A stretch of 64,000 nt of DNA, from NCBI GenBank assembly GCA_016192525.1, contig JACPTZ010000091.1:1-64000 (forward strand), written 5' to 3'. Shown here piece by piece: positions 1-64,000 of this stretch. A program made the translations under genes and the position numbers. Below the pieces are notes generated by a model. The model did no database searches. It worked only from the letters and a program-made list of their open reading frames with translations, and was not told where the DNA came from. Within the stretch, counting starts at the first letter, position 1; each line of letters opens with the position of its first letter. The DNA is from Planctomycetota bacterium (GTDB taxonomy: Bacteria > Planctomycetota > MHYJ01 > JACPTZ01).

Positions 1-2
1 TG

Positions 3-140
3 CCGGAACTGATCGCTGCCATCACAGAGTACCTGGAAACTCACAATCAGAACCCTCGCCTCTTCACGTGGACCGCGTCCGTGGAACGGATCTTGACCAA
101 AGTGGCCAAATGTAAAGAAGCGTTAGGGACACTACACTAG
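3..140 (+). pseudogene. C-terminal part of an IS630-family-like transposase (cut by window edge)
   Basis: Frame 3 reads PELIAAITEYLETHNQNPRLFTWTASVERILTKVAKCKEALGTLH*, typical of IS630-type transposase C-termini; absent from the ORF track because it has no start codon in the window. Confidence 0.75.
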
Positions 141-1670
141 ATGACCCTCCTCGATCGTGTCGAGCGCCTCCCGCGGGCCGTGATCCTCGCCCTCGGATTC
201 GTGATTCTCCTCTCCCTCGGCCTCGTCGACTACTTCACCGGCGTCGAGCTCGCCTTCTCGGTCTTCTACCTCATCCCGGTCGCCCTCATGAGCTGGCTCC
301 TCGGCTGGCGCACCGGGATACTCTTCTCCGTCTGCGCCGCCTCCCTCTGGCACTACGGGGAGCTCATCGGCGGGCGGACGTACAGCATCCCGCTCTACGC
401 GTATTGGAATTCGTTCATGCGGCTCCTGATCTTCGCCAGCATGGCCACGGTGATGGCCCAGCTCCGGATCACCCTCGACCGCGAAAAAGAGGCCCGCGAA
501 TTCGCGCGGCGCGCCTCGGAGGTCAAGTCCCAGTTCCTCGCGAACATGAGCCACGAGATCCGGACTCCCATGAACTCGATCCTCGCCATGGCGGACCTGC
601 TCGCCGAGTCTCCGCTGACCCCGGAGCAGCGTGAGTATGTGGAAGTCTTCCGTCGGGAGGGAGGCTCTCTCCTCAGGCTGATCAACGACATTCTCGACCT
701 GTCGCGGGTGGAGTCCGGCCAGTTCACCCTCGCCCGGATCCCGTTCGACCTGGAGCAGGTCGTCCAGCAGTCGATCTCGTTCATGGCGGTTCGCGCCCGG
801 GAGAAGGGGCTGGAGCTGCGGGCCGCCTCCCCGCCGGATCTGCCGCGGCATCTGTTCGGAGACCCGGACGTCCTGCGCCGGGTCCTTCTGAACCTCCTCG
901 CCAACGCAATCAAGTTCACCGACCGCGGCGCGGTGTCCCTGACGGTCGAACGGGATCCGGGGGGACGGGGAACGCTCCCGCTCCGGTTCACGGTCACGGA
1001 CACCGGCATCGGCATCCCCGAGGAACACCTCCCGCGACTCTTCGACCGGTTTTCACAGGCCGACACCTCGATCACGCGGCGCTTCGGCGGGAGCGGCCTC
1101 GGCCTCAACATCTCGCGGATGCTCGTGGAGCTGATGGACGGGAAAATCGGCGCCAGCAGCCGACTCGGGGAGGGGACGACGCTTTTCTTCGCGGTGCCGT
1201 TCGAGCCGGTCCCCACGGGCATGGTCCCGTCCGTCCTCGAGCCCCGGCCTTCCGGCGAAGGCGCAACTTCCGAAGCGCCGGACGCGCGCCCGCTCCGGAT
1301 TCTTCTGGCCGAAGACTACGCCAGCAACGTCGTCATCGTCCAGGCCTTCCTCAAGGGGACGCCCTACGTCCTGGACGTGGCGAAGGACGGGGGGGAGGCC
1401 GTGGAGCGCTTCCGAAGCGACCGCTACGACGTGATTCTGATGGACCTGCAGATGCCGGTGAAGGACGGATACGCGGCCACCCGGGAAATCCGGGCGATCG
1501 AGAAGGAGCGATCGATGCCGCCCGTTCCGATCGTCGCCCTGTCGGCCACCGCCATGCCGGAGGACATTCAGCGGAGCCTCGAGGCCGGCTGCATCCGTCA
1601 CCTCTCGAAGCCGGTCCGAAAGGCCGAACTCCTGAAGACGATCCGGGAGGTGGGAGGGGTGACGGTGTAA
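141..1670 (+). CDS. Membrane-bound hybrid histidine kinase with C-terminal receiver domain
   Basis: About 4 N-terminal TM segments, H-box FLANMSHEIRTPMNSIL, HATPase motifs (DTGIGIP, GSGLGLNIS), REC domain (ILLAEDYASNVVIV...VILMDLQMPVKDG). Confidence 0.93.
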   Translation: MTLLDRVERLPRAVILALGFVILLSLGLVDYFTGVELAFSVFYLIPVALMSWLLGWRTGILFSVCAASLWHYGELIGGRTYSIPLYAYWNSFMRLLIFASMATVMAQLRITLDREKEAREFARRASEVKSQFLANMSHEIRTPMNSILAMADLLAESPLTPEQREYVEVFRREGGSLLRLINDILDLSRVESGQFTLARIPFDLEQVVQQSISFMAVRAREKGLELRAASPPDLPRHLFGDPDVLRRVLLNLLANAIKFTDRGAVSLTVERDPGGRGTLPLRFTVTDTGIGIPEEHLPRLFDRFSQADTSITRRFGGSGLGLNISRMLVELMDGKIGASSRLGEGTTLFFAVPFEPVPTGMVPSVLEPRPSGEGATSEAPDARPLRILLAEDYASNVVIVQAFLKGTPYVLDVAKDGGEAVERFRSDRYDVILMDLQMPVKDGYAATREIRAIEKERSMPPVPIVALSATAMPEDIQRSLEAGCIRHLSKPVRKAELLKTIREVGGVTV

Positions 1671-1712
1671 CGGAGTAAGGGAGTAATTGAGTGAGGGAGA
1701 AGAAGTTGTGGT

Positions 1713-1888
1713 GTACGAAGTTACCGCCTTGTCATCCTGAGCGTCGGGCGCAGCCCGACGCGAAGGATCACCAGCGCATTAGCGCGAACGCGCCTTGCGA
1801 CGGTCAGGGCTGGCGATCCTTCGCTTCGCCCGCCAAACGGCGGCGGGCTACGCTCAGGATGACAACATCAGGGACGGTAACCTCGTAC
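1713..1888. repeat. Family-1 palindromic element, copy A (GTACGAGGTTACCG / TTGTCATCCTGA ... TCAGGATGACAA / CGGTAACCTCGTAC)
   Basis: Inverted arms with two internal hairpins; between convergent genes. Confidence 0.85.
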
Positions 1889-1903
1889 GTTGTGGTTACT
1901 CCG

Positions 1904-3253
1904 CTACTCCGTTACTCCGCTACTCCCCCCCCCCTCGATCTTGCGGTACAGCGAGGATACGTCGATCCCCAGCGCCTCGGCGGCCGCCTTCTTGTCCCCC
2001 CCCATCTTCTCGACGACGCGACGGATGTGCGCCCGCTCGAAGGCGAGCCGGGCGAGTCGGAGATCGTCCACCACGGTCTCGCCGGGGGCGGTGAGGATCC
2101 CGGGAAGGTCCGTCGGGACGATCCGATCCCCCTCGCACAGGATGAGGGCCCGCTCCAGGACGTTCGCGAGTTCGCGGACATTGCCCGGCCAGGCGTACCG
2201 TTCAAGGGCCCGCATCGCCTCGGCGTCCGGCACGGCGGGCGGCCGGTGGAGGGTCCGCGACAGCCGGTCGATGAGGTGGCGGGAGAGGGCGGGGATGTCG
2301 CCGGGTCGTTCCCGGAGCGGCGGCAGCGGGATCTCGAAGACGGCGAGACGAAAGTAGAGATCGGAGCGGAACCGCTCCCCCTTCACCCGTCCTCTCAGGT
2401 CCCGGTTCGTAGCGGCGACGAGACGCACGTCCATACGGAACGGGACCGTGGCCCCCACCCGAAGGGCCTCGCGCGTCTCGAGCGCCCGGAGGATCTTCGG
2501 CTGGAGGGAGAGCGGCATCTCGCCGATCTCGTCGAGGAAGAGCGTCCCCCCCTCCGCCACCTCGAAGAGTCCGCGCTTGTCGCGATCCGCGCCGGTAAAG
2601 GCCCCCTTGACGTGCCCGAAGAGCTCGCTTTCGAGGAGCGTCTCCGGCACCGACCCGCAGTTGATCGCGAGAAACGGGCGGTCCCTTCGCGGGCTCCCCT
2701 CATGCACGGCCCGCGCCACCAGTTCCTTCCCGGTCCCCGTTTCGCCCGTGATCAGCACGGTCGAGCCGGTCGGCGCGACGCGCGCGATGAGCCGGAGCGC
2801 CTCCTGAAGGAGCGGGCTCTCCCCGACGAGCCCCGCGGGCGGCGCCTCCGCGGCGAGCGCCCGGCGCAGCCACCGGTTCTCCGCGAGGGCCGCCCGATGC
2901 TGGAGCAACGCCTCGATCTTCCGGCGGAGCGCCTCGAGCGGGATCGGCTTCAGCAGGTAGTCGTGCGCGCCGAGACGCAGGGCCTCGATCGCGGTTTCGA
3001 GCGATCCGAACGCCGTCATCACCACGAGAATGGCATCTGGAAGACGGAGCGCGGCCTGCTTCAGGAGGTCGATCCCGCTCCGGCCCGGCATCCGGAGATC
3101 GGCGATGACGGCATCGAACACCTCCCCTCGGATCCGGTCGAGGCCCGCTTCGGCCGTGCCGGCCTCCCCTACCTCGTGGCCGGACGCCCGGAGGACCTCG
3201 GCCACCGAGATCCTGAAGTCCTTCTCGTCATCGACCAGGAGGATGCGTGCCAT
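1904..3253 (-). CDS. NtrC-family sigma-54-dependent response regulator
   Basis: REC (MARILLVDDEKDFRIS), AAA+ (GETGTGKELVARAVH, GAFTGADRDKRGLFEVAEGGTLFLDEIGE), C-terminal Fis-type HTH. Start placed at MARILL, not the longer ORF start. Confidence 0.93.
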   Translation of the reverse strand: MARILLVDDEKDFRISVAEVLRASGHEVGEAGTAEAGLDRIRGEVFDAVIADLRMPGRSGIDLLKQAALRLPDAILVVMTAFGSLETAIEALRLGAHDYLLKPIPLEALRRKIEALLQHRAALAENRWLRRALAAEAPPAGLVGESPLLQEALRLIARVAPTGSTVLITGETGTGKELVARAVHEGSPRRDRPFLAINCGSVPETLLESELFGHVKGAFTGADRDKRGLFEVAEGGTLFLDEIGEMPLSLQPKILRALETREALRVGATVPFRMDVRLVAATNRDLRGRVKGERFRSDLYFRLAVFEIPLPPLRERPGDIPALSRHLIDRLSRTLHRPPAVPDAEAMRALERYAWPGNVRELANVLERALILCEGDRIVPTDLPGILTAPGETVVDDLRLARLAFERAHIRRVVEKMGGDKKAAAEALGIDVSSLYRKIEGGGSSGVTE

Positions 3254-3281
3254 GCGGTGGGGTCCCGCGATGAAGCGCCTT

Positions 3282-3499
3282 CTGTCATCCTGGGCCCCGT
3301 AGCCGGTACCGCGGGGCGAAGGAGCCAATCCGGCAGCGCTGTTTGCCCGAGCCTCCCCCCCACCCGAGTCCCCGAGTAGCGCCCCGTCGTTTGGGGCGCG
3401 TATCGAGGGGACGGGGCCCACGGATGCGGTCCCGCCGCGGAGCCGGTCATCGAGACGACCCCGCAGCACGTGCTGCGGGGGCGAAGTTCAGGATGACAG
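3282..3499. repeat. Degenerate family-1 copy (K) with a family-3 (CGAGTAGC) arm nested inside
   Basis: CTGTCATCCTGGGCCCCG...GGGGCGAAGGAGCC and CCCCGCAGCACGTGCTGCGGGGGCGAAGTTCAGGATGACAG flank CGAGTAGCGCCCCGTCGTTTGGGGCGCGTATCGAGGGGACGG. Confidence 0.5.
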
Positions 3500-5098
3500 G
3501 GGCGCCGGCAGATGAATCGTAAAGGTCGAACCCTGTCCAGGCGAGGATTGTACCTCGATCCGGCCCCCGTGCGCGCGCACAATCGACTCGCTCACAAAGA
3601 GCCCGAGCCCCACGCCGCGCCCCGGCTCCTTCGTGGTGAAGAACGGGATGAAGAGGCGGCGGATGGTCTCGTCGTCCATTCCCCGGCCCCGGTCCGTCAC
3701 CGAGATGCGGACGCCCGCCGGCGTGGAACCGTACGAGACGCGGATCGTGGAGGGGACCTTTGAGGCGTCGGAGGCGTTGAGGAGGAGGTTCAGGAGGACC
3801 TGAATGATCTGGTCCTCCACGACCTTCGCCGCCGCCGGCGCATCCGGCCGCTCGATCTCGACGGCGAAGCCCTGCGACTTCTCGTGCAGGGCGAAGATGC
3901 GGTGGGCCTGGTCCACCAGGAGGCCGACGTCGCTCGAGCCCCGCTGCTCCGAGGAGGGCCGGGCGAATGAGGCGATATCGCCCACGATCGAGCCGATGCG
4001 CTTGAGATGGGTCTCCATCGCATCGAGCCTCTCGCCCACCTCGGGCGGGGGATTCCGGAGGCGGAGGACGTCGACGATCCCCGACAGCGAGGAGAGCGGG
4101 TTTCCGATCTCGTGCGCGATCCCCGCGGCGAGCAGCCCCAGGTCGATCATCTTCGACGTGTGCATCGCCTGGGCCAGAAGCCGGTGGTGCTCGGTCAGGT
4201 CCCGGAACACCCAGACGACTTTCCTCCCCTCCCCCGCATCGACGAGCGCGTGACCGAGGCGCCGGTCGGAATAGAGCGTCTCGAACTCTACGGAGGCGCC
4301 GTTGAAGGAGGCGAGACGGGCCGGGACGCCGAAGTCATGGGCGAGCCCGGTGACCGAGGGAGACTTGATGAGCCCGGGGATCAACCGGCAGGCCGACCGG
4401 TTGGCGCACACGACCGTCCCGTCGCGATCGAGCAGCGCCACCCCCTCGGGCAGAATCTCGAGGAGCATGAGCAGCCGGGTGTTCTGCTGGTCCGCCCACT
4501 TCCGGGCTTCGCGGGCATGTTCCGGGATGACGCCGAATCCCCACGACAGGCCGAACGTGAGGAGTCCGAGGGCGATCAGGCGGGCCGTCTCGTACCCCCA
4601 TCCGCGGAGGCCGGGCGAGGCTGAGCCGTACCGGCAGATCGCTGAAGGGTGGGCCGGGCCGAGGTGCACATGGCTCAGGGGGATCGGCGAGGCGTCGAGA
4701 TGGGTGGCCAGGAGGAGCAGGAGAAGGCAGACTGGCGCCAGGGCGGCCAGCGCCAGCCCAACGCGACGTGAAAGAAGGGCGGAACCCGCGATGGCGGGGA
4801 GGGTATAGGCGAGAAGAACCGGGTTTTCAATGTCGCCGGTGAAGTGAAGAAAGGCGGTCAGGGCGAGGACATCCAGCGCGAGGGAGGCGCCGATGACCAG
4901 TCGCGCCTCGTGGCGGAGGGCCTTCGAGGCGGCCATCGCGAGGTTGTACAGTCCGATGACGCCGCAGACGAAGAGCGCCGGCCACGGGGAGGCCAGCAGG
5001 CCGAAACCCCGGGCTGCGACGGCAACCGTCGCGAGAAGAACGATCGCCACCCACCGGACCCGCACCAGCCGTTGATAGTTTCGTCGGGCGTCTTCCAT
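3488..5098 (-). CDS. Membrane sensor histidine kinase (NtrB/PAS-like)
   Basis: N-terminal TM segments, PAS-like region, H-box AAGIAHEIGNPLSSLSGIV, HATPase DRGRGMDDETIRRLFIPFFTTKEPGRGVGLGL. Start placed at MEDARRNYQ; adjacent to the NtrC regulator. Confidence 0.9.
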   Translation of the reverse strand: MEDARRNYQRLVRVRWVAIVLLATVAVAARGFGLLASPWPALFVCGVIGLYNLAMAASKALRHEARLVIGASLALDVLALTAFLHFTGDIENPVLLAYTLPAIAGSALLSRRVGLALAALAPVCLLLLLLATHLDASPIPLSHVHLGPAHPSAICRYGSASPGLRGWGYETARLIALGLLTFGLSWGFGVIPEHAREARKWADQQNTRLLMLLEILPEGVALLDRDGTVVCANRSACRLIPGLIKSPSVTGLAHDFGVPARLASFNGASVEFETLYSDRRLGHALVDAGEGRKVVWVFRDLTEHHRLLAQAMHTSKMIDLGLLAAGIAHEIGNPLSSLSGIVDVLRLRNPPPEVGERLDAMETHLKRIGSIVGDIASFARPSSEQRGSSDVGLLVDQAHRIFALHEKSQGFAVEIERPDAPAAAKVVEDQIIQVLLNLLLNASDASKVPSTIRVSYGSTPAGVRISVTDRGRGMDDETIRRLFIPFFTTKEPGRGVGLGLFVSESIVRAHGGRIEVQSSPGQGSTFTIHLPAPLSS

Positions 5099-5317
5099 CC
5101 CGCTCCGTTCTTCGGCACTCGGGGACACCGCCCCGACGGTGGGCCGGAACCCCGGACTTCCTTCGCTGGTTCGGAGCATGCGCTTCCCCTGCGGGACCAC
5201 CCGCAGGGTATCATTGCTCCCCGGAGCAGACAAGCCCCGGCAATCGCCATGCCGGACCTCAGGGCTGAGAACGGGCGGGCCCTTCAGTCGGCGCATTCCC
5301 CCTCATTCGAGCCACGG

Positions 5318-5402
5318 GCGCCGCTTCCGGGGCGCACTCCAACGCCACAGGCGCCGCTGCCGCGGCGCCAGCGCCATTGGAGTGCGCCGCGGAAGCGGCG
5401 CA
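5318..5402. repeat. Palindromic intergenic element (GCGCCGCTTCCGGGGCGCACTCCAA ... TTGGAGTGCGCCGCGGAAGCGGCGC)
   Basis: Near-perfect inverted arms around a second GGCGCCGCTGCCGCGGCGCC palindrome. Confidence 0.75.
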
Positions 5403-5590
5403 CGGACGGCGTGATCGAGCCGCCCTGCCTTCGCCGAGTTACGCCCGCGACCTTCGCGTTCCTGCCACGGTTTTCTCATTTCCACCACTCGCCCCCCCCC
5501 TCGGCGCGCCGGAAGGCTCCCACCGCCTTTCCCGCCGGGCATGACGGTTGCGATCCACCCGGGTCGGGAAGCAGAATGACAAGGGGAGAC

Positions 5591-5774
5591 GTACGAGGTT
5601 ACCGCCTTGTCATCCTGAGCTCAGCTGGCCGCTCCGCCACACGGATGGCGGACAGGCGTTTGGCCGGCTGAGCGAAGGATCGCCAGCGGCGGAATCTGCG
5701 AACCGTACACGCTGGCGATCCTTCGCCTCGCCCCGCGGGGCGAGGCTCAGGATGACAATGCAGTAACCTCATAC
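5591..5774. repeat. Family-1 palindromic element, copy B
   Basis: GTACGAGGTTACCGCCTTGTCATCCTGAGC ... GCTCAGGATGACAATGCAGTAACCTCATAC; ends 13 bp before the next start codon. Confidence 0.85.
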
Positions 5775-5787
5775 CAAGGAGACGATC

Positions 5788-6414
5788 ATGATCGCTCACC
5801 GCCACACCGCCCCCCGGGCGCCGCTTGTCTGGCTGGCCGTTCTCGGGGCCCTGACCTTCGGCGCAGTGCCGTCGACGCTCCGCGCCCAGGAGTCGGCTGC
5901 GCCGACGACCCGCGTCATCAAAGTGCCGCTGGCCGGGTTGACCCCCGCCCAGGCGACGACACTCCGGGATCGTCTCGCGGCCCTGCCCGGGACACGGGAC
6001 GTGAAGGTGGGCGACGCCGACTTCTCGTTCGGCGTCCAGCCGGGAAAGACCGTGGATCTGGCCGCCCTCAAGAGGGTGGTGGGAGAGATCGCCGGGGCGG
6101 AGGGAAGTCTCAAGATCAGGGAGGACGAGATCGTCCTCGATCAAAGCGTGGGGCTCACCATCAGCGGGCTCGGCTCAGATAACGTCGCAGCGGTTCGGAA
6201 GGCGCTGAAGGGACGCGAAGAGGTCGGAATGACAACCCCGGCCGGGGAGGGGAAGATCGACGTGATCTTCTCGCCGCGCAAGAGCCTGACGGTGGAGGCG
6301 GCGAACAGGATCCTGGCGGACTTCAAGTCGGCCGACGGGACGCCGCTCAGAATCGCAGGCGTGTCGTGGACGGCCCCCGCTCCTCCAAGGGGACCGAAGG
6401 TCAAGGTGCGGTAG
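5788..6414 (+). CDS. Exported hypothetical protein
   Basis: N-terminal signal peptide (APLVWLAVLGALTFGAVPSTLRAQ); good coding continuity. Confidence 0.65.
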   Translation: MIAHRHTAPRAPLVWLAVLGALTFGAVPSTLRAQESAAPTTRVIKVPLAGLTPAQATTLRDRLAALPGTRDVKVGDADFSFGVQPGKTVDLAALKRVVGEIAGAEGSLKIREDEIVLDQSVGLTISGLGSDNVAAVRKALKGREEVGMTTPAGEGKIDVIFSPRKSLTVEAANRILADFKSADGTPLRIAGVSWTAPAPPRGPKVKVR

Positions 6415-7480
6415 CCGGGGAGGGGGGGATGGCCCCGCCCGCCAGATACACGGTCCGCGTGGGATAGGCGAAGGAAATCCCCTCCTCCAGAAACCGTCGC
6501 ATCAGGGCAAGGTTGATCGCCTGCTGCGCGTCCATGTAGACGGCGTACTCGGGCGCCTTCACGTAGTACACCACTTCGAAGTCCAGCGACGAATCCCCGA
6601 ACCCCTTGAAGTGCGCCCGGTCGAACCGGATCCGGTCCTGCGCTTCGATGATCCCGCGGACCATGGAGGGAATCGCCTCCACCTTCGCCAGAGGGGTCTC
6701 GTAGAGCACGCCGAACGTGAAGAGGACCCGACGTTCGAACATCCGCTTGAAGTTCCGGATCCGGGCGCCGAGGAGATCGCTGTTCCGGAACACGATCTGC
6801 TCCCCGTCCAGACTCCGGATCCGGGTGGTCTTGAGACCGATGTGCTCCACCGTCCCCATGAGTTCGTCGACGATCACGAAGTCGCCGATGGCGAAGGGGC
6901 GATCGAGGACAATGGAGAGCGAGGAGAACAGGTCCCCGAGGATGTTCTGGACCGCGAGCGCAATGGCGATCCCGCCGATCCCCAGCCCGGCGACGAGGGC
7001 GGAGATGTTCACCCCGAGGTTGTCGAGGACGACCAGCGCGACGACGGCGAAGATCGCCAGCTTGCCCAGGAATCCCACCGCCGTGAGCGTGGTGGCCGCC
7101 CCGGGGTCCTCCTTCAGCTTGCGCTCGCGGTAGCGCGCCAGCCAGTCGTCGAAGACGGTCCACCCCCAGATCGCGGACTGGGCCACGACGGCGAGGACCG
7201 TCGCGCCGCGGAGGAACTCCCGCCACTCGACCGGGAGCGCGAGCACCATCGAGCCGGCCAGGATCGCGACGGCCAGGAGGAAAAAGAACTTCGTCCGGGC
7301 GAAGAGGCCGACGATCAGGTCGTCGAAGTGCGTCTCCGTCTTCGCCACCAGGGCGGTCATCCTGAGGACGAGCCACTTCTGGAGGAGCCAGAGCAGCGCG
7401 TAGGTCGCGACGGCGACTCCCGCCCCCAGCGCCCACAGGGTGACCGTGTTACCGGCGTAGGATTCGTTGAGGAAGGGCAT
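6401..7480 (-). CDS. MscS-family mechanosensitive ion channel
   Basis: TM helices then GLGIGGIAIALAVQNILGDLFSSLSIVLDRPFAIGDFVIVDELMGTVEHIGLKTTRIRSLDGEQIVFRNSDLL. Start placed at MPFLNESY, excluding repeat-derived N-terminal ORF extension. Confidence 0.93.
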   Translation of the reverse strand: MPFLNESYAGNTVTLWALGAGVAVATYALLWLLQKWLVLRMTALVAKTETHFDDLIVGLFARTKFFFLLAVAILAGSMVLALPVEWREFLRGATVLAVVAQSAIWGWTVFDDWLARYRERKLKEDPGAATTLTAVGFLGKLAIFAVVALVVLDNLGVNISALVAGLGIGGIAIALAVQNILGDLFSSLSIVLDRPFAIGDFVIVDELMGTVEHIGLKTTRIRSLDGEQIVFRNSDLLGARIRNFKRMFERRVLFTFGVLYETPLAKVEAIPSMVRGIIEAQDRIRFDRAHFKGFGDSSLDFEVVYYVKAPEYAVYMDAQQAINLALMRRFLEEGISFAYPTRTVYLAGGAIPPSPATAP

Positions 7481-7540
7481 GGGTAGAAATCTCCGCCAGG
7501 CTGAATCGCGCGGGAGCCTATCCCGGTAGGGCGAACCCTC

Positions 7541-7621
7541 GTAGGGGCGGCCCTTGCGGCCGCCCGCCTCCGGGCGGGATGGACCGCAGAACGGGCGGGC
7601 GGGGGCAAGCCCCGCCCCTAC
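7541..7621. repeat. Palindromic element, family 2 (GTAGGGGCGGCCCTTGCGGCCGCCC ... GCGGGCGGGGGCAAGCCCCGCCCCTAC)
   Basis: Inverted ends GTAGGGGCG/CCCTAC; second copy nested at 41822-41904. Confidence 0.8.
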
Positions 7622-7738
7622 GTCTTGCTCGCAGAAACCGGCCAATCAACGCACCGTCAGTCCTCCTCGGCCCGGGGAGAATCCGAGGTGATCTCCCGGA
7701 CGAATACCTCCGGCTGAGCCCACTCGCCTGGCCCGGCC

Positions 7739-8965
7739 TCACGCCTCCACCGTCACCAGGCCGCTCCGCCCGCTCCGGACGAGCGCGACGAGGACAAGAT
7801 AGTCTCTCAGGTGCCGCGTGAGCAAAAAATTCTGACGCACATGCTCTCGTCCGTTCCGACCCAGAGCGGCCGCCTCTTCGGGTCGGGACAGCAGATACTT
7901 GAGATAGTAGGCCGCGCCGTCCACCGAGTTCACCAGCATCCCCGTCAGCTTGTGCTTGATCTGGATCGTGATCCCGCCGACCGCCCCGGCGATCACCGGC
8001 TTCCCTTTCCAGAGTGCTTCTGACACCGTGAGACCGAAACCCTCCTTCGTAGACTTCTGGAGGATGATCGTCGAACCCCTCTGCAGGGCATTGATCTCGA
8101 GGTTGGCCGTTGGAGGCAGGCACAGGACATGGATGTCCTTGTCCTCGGCGGCGGCCTCGCGGAGACCCGCCAGCACACTCGCGCCCTCAGGGTCGTCGTC
8201 CGCCGACCCGCCGGCGAGCACGAGCTGACAGGGGAAGTCCTCCTTCACCTTCTTCCAGGCCTCGATCACGCCGAAGGGGTCCTTGAAGAGGTCGAACCGC
8301 GATACCTGCGTGATCACGGGCCTCGTGGGGTCGATGCCGTGGTCCTCCAGCACCTGCCGGACTACCGACGGCTCGAGCTCCCGGTTCTTGTCGCTCAGGG
8401 GGTCGATGGAGGGCGGGATCACGAAGGTCCGAACCCCGGTTTCCCGGGCGAACTTCGGGGAGGAGAAGATCGTCCCGTCGTACGACGAGACGCGGTCGCG
8501 TAGAAAGTCCCAGTACGCCGCGTCCGGATGCGAGAGGTCGATGTGACACCGCCAGACCCAGCGGGCTTTCCCCCGGGTCACGGCGGTGAGCAGCCCGGCG
8601 GGCTGCGGGTCGTGGATGATGACGATGTCCCCCTCCAGGTTCAGCGTGGAGCGGTTCGCCTCCTGCGCCTCTTCGTAGACACGGCGCATCTCCTCGGTGA
8701 GAGGAAGGTTCTTCCCCTGCAGGGCGTTGTGCATGGACTTGGTGACCGCGAAGAAGTCGTCCGTTCCGCGCATCACCTCCCAGCGGGCGTCGATCCCCAC
8801 CTCCTTCATCAGGGGGACCATCCGCGAGAGAATCTCGGCCACCCCTCCCCCGACGGCGGTGGAGTTCACGTGGACGACCCGCCATCCGCGCAGCCGGGAC
8901 GCGATGAGTCGAATCTCATCCACCGCGTCGCGTCCGGCGACCGATTCGTAGTCGGAGAGGTTCAT
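7739..8965 (-). CDS. treT: Trehalose glycosyltransferring synthase-like GT4 (TreT)
   Basis: N-terminus WRVVHVNSTAVGGGVAEILSRMVPLMKEVGIDARWEVMRGTDDFFAVTKSMHNALQG and GT4 motifs (STKEGFGLTVSEALWKGKPVIAGAVGGI) match TreT. Confidence 0.88.
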   Translation of the reverse strand: MNLSDYESVAGRDAVDEIRLIASRLRGWRVVHVNSTAVGGGVAEILSRMVPLMKEVGIDARWEVMRGTDDFFAVTKSMHNALQGKNLPLTEEMRRVYEEAQEANRSTLNLEGDIVIIHDPQPAGLLTAVTRGKARWVWRCHIDLSHPDAAYWDFLRDRVSSYDGTIFSSPKFARETGVRTFVIPPSIDPLSDKNRELEPSVVRQVLEDHGIDPTRPVITQVSRFDLFKDPFGVIEAWKKVKEDFPCQLVLAGGSADDDPEGASVLAGLREAAAEDKDIHVLCLPPTANLEINALQRGSTIILQKSTKEGFGLTVSEALWKGKPVIAGAVGGITIQIKHKLTGMLVNSVDGAAYYLKYLLSRPEEAAALGRNGREHVRQNFLLTRHLRDYLVLVALVRSGRSGLVTVEA

Positions 8966-9066
8966 GGCTGCTCCTCGAAATCATCCCGCCTTGTCATCCT
9001 GGACGAATCCGGCGTCGTTTGGCCGCCCTGAGCGCAGCGAAGGGGGAGAATCACCATTACCGGATC

Positions 9067-9210
9067 GTACGAGGTTACCGCATTGTCATCCTGAGCTCAG
9101 CTGGCCGCCGTTTGGCCGGCTGAGCGAAGGATCGCCAACGTCGGAGTCTGCGAACCGTACACTCTGGTGATCCTTCGCCTCGGCCTGCGGCCGAGGCTCA
9201 GGATGACACA
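9067..9210. repeat. Family-1 palindromic element, copy C, preceded by a truncated copy (about 8985-9066)
   Basis: GTACGAGGTTACCGCATTGTCATCCTGAGC...GGCTCAGGATGACA; upstream partial TTGTCATCCTGGACGAATCC... Confidence 0.8.
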
Positions 9211-9216
9211 CGAGAC

Positions 9217-9730
9217 TCATGAGACCACCCTCCACGATCGCACCAGATCGATGATGCGGGCGCGGATCTGCTCCAGCGTCAGAAAGTAGGGATCGAGTCG
9301 CGCGATCTTCCGCGCCAGCCGGGGCTCGCCGATCTCGTGCGTGATCCAGGCGGAGAAGTCATTGGGGTCGTGGTCGAGGCGGATCTTCGATTCGAACATG
9401 TGGTGATAGATGGAGCTGATCGACACCCGCTCGATCGCTGCCGTGAAGGAGTCCAGGTCCACGGCGACGTGGCCCGTCGGAAGGACCAGGCTGTTGGCCC
9501 GCATGAAGTAGAAGTATGTCCCGTCGGGGGCCTTTCCGCGACAGCCGGGCCGTTCGCGATGCTTCTGAGTCGTGCTGGTAGAGGAAGTGATAGGTGTGGT
9601 GGAAGATGCTGGAGCCGTCCACCGCGCGCATCCCGTCGAGGAGTTCGTCCACCGTGGCGGCCACGCGACCGGTGTACTCCGGCAGTTTGATGGAGGTGTG
9701 AAACACGAAGGGGGCGGTCATGTCAGGCAT
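9217..9730 (-). pseudogene. Frameshifted / internally deleted DUF5752-like protein
   Basis: N-part (PFVFHTSIKLPEYTGRVAATVDELLDGMRAVDGSSIFHHTYHFLYQH) and C-part (KAPDGTYFYFMRANSLVLPTGHVAVDLDSFTAAIERVSISSIYHHMFESKI...) lie in different frames; the break is near 9540-9570. Confidence 0.7.
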
Positions 9731-9794
9731 ACCTCCAAAGGCGGCGCGGCAGAAAGTGACTCCGACACCCCCCCTCTCGGTGGGGCGCTGCAGC

Positions 9795-9968
9795 TGTCAT
9801 CCTGAGCCCTGCCCGCCTCTCCGCCACACGGATGGCGGACAGGCGTTCGGCGGGCAGGGCGAAGGACCACCAGTACTGGAGCGTACCTGGCGTATGAGCT
9901 CCTGTCCGCCATCTGTGTGGCGGAGGTGATCCTTCGCGTCCGCCTGCGGCGGACGCTCAGGATGACAA
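9795..9968. repeat. Family-1 palindromic element, copy D
   Basis: TGTCATCCTGAGCCCTGCCCGCC...GGCGGGCAGGGCGAAGGACCACCAG ... GTGATCCTTCGCGTCCGCCTGCGGCGGACGCTCAGGATGACA. Confidence 0.85.
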
Positions 9969-10055
9969 TTCGGCGCCTCGGGCCTCGCTGAGACTCCAAG
10001 TCCCTGCGCACGGCAGGGGGGTTGCAAGTATTCGATTCGGGCGGCTTGGGCGCCA

Positions 10056-11051
<996 letters not shown>

Positions 11052-11082
11052 ACTCGCACTACCTCGGGGAACGCGTCGCCGC

Positions 11083-11218
11083 ATTGTCATCCTGAGCGAA
11101 GCCCCGCCATCCGTTCGGCGGGGCGAAGCGAAGGATCGCCAGCCTTTCCTCGGAACAAGCGCCTTCACGGGGCAGGCCTGGCGATCCTTCGGTCGCCTTC
11201 GGCGACCTCAGGATGACA
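11083..11218. repeat. Family-1 palindromic element, copy E
   Basis: ATTGTCATCCTGAGCGAAGCCCCGCC...GAAGGATCGCCAG ... CTGGCGATCCTTCGGTCGCCTTCGGCGACCTCAGGATGACA. Confidence 0.85.
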
Positions 11219-11238
11219 TCTTCCTGGCGCTTGCACAC

Positions 11239-12084
11239 CTACCCCTTCAACGCCCCGGCCGTGAGCCCCCCCACGATCCACCGCTGGAACAGGATCACGG
11301 CGGCCACCACCGGGAGCGTCGTCATCACGACGGCGGCCGAAATCTGCCCCCACGGGACTTCGTAAACGGTGACCCCGCTCAGCATCGCGATCCCGACCGG
11401 CACGGTGCGCACGTCGTCCCGCGTCAGCAGGGTAAGCGCCAGGGCAAACTCATTCCACGAGAAAATGAAAACGAGGATCGCGGTCGCCGCGAGTCCGGGG
11501 GCGGCCAGCGGGAGGACGATCCGGCGGAGGATCTGAACGCGCGAGAGGCCGTCCAGGCGCGCCGCTTCGAGCAGTTCGCCCGGGATGCCCCGGAAGAAGG
11601 CCGTCAGCATCCAGACGGCGAACGGGAGGTTCAGCGCGGCATGAATCAGGATCAGCGCCAGACGGGAATTCGAGAGGCCGGTGAGGCGCGCCGCGTCGTG
11701 GAGCGGAATCACGAGCAGCGCGGGCGGGACCAGCGCCAGGAGGAGCAAGGCCTTCTCGAAGGCCCCCGAGAATCGGATGCGCAGCCGGGCCAGGGCGTAG
11801 GCGGCGAGCGACGCCGCCCCCAGGGCGATCAGCGTCGATCCCGCGCCGACGATCAGGCTGTTCCCGATGTACCGGGCGAAGGGCCTCTGCTCGAAGACCC
11901 CGGTGTAGTGCTCGAGGGAGGGCGATTGGGGAAAATACGTCGGAGGGATCGAGAACAGTTCCCGGCCCCCCTTCAGCGAGGTCAGAAAGGACCAGACGAA
12001 GGGGCCGAGACTGAAGACGACCAGGAAGGCGAGGCCGGAGGCAAGGCAGAGCCGTCTCATCGCATGCTCATCCAACGTCAACAA
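11239..12084 (-). CDS. Sugar ABC transporter permease (MalG-like)
   Basis: Six TM pattern and EAA loop EAARLDGLSRVQILRRIVLPLAAPGL. Confidence 0.9.
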   Translation of the reverse strand: MLTLDEHAMRRLCLASGLAFLVVFSLGPFVWSFLTSLKGGRELFSIPPTYFPQSPSLEHYTGVFEQRPFARYIGNSLIVGAGSTLIALGAASLAAYALARLRIRFSGAFEKALLLLALVPPALLVIPLHDAARLTGLSNSRLALILIHAALNLPFAVWMLTAFFRGIPGELLEAARLDGLSRVQILRRIVLPLAAPGLAATAILVFIFSWNEFALALTLLTRDDVRTVPVGIAMLSGVTVYEVPWGQISAAVVMTTLPVVAAVILFQRWIVGGLTAGALKG

Positions 12085-12094
12085 GGAGAAACGT

Positions 12095-12157
12095 GCGCCC
12101 TTACGGGACGCACTACGAGCGGCAAGGGGCGTTCTGTAGTGCGTCCCGTAAGGGCGC
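12095..12157. repeat. Perfect 22-nt inverted repeat GCGCCCTTACGGGACGCACTAC / GTAGTGCGTCCCGTAAGGGCGC (family 4)
   Basis: Arms 12095-12116 and 12136-12157, 19-nt spacer; related copy inside the MpgP gene at 23342-23409. Confidence 0.88.
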
Positions 12158-12262
12158 TCTGTTGTTGTCTCTCCGCTTTCGTTTCTCTCGGAAGGGTGCA
12201 GAAGACTACCTCGGGTCGCTAGGATGTCGTGCCGAGGGAGGAGTCCATCGCTCGAACGTGTC

Positions 12263-13072
12263 TCATAAAACCGGCTTCCCCCGCACCGCGGCCCCCACGC
12301 CGCTCGCGAGAAGGAAGGCGCCCAGGACCACGGCCGCGGTCAGCGCCGCTCCGTATCCGAGATTCAGGTAGCGGAAGAGGGTCTCGTACACATACTGGGC
12401 CAGGGTGCGGGTGGAATCGGCCGGACCTCCCCCGGTGAGCACCCAGACCAGATCGAAAATCCCGAGGGCCTGGATCATGCGGAACGTCACCGCCACGGCC
12501 ATCGCCGGACGCAGAAGCGGCAGCGCAAGCGAGAAGAACCGCCGGACCGGTCCGGCCCCGTCCACGCTCATGGCCTCGTGGAGATCGCGCGGAACCGATT
12601 GCAGCCCCGCGAGCAGGATGATCGTGACGAACGGCGTCGTCTTCCAGACATCGGCCGCCACCAGGGCGAAGAAGGCCGTGCCGGGACGCCCTAGCCATGC
12701 GATCGGCTCGTGCAGAAGCCCGACCTTCAGGAGCATGTCGTTGGCCACCCCGTACACGTCGTTGAAGATCCACCGCCAGGACATCGCCATCACGGCCGTG
12801 GGAAGCGCCCACGGAATCAGCGCGATCGCCCGGAAGAGGCCCCGGGCGCGGATCGTCTGCTGCAGAAGAAGGGCGAACCCCAGCCCGATGGCCATCTCGA
12901 GGGTGACCGAGACTGCCGCGAAGGCGAGGGTCGTCAGCGCGACGCTCCCCAGGGTGGCGTCGGAGAAGAGCGCGGCGAAATGGCCGCTCCCCCGCGACAC
13001 GGTCAGAACCAGCGGCAGGCCCAGAATGCCGAAGACCAGGATCGCCGCGGGAAGGAGATAAAGATGGCGCAT
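12263..13072 (-). CDS. Sugar ABC transporter permease (MalF-like)
   Basis: TM pattern, EAA-like loop HEAMSVDGAGPVRRFFSLALPLLRPAM; start placed at MRHLYLLP, overlapping the upstream SBP stop. Confidence 0.9.
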   Translation of the reverse strand: MRHLYLLPAAILVFGILGLPLVLTVSRGSGHFAALFSDATLGSVALTTLAFAAVSVTLEMAIGLGFALLLQQTIRARGLFRAIALIPWALPTAVMAMSWRWIFNDVYGVANDMLLKVGLLHEPIAWLGRPGTAFFALVAADVWKTTPFVTIILLAGLQSVPRDLHEAMSVDGAGPVRRFFSLALPLLRPAMAVAVTFRMIQALGIFDLVWVLTGGGPADSTRTLAQYVYETLFRYLNLGYGAALTAAVVLGAFLLASGVGAAVRGKPVL

Positions 13073-13073
13073 G

Positions 13074-14330
13074 TCACCGTCCCACAATCTTCCGAATCTC
13101 GGCCGCCGTATGCTTGAGCGCCTCCTCGACCGCCTCCCGGCCCACGAGCGCTGCGCTCACGTGTCGCTGGATGGCGTCGGAGATCTCCGGGTAGCGCGGG
13201 TGCACGGGCCGGGGGCGGGCCGCCAGCAGGACCTTGTACAGATCGGGATAGTGCGGGCTCTCGGCCAGGACTTCCGGATCCTGAAAGAGCGATCGACGGG
13301 TGGGAATGGCGCCGTTCCGCAGATGGAGCGTCTTCTGCTGCGCCTCCGCCGTGGCGAAGGAGATGAACTTCCAGGCCGCATCCGGGTTCTTCGCCGATTT
13401 CGCGATGCCGAATCCCCAGCCGCCGAGCGTCGCGGCCGAGGACTTCCCCGGGGCGTGCACCATCGGGACGATCCCGACCTTTCCCCGGATCGGCGATCCC
13501 TCCTCCTGCGCCTTCGTCCAGGCGTACGGCCAGTTCCGCATGAAGAGGGCGTGCCCCTCGTGAAATACGTGCCGGCTCTCCTCCTCCTGATACGTCGTCA
13601 CTCCCTCGGGGGAAACGTCCCGCACGAGTCCGCACATCCACGTGAGGGCGCGCACGGCTTCCGGGCCGTCCAGAATCACACGACCGGTCCCGTCGAACAC
13701 GTCCCCCCCGTGACCCCAGAGCACCTCGAGGAAGTTGCACACCAGCCCCTCGTACTGCTTCGCCTGGAAGACGAACCCCCACATCCCGGGCGGTTTCTGG
13801 TGCTCCCGCGACAGGCGCACCAGGTCTTCAAAGGTCTCCGGGGGGGTCGTCACCACATCGCTCCGGTAGTACAGCATCCCCGCGTCGGATCGCATCGGGA
13901 CGCGGTAGATCCGGCCCTCGTAGATGGATCCTTGTATGTCCCCTGGGAGGAACTTCTCGCGCTCGTTCGGGGGGAGTCGGTCGTCGAGCGGAAGCAGCCA
14001 CCCCTGCGCGGCCAACTTGGGGACCCAGATGATGTCCATACAGATGACGTCGTAGGTCGAGTCGCCCGATAGAAACGAGGCAGTGTACATCTCCTCCCGG
14101 GTGTTGGTGGAGGCGGGGCCTTCGACAAGTTCGACGTCGATCTCGGGGTGGGCCGCCTCGAATCGGGAGACAATCTCCTTCCAGCCGCCGCCGTTGTCGG
14201 GCCCTTCGAGGAACCGCACGACGGTCTTCCCTTTCGCCGGGCCGCCGCCCCTGGAGTCGTCCTTGCCGCAGCCGCCGGCCGGAAGACACGCGACGGCGAG
14301 AATCGTCATGAGGACAATGGTTCTAGTCAT
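13074..14330 (-). CDS. Extracellular sugar-binding lipoprotein of ABC transporter (MalE-like)
   Basis: Lipoprotein signal MTRTIVLMTILAVACLPAGGCGKDD; SBP family 1 body (GGGWKEIVSRFEAAHPEIDVELVEG). Confidence 0.92.
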   Translation of the reverse strand: MTRTIVLMTILAVACLPAGGCGKDDSRGGGPAKGKTVVRFLEGPDNGGGWKEIVSRFEAAHPEIDVELVEGPASTNTREEMYTASFLSGDSTYDVICMDIIWVPKLAAQGWLLPLDDRLPPNEREKFLPGDIQGSIYEGRIYRVPMRSDAGMLYYRSDVVTTPPETFEDLVRLSREHQKPPGMWGFVFQAKQYEGLVCNFLEVLWGHGGDVFDGTGRVILDGPEAVRALTWMCGLVRDVSPEGVTTYQEEESRHVFHEGHALFMRNWPYAWTKAQEEGSPIRGKVGIVPMVHAPGKSSAATLGGWGFGIAKSAKNPDAAWKFISFATAEAQQKTLHLRNGAIPTRRSLFQDPEVLAESPHYPDLYKVLLAARPRPVHPRYPEISDAIQRHVSAALVGREAVEEALKHTAAEIRKIVGR

Positions 14331-14354
14331 GTTCTCTCCCTTCGGAGAATCTTT

Positions 14355-14552
14355 CTGGTGATCCGTCACAGCAAATCCGCGGGTGAATCCGTCCGTCCTG
14401 AGCGAGGGCGCGGCTCCGTCGCCGCGCCCGAGTCGAAGGACGAGCCAGCGACCGCGACCCACCCACCCTTCGACTCGCCCGCCAGACGGAGGCGGGCTCG
14501 CTCAGGGTGGGCGGACTTACCCGCGGGACAAACTGTGACACCTCACTAGTGA
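14355..14552. repeat. Palindromic MITE-like element, first of two abutting
   Basis: Left CTGGTGATCCGTCACAG..CCGCGGGTGAATCCGTCCGTCCTGAGCG; right end reverse complement CTAGTGAGGTGTCACAG..CCCGCGGGTAAGTCCGCCCACCCTGAGCG. Confidence 0.65.
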
Positions 14553-14704
14553 TCCGTCAACGCTCATTCAGCGAGTGGCCTTTCGCTCTTTCCCTCCCCC
14601 CGCAGGGGGGAGGGTAGGGAGGGGGGCGCACGCCTGCACCCGGAAGGGCCGCGCCCCCCCCCCCCCCCCCCCCCCCGCGGGGGGGGGGGTTGACGGGTCA
14701 CTAG
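14546..14704. repeat. Palindromic element with 16-nt TIR (CTAGTGAYCCGTCAAC) enclosing a 23-nt poly-C / 11-nt poly-G tract
   Basis: TIRs 14546-14561 and 14689-14704; C-run 14654-14676, G-run 14679-14689; overlaps the mgtE stop codon. Confidence 0.75.
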
Positions 14705-16062
14705 AAGCCGCCAAGCCGGGACAGAAAGAGCGATCCGAGACTGAGCACGGCGAAGAACCCCGCGGCATCCGTGACCGTCGTCACGATTGGGGCCGTACCC
14801 GCCGCAGGATCCCATCCCCGGCGGTGAAGCAGGATCGGCACCGCCCCGCCGACGAGCACCGAGAGCGTGGTGTTGGCGGCCAGGGCCAGGCCGGCGACCA
14901 ATCCGAGCCAGGGGTTTCCTTTCCACGCAAAGCCGACGAGCCCGATCAGGGCGCCCAGGATGGTGCCGTTGATCAGCCCCACGGCGAACTCCCGCCTGAG
15001 GACCCAGAGAAGCCGAACCGTCGAGGCCTTCCCCAGCGTCAGTTCCCTGATGCTCACCGCGGCGGCCTGCACTCCGGAACACCCACTCATGTTGGAGATG
15101 ATCGGCAGGACCACGGCGAGGGCGATCGCCTGCCGGAGCGTGTCCTGATAGGCGGCGACGACGGCCGCCGAGACCACGTTCAGCCCGATGTTCAGCGTCA
15201 GCCAAGCGAGCCGGGGCGTCGAACGCCGGAGGAGCGGCATGTCGCGACGCTCCTCCCCTCCGAGGATCCCGGAGAGGCGAAGCATGAGCGTCGCCGCCTC
15301 CGCCCCGGCGGCGCGGACCGCGGTTTCCTGCGTCACCACGCCGATCAGACGTCCGTCGGCGTCAACGACGGGGAGAGCCATGAGGCGATACTGTTCGAAC
15401 CGCTGGACGAGGGTCCGCCGATCGCAGTCTACGCGAACATGGGTCGGTTCCCGCACCATGACGGAGTCGAGCGAAGCCCCGGACGCGGCGAGCATGAGAT
15501 CGCGAAGGCGCACCACTCCCGCGAGCCGCCCTCCCTCATCGAGGACGTAGATGTAGCTCACCGGCATCGCGGCAATCTCGGCGGCCCGGGCCCGGAGCCC
15601 GGCGAGAACCTCATCTACGGTCTGGACGTGGGGAAAGGCGACGAACTCCGTCTGCATGAGCCCGCCGGCGGTGTCGGCGGGATAGGACATCAGCTCCCGC
15701 GCGCGGCTCGCCTCCCCCGCCGGCATCCCCCGCAGGATCGGATCGACCTGCTCGGCCGGAAGTTCCTGCAGAAGGTCCGCCTTCTGATCGGACGTCATCT
15801 CGCGGACGATCGGGGCCGCCTCGGTGGCGGACAGCTCGGCCACCACCTCGGCCGCATCGGTATCGGGAAGATCCTCCACCACGTCCGCCGCCCTCGCCGG
15901 TGAGAGGAGCAGCAGGAGCGCCTTCTGCTCGCGCCGCAGAAGGTGTGACACGAGGCGGGCGGCATCGTTCGGGTGCATCCCGGAGATGATGCGGCCGATG
16001 GATTCCCGGTCGGCCCGGGCGACCGCGTCCCGCAGATGCTCGACGTCCCCCGGGCTCTTCAT
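14701..16062 (-). CDS. mgtE: Magnesium transporter MgtE
   Basis: MgtE N domain, CBS pair, C-terminal TM domain (ISNMSGCSGVQAAAVSIRELTLG). Confidence 0.93.
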   Translation of the reverse strand: MKSPGDVEHLRDAVARADRESIGRIISGMHPNDAARLVSHLLRREQKALLLLLSPARAADVVEDLPDTDAAEVVAELSATEAAPIVREMTSDQKADLLQELPAEQVDPILRGMPAGEASRARELMSYPADTAGGLMQTEFVAFPHVQTVDEVLAGLRARAAEIAAMPVSYIYVLDEGGRLAGVVRLRDLMLAASGASLDSVMVREPTHVRVDCDRRTLVQRFEQYRLMALPVVDADGRLIGVVTQETAVRAAGAEAATLMLRLSGILGGEERRDMPLLRRSTPRLAWLTLNIGLNVVSAAVVAAYQDTLRQAIALAVVLPIISNMSGCSGVQAAAVSIRELTLGKASTVRLLWVLRREFAVGLINGTILGALIGLVGFAWKGNPWLGLVAGLALAANTTLSVLVGGAVPILLHRRGWDPAAGTAPIVTTVTDAAGFFAVLSLGSLFLSRLGGF

Positions 16063-16562
16063 GTCCCTGATTCCTCGAAGAAAAACGTGGCTTCAACGTC
16101 GGATACCTCCATGATCCCGACGAGTTTCTCGACCGCGCGGTGCAGCCGGGCGATCTCGTCCCCGGAAAGACGCTCCAGCCCGTGGAGCAGTTTTCCCTGC
16201 GCCGGCTCCGGTGCGTTGCGCAGGAGGGCGCGCCCCCTTCCCGTGAGGCGGACGCGGACGATCCGGTGATCCGCGGAGTCCCTCTCGCGGGCGATGAAGT
16301 CGCGCTCTTCCAGCCGGTCGAGCACGCTGCTCACGGTGCTGATATGGAGGTACATGCGGTCGGCGATTTCGCCCACGGTCAGGGGGGAGGTGTCCTCGAG
16401 CGTCCGCAGGAGCCACAGCTGCGGTCCGGTCACCCCGAACTCCCTCAAGGCCTGCCGGGAGTAGGTGTGGATCGCCTTGAAGACGCGCCGGAGCGACTGG
16501 ACGATCCGGGCGATTCGCTGCTCGCGGGGCACCCGGCTTCGCCCCGGCGCCGCCGTTTTCAT
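16059..16562 (-). CDS. MarR-family transcriptional regulator
   Basis: wHTH SPLTVGEIADRMYLHISTVSSVLDRLEERDFIARERDSADHRIVRVRLTGRG; ATGA overlaps with otsA stop and mgtE start. Confidence 0.9.
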   Translation of the reverse strand: MKTAAPGRSRVPREQRIARIVQSLRRVFKAIHTYSRQALREFGVTGPQLWLLRTLEDTSPLTVGEIADRMYLHISTVSSVLDRLEERDFIARERDSADHRIVRVRLTGRGRALLRNAPEPAQGKLLHGLERLSGDEIARLHRAVEKLVGIMEVSDVEATFFFEESGT

Positions 16563-18073
16563 GCCCCCGACCCCCGATCGCCGGGCGCGAGCCGCAGCGC
16601 CTCCTCGATCAGCGTCCCGGCCCACCGAAAGACGTTGAATTCACGAACTCGGGACCGGAGCCGGTCCATGCGGCGCTCCTGCTCGCCGACGGACATGTCG
16701 AAGGCGATTGCCAGCGCATCCGCCATCCCATCCACGTCGTATGGATTCACCAGCAGGGCCTCTTCCATCTCCCGGGACGAGCCGGTGAAACGGCTCAGGA
16801 TCAGGACCCCGCGCCGATCGGAACGGTTCGCGACGAACTCCTTGGCGACCAGATTCATCCCGTCGTGGAGAGACGTCACCAGGCAGACATCCGCCAGGCG
16901 GTAGTAGGCGGCGACGATGTCCGAAGGGAGGTGCTCGTTGATGTACACGATCGGAGACCACCGGTCCGTCTTGTAGCGCCAGTTGATCTCATCCACCAGA
17001 GTGGCCACCTCCTGGGAGATTCGCTTGTACTCCGGGATGTGAATGCGGCTGGGCGCGGCGATCTGCAGGAGAACGAACCGCTCCCGAAATCGCGGGTGAC
17101 GGCCCAGGAAACGATCGACGGCCCTCAGCCGCTCGGGGATTCCCTTGGTGTAGTCGAGACGATCGACGCCGAGCGCGACCGCTTTCCCCTGCAAGCGGTG
17201 GCGACGGTGGAGCCTTTCCTGCAGGGCCGCCGTTTCCGGCGCCTCCCCCCGGGCCTCAAGGGACGCGAAATCGACGCTGATCGGCACGGGACGAAGGTAG
17301 GTGAGGCTCTGTCCGTACGAGATGGCGAATCGCTCGCGGTCGGGACGAGCCTCGATCTCCCGATCCACGGTATCGATGAAGTTGTTGCACTGGTACTGGA
17401 TGTGAAACGCCAGCAGGTGATTGCCGAGAAGGCCGTCGAGGATCTCGTGCTTCCACGGGCAGATTCGGAACGCCTCCGGGTTGGGCCAGGGGATGTGCCA
17501 GAACTGGGCGATGAGGGCGTTCGGCAGCGCCTGGCGGAGGAGTCTCGGCAGCAAGGCGAAGTGGTAGTCCTGCAGGAACACGAAGGCGGGCGCGTCGCCC
17601 GCTTCCTCGACCACGGCCGAGGCAAACTTCGCGTTGACCGCGGCGTAGTGTTCCCAATCCTCGCGCCGGAACACGGGCCGGGTGTAAGCGACGTGGCAGA
17701 GCGGCCACAGGGCCTCGTTCGCGAACCCGTAGTAGTACCCGGCTTCCTCCTCCTTCGTGAGCCAGACCCTCCGCAGGGTGTAGGCCGGACGGTCCGGGGG
17801 AACGGCGAGATGCCCTTGCGCGTCGGCCGTCTCCCGGTCCCCGCTCCCGGCCCCGTGGGCGATCCACGTCCCTCCGCAGGCCCGCAGGACGGGGTCGAGC
17901 GCCGTCGTCACTCCGCTGGCCGGACGAATGAGCGTGAGATCCCCGGCGTTCTCGACATGCATGTACGGTTCGCGATTGGAGACGACGATGAGCTTCCGCG
18001 GCCCCAGGAGGGCCCGCACCCTCTCCCTGAGGGCCTCCTCCGACCAAAGGCGGTCCAGGGTCACAGGGGTCAT
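16559..18073 (-). CDS. otsA: Trehalose-6-phosphate synthase (GT20)
   Basis: VWVQDYH equivalent VFLQDYHFALLP, GVDRLDYTKGIPERL, VTSLHDGMNLVAKEFV motifs. Start placed at MTPVTLDRL. Confidence 0.93.
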   Translation of the reverse strand: MTPVTLDRLWSEEALRERVRALLGPRKLIVVSNREPYMHVENAGDLTLIRPASGVTTALDPVLRACGGTWIAHGAGSGDRETADAQGHLAVPPDRPAYTLRRVWLTKEEEAGYYYGFANEALWPLCHVAYTRPVFRREDWEHYAAVNAKFASAVVEEAGDAPAFVFLQDYHFALLPRLLRQALPNALIAQFWHIPWPNPEAFRICPWKHEILDGLLGNHLLAFHIQYQCNNFIDTVDREIEARPDRERFAISYGQSLTYLRPVPISVDFASLEARGEAPETAALQERLHRRHRLQGKAVALGVDRLDYTKGIPERLRAVDRFLGRHPRFRERFVLLQIAAPSRIHIPEYKRISQEVATLVDEINWRYKTDRWSPIVYINEHLPSDIVAAYYRLADVCLVTSLHDGMNLVAKEFVANRSDRRGVLILSRFTGSSREMEEALLVNPYDVDGMADALAIAFDMSVGEQERRMDRLRSRVREFNVFRWAGTLIEEALRLAPGDRGSGA

Positions 18074-18108
18074 GGTCCGTCCTCCTCGAATGCGCCCACG
18101 TCTTGACC

Positions 18109-18233
18109 TGTCATCCTGAGCCCTGCCCGCCTCCGTTCGGCGGGCAGGGCGAAGGATCACCAGTTCGGATGCGAACTTGGCGTACGAACTGGCGACCCTT
18201 CGCGTCGGGCTGCGCCCGACGCTCAGGATGACA
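18109..18233. repeat. Family-1 palindromic element, copy F
   Basis: TGTCATCCTGAGCCCTGCCCGCCTCCGTTCGGCGGGCAGGGCGAAGGATCACCAG ... CGCGTCGGGCTGCGCCCGACGCTCAGGATGACA. Confidence 0.85.
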
Positions 18234-18291
18234 TCCAAGACGTGCGCGTACTGAATCCGTCCTCGTTGATTCTCTTTACGCCCGCTATTAT

Positions 18292-18303
18292 TTTGTATAC
18301 AAA
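18292..18303. promoter_or_regulatory. 12-bp perfect palindrome TTTGTATACAAA, candidate operator upstream of otsB
   Basis: Perfect dyad in the only AT-rich patch of the otsA/otsB intergenic region, 7 bp before the otsB ATG. Confidence 0.4.
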
Positions 18304-18310
18304 GTAATTC

Positions 18311-19291
18311 ATGCGGAAGGGCGAGTCAAGGAAAACCCCGCCCCGGTCGACACGATCCGACGCCACAGCCCCGTGGGCCGGGCGTCCCCGCCCGCCCCGG
18401 GGGGGCACGCTGATCGAGTCGCTCCGGCGCCTGACGGGATGGGACGATTCCCCGCCCCTCGCGCTCATCTTCGATTTCGACGGGACACTCTCGCCGATCG
18501 TCCCACGCCCGAAGAACGCCCGGCTCGATCTCACCCTCCGGCGCCTCCTGGAAAGGCTGGCCTCCCGGCGCAAGGTGTCGATCGCCGTGGTCAGCGGGCG
18601 GAGCCTCGCGGACCTGCGCTTGCGCACGGGGCTGTCCGGCGCCGCCTTGTTCGGCAACCACGGGGCCGAATTCCGGTTCCCGGACGGCCACGAGAGCCGG
18701 GGGTTCGCGCGGAGCGGCCGGGAGAGCATCCGCCGTGCTGAACGCGCGCTCTCGCAGAAGCTCGCCGGATGCGCCGGGCTTGAGATGGAAAACAAGGGAC
18801 CGGCCCTCTCGATCCACTATCGCCGGGTTCGGCGGATGAACCGGGCCGCCGTTCGTCGCGAGGTCGATGCCGTCGCGCGCCGGTACGCCGGAATCGTGGA
18901 AACGCTCCGGGGGAAGTGCGTGCTCGAATTGCGGCTTCGCGGACTTCCGGACAAGGGCGATGCCGTCCGCCGTCTCCTGCGGGCGCTCGCGCCGGGGACG
19001 CACCCCGTCTACTTCGGCGACGACATCACCGACCGCGACGCCTTCCGGGCCGTCCGGGGGCGGGGATGGAGCGTCCAGGTGGGGACAGGGAGGGGATTTC
19101 GCTCCGTGGACTTCACCCTGTCCGGCCCGCGCGAACTCCGGCGACAGCTTCAGCAACTGTCGGCGTTTCTCGCGAAGCGACCGCCGGGAGGGCGAAGGCG
19201 CGTCACGAAAGCGACGGCTCCGGACCAGGAGATTCATGTTGAATCCCCGGATCGCGGCCTTCCACCACCGGGGCGGCGAACTCGGGATTAG
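18311..19291 (+). CDS. otsB: Trehalose-6-phosphate phosphatase (HAD)
   Basis: LALIFDFDGTLSPIVPRP, VVSGRSLADLRLRTGL, NHGAEFRFPDG, KGDAVRRLL, YFGDDITDRDAF. Confidence 0.92.
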   Translation: MRKGESRKTPPRSTRSDATAPWAGRPRPPRGGTLIESLRRLTGWDDSPPLALIFDFDGTLSPIVPRPKNARLDLTLRRLLERLASRRKVSIAVVSGRSLADLRLRTGLSGAALFGNHGAEFRFPDGHESRGFARSGRESIRRAERALSQKLAGCAGLEMENKGPALSIHYRRVRRMNRAAVRREVDAVARRYAGIVETLRGKCVLELRLRGLPDKGDAVRRLLRALAPGTHPVYFGDDITDRDAFRAVRGRGWSVQVGTGRGFRSVDFTLSGPRELRRQLQQLSAFLAKRPPGGRRRVTKATAPDQEIHVESPDRGLPPPGRRTRD

Positions 19292-19369
19292 AGACGCGGC
19301 ACATAGCGCGGCACGGCCGCAACCAAAGGGATTTCTTTCGAGATTGGGGACATAGGCTACAACGACGGA

Positions 19370-19561
19370 ACAGAGGACGGAACCACGAATTGCTCGAATT
19401 GCACGAATCTGGGGACAACGAAAACAACAACAGAAACGGCAGAAGAGACGGCACGGGACGACTCGCGCAAAACTTCAGCCGTTGTTTCTGTTGCTGCTTC
19501 CGTTGTCTCTCTCCCTTCGTGCAATTCGTGGAATTCGTGGTTCTTCCGTTGTTTCCGTTGC
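19370..19561. repeat. Long imperfect hairpin element, ACGAATTG-type flanks and purine/pyrimidine-biased arms
   Basis: AACCACGAATTGCTCGAATTGCACGAA...ACAACGAAAACAACAACAGAAACGGCAGAA pairs with TTCAGCCGTTGTTTCTGTTGCTGCTTCCGTTGTC...CGTGCAATTCGTGGAATTCGTGGTT; between convergent otsB and trkA. Confidence 0.8.
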
Positions 19562-19973
19562 AGCGTGGCGCCGACGAAATCAACTTGCGCCCGGCCGGGG
19601 AGATGTCGCGCTGTGCCGGTGCACTTCGCGCGATCCCACTCAAATGCGCCGTCTGTCGCGCGAGCGGATTCCTCGCACAGCCTGCCCTGAGCGAAGCCGA
19701 AGGGGCGGGAGTGACCGGAGCATGCCCCCAACCTCGAAAAAAACCCTTTGCCAGGCCGACAAAGTCTGAAGGATTAGTGTCTCAGGGCGGCGACGGCCAT
19801 CGCCGTCATCTCGCTGGGGGGCTCCGGGGGAAAGGAGGCGGCGATCGCGGTCCTCGGCGCCGCGATCGGGTACTCCAGTACATGGCGTTCGGCGGTTTCG
19901 GCCATCACCTCCAGCAGTCTCTTCAACCATCGCCGGGCTTTGGTGCACAGACGGCTGGACCGTGACGATCCTG

Positions 19974-20648
19974 CTACGCCGGCGGGGCGCCCAGGAGGGC
20001 CTTGATGTCGGCGTCGCGCCCCGCCAGAGCGAGCGTGTCCCCCTTCCGAATCGTCTCGGTCCCGAGCGGGACCGCGTTGATGGTCGGCCGACCCCCCGCC
20101 GTCTCGCTGGGACGCGTGATCGCGATGAGGTTCACCTGGTGGCGGCGCTTCAGGTCCAGTTCCGCCAGGCTCTTCCCGTGGAAGGTCGGGGGGGCCTCGA
20201 TCTCGGCCACACTGTAGCCGTCGATGAGCTCGAAGTAGGCCTTGAGAGAGGGCTGGATGAGCCGCCGCGCCGCCTCCTCGGCCGCCTGCTCCTCCGGCAG
20301 GACCACCTCGTCCGCCCCGATCAGGCGCAGGATCCGCGCGTGGACCTCCGACGGCGCCCTCGCCACGACCCGCCGGATCCCGAGTTGTTTCGCCAGAATG
20401 ACCAGCAACTGGTTTGCCTCGAAGTCGTCGCCGATGGAGGCGACGAGGATGTCCACCTCGTGCACCCCCTGCGCCCTCAGTTCGCGTTCGTCCGTGGCGT
20501 CCAGCTTTACGGCGAGGGCGACCCGGTCCTTGACGTCGTCCACGAGATCGAGATTCGCGTCGATTGCGATGACTTCCGCCCCGGCGCGCGCCAGATTGAG
20601 GGCGAGCGATTTCCCGAAGAGTCCCATACCGACCACGGCGACTTTCAT
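19974..20648 (-). CDS. TrkA-family potassium uptake regulatory protein
   Basis: NAD-binding MKVAVVGMGLFGKSLALNLARAGAEVIAIDANLDLV plus TrkA-C; start placed at MKVAVVG. Confidence 0.92.
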   Translation of the reverse strand: MKVAVVGMGLFGKSLALNLARAGAEVIAIDANLDLVDDVKDRVALAVKLDATDERELRAQGVHEVDILVASIGDDFEANQLLVILAKQLGIRRVVARAPSEVHARILRLIGADEVVLPEEQAAEEAARRLIQPSLKAYFELIDGYSVAEIEAPPTFHGKSLAELDLKRRHQVNLIAITRPSETAGGRPTINAVPLGTETIRKGDTLALAGRDADIKALLGAPPA

Positions 20649-20669
20649 GTCCGACCTCCTTCCTTCACA

Positions 20670-20812
20670 GTACGAGATCGCGGCATTGTCATCCTGAGCC
20701 CTGCCCGCCTCCTTCCGGCGGGCAGGGCGAAGGATCACCCGTATCGGAGCGAACTTGGCGTATGTGCTGGTGATCCTTCGCGTCCGCCTGCGGCGGACGC
20801 TCAGGATGACAA
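20670..20812. repeat. Family-1 palindromic element, copy G
   Basis: GTACGAGATCGCGGCATTGTCATCCTGAGCCCTGCCC...GAAGGATCACC ... GGTGATCCTTCGCGTCCGCCTGCGGCGGACGCTCAGGATGACAA. Confidence 0.85.
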
Positions 20813-20854
20813 TCCCAAGGGCGGTTCAGGCGGAATACACCCCCTTCGTACCGT

Positions 20855-22621
20855 TCACGAGACAACCACGGATTCCTCGGGATACTGATACCTCAAAGCG
20901 GGGGGACGCGCCACGATCGTCCAGAAAATGGCGAGCGGCCCGACACGTCCGACGAACATCGCGGCGCACAGCACCAGTCGCCCAATACCGTCGAGCGAGG
21001 TCGTGACTCCCGTGGACAGTCCGACCGTGCTCAGGGCCGAAACGCCCTCGAAGAGCAGGTCCAGAAACCGGAGGCCCGGCTGCGTCGCCGCGAGCAATCC
21101 GGCCAGCACGAACAGCGCGACGCCGTAGAGGACCGAGACCGCCACCGAGGCGTTCACCACCGCGCGCGGTATCGAGCGCCCGAAGGCATCCACGGAATCG
21201 CGGCCGCGCACCATCGCCCTCACGGTGAAGAAGAGGACCGCCGCCGCGGAGGTCTTCACCCCTCCTCCCGTCGAGACGGGCGAAGCCCCGATCGCCATGA
21301 GGAGCATCAGAAAGAGCAGGGTGGGAATCTGGAGCCGTCCCACGTCGAGCGTGTTGAACCCGGCCGTTCGGGCGGTGACGGACTGAAAGACGCCGGCCCA
21401 GACCTGTTGCGCGGGATCGAGGGAGAACAGGGCGAACCTCGATTCAAACACGAAGACAACCATCCCCCCGACGACGATCAGAACGGCCGTCGCGGTCAGG
21501 ACGAGCCGGGCGTGAAGGCCCAATCTCGGAATCGAGCCGGTCTCGCGGGCCCGCAGGGTCCGTCGAAGCCGCCGAATCAGGGGCGTCGACAGCACATCGT
21601 ACCGGAGAATCTCGAAGATGACTGGAAAACCCAGTCCGCCCACGATGATGAGGCCCATGACCGGGAGGAGGATCGCGGGGCGCCCCGAGTAGCCCATCAG
21701 GCTGTCCCCGGGAAGGGCGAACCCCGCGTTGCAGAACGCGGATACCGAGTGAAACACGCTCCACCAGAGTCGATCCATCGTCGCCATTCCGGACCCTTCC
21801 AGGGCGTGGAAGAGCAGGGCCGCCCCAAGCGCCTCGGCCAGGGCCGTGACCGTGAGCGTGGTGCCGAGGAACTGGCCCAGATTGCCGACGGTCTCGACGC
21901 TCATCATCTCCCGCAACATCACTTTCTGATGCAGGCGCAGGGATTGCCGGTGGAAGTAGCTCGCGAACATGGCGAGGACGGGGAGGCCGATCCCCCCGAG
22001 TTGAATGATGACCAGCAGAACGAGTTGTCCCCGCCGCGTCAGTTCGGCGCCGATGTTCCGCACGTTGAGGCCGGTGACGCAGGCCGCGCTGGTGGAGGTG
22101 AAGAAGGCGTCGAGGACGCTCCAGGGGGCGGCCCCGGGGGCCCGGCAGTTCGGCAGGAGGAGGAGCCCCGTCCCGATCAGGATCAGGACGAGAAAACTCC
22201 CGGCCAGGACCCAGGACGGACGGACGGCCCGGGCCGCGATCCGTTCGTTGGCCCGCGCGACCTCGATGAGGAGTCGGGCGAGGATGTAGACCTGCGCGCC
22301 CACCAGGTACAACCGCGCCAGGTCCTCGCCCGAAACGAAGACCGGGAGACCGACGGCCTCGACCGCCAGCAGGCCGACGAGCAGGACCTCGATCCACCGG
22401 CCCCGCAGGAAGGCGCGCCGATCGGGAGCGCGCATCGCCCGCCGTCCCACATCGGCGACGAAAACGGCGACGACCGCCACGTCCACCGTGTGGAGCAGGA
22501 GTCTCGTCTCATCGGACACGGGGAACCCGAACTCGATCACCATCGAGGTGAGGGCGGCGGCGGCGGCGATCCGGACGATCCAGCGGTGACGCGTCGAGAC
22601 CGCGGCGGCGGAGGGAGGCAT
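20855..22621 (-). CDS. TrkH/KtrB-family potassium transporter
   Basis: DAFFTSTSAACVTGLNV, FHSVSAFCNAGFALPGDSL, FQSVTARTAGFNTLDVG, FEGVSALSTVGLSTGVT selectivity-filter repeats. Confidence 0.93.
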   Translation of the reverse strand: MPPSAAAVSTRHRWIVRIAAAAALTSMVIEFGFPVSDETRLLLHTVDVAVVAVFVADVGRRAMRAPDRRAFLRGRWIEVLLVGLLAVEAVGLPVFVSGEDLARLYLVGAQVYILARLLIEVARANERIAARAVRPSWVLAGSFLVLILIGTGLLLLPNCRAPGAAPWSVLDAFFTSTSAACVTGLNVRNIGAELTRRGQLVLLVIIQLGGIGLPVLAMFASYFHRQSLRLHQKVMLREMMSVETVGNLGQFLGTTLTVTALAEALGAALLFHALEGSGMATMDRLWWSVFHSVSAFCNAGFALPGDSLMGYSGRPAILLPVMGLIIVGGLGFPVIFEILRYDVLSTPLIRRLRRTLRARETGSIPRLGLHARLVLTATAVLIVVGGMVVFVFESRFALFSLDPAQQVWAGVFQSVTARTAGFNTLDVGRLQIPTLLFLMLLMAIGASPVSTGGGVKTSAAAVLFFTVRAMVRGRDSVDAFGRSIPRAVVNASVAVSVLYGVALFVLAGLLAATQPGLRFLDLLFEGVSALSTVGLSTGVTTSLDGIGRLVLCAAMFVGRVGPLAIFWTIVARPPALRYQYPEESVVVS

Positions 22622-22629
22622 CGGAGCGT

Positions 22630-23637
22630 TCACCCGGTCCCCAGCAGGCGGTGAATGATGACGCTCCACCCGCGCGGCCCCGGATCGGGGATGAACTCGA
22701 GCCCCGGAACGCCCGCCCGAAGGACCGGATCGCAGGCGCCGTCGGGTCGCGCCACGGCGCAGGGTCGATCCACGGCCTGGAGCATCGGGAGGTCGTTCGC
22801 GGCGTCGCCGATGCCGATGGAGGTGTAGTCCTCGAACTCCCCGCGGTAGAGTTCCATGAGCCGCCGAATCGCCGCGCCCTTGTCCGAACCCCCGTGGAGA
22901 TGATGGAAGCGTCCGCCGGCGGTCACGTGCATTCCGTCTTCCGCCGCGATGGACAGGGCTTTCTGCACCATGGCCGCCTCCGGCGTCGCTTCCGCGCCTT
23001 CGCCCTCCGGGCTTTCGCCTTCGCCCTGCGGGTTGCGGCGGACAGGTCGGCGGGCAGGCGCGACGCGGTCCGAGTCCCGCTCGATGACAAACGGCTCGTC
23101 GAATTCGCGCTCGCGCGCCAGCCGCGCCTGGTCCAGGGCCAGACCGCAGCGGGTCGCGATCTCCTCCACCGTCATGTCGTGGAATCCGCGGACGGCCCCG
23201 CCGGTCGCGGACTTCAGCCGCTCCATGACCCGGAGGATGGCGGCGTAGTCCTTCCCGAGCCGGATCCTCCAGCAGTCTCCGACCCGCTCGGCCGACGGGA
23301 CGGGATCGCGGAAGTACCCGTGAGGAGCGGCACCGTTCGCCGTGCGCCCGTGAGGGCGTTCTTCGGGAGAGGTCTCGCCGCCCCGAACGCGCCCTGACGG
23401 GCGCACTACGAGCGGCCCCGCCGGCACATACACCGCCCCCCCGTTCTCGACGATGAACGGGTGCTCATTGCCGGTGAGCCTCCGGAAGTGCTCCGTCTCG
23501 GCCCGCGTTTTCGACGTACAGAAGACGACGGGTATCCCCTTCGCCCGGCACTGGAGCAGGGCGGACCGGGCCGGCTCGAACGAGTAGGTGGCCGCGTCGA
23601 GGAGGGTCCCGTCGAGATCGGTGAAGATGACACGCAT
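22630..23637 (-). CDS. HAD phosphatase, mannosyl-/glucosyl-3-phosphoglycerate phosphatase (MpgP) family
   Basis: MRVIFTDLDGTLLDAATYSF, FCTSKTRAETEHFRRLTGNEHPFIVENGGAVYVP, GIGDAANDLPMLQAVDRP; carries repeat-derived insertion(s). Confidence 0.88.
   Translation of the reverse strand: MRVIFTDLDGTLLDAATYSFEPARSALLQCRAKGIPVVFCTSKTRAETEHFRRLTGNEHPFIVENGGAVYVPAGPLVVRPSGRVRGGETSPEERPHGRTANGAAPHGYFRDPVPSAERVGDCWRIRLGKDYAAILRVMERLKSATGGAVRGFHDMTVEEIATRCGLALDQARLAREREFDEPFVIERDSDRVAPARRPVRRNPQGEGESPEGEGAEATPEAAMVQKALSIAAEDGMHVTAGGRFHHLHGGSDKGAAIRRLMELYRGEFEDYTSIGIGDAANDLPMLQAVDRPCAVARPDGACDPVLRAGVPGLEFIPDPGPRGWSVIIHRLLGTG
23342..23409. repeat. Family-4 palindromic element inside the MpgP coding sequence
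   Basis: GTGCGCCCGTGAGGGCG ... CGCGCCCTGACGGGCGCACTAC; encodes VRPSGRVRGGETSPEERPHGRT in frame. Confidence 0.75.
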
Positions 23638-23676
23638 GGGCGGCGCTGCTCGAAGCCCCCTGAAGGGGGCGCACAT

Positions 23677-25002
23677 TCACTGTCCTGCAGGCTTTCCCGG
23701 CGCTGAAGCGCCGGGCTGTGGAAAACTCGCTCCGTCGTCCTGTGAAACACCTCGCGGAGGAACCCCGCCGGGCCCGGGCATCCGCTCCAGCAGATACGGT
23801 TTCTCCGCCTCGAACACGTCCGCCTGGGCCTGCACCAGAATGTCCGCCTCTTCCGTGGACATCGACTGCGACTCGATCACGAACGAAGCCGTCCTCGCGT
23901 AGTAGATCGGCGTCATGATCTCGATCAGCTTGTAGCGGTCTTTGGTCCACTGGTGAAACGTGCTGATGAAATCATACACAATCCGGGCCCAGACGTGGGG
24001 CGGGAGGGAAAAATCGCGCTCCCCGGCCGTCGAAAGACGTTCCAGCACAGAGAAAGGGGCGGCGGAGACCACCTCCCTCCACAACGAACCAAAGTGCTGA
24101 AAGCCCACCCGGTAACTCTCGAAGAGCCGCTCCAGGGAAATCTTCACCTCGGGCGGCTCCGCCTTCAGCACCTGGCCCACCAGAGGAACCGGCTCGCTTC
24201 CCCGCACCCCGCGCCAAACGCGCTCGTACCGGGCCATCATTCCGAACAGCGTCCCCACCACCTGCCGGAACATGGGCCCGAGTGACGCCGCCGGGTCCTT
24301 CGGATCGTGCACCTTCGTCCCGAGAACCACCTCGCTGATGCGGAAGTTCTCGCACAGCGCCACCGTGGTCATCCAGATGTCGATCCCGAACGTCGCCACG
24401 TCGGTGTCCCACACGTCGGCCCGGGTAAACCAGTCGACGAGCCGTCGCGAGAACCCGAAATCCCCGCCGATCGGCTGCCGCAACCGCTTCCCGTAGAGCG
24501 ACTGCACCAGGGCTCGCGCGACATGATTGGTGATGGTGGCGTCCCATTTGTGGCGGTAGTAGTAGGGGCTGACGAAGTCGTAGCCGTCCTCGAGGGCGGG
24601 ATGAAGCAGGGCGGGGACCCACTCGGCGGTGATGCTCCGGAGGTCGGAGTCGAAGACGGCGCAGGCCTTCGCGTCCAGTTGCACCGCCGCCTCGAACACG
24701 GCCCGGAGCGAAGTCCCCTTTCCCGGCATCCCGCGGTAGATCGTGACGATCTTGTGAAGCGGGAGCGACACCCGGACCGATTGCGCGATCTCGCGCGTGT
24801 AGTCGAGCGAGCCGCCGTCGGACACCACCAGGACGGCGGGCCGCGAGGGGTAGTACTTGGCGAGGCCCACCAGCACGGCCTTCATGACGTGGGCGATCGT
24901 GCTCTCGCTGTTGTAGCAGGGGATGCCCACCACGATGTCGGCGGGGCCGATCTGGAGGATCTTCTGGCGCGCATAGTCGCGAAGGGCGGTGTCGTATTTC
25001 AT
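23677..25002 (-). CDS. GT2-like glycosyltransferase of the compatible-solute operon
   Basis: DIVVGIPCYNSESTIAHVMKAV...VLVVSDGGSLDYTREIA...GKGTSLRAVFEAA...CAVFDSDLRSITAEWV; between MpgP and antiporter genes. Confidence 0.85.
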   Translation of the reverse strand: MKYDTALRDYARQKILQIGPADIVVGIPCYNSESTIAHVMKAVLVGLAKYYPSRPAVLVVSDGGSLDYTREIAQSVRVSLPLHKIVTIYRGMPGKGTSLRAVFEAAVQLDAKACAVFDSDLRSITAEWVPALLHPALEDGYDFVSPYYYRHKWDATITNHVARALVQSLYGKRLRQPIGGDFGFSRRLVDWFTRADVWDTDVATFGIDIWMTTVALCENFRISEVVLGTKVHDPKDPAASLGPMFRQVVGTLFGMMARYERVWRGVRGSEPVPLVGQVLKAEPPEVKISLERLFESYRVGFQHFGSLWREVVSAAPFSVLERLSTAGERDFSLPPHVWARIVYDFISTFHQWTKDRYKLIEIMTPIYYARTASFVIESQSMSTEEADILVQAQADVFEAEKPYLLERMPGPGGVPPRGVSQDDGASFPQPGASAPGKPAGQ

Positions 25003-25025
25003 GGGTCATCAGGCTTTCGTGTGGG

Positions 25026-25191
25026 GTACGAGGTTGCCGCATTGTCATCCTGAGCCTCGGCCGCAGGCCGAGGCGAAGGATCACCAGCGTGTGCGGTTCG
25101 TAGACTCCGACGCTGGTGATCCTTCGCCCAGCCGGCCAAACGGCGGCCGGCTGGGCTCAGGATGACAACGTCAGGGGCGGCCGCCCCGTAC
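25026..25191. repeat. Family-1 palindromic element, copy H
   Basis: GTACGAGGTTGCCGCATTGTCATCCTGAGCCTCGGCCGCAGGCCGAGGCGAAGGATCACCAGCG ... CGCTGGTGATCCTTCGCCCAGCCGGCC...GGCTGGGCTCAGGATGACAA. Confidence 0.88.
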
Positions 25192-25213
25192 ATCGGATTC
25201 AAGAGACCCCGTC

Positions 25214-26479
25214 TCAGGTCCTGACCACTCCTGAGCGCGCGAGGCGCCGCTTGAGAAGCGAGGGGGTTACCAGCGTGGTCACCATCACCATGATCACCGC
25301 GGCCGAGAAGATCGGCGGAGAGACGACGGCCTCGCCCGCGAGGACGAGCGTGGCCCCGATCCCCGCGAAGATCAGCCCCACCTCCCCCCGCGGAATCATG
25401 CCGAATCCAATCAACACGCGATCGAGGCCCTTCTCCCGGATCGCCAGGGAACAGGCCTGCTTTCCAAGAATGGCCACGGCGGTGAGGACGGCGGCGAACC
25501 CGAGCACCGACGGATCGGCGAAGACCCGCAGGTCCACCTTCAGCCCCATCAGGACGAAGAACACCGGCACCAGCATGGCGGTCAGGGGCTTCAACACGTG
25601 ATGGAGTTCCACGTTCTCCTTCGTGGCCAGACTCCGGTAGTGGACCTCCTCCAGAATGAGTCCCGCCGTGAACGCCCCCACGATCGGGGCCAGCCCCACC
25701 ACATGAGCCGCGTAGGACAGGGCGAAGCAGAAGGCGAGGCTGACCGCCAGCAGCATCCCCCGGCTCCGAAGATGGGTCGCCACGCGGAACATCCGCGGCG
25801 ACAGCCACAACCCCACGATGACGGACACCACGAGGAATCCCGCGGCCTTCCCGACGATCGCCGCCACCTCTCCGACCTGGAGCGTCCCGCCGGAATCGGC
25901 CGCGCGGATCATCCCGGTCACCGTGGCCAGGACGACGAGCCCGAGCACGTCGTCGATGACGGCGGCGCCCAGGATGATCTTCGACTCGCGACGCTGTAGA
26001 CCGTTCAGATCCTGGAGCACCCGCGCCGTGATCCCGACGCTCGTCGCGCAGAGGATCGTCCCCACGAAAAGGTGGACGTACACCGAACCTTCGGGATGGA
26101 AGAACATCGACACCCCGAACCCCAGCAGGGAGGGCGCCACGACCCCCACCACCGCCACGAGAAGCGACGGGGCGCCGACCGCCATCATCTCCTTGACGCT
26201 GGACTCCAGCCCGACCTCAAACAGCAGCAGCACCACGCCGATCTCCGCCAGAACCACGAAGGTCTCCTCGGCGCGGAGAAAGTCGAACGTGTGGACGCCG
26301 GCCAATCCGAGGTTGCCGAGGAGAATCCCCACCACCAGTTCCCCGAGCACCGCGGGGAGGCTCAGCCGCTCGAAGACCTCCCCGCCGGCCTTGGCCGCGA
26401 GCAGGATGACGGCGAGGCCGAGCAGGATGTGCGGGACCGCCTCATGGCCGCCGGAGGCGAGAAGCGTCACCGGGCTCAT
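25214..26479 (-). CDS. CPA2-type cation:proton antiporter
   Basis: About 12 TM, AVLGELVVGILLGNLGL, LFEVGLESSVKEM, FTAGLILEEV; ATGA overlap with upstream gpgS stop. Confidence 0.92.
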   Translation of the reverse strand: MSPVTLLASGGHEAVPHILLGLAVILLAAKAGGEVFERLSLPAVLGELVVGILLGNLGLAGVHTFDFLRAEETFVVLAEIGVVLLLFEVGLESSVKEMMAVGAPSLLVAVVGVVAPSLLGFGVSMFFHPEGSVYVHLFVGTILCATSVGITARVLQDLNGLQRRESKIILGAAVIDDVLGLVVLATVTGMIRAADSGGTLQVGEVAAIVGKAAGFLVVSVIVGLWLSPRMFRVATHLRSRGMLLAVSLAFCFALSYAAHVVGLAPIVGAFTAGLILEEVHYRSLATKENVELHHVLKPLTAMLVPVFFVLMGLKVDLRVFADPSVLGFAAVLTAVAILGKQACSLAIREKGLDRVLIGFGMIPRGEVGLIFAGIGATLVLAGEAVVSPPIFSAAVIMVMVTTLVTPSLLKRRLARSGVVRT

Positions 26480-27693
26480 TTGTTGTCCTCATCCACGGCG
26501 GCCTTCAGTTGGTCGAGAAAGTCCGGGATTGCGGAGGCCACGCGGTTCCAGTTCGGGACGAAGGATCCCGAGAGCGGATCGGCCAAGACGTCTTTCCCGG
26601 CCAGATCGATCGCCCGCGCGAAGGCCTCGATGGCGCCCGACTCCGAGTGGCGGTCGAAGGTCAGGCCGTTGATGGCGGCATCGTCGCTGTACTTCTTGAC
26701 GGTGTCCTGCGCCATTCTCAGGTAGGAGACCCGGAGCGTCCGAACGAATCCCTCCGAGAGAATGATCCCTTCCGTGGCCAGGGCCCGCAGGAGCGACTTG
26801 GCAATATCGACCGACATCCTCATCAACCCGGCCTGCGGGTCCTCCGGAGAGAGCGCCTGGTGCTTGTGATCGTACACGTCGCAGATGTCCACCTCGCAGA
26901 CGTGCCGCACGTTGCAATTGCGGAACACCTCGCCGAGGAAGCCGATCTCGAGGCCCCAGTCGCCGGGGATGCGCACGTTGCGGGCCATGTCCACCGTCAG
27001 GGCAAATTCGCCCGCGAGAGGGTAGCGGAAGCTGTCCAGAAAGACGAGGTAGGGATGGTACCCCACCATCTTGAGCAGGGTGCGGACCAGCGGCGAGACG
27101 AAGAGGCGCGTCACCCGACCGTGGAAACGGTCCGTGTATCGGGCGTAGAACCCCTTCGCGTACTCGTAGCCGAGGTTCGGATTCGAGACCGGATAGCACA
27201 GCCGCGCGAGGAGTTCCCGGTTGTAGGTGAGGATGTCGCAGTCGTGCAAGGCGATCGCCTTCGATTTCTCGTTCGCGATGACATACCCGAACATGAGCCA
27301 GACGCTCCGCCCCTTTCCGTCCGGTCCGGGACTGACGCCGTTGTCCTCGAGCAGCTTGAGCAGAGCCTGGATGCGCGGGCTGTCCACCCACAGGATCTTC
27401 TTCTCCTGCGGGAGCCCACCGAAGAACTCACGGGCGCGGGCGAAGGCCTCCTGATCGGCCCGGGCCAGGGCGACGACGATCTCCTTGAGGTACTTCACCT
27501 TCTTGAGTTCCTCGAGGATGCGCGGCATCGAGGGGGTCGCCAGTTCGGAGTACAGGCACGGGAGCACGAGCGCCACCGGCATCTGCCTCGAGAACCTCTT
27601 GAGTTCGGCCTCGAGGCGATCGATCCGCTCCGGGGTGACGGCCCCGAGCCGGTGAAGGGTGCTGACCACCCCGGTCTGATAGAAGTCGGACAT
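26476..27693 (-). CDS. gpgS: Glucosyl-3-phosphoglycerate synthase (GT81-like, GpgS)
   Basis: VALVLPCLYSELATPSMPRILEELKKVKYLKEIVVALARAD, AIALHDCDILTYNRELLARLCYPV, GDWGLEIGFLGEVFRN, EVDICDVYDHKHQALS. Confidence 0.9.
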   Translation of the reverse strand: MSDFYQTGVVSTLHRLGAVTPERIDRLEAELKRFSRQMPVALVLPCLYSELATPSMPRILEELKKVKYLKEIVVALARADQEAFARAREFFGGLPQEKKILWVDSPRIQALLKLLEDNGVSPGPDGKGRSVWLMFGYVIANEKSKAIALHDCDILTYNRELLARLCYPVSNPNLGYEYAKGFYARYTDRFHGRVTRLFVSPLVRTLLKMVGYHPYLVFLDSFRYPLAGEFALTVDMARNVRIPGDWGLEIGFLGEVFRNCNVRHVCEVDICDVYDHKHQALSPEDPQAGLMRMSVDIAKSLLRALATEGIILSEGFVRTLRVSYLRMAQDTVKKYSDDAAINGLTFDRHSESGAIEAFARAIDLAGKDVLADPLSGSFVPNWNRVASAIPDFLDQLKAAVDEDNK

Positions 27694-27714
27694 GACGCAC
27701 CTCCTGGCACTCGC

Positions 27715-28005
27715 TCAGCCTGAGATGAAACGGCCCAGGGCCCAGAGCCCTCCGCCGAGGACGGCGGCCGCGACCGCAAACACGGGCCGGGAGGGGCGGG
27801 CCTGCGGGTCGTCGAGGAGCCGGGCCGCGATGGTGGCCCCGACGATCGCCGCGAAGGCCATGTCCCCCGCCGACCCGAGCCGCTTCGCATCCACGGCGAG
27901 AAGCGCCGCCATGAGAAAGGCGAGGGCCGGACCCAGGAACAGCCAGACGACTCGGATCAAACAACCGGAAATCGACTCGATCGGACGCGAGGAATCCTCG
28001 GTCAT
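27715..28005 (-). CDS. Small membrane protein, hypothetical
   Basis: 96 aa with hydrophobic segments (VVWLFLGPALAFLMAALLA, VFAVAAAVLGGGLWALGRFI). Confidence 0.55.
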   Translation of the reverse strand: MTEDSSRPIESISGCLIRVVWLFLGPALAFLMAALLAVDAKRLGSAGDMAFAAIVGATIAARLLDDPQARPSRPVFAVAAAVLGGGLWALGRFISG

Positions 28006-28053
28006 GGCATCTCCCCGGGGTGTGATGGGCGTGAACGGGAAGGAACGACGCCG

Positions 28054-28416
28054 TCACGCGCCCAGGGGAGGAGACCGCGGCAGACGGGGCGGACACGGCG
28101 AATTCGACAGCGGCCGGAGCCAAGCAGGAACTGAAGCTCCTGGCGGTTCCCGACCGGGGACGGGGATGCGCGACGGGTCCCCGAACAGCATCGACGGGAG
28201 GGTCCAGTGGCTGTGCCGGGAGGAGGGACCCGGGGCACGAATCTCGCCGTGGCTGCGGGACTGCGCTTCGCGCGGCGCCCGACACACCGCGAACGACGGG
28301 GGCTGGTACGTCAGCCGGACCACCACCTCCTCGCCGCACGTGGACGAAGGGAGATCGAGGCTCAGCGTGGCCACGAGAATGGACGCCAGCGTGAGGAGGG
28401 GTCGAGGGAGCCTCAT
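28054..28416 (-). CDS. Putative exported hypothetical protein
   Basis: Start at MRLPRPLLTLASILVATLSLDLPSSTCG (signal-peptide-like); no family recognised. Confidence 0.35.
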   Translation of the reverse strand: MRLPRPLLTLASILVATLSLDLPSSTCGEEVVVRLTYQPPSFAVCRAPREAQSRSHGEIRAPGPSSRHSHWTLPSMLFGDPSRIPVPGREPPGASVPAWLRPLSNSPCPPRLPRSPPLGA

Positions 28417-28581
28417 ACGGGCAGAGTAGCAGCAACGGAGGCGCGGGGCAAGCGGAACCGGGGCCTGGCCCTGAAAAAGTGAGAACAAGCTCGAACGCAC
28501 CGGCGGGGGGCTCGCCTCCGTCCGAGGCCTCAGCCCGTCTTCACATGTGCCGGCCTCCGCCTGATTCCGCCCAATTCGCCC

Positions 28582-28610
28582 TTGACAGGAAGTCGCGGGA
28601 CGGGTATCCT
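28582..28610 (+). promoter_or_regulatory. Sigma-70-like promoter TTGACA-N17-TATCCT
   Basis: Perfect -35 at 28582-28587 and 4/6 -10 at 28605-28610, 17-bp spacer, upstream of the 28747 CDS. Confidence 0.5.
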
Positions 28611-28672
28611 CCGCGTCTTACAACTCGGCTCCGGGACTCAGCCCCCCGGGGTCGTGAACGATTCAAACTGAG

Positions 28673-28729
28673 CCCCCGGCGTCAGCGCCCTGCGTCAAAA
28701 AAACGACGGCAGCGGCGGCCGGGGGTTTT
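28673..28729 (+). terminator. Terminator-like hairpin plus T-tract in the 5' leader (candidate attenuator)
   Basis: CCCCCGGC..CGCC CTG CGTC (AAAAAAAC) GACG..CAG..GGCG GCCGGGGG TTTT, ending 17 nt before the start codon. Confidence 0.6.
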
Positions 28730-28746
28730 GTGTTTCAGGGACACCC

Positions 28747-31700
28747 ATGACAGCGTATCCTCTTGAGAGTGGGCGGTGGGCACGGAGCCGCGCGGCCATC
28801 ACGGCGGGGGTGACCCTGACCGCCTGGGTGGGAACGGCGTGGTTCGCCTTTTTCGGTTTCGGTCGGGACGATTCGGCGAGCGTGACCCGGCGGCCCCTCG
28901 ATCCGACGGTCTTCGGGCAGATCCGACAGGGCGGCGGAATTCAGACGATGGCGGTCCCGGACGAAGTCGTGGTCACGGCGTCCGCGCCCGGCACCGACTG
29001 GTCCACCCTCGCGCGCCGGAACGGGGCCGTTCTGATCCGTGAGATCCCCTCTCTTCGCTCGGCCCTCCTCCGGCGCCCGACCGACCGCACGAGCAGCGAG
29101 TTCTGCCGTCTGCTTCGCGCGCGTCCCGGCATCGTCTCGGCCGACCCGAACTACCTCGCCCAGACGACGGCCGACTCGTGCGGCCACTCCCCCTTCCTCG
29201 GCGGGGATCACTGCTACGAGGAGACGAACGAGGCGACCCTGGCCCGAAGCCGGATCGCCGAAGCGCGGGCGGCCCTCGATTCGGCGGGCGCGGAGCCGAT
29301 CACGATCGCCGTCCTCGACACGGGCGTGGATGCAACCCACGAGGAACTCGCCGGCGCCGTCGATCCGGGCTACGACTTTGTGTCCGACGACGGCGACGCC
29401 GGCGACGACAACGGCCACGGCACCCTGGTGGCCGGACTTCTCGTGGCCGACGCGGCCAACGATCGCGGCATCGCCGGCATCGCGGCGGGCCGGGCCCGGA
29501 TTCTGCCGGTGAAAGTGGCGGATCGCCGCGGATGCGCCTCGTTCGCGGCGCTGGCGGCCGGACTCACCTGGGCGACGGATCGCGGGGCGCGGATCGCCGT
29601 GATCCCGCTCGGCGCCACGCACGGCGCCCCCGTCCTGCATCGCGCGGTGGACTACGCCCTCGCGAAGGGGGTCTGCCTGATCGCCGCGGCCGGAAACATG
29701 AAGAGCAACACGGCGATGTTCCCGGCGGCCTACCCGGGCGTCGTCTGCGTCTCGGCCGTGGACAGCGAGGATCGGCTCCTGCTCTCGACAAACGTCACCT
29801 CGGAGACAGCCTGCGCCGCCCCCGGGGCGGGCCTGATCACCACGCTTCCGGGAAACATGTACCGCGAGATGCGCGGCACGTCGGTGTCGTGCGCCGTCAC
29901 GGCCGGCATCGCCGCCCTCGCCTGGTCCGCCGCTCCGGACCGGACCGCCGGGGAGATCGCCCTCCTGTGCCGCGCGGCGGTCGATCCGATCCCGACCCTC
30001 GAGGAACCGCAGCTCTACTCCCTGGGGAGCGGCGCGCCGGCGCCTCAGTCGGCGGCATCCCCGCAGATCTCCATCCTGCCGCCCCGCCTCTTCGACTTCG
30101 GCCGGGTCAATGCGCGATCGTTTGTCGAGCGCGCCCTCGCCCCCGGCCGCATCGCGCCGCGGACGCCCCGGACTTCTCCGGCCGTCGTTTCCACGCGCGC
30201 CGCGCTGGCCGTCGAGCGCGTGCTCTGCCGGACCACTCCGGACGATCCGGATCACGTCGACTTCACCGTTTCGATCCGCAACGCGGGCGGGTGCGCGGCG
30301 GAGGGAATCGCCCTGGCCTCGCGCGTGGGCGACTCCGCCTGCCGGGGCCCGGCCGCCCTGCCGCGCCTGGCGGCGGGTGAGGCGTGCCATCTGGCGATCC
30401 ACTGGGACGTTCCGCCCGCGGCGCCGGACGGGACGTGCGTATTGTCTCTCGATGCGGCGGGGCTTCCGCTCCTCCGCTACGACTTCGCCGTCGCGGTCCC
30501 CGATCCCTCCCCGCTCCGCGTTCAGTATCAGCAGTCGGGCGGGATCGACATCATCCCGGACGCCCCCTATCGCATCGTTCCCGGACGCCCCTACGTCCCG
30601 GTCCAGATCTTCGTGCCGGAGAAGGGCGGCGGAACGAACCCGAACACCTTCCTGGTCCTGAACGAGGTCAGCATCCAGCGGAAGCTCTCGGCGGGCGACC
30701 CGTCGCCGGTGACGATCTACCAGGACGCGCCGCTGGCCAACCCGTCGATCGCCCCGGCGGGACTTCAGATCGTGGATGAAAACGGCGCGGTCCTGCAGAA
30801 CGCGAACGGGTCGCCGAACCTGAACCTGTTCTTCGATCTGCCGCTCAATGTCCCCGGCCATCACAACATCATGCGGATTCCGACGGGCTCCTTCGCGGCG
30901 GCGCTCCCGCCCTTCGCGCCCGTGGACCGCTATCTCGATGTCCGCGTCACCTGGTCGTACTACGAAAACCTCGGCCTGCCGACCCTCACGCAGACCGGCA
31001 CCACGCGGAAGGTCCTGAAGATCACCTTCGTCCCCGCCGGATTCCCCACGCTCCCCGGCGAAAACCACTACTACGACACGCACATCCACACCATCGCCGA
31101 GTGGTACTTCACGACGCCCGACGACGCCTTCGCCCCGCGCAAGGCCTGGGGCGGCCCCATCCAGATGATCAAGGAGTCGGCGTACTCGATCGGTCTGACG
31201 GAGGACGTGAACGCCGTCTACGGCAGCGTCATCGTCACGGACCACAACTGTTTCTACGGCGACGATCTCCGCTACGGCAACACGTCTCCGGACTCGCTGG
31301 GACGCCGGACGGCATTCGGGCCCACTTCGCCGGCGCAGTCTCCCGGCCCGGGCGGAACAGTGAAGCCGGAGTGGACCCGGATGAAGGAACTCTTCGGGGT
31401 GGGGACGGCCGAGGAACTCACCTTCAGCCAGGACCAGCAGATCCCGTACATCATGCCGCTCGGGGCGCACATCCTCAACTACCGCTCGCAGCACATCGAC
31501 GGCCCGTGGCACGGAGGCTCCGCGACCTCCCTCATCCTTGACCCGCAAAGCGGGCCTCCGATCATGCTGCAGGACGTCATCACCACGCTCGCCACCCAGA
31601 ATCCCACCGAGAACGGGACGGCCTTCTGCTATGCGGCGCATCCGTTCAGCGGACAGGGGTGGACGATCGACAATCTGCAGCGCGCCTACGGACTCAACGG

Positions 31701-33357
31701 GCTCGACCGTCCCACCCTGTGGACGAACATGACGACGAAGGAGTTCCTCTGCCGCGGCCTGCAGGTCTTCAACGGCAAGAGCGCCGCGGTCTTCAGCGGA
31801 ACGATCGTCTGGAACGACCTCGACCCGTGGAACAACCCCGGCTGGCAGGCGGGAAACACCGACTGGGACGCCGAGCTCCAGCAGGGACTCGTGAAGTGGC
31901 ACGAGTACATCGCGACGCTGATGGAGTGGAAGTTCGACGGGCAACCGAACACCCGCTTCATCCGGAAGATCTACGTCTCGGCGGGGACCGACGCGCACGG
32001 CGACTTCAACTACTCCCAGGGACGCCTGGCGACGCTCCTCGACCTCCAGGCCACCTTCTCCCTGGACTCCTCGGCCTTCGGCCAGGTCCGCACCTATGTC
32101 TTCGCCGACGGCAAGTCGGGCGCCACCCCCGCGGAGAAGTGGATGAAGGCGTTCGAGGACGGAAACACCTGCATCACGGACGGTCCCGTCCTCGCCTTCT
32201 CGATGGACTCCGACATGAAGTTCGACAGCCAGACGCTGTCCTGGCACGACGCATCGACCGGGGCGGAAAACGCCGACGGTCGGGTGGGCGGAGAGGGCGC
32301 CTTCGACGGCGGACGCACCATGCTCGTCCGTCGGGGCTGCCCGGACATCGGGTTCAAGTACCGCTACCGGACCGCGCCGGATGTCGGTTCGGCCAACGGG
32401 GCGCTCTCGACGATCTCGATCTATCGCGACCGGCTCTTCCAGCCGAACCCGACGCAAAACCGCCAGTTCGGAACCGAGACGAAACAGCAGATCCGCTCGG
32501 TCGGCATCCTCGCGGTGGGCGCCCCGGACACCGACCTTGTTGAGACAATCAATCCGGACGAAGAGGGGGCAGTGACGATGCGAACCGCCTTCTCCCTCGG
32601 CGCGTTTACGGGCGGCAACCCCGACCTGGGCGAACTCGGGCCGAACGAGGGGCGATGCTACACGAACCCGGTCTGGGTCGTCCCGGTGGACATCCTGACA
32701 AGCGTGAACGACCCGAACCCGAACGACAACACGATCCCCGCGGGCGCGATCACGGTGACCTTCCTCTTCGACCAGACGATGACGCCGTCGCCCTACCGGG
32801 TGGAGTTCAAGACGCTCTCGGCGAGCGGATCCAGCACCGGCTCCACGGTCGCGGCCGACTCGGGGTCGACGAACTCTTCGTGGTCGACGCTCGGGAATCT
32901 GGCGACCACGATGTACACCTGCAAGAACGCCTCGGCGATCCCGCTCAACGCCGCCTGGCCGACCAGCGGCAAGGCGACCGTGGTGATCTACCTCAAGGAC
33001 CCGCCGCTCGACTGCAACGGGAACGCGATGAATCCGGTGGCGAAGACGATCGCGGTGCCGTACAGCGGGGGCGGCTCCGGTTCAAGCGGGAACACCGGGT
33101 CGACCGGGACCGGTTCCACGGGCAGCGTGGCGCTCACGAACGCGCAGACGATTGCGAACCTGGCGACGCAGCTGGCGAACACGGACACCAGCGCCTCTTC
33201 CGGCTCCTCCGGCACCGGCTCGAGCAGCGGCGGGGGCGGCGGGGGCGGCGGTTGCTTCGCGGGGACGATCGGCGGATCGACGGGCCTCGGCGGGATCGCC
33301 GTCCTGGCGGCCCTCGGCCTGCTGGTGGGGCTTCGGACGCGCCGCCAGGCCGTCTGA
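28747..33357 (+). CDS. Giant exported subtilisin-like (S8) protease fused to a PHP-type metallo-phosphoesterase-like domain, CTERM-like C-terminal anchor
   Basis: S8 triad motifs (AVLDTGVDATHEEL; DDNGHGTLVAGLL; MRGTSVSCAVTAGIAAL); PHP-like motifs DTHIHT, VTDHN, CYAAHPF, SAGTDAHGD; C-terminus GGGGGGGGCFAGTIGG...GLGGIAVLAALGLLVGLRTRRQAV. Confidence 0.88.
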   Translation: MTAYPLESGRWARSRAAITAGVTLTAWVGTAWFAFFGFGRDDSASVTRRPLDPTVFGQIRQGGGIQTMAVPDEVVVTASAPGTDWSTLARRNGAVLIREIPSLRSALLRRPTDRTSSEFCRLLRARPGIVSADPNYLAQTTADSCGHSPFLGGDHCYEETNEATLARSRIAEARAALDSAGAEPITIAVLDTGVDATHEELAGAVDPGYDFVSDDGDAGDDNGHGTLVAGLLVADAANDRGIAGIAAGRARILPVKVADRRGCASFAALAAGLTWATDRGARIAVIPLGATHGAPVLHRAVDYALAKGVCLIAAAGNMKSNTAMFPAAYPGVVCVSAVDSEDRLLLSTNVTSETACAAPGAGLITTLPGNMYREMRGTSVSCAVTAGIAALAWSAAPDRTAGEIALLCRAAVDPIPTLEEPQLYSLGSGAPAPQSAASPQISILPPRLFDFGRVNARSFVERALAPGRIAPRTPRTSPAVVSTRAALAVERVLCRTTPDDPDHVDFTVSIRNAGGCAAEGIALASRVGDSACRGPAALPRLAAGEACHLAIHWDVPPAAPDGTCVLSLDAAGLPLLRYDFAVAVPDPSPLRVQYQQSGGIDIIPDAPYRIVPGRPYVPVQIFVPEKGGGTNPNTFLVLNEVSIQRKLSAGDPSPVTIYQDAPLANPSIAPAGLQIVDENGAVLQNANGSPNLNLFFDLPLNVPGHHNIMRIPTGSFAAALPPFAPVDRYLDVRVTWSYYENLGLPTLTQTGTTRKVLKITFVPAGFPTLPGENHYYDTHIHTIAEWYFTTPDDAFAPRKAWGGPIQMIKESAYSIGLTEDVNAVYGSVIVTDHNCFYGDDLRYGNTSPDSLGRRTAFGPTSPAQSPGPGGTVKPEWTRMKELFGVGTAEELTFSQDQQIPYIMPLGAHILNYRSQHIDGPWHGGSATSLILDPQSGPPIMLQDVITTLATQNPTENGTAFCYAAHPFSGQGWTIDNLQRAYGLNGLDRPTLWTNMTTKEFLCRGLQVFNGKSAAVFSGTIVWNDLDPWNNPGWQAGNTDWDAELQQGLVKWHEYIATLMEWKFDGQPNTRFIRKIYVSAGTDAHGDFNYSQGRLATLLDLQATFSLDSSAFGQVRTYVFADGKSGATPAEKWMKAFEDGNTCITDGPVLAFSMDSDMKFDSQTLSWHDASTGAENADGRVGGEGAFDGGRTMLVRRGCPDIGFKYRYRTAPDVGSANGALSTISIYRDRLFQPNPTQNRQFGTETKQQIRSVGILAVGAPDTDLVETINPDEEGAVTMRTAFSLGAFTGGNPDLGELGPNEGRCYTNPVWVVPVDILTSVNDPNPNDNTIPAGAITVTFLFDQTMTPSPYRVEFKTLSASGSSTGSTVAADSGSTNSSWSTLGNLATTMYTCKNASAIPLNAAWPTSGKATVVIYLKDPPLDCNGNAMNPVAKTIAVPYSGGGSGSSGNTGSTGTGSTGSVALTNAQTIANLATQLANTDTSASSGSSGTGSSSGGGGGGGGCFAGTIGGSTGLGGIAVLAALGLLVGLRTRRQAV

Positions 33358-33421
33358 TGTTCCCCTCTCCCCCGGCGGGTGAGAGGGTAGTGAAAGGGAA
33401 GGCGAAGGGGAAAGAGAAACC

Positions 33422-33772
33422 ATGCCGACCATGACCGACGTCGCCACACTCGAAATCGCCGTTGAATCGATGGAATCCGCCGCCCCGCGAAAGCGGTTTT
33501 CGGAACGCCGACTTCAGGCCACCTCCATGCCGAACACCCCTCTCGACACGATGGACGTCCTCCTCATGACGGAAGGCGAACTTCACGTCGCCATCCGCAC
33601 CCTCGCCGGGGAATCCGGCTTTCCCCCCGAGCACACGGAGGCCTTCGCCCGCCAGACCGCGCTCAAGCTGGTCCAGCACCGCGAGATCCTCCGCGAGGAG
33701 CTGGCGCGGATCAACGAGCTTCTCGGGCTGGTCCGGCGGATGGTGTCTCCCACCGGGTCCCCGCCGCGATAG
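33422..33772 (+). CDS. Small hypothetical protein
   Basis: 116 aa, plausible start and helical composition. Confidence 0.5.
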   Translation: MPTMTDVATLEIAVESMESAAPRKRFSERRLQATSMPNTPLDTMDVLLMTEGELHVAIRTLAGESGFPPEHTEAFARQTALKLVQHREILREELARINELLGLVRRMVSPTGSPPR

Positions 33773-33874
33773 TGCGCGGGAATCCTGCAGGACTGAATCC
33801 GAACTGAAACTCCAACGGTGTGTCCCGCGTCTCCGTCAGGACTTGGAGTCTAGCAGGTCAGGGTTTTCCCTCCG

Positions 33875-35749
33875 ATGTCCTCCCGCGTCTTTCCGATCGT
33901 CGCCCTCGTCGCCCTCCTCGGCGTCGTCGCGCTCGTGGCGTGGTGCCCCCGCGTCCCGCCCGCGGAGGGGAGGTGGATTATTCCGATCCCGCGGGACGCC
34001 CTGGCGGCCTACCCCGGGGGACAGCGCTGGAATGTCGCGATCTTTGGCCGGGTCCTGCCTCCCCTGTGGACACGATCGATGCTGCGCCGTCGACCGGATG
34101 GGACGATCGTCGGGGATTATGCGGAGTCCTGGAACAAGTCGCAGATCACGCTCGTTGCGGTCAATCCGAAAGGAAGGCTCCCGGACGGGCGACCCTATTC
34201 GCTCCCTGCGGTGAAAAACTACCTCGAACGCCTGCGCGGACGGCAGGATGAGTTTCTGAAGAGGATCCACGCGATTGAAGAAATCAACGACTGGAAGGCC
34301 CTGTTGGATACCCTCGGGGCGCGCCCCTTCGAGGCGCTCACCGGCCCGGGACCCGTTGCCGGGGATGGATGGCGAAGACTCCATGGACAGAATCCCAAAA
34401 CGGTCTGCGTCCTGAAGCTCTCGATTGAGGGTTGGGACTCTTCCGCCGGCGTCCGGGTCCGGGAGATCCTCGGGGCCGATGTGGTCCCCTCACGAGCGGA
34501 GGGTAATCCCGAACCCGTTCAGGAAACGAGGGGGAGGATCAGGTTCAAGCCGCGGCGCTTCAAGAGCGCAGACGGAAAGAGTGCGGTTGAAGAGGATTGG
34601 GTATGGAGCCCCGCCGGCCAGTACCGCGACTGGCGATCCTGTGAATCCTCCGAACCGCCGCCGGACTCCCCGTCGTGGGCCTTTGAGATCGGACTTGTGG
34701 AGGTGGGCCCATACCGTATCGCCGGGCGCGGGTCCGACGGAGGGGTGCACTTTGAACGCCGCGCCGACGCCCCGGAGACGGACCTGCCGCCAAGCCTCGT
34801 GCTGCCCTTCCGCGAGGACCTGCCGCTGGGCGGGATCCGCTCTCTCCCCGAGTCCTCCACGATCGTGGAGGTCTCCCCCGTCGAGTGGCCCGCCCCCGGG
34901 ACGGCCGCGAACCGCGAAGAGCCGGGAACACTCCGGCGGTCGGGCGGTGAAATCGTGGCCGTCATCTTCGATGCGCCGTCGCGACTGGTCGAGGAGCCCG
35001 AGATCCGGCGCGGACTCGCGGCGTCGATCCGCCGGACCCGACTTCTGCAGGAAGTCTACCGCGGACGCGGACACCTCGTCGCGTCGGTCTTTCCGTCTGG
35101 GATGACACGGCCCGACCCGCCGCCCCCGATTCCCGGGCTTGACGACCCGATCGCGGCCGGGATGGCGTTCGCCGAGGCGGGGTTCACGCGGACGGATGCG
35201 CTCCCCGGCGCCGGCCTCTCCCGGAACGGCCTCCCGCTCGAAGTCGAACTCGTCACCCCCGGGGATCGCCCCGACCTCGCGGCCGTCGCGGCCCGGGTGG
35301 CCCGGGACTGGACGGAAGCGGGGGTGCGGGTGCGCCTGGTCATCCACGGGGTGACGCCGCGGAGATGGACGGCGCCGGACGGCACGGCCCGGGCCTGCAT
35401 CCGAGCCCTCGATGCGGATCGAACGCCGGCCACGAGCTATGGAAACACGCCGCGACTGCAGGAACTGCTCCCGGATATGAGAGATCGATACATGGCACGC
35501 GATGCCCTCGGGGATTGGGCGCCGGACCATGACCCCGGGCGGTTGCGCTTGAACTCGATCGCGCGGACCTTTTCCGCCGAAATCGCCGGCGTCCCGCTCT
35601 GCCGGCCCGACCGCGAGTTCCGGCTCGTGCCGGCGCCGACAGGGCCGATATCGCTGAACGACCGGCTGGCGGACGTGATCGACGCGCTCCCGCCGCCGGC
35701 CCCGGCCGCCGGTGGGGAGGACGAGCCGCTGCCGCCGTTTCTGAGATAG
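33875..35749 (+). CDS. Exported protein, divergent family-5 (peptide-type) solute-binding protein-like
   Basis: N-terminal TM/signal; region RRPDGTIVGDYAESW.. and position upstream of the DppBC-like permease; weak sequence resemblance. Confidence 0.55.
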   Translation: MSSRVFPIVALVALLGVVALVAWCPRVPPAEGRWIIPIPRDALAAYPGGQRWNVAIFGRVLPPLWTRSMLRRRPDGTIVGDYAESWNKSQITLVAVNPKGRLPDGRPYSLPAVKNYLERLRGRQDEFLKRIHAIEEINDWKALLDTLGARPFEALTGPGPVAGDGWRRLHGQNPKTVCVLKLSIEGWDSSAGVRVREILGADVVPSRAEGNPEPVQETRGRIRFKPRRFKSADGKSAVEEDWVWSPAGQYRDWRSCESSEPPPDSPSWAFEIGLVEVGPYRIAGRGSDGGVHFERRADAPETDLPPSLVLPFREDLPLGGIRSLPESSTIVEVSPVEWPAPGTAANREEPGTLRRSGGEIVAVIFDAPSRLVEEPEIRRGLAASIRRTRLLQEVYRGRGHLVASVFPSGMTRPDPPPPIPGLDDPIAAGMAFAEAGFTRTDALPGAGLSRNGLPLEVELVTPGDRPDLAAVAARVARDWTEAGVRVRLVIHGVTPRRWTAPDGTARACIRALDADRTPATSYGNTPRLQELLPDMRDRYMARDALGDWAPDHDPGRLRLNSIARTFSAEIAGVPLCRPDREFRLVPAPTGPISLNDRLADVIDALPPPAPAAGGEDEPLPPFLR

Positions 35750-35802
35750 CGTTCTTTCCCTGAGAGCGTGAGAAGAAGCGCGCCGACGAGCGGTGCGCCG
35801 AA

Positions 35803-35925
35803 TTGTCATCCTGAGCCCTGCCCGCCGGAGCCTGCCCTGAGCCTGCCGAAGGGTCCGGCGGGCAGGGCGAAGGATCACCAGTGCTGGAGCGAATCTGGCG
35901 CATGAGCTGATGATCCTCCGCGCCG
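35803..35925. repeat. Family-1 palindromic element, copy J (right arm truncated)
   Basis: TTGTCATCCTGAGCCCTGCCCGCC...GGCGGGCAGGGCGAAGGATCACCAGTGCTGGAGC...GATGATCCTCCGCGCC, no TCAGGATGACAA end. Confidence 0.7.
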
Positions 35926-35941
35926 GGCCCCGTGATACCCG

Positions 35942-37684
35942 ATGTTTCGAGCCCTTTTGCACGCCGCCTGCATCCTCATCGGCCTCCTCTTCCTGATCGG
36001 GGCGGGGCTGCACTGCGTCCCGGGAACCGCCATCGGCGACAATCTCAGTCCCCGAAGTCTGTCCAGCATCGACGGCGGAAGGGCCGGCAGCGACTTCTGC
36101 CTCTCCCAGACCGGGACCCGGCGTCTCTCCGCCTGGATCGGCGATCTGGCGTGTGGGGTCTCCGAGTGCTGGAACGAGCGGACCACCCTCCGAGACCGCC
36201 TGGTGCAGGGCCTCCCTCGATCCCTCTTCCTCCTCTGTCTGGCGTTCCCCTGCGTCCTCCTCTTCGCCCACCGGCGGGGGGAGGAATCCGCGTCGGCCCC
36301 GGCGCCGCTTTGGCTCCGGCTCGTTCCGGCACCGGCCATCGCCTTCGCGCTCTACCTGCTGGCCGAGACCGCCGGCGCCGCCCCTCTCCGCGGACTCCAC
36401 GGCGTCACCCTCGACCCGCTCACCGGTTGGGAACGGTGGCTCGACGTCCTCCGCCACGGCATCGTCCCGATTTTCGGGCTCACTCTGACGGGGATCGCCG
36501 CGTACCGGATCTCGATCGTCCCGCCGCCGCGGGAGACGTTCGTAGTTCCCGCTTCAGCGGGAACGGTTCCGCCTGTTCCGCCTGAAGGCGGAACTACGAA
36601 CCCGGCGCCATGGCGCATCGAGTCGTCGGGTCGCGCGGCGCTGGTGGCGATGGCCGGAATGCTCTGTGTCATCGAGCCGGTCTGCGGCTGGCCCGGGCTG
36701 GGGTGGATGATCTCGCGGGCGGCCTTCCAGTTCGATCTGCCGGTCCTCTTCGCCGGGGTCTTCGCGATCGCCGCCACGGTGACGCTGATTCAGGCGGGAT
36801 GCGAGGTGCTCCGCCGGGGGCTGGTCGGCGGATTCCGCCCCGGCTCGCGGATCGCCGTCGCCTACGTCGAGACCGTGCCGGGAGAAGTGGGAGGCGACCA
36901 GCGCCGGACGCTCGGATCCCTGCGGCACTCGCGGCGCGCCCGGGTGGCGCTGGGGCTCGCGCTGACCCTCGTCGCGCTCATCCTCGTCGCGGGCTACGGA
37001 GCGGCTCCCCTCGATGGGCTCTCGATCGGCCAGTATGGACCTGGACTCTCTCCGTCCTTCTGGCTGCCGTTCGGGAGCGACGCCTTCGGCCGCAACGTCT
37101 GTTCGGAATCCCTGCGGGCCCTCGCCGTCTCGCTCGCCGTGGCCCTCGCGGTGACGGCAGGCGCGATGGCCCTGGGGGGACTGATCGGCGCCCCGGTGGC
37201 CGCCGTCGCCGGTCGGGGGCTGCGCGACTCCGGGTGGCGCGGCGCTCCAATCCGGCTCCTGGCGAACACCCTCGCCCGGTTTCCGACCGCGCCCACGGCG
37301 CTCCTCGTGGCCGCCCTCATCCGACCCGATGCCTGGGGGGTCCTGACGGCGCTCGCGACCGCCGTGGCGCTCCGAACCGGCGCGTGGGTGGGATCTCCGC
37401 TGACGCCCTCGGCGGGCTGGACCGCGGGCGGCTGGGCGCGCTGGATGGGTTCGCGGGCGCCGTCCTTCGCGATCGAGGCGCTCGCAGTGGAGACCGGCCT
37501 CAGCATCGTCGGTCTGGGTCCACGACTCCCGTGGCCCACCTTCGGCGAGTGGATCGGCCACCTCGCGGCGGTCGCCCCTCACCCCGCCTGGGCGCTGCTC
37601 CTCCCCTTCCTCGCGTTCGCCCTCGCCCTCGCGGCGCTGGAACTTCTGGGTGAAGTGATCCGTGAGCTCGCCTGGGCGCCGTAA
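35942..37684 (+). CDS. Fused DppB-DppC-like ABC transporter permease (single polypeptide)
   Basis: Two consecutive permease modules; the second starts with DppC-like LPFGSDAFGRNVCSESLRALAVSLAVALAV and ends with VETGLSIVGLGPRLPWPTFGEWI. Confidence 0.75.
   Translation: MFRALLHAACILIGLLFLIGAGLHCVPGTAIGDNLSPRSLSSIDGGRAGSDFCLSQTGTRRLSAWIGDLACGVSECWNERTTLRDRLVQGLPRSLFLLCLAFPCVLLFAHRRGEESASAPAPLWLRLVPAPAIAFALYLLAETAGAAPLRGLHGVTLDPLTGWERWLDVLRHGIVPIFGLTLTGIAAYRISIVPPPRETFVVPASAGTVPPVPPEGGTTNPAPWRIESSGRAALVAMAGMLCVIEPVCGWPGLGWMISRAAFQFDLPVLFAGVFAIAATVTLIQAGCEVLRRGLVGGFRPGSRIAVAYVETVPGEVGGDQRRTLGSLRHSRRARVALGLALTLVALILVAGYGAAPLDGLSIGQYGPGLSPSFWLPFGSDAFGRNVCSESLRALAVSLAVALAVTAGAMALGGLIGAPVAAVAGRGLRDSGWRGAPIRLLANTLARFPTAPTALLVAALIRPDAWGVLTALATAVALRTGAWVGSPLTPSAGWTAGGWARWMGSRAPSFAIEALAVETGLSIVGLGPRLPWPTFGEWIGHLAAVAPHPAWALLLPFLAFALALAALELLGEVIRELAWAP
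36538..36601. repeat. Intragenic palindromic element with perfect 12-nt ends GTTCGTAGTTCC / GGAACTACGAAC
   Basis: Contains CCCGCTTCAGCGGG and CCGCCTGAAGGCGG hairpins; in-frame peptide FVVPASAGTVPPVPPEGGTTN. Confidence 0.88.
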
Positions 37685-37696
37685 CCGCGAAGGGGG

Positions 37697-38133
37697 GACC
37701 GCAAAGGGGGGGACCGCGAATTACGCGAATTACGCAAATTCAAACAGCAACAACAGCAGCAACAACAACAGCAACAACAGCAGCAACAACAGCAGCAACA
37801 ACAACAGCAACAACAACAGCAGCAACAACGGCATCATCAGCAGCAACAACAACTGCACCAACGACTGCGGCGACGGCAACAAGGATTGCTGCATTCCAGC
37901 AATTCTATTCCCTCTCCCTGCTACATTCTCCTCTGTTTCCGCAACTGTTTCTTCCCTTGTTTCTGCTGCAGTTTCTTTCCTCCCTACTGCTTCTGCTTCT
38001 GTCTTGTCCTCTCGTTTCTGCTTCTGTTCTGTTATCGCTTGTCATTTCGTTTCTGCTTCTGTTTCCCGACCCCTTCTCTTCCTCTTTTAATTCGCGTAAT
38101 TCGCGTAATTCGCGGTTCTCCCTCTTTGCGGTC
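37697..38133. repeat. Large hairpin element: 40+ nt TIR (ACCGCGAATTACGCGAATTACGC) around (CAR)n and pyrimidine-rich arms
   Basis: Left GACCGCAAAGGGGGGGACCGCGAATTACGCGAATTACGCAAATT; right AATTCGCGTAATTCGCGTAATTCGCGGTTCTCCCTCTTTGCGGTC. Confidence 0.85.
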
Positions 38134-40019
38134 ATTCCCGGACAGGCACGTGGCGTTCCAGAAAGTCGGCCGCGCTCTCCCATACGCGGATCTGATTCTC
38201 CAGCCTGGCGAATCCGTGCCCCTCATCCTTGAGGAGCAGGTACTCGACCGGTCGTTCGCGCTTCCGGAGCGCCGCCACGATCTGCTCCGATTCCGCCTGC
38301 CTCACCCGCGGATCGTTCCCCCCCTGCACCACGTAGAGCGGGCAGCGGATCCGGTCCACCTTGAAGAGGGGCGACTGCCCCTCCAGCATCGCCCGGTCCT
38401 TCTCCGGATGCCCCACCAGCGCGTGCACCCCCGGCTTCCAGTGCTCCGGGACCGATTCCGCGAACGAGATGAGGTTGGACGGTCCGAAGACATCCACCGC
38501 CGCCTTCCACCGCGCCGGCTCGCGCGTCACCGCCACCAGCGTCATGTAGCCGCCGTAGGAGCCCCCCATGACGCACAGACGGTTCGGGTCGACGAGGCCG
38601 CGACGCAGAAGGAGGTTCACCCCGAAGGCGACGTCGTCGTAGCAGGCCTCGCCCCAGTGCCGGTAGATGAGACGCTGGAACCGGCGGCCCCGGCCTGTCG
38701 ATCCGCGGAAATTGGCGGCGAAGAGGGCGAACCCGCGATGGAGGAAATACTGGAAGGCCGGCTTGTACTCGTTCAGTTCCTGCCACTCCGGACCGCCGTG
38801 CATCCAGACGATCGTGCGGTACGGGGCGCGACCGCCCCCCGCCTTCGGGGCGTACCAGAAGGCCTCGATGCGCTCACCGTCCGGTGTCCGATACCGGATC
38901 TGCTTCGGGGCCACGAGAATCTGCGGCGGAATCCCCCCGCAGGCGCTCCGCGTGAGCGTTTCGCGGCGGTCCGCGGTCAGACCCTTCGAGATATCCACAC
39001 AGACGATCTCCGCGGGGCTCTTCGGTCCCCCGCCGTAGAAGGCCAGCGTCCTGCCGTCCCTGGACCATTGGAGACTTCCGGCCGTCCCCGGCCCGCTGAC
39101 CCGACGGGCCGGACCGCCGGAGGTCCGGCCAACGAAGCCGATCAGGTTGCCGCCCCGATTCTCGGTCCACGCGAGGCGCCGTCCATCCTCGGACAGGGCC
39201 ATCCCTTCGACGTCCCACTTTCCGGCCCGCAGCCATGTGAACGCCCCGCCCGCGAGGTCGATCCGGGCGATCGCAGGATGGTCCCGACCGGAATCGGTGA
39301 GGAGCAGAATGGACTTCCCGTCCGGGAGCGGCTGACAGTGACTGGCCCGGCACTCCTCCGTCGGCAGCGAGATGTAGTGAAGGGACCCGTCCCGGAGATC
39401 GATCCAGAACGGCCGCTGGCGGGTGTTGTCGAGCACCTCCGTGCCGAAGCAGCGCCGGCCGTCGCGCGAAATCGTCTCCCCCAGGATGAGCCCCGTGCCG
39501 GTGTGGAGGGGGCGCGTCCGGCCGGTGGCGAGGTCGACGGCGAGCAAATCGAAGAAGCGCGGATCGCGGGTGTTCGCGGAGACGTAGAGAGTGCGGGAAT
39601 CCCGGGAGTAGTCGATGATGAAGTGCTGGCCGGGACCCTGCGGGGTGTGCGCCCGCGGCTCGCCACCAAGGACGGGGAGCGTGAAGAGACGCCACTGTTC
39701 GTCGCCGTCGTGGTCGCTGGTGAAGGCGAAGGAGCGCCCGTCGGGCGCCCAGTGGACCTGGTTGATCCGCTGCCCGGCGAAGGTGAGCTGTTCGGGCCAC
39801 GGCCGCGCCCGCGGGATCCGCCAGATTTCGGGCCGGCGGGAGAGATTGATCACCGCGAGGACCGACTCCCCGTCCGGGCTGAGGTCAAACCCGCCATGCT
39901 GCCGGGTGGCGAAGAAGCGTGAGGCGGGGACACACTCCGGCGCGCGGGCCGCCCGGCGGGGGGCCGGCGTCGGCGAGGCAGTTCGAGGGGACGAAGCGGG
40001 CGCATGAACGGTCTGCATC
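38132..40019 (-). CDS. S9 prolyl-oligopeptidase-family serine peptidase
   Basis: WD40-like N-terminal half, alpha/beta hydrolase RLCVMGGSYGGYMTLVAVTREP, catalytic DEGHGF region. Start placed at MQTVHAP. Confidence 0.93.
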
Positions 40020-40098
40020 GGTGGCAACTCCTGGATGGTGATGGGGCGGCGGGATCGGCGCGATACTCCAGCGGGGAAGCGCGGGCGCGGCGGGAGTT

Positions 40099-41130
40099 TC
40101 ACGTCACGAGAATCGGTTCGCCGAGCGCCACGCCCCTCTTCCTGAGGGTCCCCGTCATGTGCCTCCAGAACGACTCATCGGAACCGAAGGCCTCCAGCGC
40201 CTTGGCGCCGGTCCCGAGCGACCCTCCCTGCGCGGCCCACTGCGCGACGGCGGAGCAGGTGAGGGCGGTGGTGCGGGTCATGGCGGTGTAACGGCCGTCG
40301 AAGCGGTCCACCATGAGCGTCCGCTCCGTCGTCGCCCCCCGATGGACGTCGATTCTCAGGACGACGAGGTCCTTCGGCGGGTCGATCGTGCACGACTTCC
40401 GGATCGTCTCGACGAGCGTGCCCGCCTCGAGCAACGGCTGGATCGCCTCGATGTGGCCGGGCCAGCGGAGCGTCTTCTCGTCCATCTCGCGGATCGGGAG
40501 GGAGAGCAGCGTGCGGAGACCGTCGCTGAGAAACGCCTCGAGCCGTCCGACCCCGGGGACCTCGATCATCTCCCGGCCGGAGAAGACCGGCGCCTCGACC
40601 GCCTTCCCGCCTGTCACGATCCGGGCGGGACGCGTGTACTCTTCGAGCAGATCCTCGACGGACCACGTGACCACATACCCGTACGGCCGCTTCGGATCCT
40701 CGGCGAATCCGCCGACGAAGATGCGGGCGCGGTCGACCGGTCCCCGGGCGAGCGCCCGACCGATGACGAGGTTCGAGAGTCCGGGGGCGAGCCCGCAGTC
40801 GGAGACGATGGCGATCCCGGCCCGCCGCGCCTCGGCATCGAGCGAGAGCGCGTCCTCGGGACAGAACGAGAGATCGACGAGATTCCGCCGGGCCTCGATC
40901 GCCGACTTCATCGCTCCAAAGCCGAACTTCGAGGGAAGCGCGCCGACGATCAGGTCGTGTTCCCGCATCAGGCGCACCCGCGTGTCGCCATCGGAGAGAT
41001 CGGCGGCGATCGTTCCGACCCCGGGCCGCACATCGACCACCTCGATGCGGTCGCCCGGCCGCGAGGCCCGGAGGTCCTCCGCGATCGTCTTCCCCTGCAG
41101 CCCGCCGCCCAGAATCAGAATCGAGTTCAT
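40099..41130 (-). CDS. Saccharopine dehydrogenase-like NAD(P)-binding oxidoreductase
   Basis: MNSILILGGGLQGKTIAEDLRASRPGDRIEVVDV, VDLSFCPEDALSLDAEARRAGIAIVSDCGLAPGLSNLV. Confidence 0.85.
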   Translation of the reverse strand: MNSILILGGGLQGKTIAEDLRASRPGDRIEVVDVRPGVGTIAADLSDGDTRVRLMREHDLIVGALPSKFGFGAMKSAIEARRNLVDLSFCPEDALSLDAEARRAGIAIVSDCGLAPGLSNLVIGRALARGPVDRARIFVGGFAEDPKRPYGYVVTWSVEDLLEEYTRPARIVTGGKAVEAPVFSGREMIEVPGVGRLEAFLSDGLRTLLSLPIREMDEKTLRWPGHIEAIQPLLEAGTLVETIRKSCTIDPPKDLVVLRIDVHRGATTERTLMVDRFDGRYTAMTRTTALTCSAVAQWAAQGGSLGTGAKALEAFGSDESFWRHMTGTLRKRGVALGEPILVT

Positions 41131-41218
41131 GGGTCTCCAATCCATCCGTTGTGGTTGTCGTTGTGTCTCTTCTGTTGCTCCGTTGTTCAATCCGCAATCC
41201 AAAATCCGCAATCTGTTC

Positions 41219-41291
41219 TGGGGCCGCCTGGATTCGAACCAGGGACCAAGGGATTATGAGTCCCCTGCTCTGACCGCTGAGCTACGGCCCC
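41219..41291 (-). tRNA. tRNA-Met (anticodon CAT; tRNA-Ile2 not excluded)
   Basis: Reverse complement GGGGCCGTAGCTCAGCGGTCAGAGCAGGGGACTCATAATCCCTTGGTCCCTGGTTCGAATCCAGGCGGCCCCA folds as a cloverleaf; 7-bp acceptor, T-loop TTCGAAT; CCA not encoded. Confidence 0.95.
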
Positions 41292-41387
41292 GCGTTGCCC
41301 GGGGCACATCCTACGCGGCGAGAAGTCGGGCGACAAAGGGAATCGAAGAAATCGCCGCCTCAGTCCCCCGCATCCACAAAGGGGCTC

Positions 41388-41554
41388 GTACGAGATTACC
41401 GCATGGTCATCCTGAGCCCAGCCGGCCGACGTTTGGCCGGCGGGGCGAAGGATCACCAGCGTCGGAGTCTGCTGACCGCACACGCTGGTGACCCTTCGCC
41501 TCGGCCTGCGGCCGAGGCACAGGATGACAAGGGGACGGGACGGTAACCTCATAC
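41388..41554. repeat. Family-1 palindromic element, copy I
   Basis: GTACGAGATTACCGCATGGTCATCCTGAGCCCAGCCGGCCG...GAAGGATCACCAGCG ... CGCTGGTGACCCTTCGCCTCGGCCTGCGGCCGAGGCACAGGATGACAA...CGGTAACCTCATAC. Confidence 0.88.
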
Positions 41555-41745
41555 GGAGTCTCCGATCCGGATCTCCTGTCGGCCGTGCAGGTCCGGCGGA
41601 TTCGGCGACGGCCGGTCCTGCCCGCGCTCCTGGAGAAGATGCGCCCGAACAGGGTACCGGCCCCGAAACCCGCTGTCAATGCCGGGCGCGGCCGAATTGG
41701 ATTGACCCTCTCTCTCAGCCCGTGTTACGGTGCGCCGTTGCTTCC

Positions 41746-44700
41746 ATGCAAAACCTCGCCGCCCTCGCCCCGGCCCTCACCCCTCCCCCACCCGTTAGAG
41801 GCTGTTTCAGAACCGCCGCGGGTAGGGGCGACCCTTGCGGTCGCCCCCTGTCGAGGAGCGAATACGCCGGTCGACAAGCGGGCGGGGGCAAGCCCCGCCG
41901 CTACGGCTGGGCGGTTCTGAAACATCCTCTTAGGCCGCAGGTCGAACGGAGATGGGCGGTCGTCACGTGGGGCTTCCTCTTCGCCGTTCTCGCCCTCCTC
42001 CCGCTTCAAGCGGCCGACCCCCCCCCGCATCCCACGTTTGTGGACGACGACCCGGAATCGGCGACCCGCCTTCAGACCCTCGACGAGGCCGCCAGAGCCG
42101 GCGAATGGGAGCGCGCGATCGAGGCGGCGCGTGTCCTGCTCGATACGGCCGACCATCTGACCGCCGATTCCGACGGTGTCTTTCGCCCGATCGGCGTGGT
42201 CGTCGAAGCCCGGATCGCCGCCTGGCCGGCCGAGGGCCGGGAGGCGTTCTCGGCCAGAGTCACTCCGATGGCCGAAGAACAGTGGAGCCGGGCCGGAACT
42301 CTCGAGGCATGGCTGGCCATCGCCGATCGCGCCCCGGGCACCGAAACGGCCCTTCACGCGCTGGAACGGGTCACCCGCTGCGCCGCGGCACGAGGAGACT
42401 GGGCTCTCGCGGCGCGGGTGGCCGGCCGACGATTGAAGATCGAAGGCCCCCCCGCCTCGGCCTCTTTCTATGCCCTCGCCGCGTTCGTCAACCACAAGAG
42501 CGGCCGGCGGTCCCCGGTCCTTCCCGAGGGGTTGAGGACGGCGCGGGTGTCCGCGTCGGAAGAAACCCCCCGGCTCGCCGAGTTCGCCTCCCTTTTCGAT
42601 CTCCGCGCCTCCACGACAGCGGAACCCACCCCTCCCCCCTCCCCGGTCTTCGAGAGCGGCGTTCCTGCCTGGGCGCCCCGACTCCTCCACGAGGCGCCAT
42701 CGGGGAGCGCGCCGGGCGACCGTCGGCGGGGTCGGATGCGCGTCGCCGGCGCGGCGGTCATCTTCGATGACTTCGGGGAACGCATCGCCTCCGCCCCGAC
42801 GCTGGTCTCCTGGGCGACGGACGGCGAACGCCTCTTCATCAACGACGCCGGCACGGTCATCGCCCTGAGGGCCGCCACCGGCGAAGAGGTCTGGCGCTGC
42901 GCCCGGCCCGGAAGCTCCTTCGAGTTTCCTCCGGGATGCGATCCGACCCGCTTCCGGTTTCACGTCACTCCGGCCGGGCCGCTCCTCCTCGCCACGCGCC
43001 CGGAGGGGCTCGTCGCCTGCCGGCGCGAAACCGGCGAAGTGGCGTGGTCGCTCGATGTCTCCACTCTCGAAGACGAGTCCCGGAAGAGGGCGCTCTTCGC
43101 GGGAGCGCCGCTCGTGGCGGGAGAGACCTGCTTCGTGGCGGCCTTCTGCCCGGACAAGTCGGGAACGGCGACCTGGCTCGTGCGCCTGGACCCCGGCACC
43201 GGCGCGGTCCTCTGGTGGCGGTTTGTGTGCTCGGTCGACAAGCCGGGAGAGGCAGGATGGAACTCGAGCGGCGATGTCCGGGGAAACGCCGCGCTCGTCC
43301 ACGCCGCCGCGGAGGGACTCGTGATCTGCGTCCCCACGCAGGGGGTGGTGAGCGCTCTGGAAGCGGAGACCGGCGCCCGCGTCTGGCTGCGCCGATACGA
43401 CCTCTGGCCGCTCGCCTACGCGGAACCGTTTCCGCCCGGGCCCAGCGCCGCGCTCATGCGCTCCGGAACGCTGTACGTGCATCCGGCGGACGGCCAGACG
43501 ATCCTCGCCCTCGACCCCGCCACGGGCGCTCTTCGATGGCCGCCGAAGAAAGTCCGATGGCGATCGTTCTGCTGCGGGGTCTCGAAGGACCGGCTGTTCC
43601 TTCAGGGCGACAAGATCAACGCCTACCGGCTCTCCGATGGAGACCTCGTCGACAACTGGGTCCATGGCACGGCTCAGATCGCCGGGGCGGCGGCCGTCTC
43701 CGACGGCTTTCTCTACATCCCGACCGACCGGGGAATCTTCTCGGCGCCGACGGAGGATCTTTCCCATCCCCGAACTCTCGTCTCCGCTCCGAAGGAGGAG
43801 CCGCTTGAAGGGTCGATCGTCCGGATCGGTCCGATGCTCTTCCTCGTCTCGCCCGCGGAGATCCGCGCCTTTGTCAGCGAGGCCGAGCGGCGTCGTCTCC
43901 TCTCCGCCCGGCTCGCCGAGGATCCGGACGACGCCGCGCTCCGCTTCGCGTACGCCTCGCTCCTGACGGCCCCCGAGGACCGGGCCGAGGCGATGGCGGC
44001 CTATCGCTCCGCGTACGAAAGCGCCCCGCGGGACCTCGTGGTGGACGGCGTCGCGATCCGCAACGCCGCGCGACAGAACCTGCGGCGCCTCATGCTCGCC
44101 GACGCGCGTCGCCTCTCGGAGGCGGGTGACCCGGCCGCGGCCGGACGATTCCGCGAGGCGCGGAACGCCTGCGAAGGAGCGGAGGAACATCTGGAGATCG
44201 CCCTGCTCCAGATCGAGGAGGCCGAGCAGCGGGACGACTGGCCCGCGGTGGTCGCCGTGGAACAGGACCTGCTCGCCCGGTTCGGGGGTGCCCTGCACCG
44301 GTTCGATGCGCAGGGGCCGGAACTTCCGATCCGCCTTTGGGCGCGGAACCGGATCCGCCGGGCCTTGGAACGGCACGGCCGCGCACTCTACGCCCCTTTC
44401 TCGGCGAAGGCGCGGGCGGCCGAGCGGATCGGCCCAATCCTCGGTCTGCGCCCCGCGGCGCTGGCGTGGCAGATCGGTGAGACCTACCCGTTCAGTCCCT
44501 CGGCCCGGCGCGCCTGCGCTACGCTGGTGGAGTGCGCTGCCGCGACGGGCGACTGGCGCGAAACCCTCGCCTGGGCCGACCGTTACCTTCTCCGGTACTC
44601 CGACGGCCCCTATGCCCCCCGGGCCTCCCTTCGCGCGGCGGAGGCGCTCGCCGCCACTGGCTCGACGGAGCGGGCGCGCGCCGCCTACCGGAAGGCGGCG

Positions 44701-47049
44701 GAACGGTATCCGACGGCCACCGTACCTGGCCCGGGCGGCGCCCCGCTGTCGATGGCGAAGGCGGTGGAGACGCCGCTCGCCGCACTCCCGGCCGTCCAAA
44801 CCGTCGAGTCCCCTCCCCAGGCCGTCCCCGCCCTCGATCCCGCCTGGTCGTGGCGCACGGGGAACGGGGAATGGGTAAGTCTCGTCCGCCGGCCGGGCGA
44901 CCGGAGCCCGTCTTCCGCGACCGGAAGGGTCGTCGTCCTGCTCCACAACGACGATATCCCCGGGTCCGAGCGTCTTCGCGCCCTGCGCGCGGCCGATGGC
45001 GCCGTACAGTGGGAGGCCCAGGTCCCGGGGTGCGGGGCCGCGGCCTACACCTCCGTCGCGGGCGGTCCCTCCGACGCGATCGTAACCGCCGGGAGGGGAC
45101 TCGTGAGCACGTTTGAGGCCTCGTCCGGTCGCCTGCTCTGGACGAGGCGGAGCGACGGACGACCCAGCGGAGCGGAGTACCTCTTCGACTCGCCGGGGGA
45201 CTCGAATTCGAACAACGGCGGCGGAATCGTCGCGTCGACCCAGTACGCCGTGCTGACCGACGGGGCGGGTCGCGTGGCCGCCCTCGATCTTCCCGGGCGG
45301 TCCCTCGTGGCAAGCCTGGACGGTATGGGATATACCATCGGCGAGCTGGATCTGACGGCGCCGGAGAATCTGGTGATCGCGAGCGGCGGGCCGGGAAGCT
45401 TCTTCGTCGCTTACGATCTGGAGCGCGCAACCTCCACGGTGGTTCGTCCGAACGGCCCCGCCTCATGGCTTTGCGCCGACGGAGTGCTCTATCTGATCTA
45501 TGCGGACTGGTGGGAGAGTCGCGTCGAGGCGCTGGACGCGAAGACGGGGAAAAGCCGCTGGAGGACGACGCTCCCGGCGCTCTGGTCGGGCTGGGGATGG
45601 TGGAGGGGCTGGAATCGTGGGGAGGTGAACCGGACGATCGCCCTCGACGCCGGGCGGATCTGGGTGGCGGCCGGGGAACAGATTCACGCGGTCGACGTCG
45701 CGCAGGGGAGGCTCCGGTGGTCGCGGCCCGTCAAGGGCGGCGGCGAGGGAATCCTGGCCCTCGGGTTGCTGGGGGACTCTGTCTGGACCGTCGCGGGAGG
45801 AGACACCGGGGTGATCGCCTCCGCCTTCGACCGGGAGAAGGGACAGCTGCGCTGGGAGCGGACGCTCCCGCCCGGGGAGGCACGATCCGCCTGCGTCTAC
45901 GGAGGGACGCTCGCCGTCCTGACGGAGACGAACGAAGAGGCCCGGCGGGAGAGCCTCACCCTGATCGACGTCGCGACGGGGGTGCCGACGGCGGGCGCCT
46001 TCGACCCTCAACCCACGGCGTGGTTCGGCGAGCTCGTCGTGTCGGGCGCGACGCTGTGTCGCGTTGCCGCTCAGCGGATCGATGCGTGGAGGGCGGCCGC
46101 CCCGGGAGGTCCGGCGCGGGGGGAGCCGGAGCGGCTGGAGGAGAAACTTGCCCGGTCGCCGGAGGATGTCGACCGCCGGATCGAGCTCACCGCCTCCTGG
46201 TGTACCGCGGGGAGATTCCGGGAAGCGATGGAATCCGCCCGGCAGGGGCTCGCGATTCCCGGCCTGGAAGACGAGGCGCGGGCGGCGCTCTGGTCCTGCC
46301 AGGAGACGGCACGCGAGGGACTGTTCGTCGCCGCTCCACCGGCGTGGGAGACGCCCCGGCTTGCGGCCGCGCCGAGGATCGACGGCGCACCGGACGAGTG
46401 GAGCCCGCTCGAGCCGGTGCGGCTCGACACGTTTCAGTCGGTTCAGGCCCATCTTCCGATCGCCGATGACGAGGCGGGTCCCTGGACCGGCCCCGACGAT
46501 CACTCCGCCCGGACGTGGCTCGGCTGGGACGAGGAGGCGCTATACTTCGCCGCCGAGGTAACCGACGACCGGCACGATCTCGGCGGCGCGCTGGCGTCCG
46601 ATGGGGACGCGCTCCGGCTCTGGTTCGCCCCGCCGGCCGAGTCGGGGGAGTCGAAGCGCCGGCCGGCGGCGCCGGAAATCGCCGCGATCACGATTTCCGT
46701 CCCGGAGGCCACAGGCGGAGAGGCCGCGCCGGACGCCGCACCCAGGGCCGAGATCGAGGCGGTGAAGTTCTCGGAGGGCAGTCCCGAGGAGGAGACCCCG
46801 CTCACGGGAGACGAGATGACGGCCTCCGCCGTCCGCATCGAGGAGACCCACACGACCCGCTACGAGGCGCGGATTCCGTGGAAGATGCTGCCGAAGCGCC
46901 CGAGGGGGAAGGCGGGGACGACCGTCCGGATCGCGCTGGCCGTGATCGATCGGGACGGAGATCGACTGGAAAGCGCCCTGAAGTGGACGCCGATTCCGTG
47001 GCAGATTGCCGGCCCCGTCCGGTTCGGGACGCTCAGGCTGTCGCCGTGA
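41746..47049 (+). CDS. Large exported PQQ-like beta-propeller protein with C-terminal CBM9-like domain
   Basis: PQQ-repeat motifs (ALRAATGEEVWRC, ALDPATGALRWP, LRAADGAVQWEAQV, ALDAKTGKSRWRT) and C-terminal IDGAPDEWSP...TWLGWDEEALYFAAEVTDDRHD. Start uncertain; signal-like WAVVTWGFLFAVLALLPLQAA begins after the MITE. Confidence 0.8.
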   Translation: MQNLAALAPALTPPPPVRGCFRTAAGRGDPCGRPLSRSEYAGRQAGGGKPRRYGWAVLKHPLRPQVERRWAVVTWGFLFAVLALLPLQAADPPPHPTFVDDDPESATRLQTLDEAARAGEWERAIEAARVLLDTADHLTADSDGVFRPIGVVVEARIAAWPAEGREAFSARVTPMAEEQWSRAGTLEAWLAIADRAPGTETALHALERVTRCAAARGDWALAARVAGRRLKIEGPPASASFYALAAFVNHKSGRRSPVLPEGLRTARVSASEETPRLAEFASLFDLRASTTAEPTPPPSPVFESGVPAWAPRLLHEAPSGSAPGDRRRGRMRVAGAAVIFDDFGERIASAPTLVSWATDGERLFINDAGTVIALRAATGEEVWRCARPGSSFEFPPGCDPTRFRFHVTPAGPLLLATRPEGLVACRRETGEVAWSLDVSTLEDESRKRALFAGAPLVAGETCFVAAFCPDKSGTATWLVRLDPGTGAVLWWRFVCSVDKPGEAGWNSSGDVRGNAALVHAAAEGLVICVPTQGVVSALEAETGARVWLRRYDLWPLAYAEPFPPGPSAALMRSGTLYVHPADGQTILALDPATGALRWPPKKVRWRSFCCGVSKDRLFLQGDKINAYRLSDGDLVDNWVHGTAQIAGAAAVSDGFLYIPTDRGIFSAPTEDLSHPRTLVSAPKEEPLEGSIVRIGPMLFLVSPAEIRAFVSEAERRRLLSARLAEDPDDAALRFAYASLLTAPEDRAEAMAAYRSAYESAPRDLVVDGVAIRNAARQNLRRLMLADARRLSEAGDPAAAGRFREARNACEGAEEHLEIALLQIEEAEQRDDWPAVVAVEQDLLARFGGALHRFDAQGPELPIRLWARNRIRRALERHGRALYAPFSAKARAAERIGPILGLRPAALAWQIGETYPFSPSARRACATLVECAAATGDWRETLAWADRYLLRYSDGPYAPRASLRAAEALAATGSTERARAAYRKAAERYPTATVPGPGGAPLSMAKAVETPLAALPAVQTVESPPQAVPALDPAWSWRTGNGEWVSLVRRPGDRSPSSATGRVVVLLHNDDIPGSERLRALRAADGAVQWEAQVPGCGAAAYTSVAGGPSDAIVTAGRGLVSTFEASSGRLLWTRRSDGRPSGAEYLFDSPGDSNSNNGGGIVASTQYAVLTDGAGRVAALDLPGRSLVASLDGMGYTIGELDLTAPENLVIASGGPGSFFVAYDLERATSTVVRPNGPASWLCADGVLYLIYADWWESRVEALDAKTGKSRWRTTLPALWSGWGWWRGWNRGEVNRTIALDAGRIWVAAGEQIHAVDVAQGRLRWSRPVKGGGEGILALGLLGDSVWTVAGGDTGVIASAFDREKGQLRWERTLPPGEARSACVYGGTLAVLTETNEEARRESLTLIDVATGVPTAGAFDPQPTAWFGELVVSGATLCRVAAQRIDAWRAAAPGGPARGEPERLEEKLARSPEDVDRRIELTASWCTAGRFREAMESARQGLAIPGLEDEARAALWSCQETAREGLFVAAPPAWETPRLAAAPRIDGAPDEWSPLEPVRLDTFQSVQAHLPIADDEAGPWTGPDDHSARTWLGWDEEALYFAAEVTDDRHDLGGALASDGDALRLWFAPPAESGESKRRPAAPEIAAITISVPEATGGEAAPDAAPRAEIEAVKFSEGSPEEETPLTGDEMTASAVRIEETHTTRYEARIPWKMLPKRPRGKAGTTVRIALAVIDRDGDRLESALKWTPIPWQIAGPVRFGTLRLSP
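41795..41932. mobile_element. MITE-like element, 23-nt TIR (TTAGAGGCTGTTTCAGAACCGCC, 21/23 matching), with a nested family-2 palindrome (41822-41904)
   Basis: TIRs 41795-41817 and 41910-41932; length 138 bp (46 codons) keeps the ORF open. Confidence 0.8.
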
Positions 47050-47079
47050 TCGAATCCGCAAGCCCTGTCCCACGTCCTC

Positions 47080-47895
47080 ATGCAAAAGGAGCAAGCGATG
47101 AGACGCTTCATGATCCTGACGGCCTGCCTGGCCCTCTGGAACGCCCCGCTGTCGGCCCAGGAAGGCGGGGTGAGCGTGACCGGATCGGCGACCACGATGG
47201 TGGATCCGGATGCGGTGAAGATCCAGTTCCGGATTTCCGGCGACGCCGATGAGGCGAAGGACGCCGTCACGACCTATCTCAAGAACGAGGCCCGGCTCCT
47301 GGAGGCCCTGGAAAAGATCAAGAAGGAGGACCTGGAGGTCCAGATCGGGGGCCTCACCTTCGGCGCGGGGGCGAGCGGGAGCATGGCCCAGATGATCCGC
47401 ATGCAGGGCGGGGACGAGGGCGCCGCCGCCCTGACGATCGCGCGCGAGTGCACCGTCACGATCACGCGGATCGACCTGGCCAACCTCAAGGGGATCTACG
47501 ACCGGATCGCAGAGGTGATCGACACCGGCAAGGAGGCCGGGGCGGAGCTCGCCGGAGGCGGGGCGGAGAACATCTTCGCGATCAGCCGGGGTGGAACCGG
47601 TCCCACGCCGGTGGAGTTCGTGGTGACGAAGATGGATGAGGTTCGGGCGAAGGTCTCAGCGGAGGCGCTGGCGAATGCGAAGAAAAACGCGGAGCAGATC
47701 GCGACGCAGATGGGGTTCAGACTCGGAAAGGTGCTGAGCGTGAGCGACATCCCGGTGGCGGCGGGCGAGGGGGACGTGAACGCGCAGATGAAAGTGATGA
47801 TGATGATGTTCGGCGGAACGGAGCAGAAGAAGCCGGAGTCGTTGAAGGTGGAGGTGTCGGTGACCTACTCCGTCCGGTACGCGATCGGGGAGTAG
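47080..47895 (+). CDS. SIMPL-domain (DUF541) exported protein
   Basis: Signal peptide; VSVTGSATTMVDPDAVKIQFRISGDADEAKDA...A-rich SIMPL pattern, C-terminal VEVSVTYSVRYAI. Confidence 0.85.
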   Translation: MQKEQAMRRFMILTACLALWNAPLSAQEGGVSVTGSATTMVDPDAVKIQFRISGDADEAKDAVTTYLKNEARLLEALEKIKKEDLEVQIGGLTFGAGASGSMAQMIRMQGGDEGAAALTIARECTVTITRIDLANLKGIYDRIAEVIDTGKEAGAELAGGGAENIFAISRGGTGPTPVEFVVTKMDEVRAKVSAEALANAKKNAEQIATQMGFRLGKVLSVSDIPVAAGEGDVNAQMKVMMMMFGGTEQKKPESLKVEVSVTYSVRYAIGE

Positions 47896-47899
47896 CCGC

Positions 47900-48835
47900 A
47901 TGGCCACCGAGTCTTTGACGAAACTCCGCGCCAATCTCGAACAGGGCCTGCTCGGCAAGCCGGACGCCGTACGCCTCGGCATCATCGCCCTGCTGGCCCG
48001 CGGACACATCCTGATCGAGGATGTCCCCGGCGTCGGGAAAACCACCTTCGCCCGGACGCTGGCTCGTTCGATCGCCTGCCCCTTCAAGCGGATCCAGTTC
48101 ACGCCCGATCTCCTTCCCGCCGACATCACCGGATTTAGCCTGTACGACGCGGACCGCAAGGAATTCGTCTTCCGGCCGGGACCGATCTTCGCCTCGATCG
48201 TCCTCGCCGACGAAATCAACCGGAGCACCCCGCGCACGCAGAGCGCCCTCCTCGAGGCGATGAACGACGCGCAGGTGACGGTGGACGGCACTTCGCGCCC
48301 GCTCCCGTCGCCGTTCCTCGTCCTCGCCACGCAAAACCCGTTCGAATACGCGGGAACCTATCCCCTGCCGGAATCGCAACTCGACCGGTTCCTCCTCAAG
48401 CTCCAGATCGGCTACCCCGACGCAGAGGCCGAGCGCCGGATCTATGCCACGCGGGGACCGGGCCTGGACGGGATCGACGCCCTTCCTCCGGTTCTCTCGG
48501 CGACGGAGGTGTCGGCGCTCTGCGAGGCGGTGCCGAAGGTGAAGGTGGATCCCGCGATCTCGAGTTACATTCTCGACCTCGTGTCGCGAACCCGCGACGA
48601 CCGGTCGCTGGTGGCGGGCGTGAGCCCGCGGGGCGGCGTGGCGCTGTATCGAGCGGCGCAGGCGTCCGCCTTTCTCGCGGGTCGGACCTACGTGACTCCG
48701 GACGATGTGAAGGGGCTCGCCGTGGCGGTCTTCGGACACCGCGTCATTCCGCGCGCCCGGCGCTCCGGGGAAGGGGCGGACGCGGGCGCCGCGATTATGG
48801 CCCGACTTCTGGATGAGGTGGCGTGCCCCGCCTAG
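47900..48835 (+). CDS. MoxR-family AAA+ ATPase
   Basis: GHILIEDVPGVGKTTFARTLARSI, FVFRPGPIFASIVLADEINRSTPRTQSALLEAMNDAQVTVDG, LATQNPFEYAGTYPLPESQLDRF. Confidence 0.95.
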   Translation: MATESLTKLRANLEQGLLGKPDAVRLGIIALLARGHILIEDVPGVGKTTFARTLARSIACPFKRIQFTPDLLPADITGFSLYDADRKEFVFRPGPIFASIVLADEINRSTPRTQSALLEAMNDAQVTVDGTSRPLPSPFLVLATQNPFEYAGTYPLPESQLDRFLLKLQIGYPDAEAERRIYATRGPGLDGIDALPPVLSATEVSALCEAVPKVKVDPAISSYILDLVSRTRDDRSLVAGVSPRGGVALYRAAQASAFLAGRTYVTPDDVKGLAVAVFGHRVIPRARRSGEGADAGAAIMARLLDEVACPA

Positions 48836-48876
48836 CGGGTGCGGGATGAGCGGAAACGGGCGGAGGGTCGGCCGGC

Positions 48877-49320
48877 ATGGGAAGCGAACTGGATCTGCTG
48901 ATCGGGCGGCACGCCGTCGCGCGAACGTGGGTCTCGGAAGGGCGCGTCGCCGACGCCGTGGCTCAGCAGGAACGAGAGACCCTCGAGGGGAAACCGGAGC
49001 GACTGATCGGAGCGATTCTCGTGGAGCGAGGCGACCTCACTCCCGAGCAGCTCGACCGGTTGCTCGACGATCAGGCCCGGGCGCTGCTGTCCCGGGAAGA
49101 CACCCTGCTCGGCGCCACGCTGGTCCGGAACGGACTCGCACGGCAGACATCGGTCGATTGGGCGCTGGCCGAACAGAGGCTCCAGCACCCGCCACGCCGG
49201 CTCGGCGAGATCCTGCTGGAGCGGGGCGAGGTCACGCTGCAGGGGCTCCAGGCGGCCGCCCTCGCGCAGGCCCGGATGTCGACGAAGAAGGCAGGAGATC
49301 CTCCCGGTCCGGGGATCTGA
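48877..49320 (+). CDS. Small protein with repeated GspE-N/MshEN-like motifs
   Basis: Internal repeats LIGAILVERGDLTPEQLDRLL, LGATLVRNGL, LGEILLERGEVTLQGLQAA. Confidence 0.55.
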   Translation: MGSELDLLIGRHAVARTWVSEGRVADAVAQQERETLEGKPERLIGAILVERGDLTPEQLDRLLDDQARALLSREDTLLGATLVRNGLARQTSVDWALAEQRLQHPPRRLGEILLERGEVTLQGLQAAALAQARMSTKKAGDPPGPGI

Positions 49321-49364
49321 CTCGTCGGACAGCCCCGGCCCCCGGCGAAGGACGGCGAATCAGG

Positions 49365-49590
49365 TTTCTCTGTTTTCGCCTTCTTCCCCCACCGCTGTCT
49401 TCTGGCTGGCGTGCTGTTGTTGTTTCTGTTCCCCCTCATTCTCTTGCCATCCGTTGTTGTTTCTGTCCCACCCTCCCATTCTTCTGTCATCCGTTGTTGC
49501 CTCTGTTCCCCCTCCCGTCTTCTTGTCATCCGTTGTCGTTTCTTGAAATTCGCGGCCATTCGCGCCATTCGCGGTTCCCCTTCCGTTTCG
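49365..49590. repeat. Half-element of the purine/pyrimidine hairpin family (AATTCGCGGCCATTCGCGCCATTCGCGG arm, CCGTTGTTGTTTCTGT tandem units)
   Basis: Pyrimidine-rich tract with repeated CATCCGTTGTTG(T/C)(T/C)TCTGT units and only the right-hand flank. Confidence 0.6.
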
Positions 49591-49632
49591 GGCACTTGCC
49601 CGAAGCCGGTCGCCGGTGTATACTGACGGTGT

Positions 49633-50349
49633 ATGGCCGACTTCTTCTCAGCCAGCGTGGCGGGGGCGCAGAGCGCGGAGCAGACGCTCGCGGTCCGGGC
49701 CAACAATCTCGCGAACGCGGTGACCCCGGCCTTTCGGGCGGGAAGCGTGCGGCAGGCGACGCTCCCCTCGGGCGGCGGAAGCCGTGTTGCGTCGGTCCGG
49801 ACGAACTTCGCGAACGGACCAGTCGAGATCACGGACGGGGGATTCGATCTGGCCGTGGCGGGAGAGGGATTCTTCCGGGTTTCGACCCCGCGCGGCGACC
49901 GCTTCACCCGCGCCGGGAACTTCACGCTCGACGCGAACCGGAACCTGGTCACTCCCAACGGCGAGCGCCTCCAGCCCCCGATCCAGCTCCCGTTCGAGGC
50001 CACCCGGTTCAACGTGACCCCGAACGGGGCGGTCTCAGCCATCCAGCCCGACGGCGCAGTGCAGGTGGTGGGGCAGCTCGAACTCACGCGATTCCCCAAT
50101 CCGGGCGGTCTTGTGGCGGAGGGGAGAAATCTCTTCGCCCCGGGCCCGAATTCCGGCGAGGGGGTCGCCGGCACGCCCGGCGCCGGCGTCTTCGGCCAGG
50201 TGGTCTTCGGCGCCCTCGAGGGATCGAACACCGACTTCATCGGGGACGTCGTCGGACAGATCACCGACCGCGCCGCCTTCACCGCCAACCTCCGCGTCAT
50301 CCGGGCGAAGAACCAGATGCTCGGATCGCTCTTCGACGCGACGGCGTAA
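49633..50349 (+). CDS. Flagellar hook/basal-body rod protein-like (FlgF/FlgG family)
   Basis: EQTLAVRANNLANAVTPAF, DLAVAGEGFFRVSTPRGDRFTRAGNFTLDANRNLVTPNGERL, C-terminal TANLRVIRAKNQMLGSLFD. Confidence 0.88.
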   Translation: MADFFSASVAGAQSAEQTLAVRANNLANAVTPAFRAGSVRQATLPSGGGSRVASVRTNFANGPVEITDGGFDLAVAGEGFFRVSTPRGDRFTRAGNFTLDANRNLVTPNGERLQPPIQLPFEATRFNVTPNGAVSAIQPDGAVQVVGQLELTRFPNPGGLVAEGRNLFAPGPNSGEGVAGTPGAGVFGQVVFGALEGSNTDFIGDVVGQITDRAAFTANLRVIRAKNQMLGSLFDATA

Positions 50350-50386
50350 CGAGCCGGCGGGCGGCTCCCGGCCTCGGACTTCCAGG

Positions 50387-50980
50387 ATGGACGGGATGAG
50401 AGACGGAGACTCCGCCGGCGGCGGCGTTCCCGGAAAGTCCGACGATCGGCCGGTCCCCGCCCCTACTCCCGGCCGCCCGACTCTCTTGGATGTCCTATCC
50501 GGACAGGCCGCGGTCCCAAACTCACTTGCCACTCCTCCGTGCGCGGCGAAGAGTCCAGACGTCGCGCCCGACAACTCCCGTTTAGGGGTTTATCTGAAGA
50601 CTTGGGCCGCCCTGTTGATCATCTTCTGCATCGCCCGTTTTGTTCTCTTCGCGAACAGCACCGAGAATGCCATTTTCTGGGTGACTTCGGGTTACATGAT
50701 TACCGTCTGGGTGGGAGTGGCCGCGGCCCACCTCACAGAAAACCAGAAATTCCTCTCCTACCTGCGATCGGAGCATCCCCTTCATGGGGAATCCTGCGGC
50801 TTCGCGCCCGCCAACGGGTTTCGGCTGCTCCCCTTCGTCTGGTCCGAGGATGATCTGGGTGACATTGAGGTGACCAGACTGAAACTCCAGTATCGGCGCG
50901 TCCTCTTACTGGGGCTCGCCGTATTCCTCCACATGCCCGTGATCTTCCTCGTGAGCATGATTGCCGCGTCGATGAAGTAG
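50387..50980 (+). CDS. Hypothetical protein with two TM segments
   Basis: TWAALLIIFCIARFVLFANS and ITVWVGVAAAHL/LLGLAVFLHMPVIFLVSMIAA; less GC-skewed codon use. Confidence 0.55.
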   Translation: MDGMRDGDSAGGGVPGKSDDRPVPAPTPGRPTLLDVLSGQAAVPNSLATPPCAAKSPDVAPDNSRLGVYLKTWAALLIIFCIARFVLFANSTENAIFWVTSGYMITVWVGVAAAHLTENQKFLSYLRSEHPLHGESCGFAPANGFRLLPFVWSEDDLGDIEVTRLKLQYRRVLLLGLAVFLHMPVIFLVSMIAASMK

Positions 50981-51511
50981 CCCTCGGCTGCCTTCCTTGC
51001 CACTCCCCTTCGGACGGGATATGATTGCGTTGGTAATCCGTCCACACTTGTCCTACGGCTCGCTCCGCTCGCCCTGCCTTCCCGCCATCCGTGAGGCGGA
51101 AGCGAGCCCGGATCCTTACGGCGGGCGAGTCGAAGGGGGGGTGGGCGGAGGCCGCGCCCTCGCTCAGAGCCTGTCCTGAGCGCCGCGAAGGAACGGTCGA
51201 ATTCAACCGCGAATCCAGCCTTGACGAATCACCCAGTGTGATATGCGCAGTCGGGAGGGACAGGGTTGGCGACGGCACGATCGAGAAGATGGAGCCGGAG
51301 GCGTTCTCAGGGCAGGAAGAGCGGCAGGCGCATCCGCTGGACGGCCGCGGATGTGGCCCGGCTCGCCGAACGTGGCCGCGATCGCCGGACCGAACCCGTA
51401 GGGGCGGGTGCCGGCCGGTCATCGACGACCTGCGATTCCGTTCGCGACCGTAGATCCGGAATTCCCGGAGTCCAGGTCCTCTCCCGCGAGGCCGGGACCC
51501 GCCCGGGCGGC

Positions 51512-52033
51512 TTGCCCGGGACCCCCCCGTCTCCGCTCCGCATCTGCGGCATCGATCCGGGAACCCGACGGCTCGGGTACGGGATCGTCGACCGTTCACG
51601 CGGCGGGATGCGCTCCGTGACGTGGGGCGTGGCCTCGGCGGCCGGCCCCCTTCCGGATCGCCTCCGCGAAATCGCGGCGCAGCTGAGACGCGTGCTTCGC
51701 CGCTACCGCCCGGACGTGATCTCGATCGAGTCGGTCTTCTTCGGCAAGAACCCGAAGACGCTTCTCGCGATGGGCGAGGGGCGGGGGGCCACGCTGCTGT
51801 GCTGCGCCGAGGAACAGATCCCGATCGCCGAGTATTCGCCGCGCGAAATCAAACTGGCGGTCACGGGTCACGGCGGCTCGGGCAAGCCGCACGTCCAGTC
51901 GATGGTCCGGGCCCAGCTCGGGCTGCGCCTCGCGCCGGCGCCGCTGGATGCCTCGGACGCGCTGGCGGCGGCGATCTGTCATGCCGTGCGCGGGAGCAGG
52001 CCGGCGGGCGGGTCCCGGCATCATCGCCCCTGA
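51512..52033 (+). CDS. ruvC: Holliday junction resolvase RuvC
   Basis: LRICGIDPGTRRLGYGIVD, VISIESVFFGKNPKTLLAMGEGRG, APLDASDALAAAICH; TTG start inferred. Confidence 0.92.
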   Translation: MPGTPPSPLRICGIDPGTRRLGYGIVDRSRGGMRSVTWGVASAAGPLPDRLREIAAQLRRVLRRYRPDVISIESVFFGKNPKTLLAMGEGRGATLLCCAEEQIPIAEYSPREIKLAVTGHGGSGKPHVQSMVRAQLGLRLAPAPLDASDALAAAICHAVRGSRPAGGSRHHRP

Positions 52034-52123
52034 CAGGTCCGTGAAGGTCCGGGACGGCCCCCTTGGGTCCCATCACCTCATCGAGCTCTTAGCCCGGACT
52101 ATTCATGAAAGCAGCACCGCAGC

Positions 52124-52273
52124 CCCGAGTAGCGGCCCCCTTCGGCTTCGCTCAGGGCAGGCTCCGGCCGCGTAACGAGGGGCGGTTCAGGCAGGGTGCC
52201 CCGCCTTCAGGGCTGGCCCCTCGTTACGGCGCGTGATCCCTCGGTACGGTCGCCTGCGGCGACCTACTCGGGA
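52124..52273. repeat. Family-3 palindromic element (CGAGTAGC ... CGTAACGAGGGGCGG ... CTACTCGG)
   Basis: Inverted ends CCCGAGTAG / CTACTCGGG; overlaps 3' end of the CPBP gene. Confidence 0.75.
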
Positions 52274-52935
52274 CCGCGCCTACTCGTCATCCTCCACAGA
52301 TTCCCCCCGTTCACCACGGCGTGCACCGCCATCGGGGCGAGCAGTCCCGCCTCCACCATCGCCAGCCACCCGAAGAGGAACCCCATCCCCACCGCGAAGA
52401 GGGTCCACCACACGAAGACCCGCTTCATGGGGAAGTGCATCACGCCGAAGAGAATCGCCGTGATCGCGAGCGCCCAGACCGGCGGACAGAACGACGCCAG
52501 CCAGCCCTGCAGGCCGCCCCGGAAGAAGATCTCCTCTCCGAGCGAAGAGAGCGACGCCAGAAGGACGCAGTCGACCGGAGTGAGCGGACCCAGGATCGTC
52601 CGAAACTCGTCCTCGAGCGAACGCGCCACTGACCAGGTGCGGTAGAGCAGTTCGGAAACGAGGACGATCACCACGCCGACGACGACGCCGACGAGAATCC
52701 CCTCGACCGGGCTGGGTCCCACCAGTCCCCGCCGCGCCTCGGCCCAGCCCCCCCGCACCCAGGCCATCCAGCCGAATCCGGTAACCAGCAGAACGGCGTA
52801 GACGACTCCCGCCCACTTCAGAATCCGCCCGGTCGCCTCAGGTCCGCGGGCGCCGTTCGAGGGGAGGGAGGTGAATTCAGTCCCGTGCATCAGGCCGTCG
52901 TCCGTGAGAAGCGAAACGGGGCGACCCCGCAGCAC
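52264..52935 (-). CDS. CPBP-family intramembrane metalloprotease
   Basis: SSLGEEIFFRGGLQGWL, FGVMHFP, LLAPMAVHAVVNGGNL motifs. Confidence 0.88.
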   Translation of the reverse strand: MLRGRPVSLLTDDGLMHGTEFTSLPSNGARGPEATGRILKWAGVVYAVLLVTGFGWMAWVRGGWAEARRGLVGPSPVEGILVGVVVGVVIVLVSELLYRTWSVARSLEDEFRTILGPLTPVDCVLLASLSSLGEEIFFRGGLQGWLASFCPPVWALAITAILFGVMHFPMKRVFVWWTLFAVGMGFLFGWLAMVEAGLLAPMAVHAVVNGGNLWRMTSRRGPE

Positions 52936-52982
52936 GCGCTGGGGGGCCGCCCCGGATTGAAGTGCCCGTCTGGATCAGCGAC

Positions 52983-55535
52983 CTACTTCCACAACTTCGC
53001 CATTTCCGGCGCGAACTTCAGCGTGAGCCCGACAAACACGATGGATACCATCGACATCAGCTTGATGAGGATGTTCAGCGACGGCCCGCTCGTGTCCTTG
53101 AACGGGTCCCCCACCGTGTCGCCGGTGACCGCCGCCTTGTGGGCGAACGACCCCTTCCCCTGGACCTCGCCCTTCTCGTTCTTCAGCTTTCCGCTCTCGA
53201 TGTGCTTCTTGGCATTGTCCCACGCCCCGCCGGAGGCGGCCATCATGATCGCCACCGAGAACCCGGTGGAGAGACCGCCCGCGAGAAGCCCCATCACGCC
53301 GGAGACGTCGAACACGATCCCGACGATCACCGGCACCGTGATGGCGAGGATCGAGGGCACCACCATCTCGCGCTGCGCCCCGGCCGTCGAGATCGCCACG
53401 CACGAGGCGTAGTCCGGCTCCGCCTTCCCCTCCATGATCCCGGGAATCTCCTTGAACTGCCTCCGCACCTCGAGCACCATGCTCCGCGCGGCCCGGCCCA
53501 CCGCCTTCATCGTCATCGCGCAGAAGACGAACACCATCATCGCGCCGAGGAACAGTCCGATCAGCACGTTCGGGTTCATCAGCGTCACCTGGTAGAACGA
53601 CATGAAGTCGGCCAGGGTCGCCTCGCGTCCCGGTACGGCGCGCAATTCCTGGTTCTTCTCCGACTTCGCGAGCACGAGGAAGGCCTGGCACTGGGTCTTC
53701 CCGGCGGCATCGGTCACCTCGCGCGCCAGGAAGCCGTTCCCGACATCCTTCAGGCCGAGGCTCGAAAGATCGGCGTCGCTCCGGTTGTCGACCACCTTCC
53801 ACGCGACCGGTCCGGCCGACGCATACGCCCCCGCCGCGACCCGGTCGATCCCGATCCGCACCTCCTCCACGTAGGCGGCGAGAAGCGCCATCGCGGTGAG
53901 CGCGGCCGAGGCGATCGCAAACCCCTTCCCGGTGGCGGCCGTCGTGTTGCCGAGGGCGTCGAGCGCGTCGGTTCGTTCGCGCACCTGGGGCGGCAGGCCG
54001 GACATCTGGGCGTTTCCGCCAGCGTTGTCGGCGATGGGTCCGTAGGCGTCGGTGGCCAGCGTGATCCCGAGGGTGGCGAGCATCCCGACCGAGGCGATGG
54101 CGATCCCATACAGGCCGCGGATCGGGTCCGCAAACCCGCCGGCGAGCCAGAAGGAGAGGAAGATGCCGAGCGAGACGGTGATGACGGGGATCCCGGTCGA
54201 GAGCATTCCCACCGCCACGCCGTCGATGATCACCGTCGCCGGCCCGGTGAGGGCGTTCTCCGCCAGACCTTGCACGGGCGGATAGTCGTTCGACGTGTAG
54301 TACTCCGCCGCCTTGGCGACGATCACTCCGGAGACGAGCCCCACCACAACGGCCAGCCAGACCCTCCAGACGTAGTTGTTGATCCCCATCGTCACGCCGC
54401 GATCGGCAATCAGTTCCGATCCGCTGAGGAGGTAGTGCCCGATCCCGAGGGCGGCGACCGCCGTCAGCAGGGTGGCGAGGTTGATGCCGCGGAAGAGCGC
54501 GGCCATCAGGTTCTTGAGGCTCGTATCCTCGCCCGTGCGGACGGCGAAGGTGGCGATCGCCGAGAGGACGCATCCCACGCCCGCGATCACCATGGGATAG
54601 ACCACCCACGGGAGCGAGAGCGTGGCGTCCACGATCCCGGGCCGCATGCTCTGGGCGCAGGCGAAGCCGAGGGCCGCCGTCGAGAGGATCGAGCCGCAGT
54701 ACGATTCGTAGAGGTCGGCGCCCATCCCGGCCACGTCGCCGACGTTGTCTCCGACGTTGTCCGCGATCGTCGCGGGATTGCGCGGATCGTCCTCGGGAAT
54801 TCCCGCCTCCACCTTGCCGACGAGGTCGCTCCCCACGTCCGCGGCCTTGGTGTAGATTCCGCCGCCGACGCGCGCGAAGAGGGCCTGCGTTGAGGCCCCC
54901 ATCCCGAAGGCGAGCATCGTGACGACCACCTCATTGAGCGGCAGATGGAGGATGTTGTTGCAGACGTAGAACCAGACGGCAATGTCGAGAAGGCCAAAGC
55001 CGACCACCACGAACCCCATCACCGCCCCGGCGCGGAAGGCCACCTGGAGGCCGCGGTTCAGGTTCTCGCTCGCCGCCTGCGCCGTGCGGTTCGAGGCCTG
55101 GGTGGCGGTGTTCATCCCGAGGAAGCCGCAGATGCCGCTGAAGAATCCCCCCGTGAGAAAGGCGAACGGGACGAGCCAGTGCTGGATTCCAAATCCGAAG
55201 GCCATGATGCTGAGGACGATCACCAGGACGACGAAGACGATCCCCACCACCTTGTACTGTCGGGCCAGGTACGCCATCGCCCCCTTGCGGACGGCGGCGG
55301 CGATCTTGATCATCGTGTCGTTGCCGGGGCTCGCGGCCTTCATCTGCGTGTGGAACATGTACGCGAAGACGAGGGCGAGCACGGCGCCGATTGGCGCCGC
55401 GAGCCAGGCGATCCCGACGGGGTTGTCGAAGGTCAGCCTCGCGTGGTCGATCGAGTCCTGCGCGAGGAGCGGGGAGGCGAGCAGCAGGGCGAAGAACGGG
55501 AGCCATCGCAGGGCGGCGGACAGCGAACGGCGCAT
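52983..55535 (-). CDS. hppA: Membrane-bound proton/sodium-translocating pyrophosphatase
   Basis: GGGIYTKAADVGSDLVGKVEAGIPEDDPRNPATIADNVGDNVGDVAGMGADLYESY, GNTTAATGKGFAIASAAL; start placed at MRRSLSAALRW. Confidence 0.96.
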   Translation of the reverse strand: MRRSLSAALRWLPFFALLLASPLLAQDSIDHARLTFDNPVGIAWLAAPIGAVLALVFAYMFHTQMKAASPGNDTMIKIAAAVRKGAMAYLARQYKVVGIVFVVLVIVLSIMAFGFGIQHWLVPFAFLTGGFFSGICGFLGMNTATQASNRTAQAASENLNRGLQVAFRAGAVMGFVVVGFGLLDIAVWFYVCNNILHLPLNEVVVTMLAFGMGASTQALFARVGGGIYTKAADVGSDLVGKVEAGIPEDDPRNPATIADNVGDNVGDVAGMGADLYESYCGSILSTAALGFACAQSMRPGIVDATLSLPWVVYPMVIAGVGCVLSAIATFAVRTGEDTSLKNLMAALFRGINLATLLTAVAALGIGHYLLSGSELIADRGVTMGINNYVWRVWLAVVVGLVSGVIVAKAAEYYTSNDYPPVQGLAENALTGPATVIIDGVAVGMLSTGIPVITVSLGIFLSFWLAGGFADPIRGLYGIAIASVGMLATLGITLATDAYGPIADNAGGNAQMSGLPPQVRERTDALDALGNTTAATGKGFAIASAALTAMALLAAYVEEVRIGIDRVAAGAYASAGPVAWKVVDNRSDADLSSLGLKDVGNGFLAREVTDAAGKTQCQAFLVLAKSEKNQELRAVPGREATLADFMSFYQVTLMNPNVLIGLFLGAMMVFVFCAMTMKAVGRAARSMVLEVRRQFKEIPGIMEGKAEPDYASCVAISTAGAQREMVVPSILAITVPVIVGIVFDVSGVMGLLAGGLSTGFSVAIMMAASGGAWDNAKKHIESGKLKNEKGEVQGKGSFAHKAAVTGDTVGDPFKDTSGPSLNILIKLMSMVSIVFVGLTLKFAPEMAKLWK

Positions 55536-55742
55536 GGTCGGGGGACTCCTGGCTGGGGGACGGAAACCCGGGCGTGACTCGGGGGGGCCGGCGGCCGGGC
55601 GGGTCACGTTCTCCCGGAACGCAACCTGGGGTTCGGGGCGTTCAGCGCCCGTGAAACGGGGCGGCATGCTATCGGCGATGACGCACTGTGTCAAGGATTT
55701 GGGGCGGCAGGGAGGTCTTGCGGGACCCTGGCGGCGGATGCT

Positions 55743-56084
55743 ATGCTCGCGTTCATGCCCGAACCCGATCGCCGCCTTCGGCCGAAGGTCGAGACCCAGG
55801 AGGAGGTCCTCCCCGCCCTCCCGTGGAACGTCGTCCTTCTCGACGACGACGACCACTCCTACGAGTACGTGATCGCGATGCTCGGGACGATCTTCCACTA
55901 CCCGGTGGAGAAGTCGTTCCCGATGGCGGAGGAGGTGGACGCGACGGGCCGGGTGATCGTCTTCACCGGCGCGAAGGAGGAGGCGGAACTGCATCAGGAG
56001 CAGATCCACTCCTTCGGCCGCGACCCGCTCATCCCACGTTGCGCAGGCTCGATGACGGCGGTGATCGAGCCGCTGCTTGAATAG
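55743..56084 (+). CDS. ClpS-like ATP-dependent Clp protease adaptor
   Basis: LPWNVVLLDDDDHSYEYVIAMLGTIFHYPVEKSFPMAEEVDATGRVIVFTGAKEEAELHQEQI. Confidence 0.85.
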   Translation: MLAFMPEPDRRLRPKVETQEEVLPALPWNVVLLDDDDHSYEYVIAMLGTIFHYPVEKSFPMAEEVDATGRVIVFTGAKEEAELHQEQIHSFGRDPLIPRCAGSMTAVIEPLLE

Positions 56085-56126
56085 TTCTACTGTGATTGCT
56101 GCGATGGCCGTACCCGCAAACCGCAG

Positions 56127-56270
56127 CCCTGAGTAGCCCTCCTCGGTCGCCGCAGCGACCGGGGAGGGCGTAACGAAGGGCGGTCCCCGGGCCGGGCCTC
56201 GTTCGCGTCAACCGTCCCTTCGATACGCGACCGCTCGACAAACGGCGCCGAGCGGTCGCTACTCAGGGAC
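56127..56270. repeat. Family-3 palindromic element (CCCTGAGTAGC ... GCTACTCAGGG)
   Basis: Inverted ends; internal GCGTAACGAAGGGCGG and CCGTCCCTTCGATACGCG arms. Confidence 0.8.
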
Positions 56271-56336
56271 TCGGTCTATCTCCGTCCCGCTTCGTACTTG
56301 CGGCAGAGCCCCCGCGATCGGTGACAGTGAAAGCAG

Positions 56337-59300
56337 TCACTTCCGTCCCGGACCCGCCCCGTCCCCCAGCGACCAGATCACCCCCAGCGGCGGACGAGGG
56401 CGCGCGTCCATCGAAAGCACCCGGCCGTCGGAGAGACCGAGGAGGAGGAGCGGCCGCGTCCCGACCGTGAATCCGTCCGTCTCCCTGACCTCGGCGACGG
56501 CGAATTCGTACGGCAGACTGAACCGGCCCAGCGGCTTCCCGTCCGCCCCGCTGTAGCAGAAGACCTGACCCGAAATCGTTACGGCCGCGACGTCGTGTCG
56601 CCCGTCGCCGTCCATGTCGGGTCCCCATCCCACGATGTCGAACGAGACCGAGAGCGGGAGTCCGACCTTCCAGAGTGTCTTTCCGTTCGCCGATGAGATC
56701 GCATCGAGGCGGGTGCGCCAGTTCTCCGCGACGAGATCGCACACGCCGTCCCCGTCGATGTCGCAGGGCCAGGGGTAGTAGGCGGAGTAGTCGTCCCCCT
56801 CCGAGACCCAGTCGGCGGCGGCCTCCCGCACCCCCTTCGCATGGACATGGCCGTCATTCCCAAGCCCCACCAGCCGGAACTCCCCCCCGGGGGCGGGGCA
56901 GACAAAGCCCTGCCACCACGAGATGTCCGGGTCCACCTCCCGCTCGTGGAGGAGCGTCCCCCGCGCCCCGTCCAGCGTGTAGAGCACGCTCTTCGACTCC
57001 ACCAGCACGTCCGGGACGCCGTCGCCGTTCCGGTCCGTCAGGGAGTGGCATGTCGCGACTCCCTCGAGGCAAATCCTCCAGAGCGGCCCGGCACTCCTCC
57101 GCGCCACCGCGCTGACGGCCGAACATCCCTCGACCGCCCTCGGGTCCGCCTTCTGCGCCAGAGGACCGATCGGCGTGGCACCGGGCCCCGGCGCCTCCTC
57201 GCCCAGCAGGAAGTCGCCGCGGCCGTCCCGGTTCAGGTCGAGGGCGGCGCCGGCCCAGAAGGCGCCCGTGGGGACCGGATACTTCCAGAGGACTTCCCCC
57301 GTGGTGAGACTCATCTCCTGCAGGGCGTAGCTGGTCACTCCGCACACGCTCCCCCGATCGGGCCGCACGCTCTGATTCCAGCCGATGACCCCGAAATGGT
57401 GCCCGGCTCGCCCCTGACGCCACATCCTTCGCCCGTCCTCCCCCGCGAAGCAGACGAAGGGGCCGGAATCCGACCCGCTGAGGATGGCGGGCGCGCGCCC
57501 CGGACCGGCGTCAAGCAGCTCGAAGAAGCTGACTCTCCCCTCACGGCGATTCGCCCATTCCAGCCGACCGGGCTGGACGCTCACCGCGTAGATCACCCCG
57601 TCCTTAGAGGTGAAGACCGCCTCGGCGACGCCGTCGCCGTCGAGATCGGCCACCTCGATCCCCGAGATGATCTGGTTCCCCGTGCGGAACTTCCAGAGGA
57701 GCCCGCCGTCGCGACCGGAGAGGCAGTGGACGCAGGCGTCGTCTGACCCGACGAGGAGATCGGGGATGTCGTCGCCGTCCACCCGGCACGAGGAAACGCG
57801 CCCCCAGACCTCGTAATCCGTCTCGTGTTTCCAGAGGAGGGCCGGCGCCCGGCTTCCGTCCGCCTCAGGCCCGGAAAGCCGGGAGGGATCGAGGGCGTAG
57901 ACGAAATTGTCCCCGGATCCAATCACCACGTCGTCCCGGCCGTCGCCGTTCAGGTCGACCAGCTCCGCTGTCGATGGGATGTGTTTCCCGGTCTGGTATC
58001 GCCATATCTCGCGCCCGTCGACGCCGGAGAAGGCGTGGACCCGGCCCGCCCAGTCGCCGACGACAGCGTCCGGCACGTCGTCCGCGTCCATCTTCCCGAG
58101 GACGGGCGAGGCGTTGAAACCCGACTTCGCGGGGAGCGGCACCTTCCAGAGCAGAGTGCCCGCCCGACCCGACACGGCGTAGAGGTTCGACTCGGTCGAG
58201 ATCGCGACAACATCCGGGACGGCGTCGCGGTCGAGGTCGGCGAGGGCCGGGATGGACCAGAACTTGGGCCCCGCCGAGAACCGCCACAGCGGCGCCCCGT
58301 CGCGCCCGGAGAAGGCCGAGATGGCGCCCTCCTGTTCGAGGGCGATCACGTCCCGGATGCCGTCGCCGTTCAGGTCCGCCGCGGCCGGCCGGTTGAGATA
58401 CGAGCCGGCGATGGGCGCGCTCCATCGCTCCTTCCCGTCGCCCCCGATCGCGTGGAGCGCGGCGCTGCTCTGGGAGAGCACTTCGGGGCGCCCGTCCCCG
58501 TCCAGGTCCGCCACGGCCGGGCAGGACTTCACCTCGTCCACCGTCTCGAAGCGCCAGACCTCGCCGATCGTGCCCGGCCGGAGCACGATGAGCACCCCGA
58601 CGTCCAGGCCGCAGACGATCTCGGGGATCGCGTCGCCGTCGAGATCGGCGACCACGGGGGAGGTCTCGAGCATCACGGCGGCGTTGTATTTCCAGAAGAG
58701 CATCGGGGAGAGGGTGGCGTGGAGATCGACGGCGGCCTCGCGCCCGATCTCGACGAGGCGCGAGCAGGGGAAGGTGTTCTCCTTCTCGATGACGAGATTC
58801 CAGGCGCCGGTGTCGAGTTCGATCCCCTCGCGGGGCAGGGCGAACTCGTGCTCGGCCCCCCCCTCACGGAGACGGGCGCGCAGCGTGGCCTGGTCCACGT
58901 TGGTCGTCACGTTCAGCGTGCCGGTCTCGTGCCGCAGGGGGATCGAGACCGACTCCCTCGAGAGGGCGCCGAGGCGGAGCCCCTGCTGGGCGGGGACGTA
59001 CCCGTCGCGGCGGAGCCCGATCTGGCGGAAGCCGGGCGGCCAGACCGCCATCCCCTCGACCGGCGTCACGCGGCCGGTGTCCTCCTCGTTCAGGAAGACC
59101 CGCGCGCCGGACGGGTCCGAGTCCACGGACAGTCGGGCGGGCCCGAAGAGGAGGGCGCCGAGCGCCAGGAGGAGCGCGGCGGCGGAGGCGATCGCCCCGG
59201 CGGCGAGCGGGTTGCGGCGGACCCTTCGCCGGAACCGCTCGAGGAAACCGGTCGGCCGCGCGAGGATCGGCTCGTCCGCCAGGGTGCGGCGAAGATCGTC

Positions 59301-60440
59301 GGCGAGCGCCTCCGCGCTCGCGTAACGGCGGGCCGGGTCTTTCTCGAGGCACCGCATCGCGATGGTCTCCAGATCCACCGGGACCTGCGGATTCAGGCGG
59401 CGGGGCGGGATGGGGTCTTCGAGCTGGATCTTCGCGATGAGGGGGGCGAAGTCCGGCGCGTCGAAGGGGGGGCGGAGCGTCAGCATCTCGTAGAGGATGG
59501 CGCCGACCGCGTACACATCGGTGTGGGGACCGACGAGGGAGGTCTTTCCGGCGGCCTGCTCGGGGGACATGTAGGCCGGGGTGCCCATGACCTCGCCGCT
59601 CGTGGTGAGCGTCTGGGTGCCCGCCTCCTTGGCGAGGCCGAAGTCGATCACGTAGACGTGGTCGTAGTAGTCGGGGACCGGGTGGCGGTCGCTGTCAGGG
59701 GTGGCCCGGGCGGCGGGCCCGCTGGGCGGGGTGGCACGGGCTTCATGCCCGCCGGGTGGGGTGGCACGGGCGGCTTGTCCGCCCGTGCCTCTGGGGCTGG
59801 AGTCCGGATGGAGACCCGACGTGAGCGCCCCACCGTGCCGCACCGTCGTCGCATCTGGGGTGGCGGCCCCGGGGGCGGGTGAAGGGCCATCCTGGGGTGG
59901 CACGGGCGGCTTGCCCGCCCGTGCCCCCGCCGGCGCATCGTCCGCCCCTGCACCCTCCGCCCGCGGCGTCGTTCCTGCGCGCGGTCCGTTCCCGCCGCGA
60001 GGCCGGTCGCTCCGGGTGACGATGACGTTCTGCGGCTTGATATCCCGGTGCACGATGCCGCGCGAATGGGCGGAGTGGAGGGCCTCGGCGATCTGGCGCG
60101 CGATGTCGGCGGCGCGGTCGAAGGTGATGCGCTGATCGCGCAGGACGCGGGCGAGGTCGTCGCCGTCGAGGAACTCCATCACGTAGTAGAAGGTGCCGTC
60201 GGTCTCCCCCATGTCGATGACGGCGCAGATGTGCGGGTGGGAGACCTGTCCGAGGACGTGCGCCTCGCGCCGGAACCGGGCGAGGCCGACCGGGTCTTCG
60301 GCGAGGTCGCGCGGGAGGACCTTGAGGGCGACCTTGCGGCCGATGTGGGCCTGTTCGGCGAGGTAGACATCGCCCATCCCCCCCCGGCCGATGCGGCCGA
60401 CGATGCGGTAGTTTCCAAGTTGGACCGGGAGGGCGGGCAT
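56337..60440 (-). CDS. Giant Ser/Thr protein kinase with PEGA-like domain and VCBS/FG-GAP/PQQ beta-propeller
   Basis: IGRGGMGDVYLAEQ, HRDIKPQNVIV, DFGLAKEAG, MSPEQAAGK; TM AIASAAALLLALGALLFG; many DLDGDGxxE repeats. Confidence 0.93.
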   Translation of the reverse strand: MPALPVQLGNYRIVGRIGRGGMGDVYLAEQAHIGRKVALKVLPRDLAEDPVGLARFRREAHVLGQVSHPHICAVIDMGETDGTFYYVMEFLDGDDLARVLRDQRITFDRAADIARQIAEALHSAHSRGIVHRDIKPQNVIVTRSDRPRGGNGPRAGTTPRAEGAGADDAPAGARAGKPPVPPQDGPSPAPGAATPDATTVRHGGALTSGLHPDSSPRGTGGQAARATPPGGHEARATPPSGPAARATPDSDRHPVPDYYDHVYVIDFGLAKEAGTQTLTTSGEVMGTPAYMSPEQAAGKTSLVGPHTDVYAVGAILYEMLTLRPPFDAPDFAPLIAKIQLEDPIPPRRLNPQVPVDLETIAMRCLEKDPARRYASAEALADDLRRTLADEPILARPTGFLERFRRRVRRNPLAAGAIASAAALLLALGALLFGPARLSVDSDPSGARVFLNEEDTGRVTPVEGMAVWPPGFRQIGLRRDGYVPAQQGLRLGALSRESVSIPLRHETGTLNVTTNVDQATLRARLREGGAEHEFALPREGIELDTGAWNLVIEKENTFPCSRLVEIGREAAVDLHATLSPMLFWKYNAAVMLETSPVVADLDGDAIPEIVCGLDVGVLIVLRPGTIGEVWRFETVDEVKSCPAVADLDGDGRPEVLSQSSAALHAIGGDGKERWSAPIAGSYLNRPAAADLNGDGIRDVIALEQEGAISAFSGRDGAPLWRFSAGPKFWSIPALADLDRDAVPDVVAISTESNLYAVSGRAGTLLWKVPLPAKSGFNASPVLGKMDADDVPDAVVGDWAGRVHAFSGVDGREIWRYQTGKHIPSTAELVDLNGDGRDDVVIGSGDNFVYALDPSRLSGPEADGSRAPALLWKHETDYEVWGRVSSCRVDGDDIPDLLVGSDDACVHCLSGRDGGLLWKFRTGNQIISGIEVADLDGDGVAEAVFTSKDGVIYAVSVQPGRLEWANRREGRVSFFELLDAGPGRAPAILSGSDSGPFVCFAGEDGRRMWRQGRAGHHFGVIGWNQSVRPDRGSVCGVTSYALQEMSLTTGEVLWKYPVPTGAFWAGAALDLNRDGRGDFLLGEEAPGPGATPIGPLAQKADPRAVEGCSAVSAVARRSAGPLWRICLEGVATCHSLTDRNGDGVPDVLVESKSVLYTLDGARGTLLHEREVDPDISWWQGFVCPAPGGEFRLVGLGNDGHVHAKGVREAAADWVSEGDDYSAYYPWPCDIDGDGVCDLVAENWRTRLDAISSANGKTLWKVGLPLSVSFDIVGWGPDMDGDGRHDVAAVTISGQVFCYSGADGKPLGRFSLPYEFAVAEVRETDGFTVGTRPLLLLGLSDGRVLSMDARPRPPLGVIWSLGDGAGPGRK
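59690..60015. repeat. In-frame repeat-derived insertion within the kinase domain (GGGGTGGCACGGGCGGC-type palindromes)
   Basis: Several GGGTGGC(A/C)CGGGCGGC...GCCCGCCCGTGCC palindromes between the HRD catalytic loop and DFG motif. Confidence 0.75.
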
Positions 60441-60519
60441 GGCGGGGCTCGCGAACCCGGGGAGTAAAACATGGCGGGGGCGGGGGAGGCCAGAGATTCG
60501 TCAGGACAGCACCCTCCGC

Positions 60520-60612
60520 GACCACGCGTCTCACCCGCGTGGCGCGATCCCTCGGAATCCGCCGGAGCCCCCGGGTCCGCCATGCCCTGGATCGGCAGGT
60601 CCTGGACGTGGA
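60520..60612 (+). pseudogene. Relic of a ribbon-helix-helix-like antitoxin (paralogue of 62694 ORF)
   Basis: RLTRVARSLGIRRSPRVRHALDRQVLDVE versus RLTRVARSPGVPRSLPVRWALDRYVLDAE at 62.7 kb. Confidence 0.6.
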
Positions 60613-60754
60613 ACCAGGCTCCGTCTGAGAACGGGCGATCTGCACGGTGCGCTCGGTAGCACAGGCTTTCTAGCCTGTGCCGCACAGGCTCGAAAGCCTG
60701 TGCTACCGACTTCCTTCCGCATCCCACGTTCTCAGACAGAGCCTGGTTCCACGT
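60607..60754. repeat. Nested inverted repeats: outer ACGTGGAACCAGGCTCYGTCTGAGAACG, inner CGGTAGCACAGGCTTTC..GCCTGTGCTACCG
   Basis: Outer arms 60607-60634 / 60727-60754; inner element 60655-60708. Confidence 0.85.
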
Positions 60755-60779
60755 CCCAGCGGAGGATACCAGGCGCGCC

Positions 60780-60915
60780 GTGGATCACGTCGGTCGCGTC
60801 TGCCATGTGGTGCCTGCCCCCGGGAATCCCCCCAAGGTGTCTCGCGATCCTGATGATGATGGGATACTGGAGGCCGCCCGCCTCGCGGCGGTCGAGTGGC
60901 TCGTGAAGCGCCACA
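60780..60915 (+). pseudogene. C-terminal relic of a PIN-domain toxin-like protein
   Basis: HVVPAPGNPPKVSRDPDDDGILEAARLAAVEWLVKRHR resembles the conserved RDPDDDxxLxAA...xWLVTGD segment of PIN-family toxins; no intact N-terminus. Confidence 0.5.
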
Positions 60916-60956
60916 GATTGCGACCCGGCCCGGACTCGGAACTCACGACGGCGTGC

Positions 60957-61910
60957 TCAAGCCCGCGGGCGGGCCAGCGAAAGCTCCTCGGCCAGGGCGG
61001 ACGCGTTTTCTCCCACCCAGCCCCCGAGGGACCGCATCCTCGTCTCGATAGCGCGGGGCGGCGACACCCTCGCGGCCGTGAGCCCGAGACCCGCGCCGAA
61101 CAGAGCCGTCAGCCCGTAGTACTTCTCGAAGACCGGCTTGAACTCATGGATCGTGCGGGCCAGATCGGCGGTGGCCTTCGGATTCGGCTTGGCCGGGTGG
61201 GTGTCGATTTGAGTCGCCAAGCCGGTCCCCAATGCGCCCGAGTCCAGCAAGCCCGCCTCGCCCCGCTCGAAGAAGAGCGCGGTCGAGCCCTCCCTCCGAT
61301 CGACTGCGGAAGCGGTCATGTCGAACAACAGGGCCGGGATCAGTCGCTCGCATTCCGTCAGGGGAAGGGGCACGATCGCTCGATCCCCCACGGAGGGGCC
61401 CCACCGGGTCAGGGCGGAGAGGCCGGCGAGCGGGCCCTCGACATCCGCCCGGCCGACCTCCCCCCGCGCGGCCCGGATCCTCAGCGCCTCGCGGGCGAAA
61501 CGGTAGATCCCGGTGTCGGGGAGAACGGCCGTTGCCCGATCCACCTCGTCTGCGGTGGCGAGCGGTCCCTCGACCGGCAGCGCCCTTGCCCCAGACCCTT
61601 CCCGGGGCGGGGAGAGAAACTGTCCGCCACAAAAGGAGCAGCGGAGCGTCGTCTCAATGTCGAACGGATCGTTGCAGGTGAGCCGGTCACAGAAGGGGCA
61701 GGGGAACTTCAGTGGCGGGATGGCCGGGCTGTCGGCGGGGGGCGCGGAGGCGAGGGCGACTCGCACTTCCTCCGGCATTTCCAGGATGCCGCCGCAGTAC
61801 TGGCAGATCGCCCTCCCCTCGCGCGCCAGCGCCACCAGCCGGTCCCGCGGGATCTCGAATCGCCGGGAACATCCAACGCACCGGACGTGAAGGACATCGG
61901 TGGGGATCAT
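60957..61910 (-). CDS. Hypothetical protein with tandem zinc-ribbon CxxC motifs
   Basis: VRCVGCSRRFEIP...CQYCGGIL; FPCPFCDRLTCND...LRCSFCGGQFLSP. Confidence 0.65.
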   Translation of the reverse strand: MIPTDVLHVRCVGCSRRFEIPRDRLVALAREGRAICQYCGGILEMPEEVRVALASAPPADSPAIPPLKFPCPFCDRLTCNDPFDIETTLRCSFCGGQFLSPPREGSGARALPVEGPLATADEVDRATAVLPDTGIYRFAREALRIRAARGEVGRADVEGPLAGLSALTRWGPSVGDRAIVPLPLTECERLIPALLFDMTASAVDRREGSTALFFERGEAGLLDSGALGTGLATQIDTHPAKPNPKATADLARTIHEFKPVFEKYYGLTALFGAGLGLTAARVSPPRAIETRMRSLGGWVGENASALAEELSLARPRA

Positions 61911-62153
61911 GCCCGCCTCCTCACCCGGGATGCTACATCCCTCCGGGGCAGGCGGTCAAGGGGCTCAGGGGGATGGCGGGATCCTGGCCGCCTGCTTCAC
62001 GGAAGGAGTGTGCCGCCGTCTCCTCTCCGAGGCCATCTCGCGCCCGGCCGACTCTATGCCGCGGACCACGGCGGAAAGCTGGGTCGGAAATCCCCTTGAC
62101 AGGGATCCGGCGCCCGACGGTAAGATGAACAGGAGTGAGGGAGGCGTAACACG

Positions 62154-62450
62154 ATGCCGGCGAGTGCTCTCGGTCGAATTCGTGACGCCGTCCGCAACGG
62201 GAACTACGACCTGACCGCCCACGCCATGGAGGAAGCGGCTGAGGATGACCTGGACATCATCGATCTCGAGTTTTCCATCCTCGGTGGACAACTCGTCAAG
62301 ACACAGCGGGGTGATTCGAGAGGGATGAAGTTCGTGGTCCACGGTCGCGGTACCGACGGGGCGACGCTCGTGGCAACGGTGGGTCGGTTCACGGAAACAG
62401 ACCGTTACCTGATTGTCACCGTCTACGCGATAGAACAGGAGAAGCCATGA
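62154..62450 (+). CDS. DUF4258-like putative toxin
   Basis: NYDLTAHAMEEAAEDDLDIIDLEFSILGGQLVKTQRGDSRGMKFVVHGRGTDG...ATVGRFTETDRYLIVTVY; ATGA overlap with YgiT-type ORF. Confidence 0.82.
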   Translation: MPASALGRIRDAVRNGNYDLTAHAMEEAAEDDLDIIDLEFSILGGQLVKTQRGDSRGMKFVVHGRGTDGATLVATVGRFTETDRYLIVTVYAIEQEKP

Positions 62451-62692
62451 ACAACAAGAAGGTCTTCGGCTACCGATGCGAATACTGCACGGGCATCGTG
62501 CGACCCAGGCGACTCCAGCGTGAGGCCTTCAAACACCGGGCGGGGTTTGTCATCCTCGAAAACGTGACCGTCGGGGTGTGCGACAGGTGCGGGAACAGGT
62601 ACTACACGGCGGAGATTCTCAGGCAGGTGCAATCGATCGCCACCGGCAAGGTCCCGCCGCATCGCACCGAACAAGTCCCGGTGGGAGCGTAG
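62447..62692 (+). CDS. YgiT-type zinc-finger (MqsA-N-like) putative antitoxin
   Basis: CEYCTGIV...VTVGVCDRCGNRYYTAEILRQV. Confidence 0.85.
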   Translation: MNNKKVFGYRCEYCTGIVRPRRLQREAFKHRAGFVILENVTVGVCDRCGNRYYTAEILRQVQSIATGKVPPHRTEQVPVGA

Positions 62693-62693
62693 C

Positions 62694-62880
62694 ATGAGAT
62701 CGATCCTGAGTCTGAGCCTTCCGAAGCAGATGGCCGCACGTCTCACCCGCGTGGCGCGATCCCCCGGAGTCCCCCGGAGCCTCCCGGTCCGGTGGGCCCT
62801 CGATCGGTATGTCCTGGACGCGGAACTGGAGGAACTCCGCTCCCGACTGCGTCCCTACGCCGTCCCGTCCCGTGTCACCC
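62694..62880 (+). pseudogene. Ribbon-helix-helix-like antitoxin, 3' end apparently replaced by repeat sequence
   Basis: MRSILSLSLPKQMAARLTRVARSPGVPRSLPVRWALDRYVLDAELEELRSRLRPYA then repeat-like GTGTCACCCTGACCGCCGCAGCACGTGCTACGGGGCGAAG. Confidence 0.6.
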
Positions 62881-63003
62881 TGACCGCCGCAGCACGTGCT
62901 ACGGGGCGAAGATTGGCAAGGTCACGATGCGTACTCTCGGTTCCGCGATCGGACTTGACCCGATCCGGGGCCGCTAGTACCATTCAAGTGGGTGAGGTGA
63001 TTC

Positions 63004-63333
63004 ATGACGCCAACAGAAGAACTGGACCGTCTGATCGGCCGAATGACCCCCGCGGAAAGGGCGGTCGCCCTCCGGTCGCTGGTCCGGGACATGGGCGACG
63101 CCTTTCCGGGCATCGAGAGCACGCCGGGCGTTTCCGGCGGGGAGCCCTGCGTGGTCCGCACTCGAATCCCCGTGTGGGTCCTCGATCAGGCACGCCGGCT
63201 GGGCACTTCGGAGGCCGACCTTCTTCGATCCTATCCGACCCTTCACGCCGAGGACCTCGCGAACGCCTGGGCGTACGTGCGAACACATCGCGAGGAGATC
63301 GATGGACAGATTCGCGCGAACGAGGAAGCCTGA
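63004..63333 (+). CDS. DUF433-like putative antitoxin
   Basis: GVSGGEPCVVRTRIPVWVLDQARRLGTSEADLLRSYPTLHAEDLANAWAYVRTHREEID. Confidence 0.87.
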   Translation: MTPTEELDRLIGRMTPAERAVALRSLVRDMGDAFPGIESTPGVSGGEPCVVRTRIPVWVLDQARRLGTSEADLLRSYPTLHAEDLANAWAYVRTHREEIDGQIRANEEA

Positions 63334-63336
63334 TCG

Positions 63337-63597
63337 ATGGCCAGGATCTACGCGAACGAAAACTTCCCCTTCCCGGCGGTCCAGGAACTTCGCTCGCTCG
63401 GCCATGATGTGCTGACGAGCGCCGACGCCGGGAAGTCAGGCCTCACCGTTTCCGATCTGGATGTCCTGCTCTTCGCACATGCGGAAGGGCGCGCCGTTCT
63501 CACGCTCAATCGAAGACACTTCATCCGGCTTCACCAGGAACATCCCGACCATTCCGGGATCGTGGTCTGCACGTTCGACCCGGACTTCCCCGCCTAG
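63337..63597 (+). CDS. DUF5615-like PIN-like putative toxin
   Basis: ARIYANENFPFPAVQELRSLGHDVLTSADAGKSGLTVSDLDVLLFAHAEGRAVLTLNRRHFIRLH. Confidence 0.88.
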   Translation: MARIYANENFPFPAVQELRSLGHDVLTSADAGKSGLTVSDLDVLLFAHAEGRAVLTLNRRHFIRLHQEHPDHSGIVVCTFDPDFPA

Positions 63598-63840
63598 GCC
63601 CGCCGCATCGACGAGGCCCCCGAGTGCTGCCCGCCCTCGCACGGCAACTCGTGCGGGTGAACCGGCCGGCGTGATGGAGCCCCCGGAGGAGCCGACCACA
63701 CCCGGCGAAAGAGTTACGAGTGGCGACACGGTCCCCTTCCCAGCCACACTCACCTACGGTCCGTCCAACGTGCCAAATGAGCCGCGCGCCGCAGCCACAG
63801 CATGACACAGGACAGCCGGCGCGTCGGCTCCATTTGGAGG

Positions 63841-64000
63841 TCAGGCAGTTGCTTGTCCAGCAGCCAAGATCTGCTGATGAACAGCACTACGGTAGTCTTC
63901 CTTCGAGATGTGATGGCTGTAGTGTGTCAAAGAAACCAAAGCCGAGAAATCTTCGGCACGAAAATTCTCGGCAAGTAGTCCGTGGGCCGCGTGTCCGAAG
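63841..64000 (-). CDS. C-terminal fragment of an unidentified protein (runs off window)
   Basis: Reverse strand open to the edge: FGHAAHGLLAENFRAEDFSALVSLTHYSHHISKEDYRSAVHQQILAAGQATA*; local GC lower than the rest. Confidence 0.55.
   Translation of the reverse strand, partial: FGHAAHGLLAENFRAEDFSALVSLTHYSHHISKEDYRSAVHQQILAAGQATA

Follow-up and report, generated by a model that had tools for sequence, protein, structure and literature searches.

Copies of a Dispersed GTGG-Type REP Element in a Long Loop of a Planctomycetota Ser/Thr Kinase

The Kinase Gene and Its Divided Catalytic Domain

The window, that is, the whole 64,000-nucleotide stretch of Planctomycetota DNA that was analyzed, encodes on its minus strand a large Hanks-type Ser/Thr kinase. 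Pfam matches within this open reading frame comprise Pkinase (E 8e-46), PEGA, FG-GAP_3, and PQQ_2, in the order of a Pkinase match that is broken into two stretches at residue 143, followed by PEGA and FG-GAP/PQQ propeller repeats. An Rfam search of the 64-kb window returned a tRNA as its sole match. The features of the kinase gene are as follows.

56337..60440, minus strand: Hanks-type Ser/Thr kinase with a C-terminal part of PEGA and FG-GAP/PQQ beta-propeller, 1367 aa
60027..60050, minus strand: catalytic loop HRDIKPQN, residues 131-138
59673..60017, minus strand: extended beta7-beta8 loop, residues 142-256, placed by coordinates, alignment position, and predicted disorder
59637..59645, minus strand: DFG motif, residues 266-268

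The HRD and DFG motifs lie 135 residues apart, start to start, and the beta7-beta8 loop between conserved flanks accounts for 115 residues (345 nt), with 80% G+C and abundant Pro, Ala, Gly, and Arg. The insertion that a first-pass annotation had reported between these motifs is thus real and lies close to where it had been drawn. Its claim of a palindromic repeat carried in frame within the catalytic lobe also stands.

In an AlphaFold model built with an 11-row alignment, the kinase fold is confident (pLDDT mostly above 90), with strands at residues 139-147 and 258-264, whereas residues 150-253 are structureless (pLDDT under 50). The best PDB matches of the model are PknB and PknA, with a TM of about 0.9 by target length. 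The Gly-rich loop, the VALK lysine, HRD, DFG, and the kinase fold are all present, as judged from sequence and predicted structure. The insert is therefore predicted to extend the beta7-beta8 hairpin as a disordered excursion, clear of the HRD and DFG motifs themselves. Modeling had been put forward to see whether the insert loops out, and it is predicted to do so; the enzyme is probably intact.

REP Units within the Kinase Loop

A profile trained on 90 genomic copies from outside the window recognizes two REP units in the loop as intact (E 9e-10 and 4e-9), and it matches another only weakly (E 0.16). Exact copies of GGGTGGCACGGGC lie at 59729, 59759, and 59895, and the copy at 59699 has one mismatch. 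The four units are the following.

59698..59727, plus strand: decayed REP-like copy (GGGTGGCCCGGGC), the one-mismatch unit, in the same 30-nt array as the next; hairpin z 0.3
59728..59757, plus strand: decayed REP copy belonging to the 30-nt tandem array, with a weak 5' half (E 0.16); hairpin z -0.4
59758..59790, plus strand: intact REP copy, minus-strand reading RGTGGQAARATP, in a frame that differs from that of the 59894 copy; E 8.6e-10; hairpin z -5.2
59894..59927, plus strand: intact REP copy, minus-strand reading GARAGKPPVPPQ; E 4.2e-9; hairpin z -5.4

The two intact copies form 11-bp hairpins far better than shuffles do, whereas the two decayed copies do not, so that the multiple palindromes of the first-pass annotation hold as two intact and two decayed copies. 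Its description of the insert as repeat-derived fits the four units, which jointly make up about 127 of the 345 nt, a little more than one-third of the 115 residues, but not the rest, which is without recognizable REP sequence.

The two intact copies lie 136 nt apart and are read in different frames, giving the peptides GTGGQAARAT and ARAGKPPVPP. This distance and difference of frame argue against one being an in-frame duplicate of the other, and the use of different frames within one loop argues for a DNA element that is indifferent to the protein. On this basis, the intact copies look like separate insertions, and they do not form a plus-minus inverted pair. Three units follow one another at an exact 30-nt spacing (59698-59787), and it is only this array that looks like a tandem expansion, later in origin and kept in frame.

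A Dispersed REP Family in the Source Genome

The source genome (G000) is a fragmented draft of 4.18 Mb in 227 contigs, 82% complete, and the 12-mer seed GGTGGCACGGGC occurs 129 times in it, against 2 occurrences of a reversed-letter control. The 16-mer GGGTGGCACGGGCGGC is present in 62 copies and is absent from 22 other genomes of the class; with 294 genomes of the phylum scanned, a 13-mer has 124 copies in the source genome and at most 7 in any other. A search of the genome for the repeat unit outside the kinase, which had been proposed at the outset, thus yields dispersed copies that are mostly intergenic. The palindrome is a dispersed, lineage-specific REP element with a GTGG head and a hairpin, and it represents a new sequence family.

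The unit is about 31 nt long and consists of a GTGG tetranucleotide and a hairpin with an 11-bp stem and a 5-nt loop (z about -5); the stem length lies within the 7-20 bp of REPs of the GTAG/GTGG type, and all six frames of the consensus are free of stop codons. Among 83 hairpins gathered by stem alone, a GGTG head stands on exactly one side in 79 and on both sides in none, and a G precedes the head in 77 of the 79 headed hairpins; since the loci had been preselected with a head-containing pattern, the presence of the head is partly built in, and it is the one-sidedness that is informative.

Many copies elsewhere in the genome form inverted plus-minus pairs, 50-75 nt apart, which is the REPIN layout, and the remaining copies are single or in tandem arrays; some copies lie close to contig ends. 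The array on contig C76, outside predicted genes, has a spacing of 44 nt, which is not a multiple of three, whereas that in the kinase has a spacing of 30 nt. A subset of the inverted pairs is enclosed in a larger element that is bounded by inverted ends, CTAGTGGGCCTTCAAGATTGAA. Such MITE-like elements, about 130 bp long and with the inverted REP pair mid-element, are found at G000:C4, C15, C36, C46, C89, C154, C180, C183, C224, and others, and the CTAG at their ends suggests what we take to be an IS630-like TA target.

In the standard model, REPs are mobilized by a RAYT. The source genome contains five Y1 transposase genes, one of which encodes a RAYT, as follows.

L015, 1453-1998 (G000:C192): REP_Tyr_transpos (RAYT), NCBIfam, 98.5 bits against a cut-off of 80

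This gene has GTGG-headed palindromes on both sides, in near-identical 61-bp direct repeats, which belong to a sibling REP family (GTGGCCCGG.., about 10 genomic copies) and are not exact copies of the kinase-loop REP. No RAYT in this genome (82% complete) could be identified as cognate to the kinase-loop family, and we infer the RAYT link to that family.

Other repeats were also noted. Between genes at 60604-60756, the window holds a MITE-like element with 36-nt inverted ends (92% complementary, GGACGTGGAACCAGGCTC...), and within it, at 60653-60709, a GTAG-headed inverted pair GTAGCACAGGCTTTCTAGCCTGTGC; this is a second REP family, with the layout of a REPIN that is nested between longer inverted ends. 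A 43-nt tandem palindromic array CCCGGCCCTGAAGGGCCGGG adjoins an IS200-type transposase gene at L011 (G000:C61, 1099-1399) and is possibly a third palindrome family. Tandem repeats also occur in the window at 37743-37862 (10 copies of the 12-nt unit AACAGCAACAAC) and at 49416-49543 (3.3 copies of a 40-nt unit).

REP Copies in Other Genes

We assessed 77 REP clusters from the DNA stretches around them, using a codon model trained on that DNA, so that the gene calls are approximate. Only 17 of the 77 lie inside predicted genes against 69% expected at random placement (p 4e-17), which is a strong depletion. In-frame REP sequence is nonetheless found in about 16 other predicted genes, several of which, but not all, have Pfam-supported domains, including the following.

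L106, 973-3093 (G000:C217): nitrite/sulphite-reductase-family protein with the REP-encoded segment GTGGLSARASGGLSTRASGGLSARA
L042: GT4 glycosyltransferase with a REP copy (Pfam)
L065: NtrC-type regulator with REP between the AAA lid and the HTH (Pfam)
L070: second kinase, with REP upstream of the catalytic domain (Pfam)

In L106, the nearest solved homolog continues without a segment at the point where the REP-encoded GTGGLSARASGGLSTRASGGLSARA interrupts the protein. In L063, the seed is present without the full palindrome and may be a chance occurrence. The intragenic copies are read in the three frames without Cys and Trp in 21 of 24 cases, suggesting that copies in the other frames were selected against once inserted. 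The palindromic element is thus carried in frame by several unrelated protein genes, a property shared with Rickettsia RPE-like palindromes.

The Loop Was Already Long in Related Kinases

In a tree of 34 kinases sampled in the class, with relatives compared at class level or more distantly, the window kinase and eight others from three families in all form one clade with support 100/100. The HRD-DFG gap is long in all nine members and measures 65-89 residues in the other eight, which lack these REPs, so that the 15-20 residues that the first-pass annotation had taken as the normal spacing do not apply to this subfamily. Outside the clade, too, several positions in the tree have long loops (58 to 122). 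Because the other subfamily members already have a long loop, the REPs would have entered a pre-extended one. Compared with its relatives, the window kinase has some 45-70 extra residues, of which recognizable REP units account for about 42.

Alignment with related kinases, which had been put forward as a check, shows a long loop common to all nine with conserved edges (an xRGxRxR-like start and a PSPxxxDHxYxIDFG-like end) and a middle that does not align; an RFF-like stretch within the loop is common to members from one family, and the REP part is not found in the other eight. A profile of the loop end, made from a short alignment in which one row was a hand-made variant widening the pattern, recovered one subfamily ortholog (L146, from a Planctomycetota MAG) together with ordinary kinases, and a contig profile search with the C-terminal 1120 residues of the window kinase found no relative. 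Across nine aligned N-lobe segments, no stretch was conserved strongly enough to serve as a profile. Hairpins comparable to the REP are absent from the long loops of L142, L132, and L036, and REPs are therefore unnecessary for long loops.

Low codon score was tried as a mark of repeat origin and rejected: the insert has a score of -0.11 and its flanks one of 0.45, but REP-free paralog loops are about as low (-0.07 and -0.11), so that codon bias does not discriminate.

Another kinase of the same genome, L114 (G000:C122:40000-46000), has a 105-residue HRD-DFG gap, and its loop, at the same position, consists partly of a different, degenerate heptamer-like 7-nt repeat (GGACGAC, GGACGAA).

Origin of the Insert

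We propose, with a probability of roughly 0.88, that a REP family spread through this genome, entered an already long, disordered kinase loop at least twice independently, and grew there in part as an array while the kinase fold was kept. The lineage-specific, approximately 31-nt GTGG REP would have spread through the planctomycete genome, with a RAYT transposase acting on single-stranded hairpins as the presumed mechanism. At least two independent insertions into the DNA of the beta7-beta8 loop would then have been followed by growth of part of the inserted REP sequence as the 30-nt in-frame tandem array. The added peptide, rich in Gly, Ala, Pro, and Arg, would have been tolerated, and perhaps neutral, with the fold and motifs kept and kinase activity probably retained. 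The predicted disorder, together with a loop that in this subfamily already extended some 45-70 residues beyond the usual turn, supports that the added peptide was tolerated.

The first-pass annotation had favored a palindromic repeat that expanded in frame inside the kinase gene itself, with no mobile element. The exact 30-nt spacing of the three units at 59698-59787 fits such an expansion, which may indeed be true of the array; as an account of the origin of the unit it is contradicted by the more than 100 copies elsewhere in the genome and by the 59894 copy, which shares neither the frame nor the register of the array, and we regard it as very improbable. There is a similarly slim chance that the loop is a conserved regulatory insert domain of the subfamily, which looks repeat-like only in the window kinase. 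The conserved edges of the long loop in nine of nine members and the RFF-like stretch in one family would be expected of such a domain, but the middle of the loop cannot be aligned between members, AlphaFold gives it no structure, and the REP part is read in two frames within the one loop and recurs in unrelated proteins and intergenic DNA. That repeats were collapsed or joined at the kinase locus during assembly or binning is barely credible. The draft is fragmented, with some REP copies close to the ends of contigs; the kinase locus, however, is deep inside a 206-kb contig, far from its ends, with the frame open across all repeat units and with flanks that match one kinase fold.

A broader extension of the proposal that REPs invaded a pre-extended loop is that the beta7-beta8 loop of kinases throughout the class is a standing landing site for mobile palindromes and for other repeats, which feed long disordered loops that gain regulatory roles. 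We consider this unlikely and offer it as speculation; if true, REPs would shape kinase signaling and would be more than merely tolerated.

Comparison with Known Systems

Canonical REPs carry GT[AG]G at the foot of the hairpin, 0-2 nt 5' and on one side only (PMC6006769). GTGG variants are known from Opitutus terrae, intragenic GTAG/GTGG REPs occur in a range of bacteria including Opitutus terrae and Thauera, and in Thauera and R. conorii there are REP clusters that encode 43-82 residues (BMC Genomics 2013, PMC3733652). Like this GTAG/GTGG superfamily, the planctomycete element has a GTGG-type head, a short GC-rich hairpin, more than 100 copies, and inverted pairs, and it is mostly intergenic with some copies inside ORFs. 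It differs in that its sequence family is new, its host belongs to an uncultured Planctomycetota lineage, and it occupies a pre-extended kinase beta7-beta8 loop. On in-frame REPs in planctomycete kinases, we found nothing in the literature more specific than PMC3733652.

Rickettsia palindromic elements are likewise carried in frame in protein genes, in the account of Ogata et al. (2000) as reviewed in PMC2229807, and main-type RPEs measure 105-146 bp (PMC2229807). The likeness is one of behavior: both are palindromic selfish DNA in frame in unrelated protein genes, at tolerant sites, but the planctomycete unit, which is of the GTGG type, is only about 31 nt long. The inverted pairs of REPs, together with a REP_Tyr_transpos gene between GTGG-headed palindromes, recall the REPIN/RAYT systems (PMC3116915, PMC2817692), from which the planctomycete case differs in that the neighbors of its RAYT are sibling REPs and many of its pairs lie inside longer terminal inverted repeats. 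The window kinase itself resembles bacterial Ser/Thr kinases of the PknB/PknA type in its fold, HRD, DFG, and other motifs, and departs from them in its 115-residue beta7-beta8 loop and its C-terminal PEGA and FG-GAP propeller part.

The behavior is thus already known from Rickettsia, Opitutus, and others, and what is new is the sequence family and its host. The findings add one more PVC-group genome to the few with REPs that are read as protein, and they provide a case of independent REP copies in one loop, in two frames. They point to loops and linkers, mostly in frames without Cys and Trp, as the sites where such DNA survives. Finally, they correct a plausible misreading of the motif spacing in this kinase, as the distance between HRD and DFG spans 20 to 135 residues across the sampled kinases of the class.
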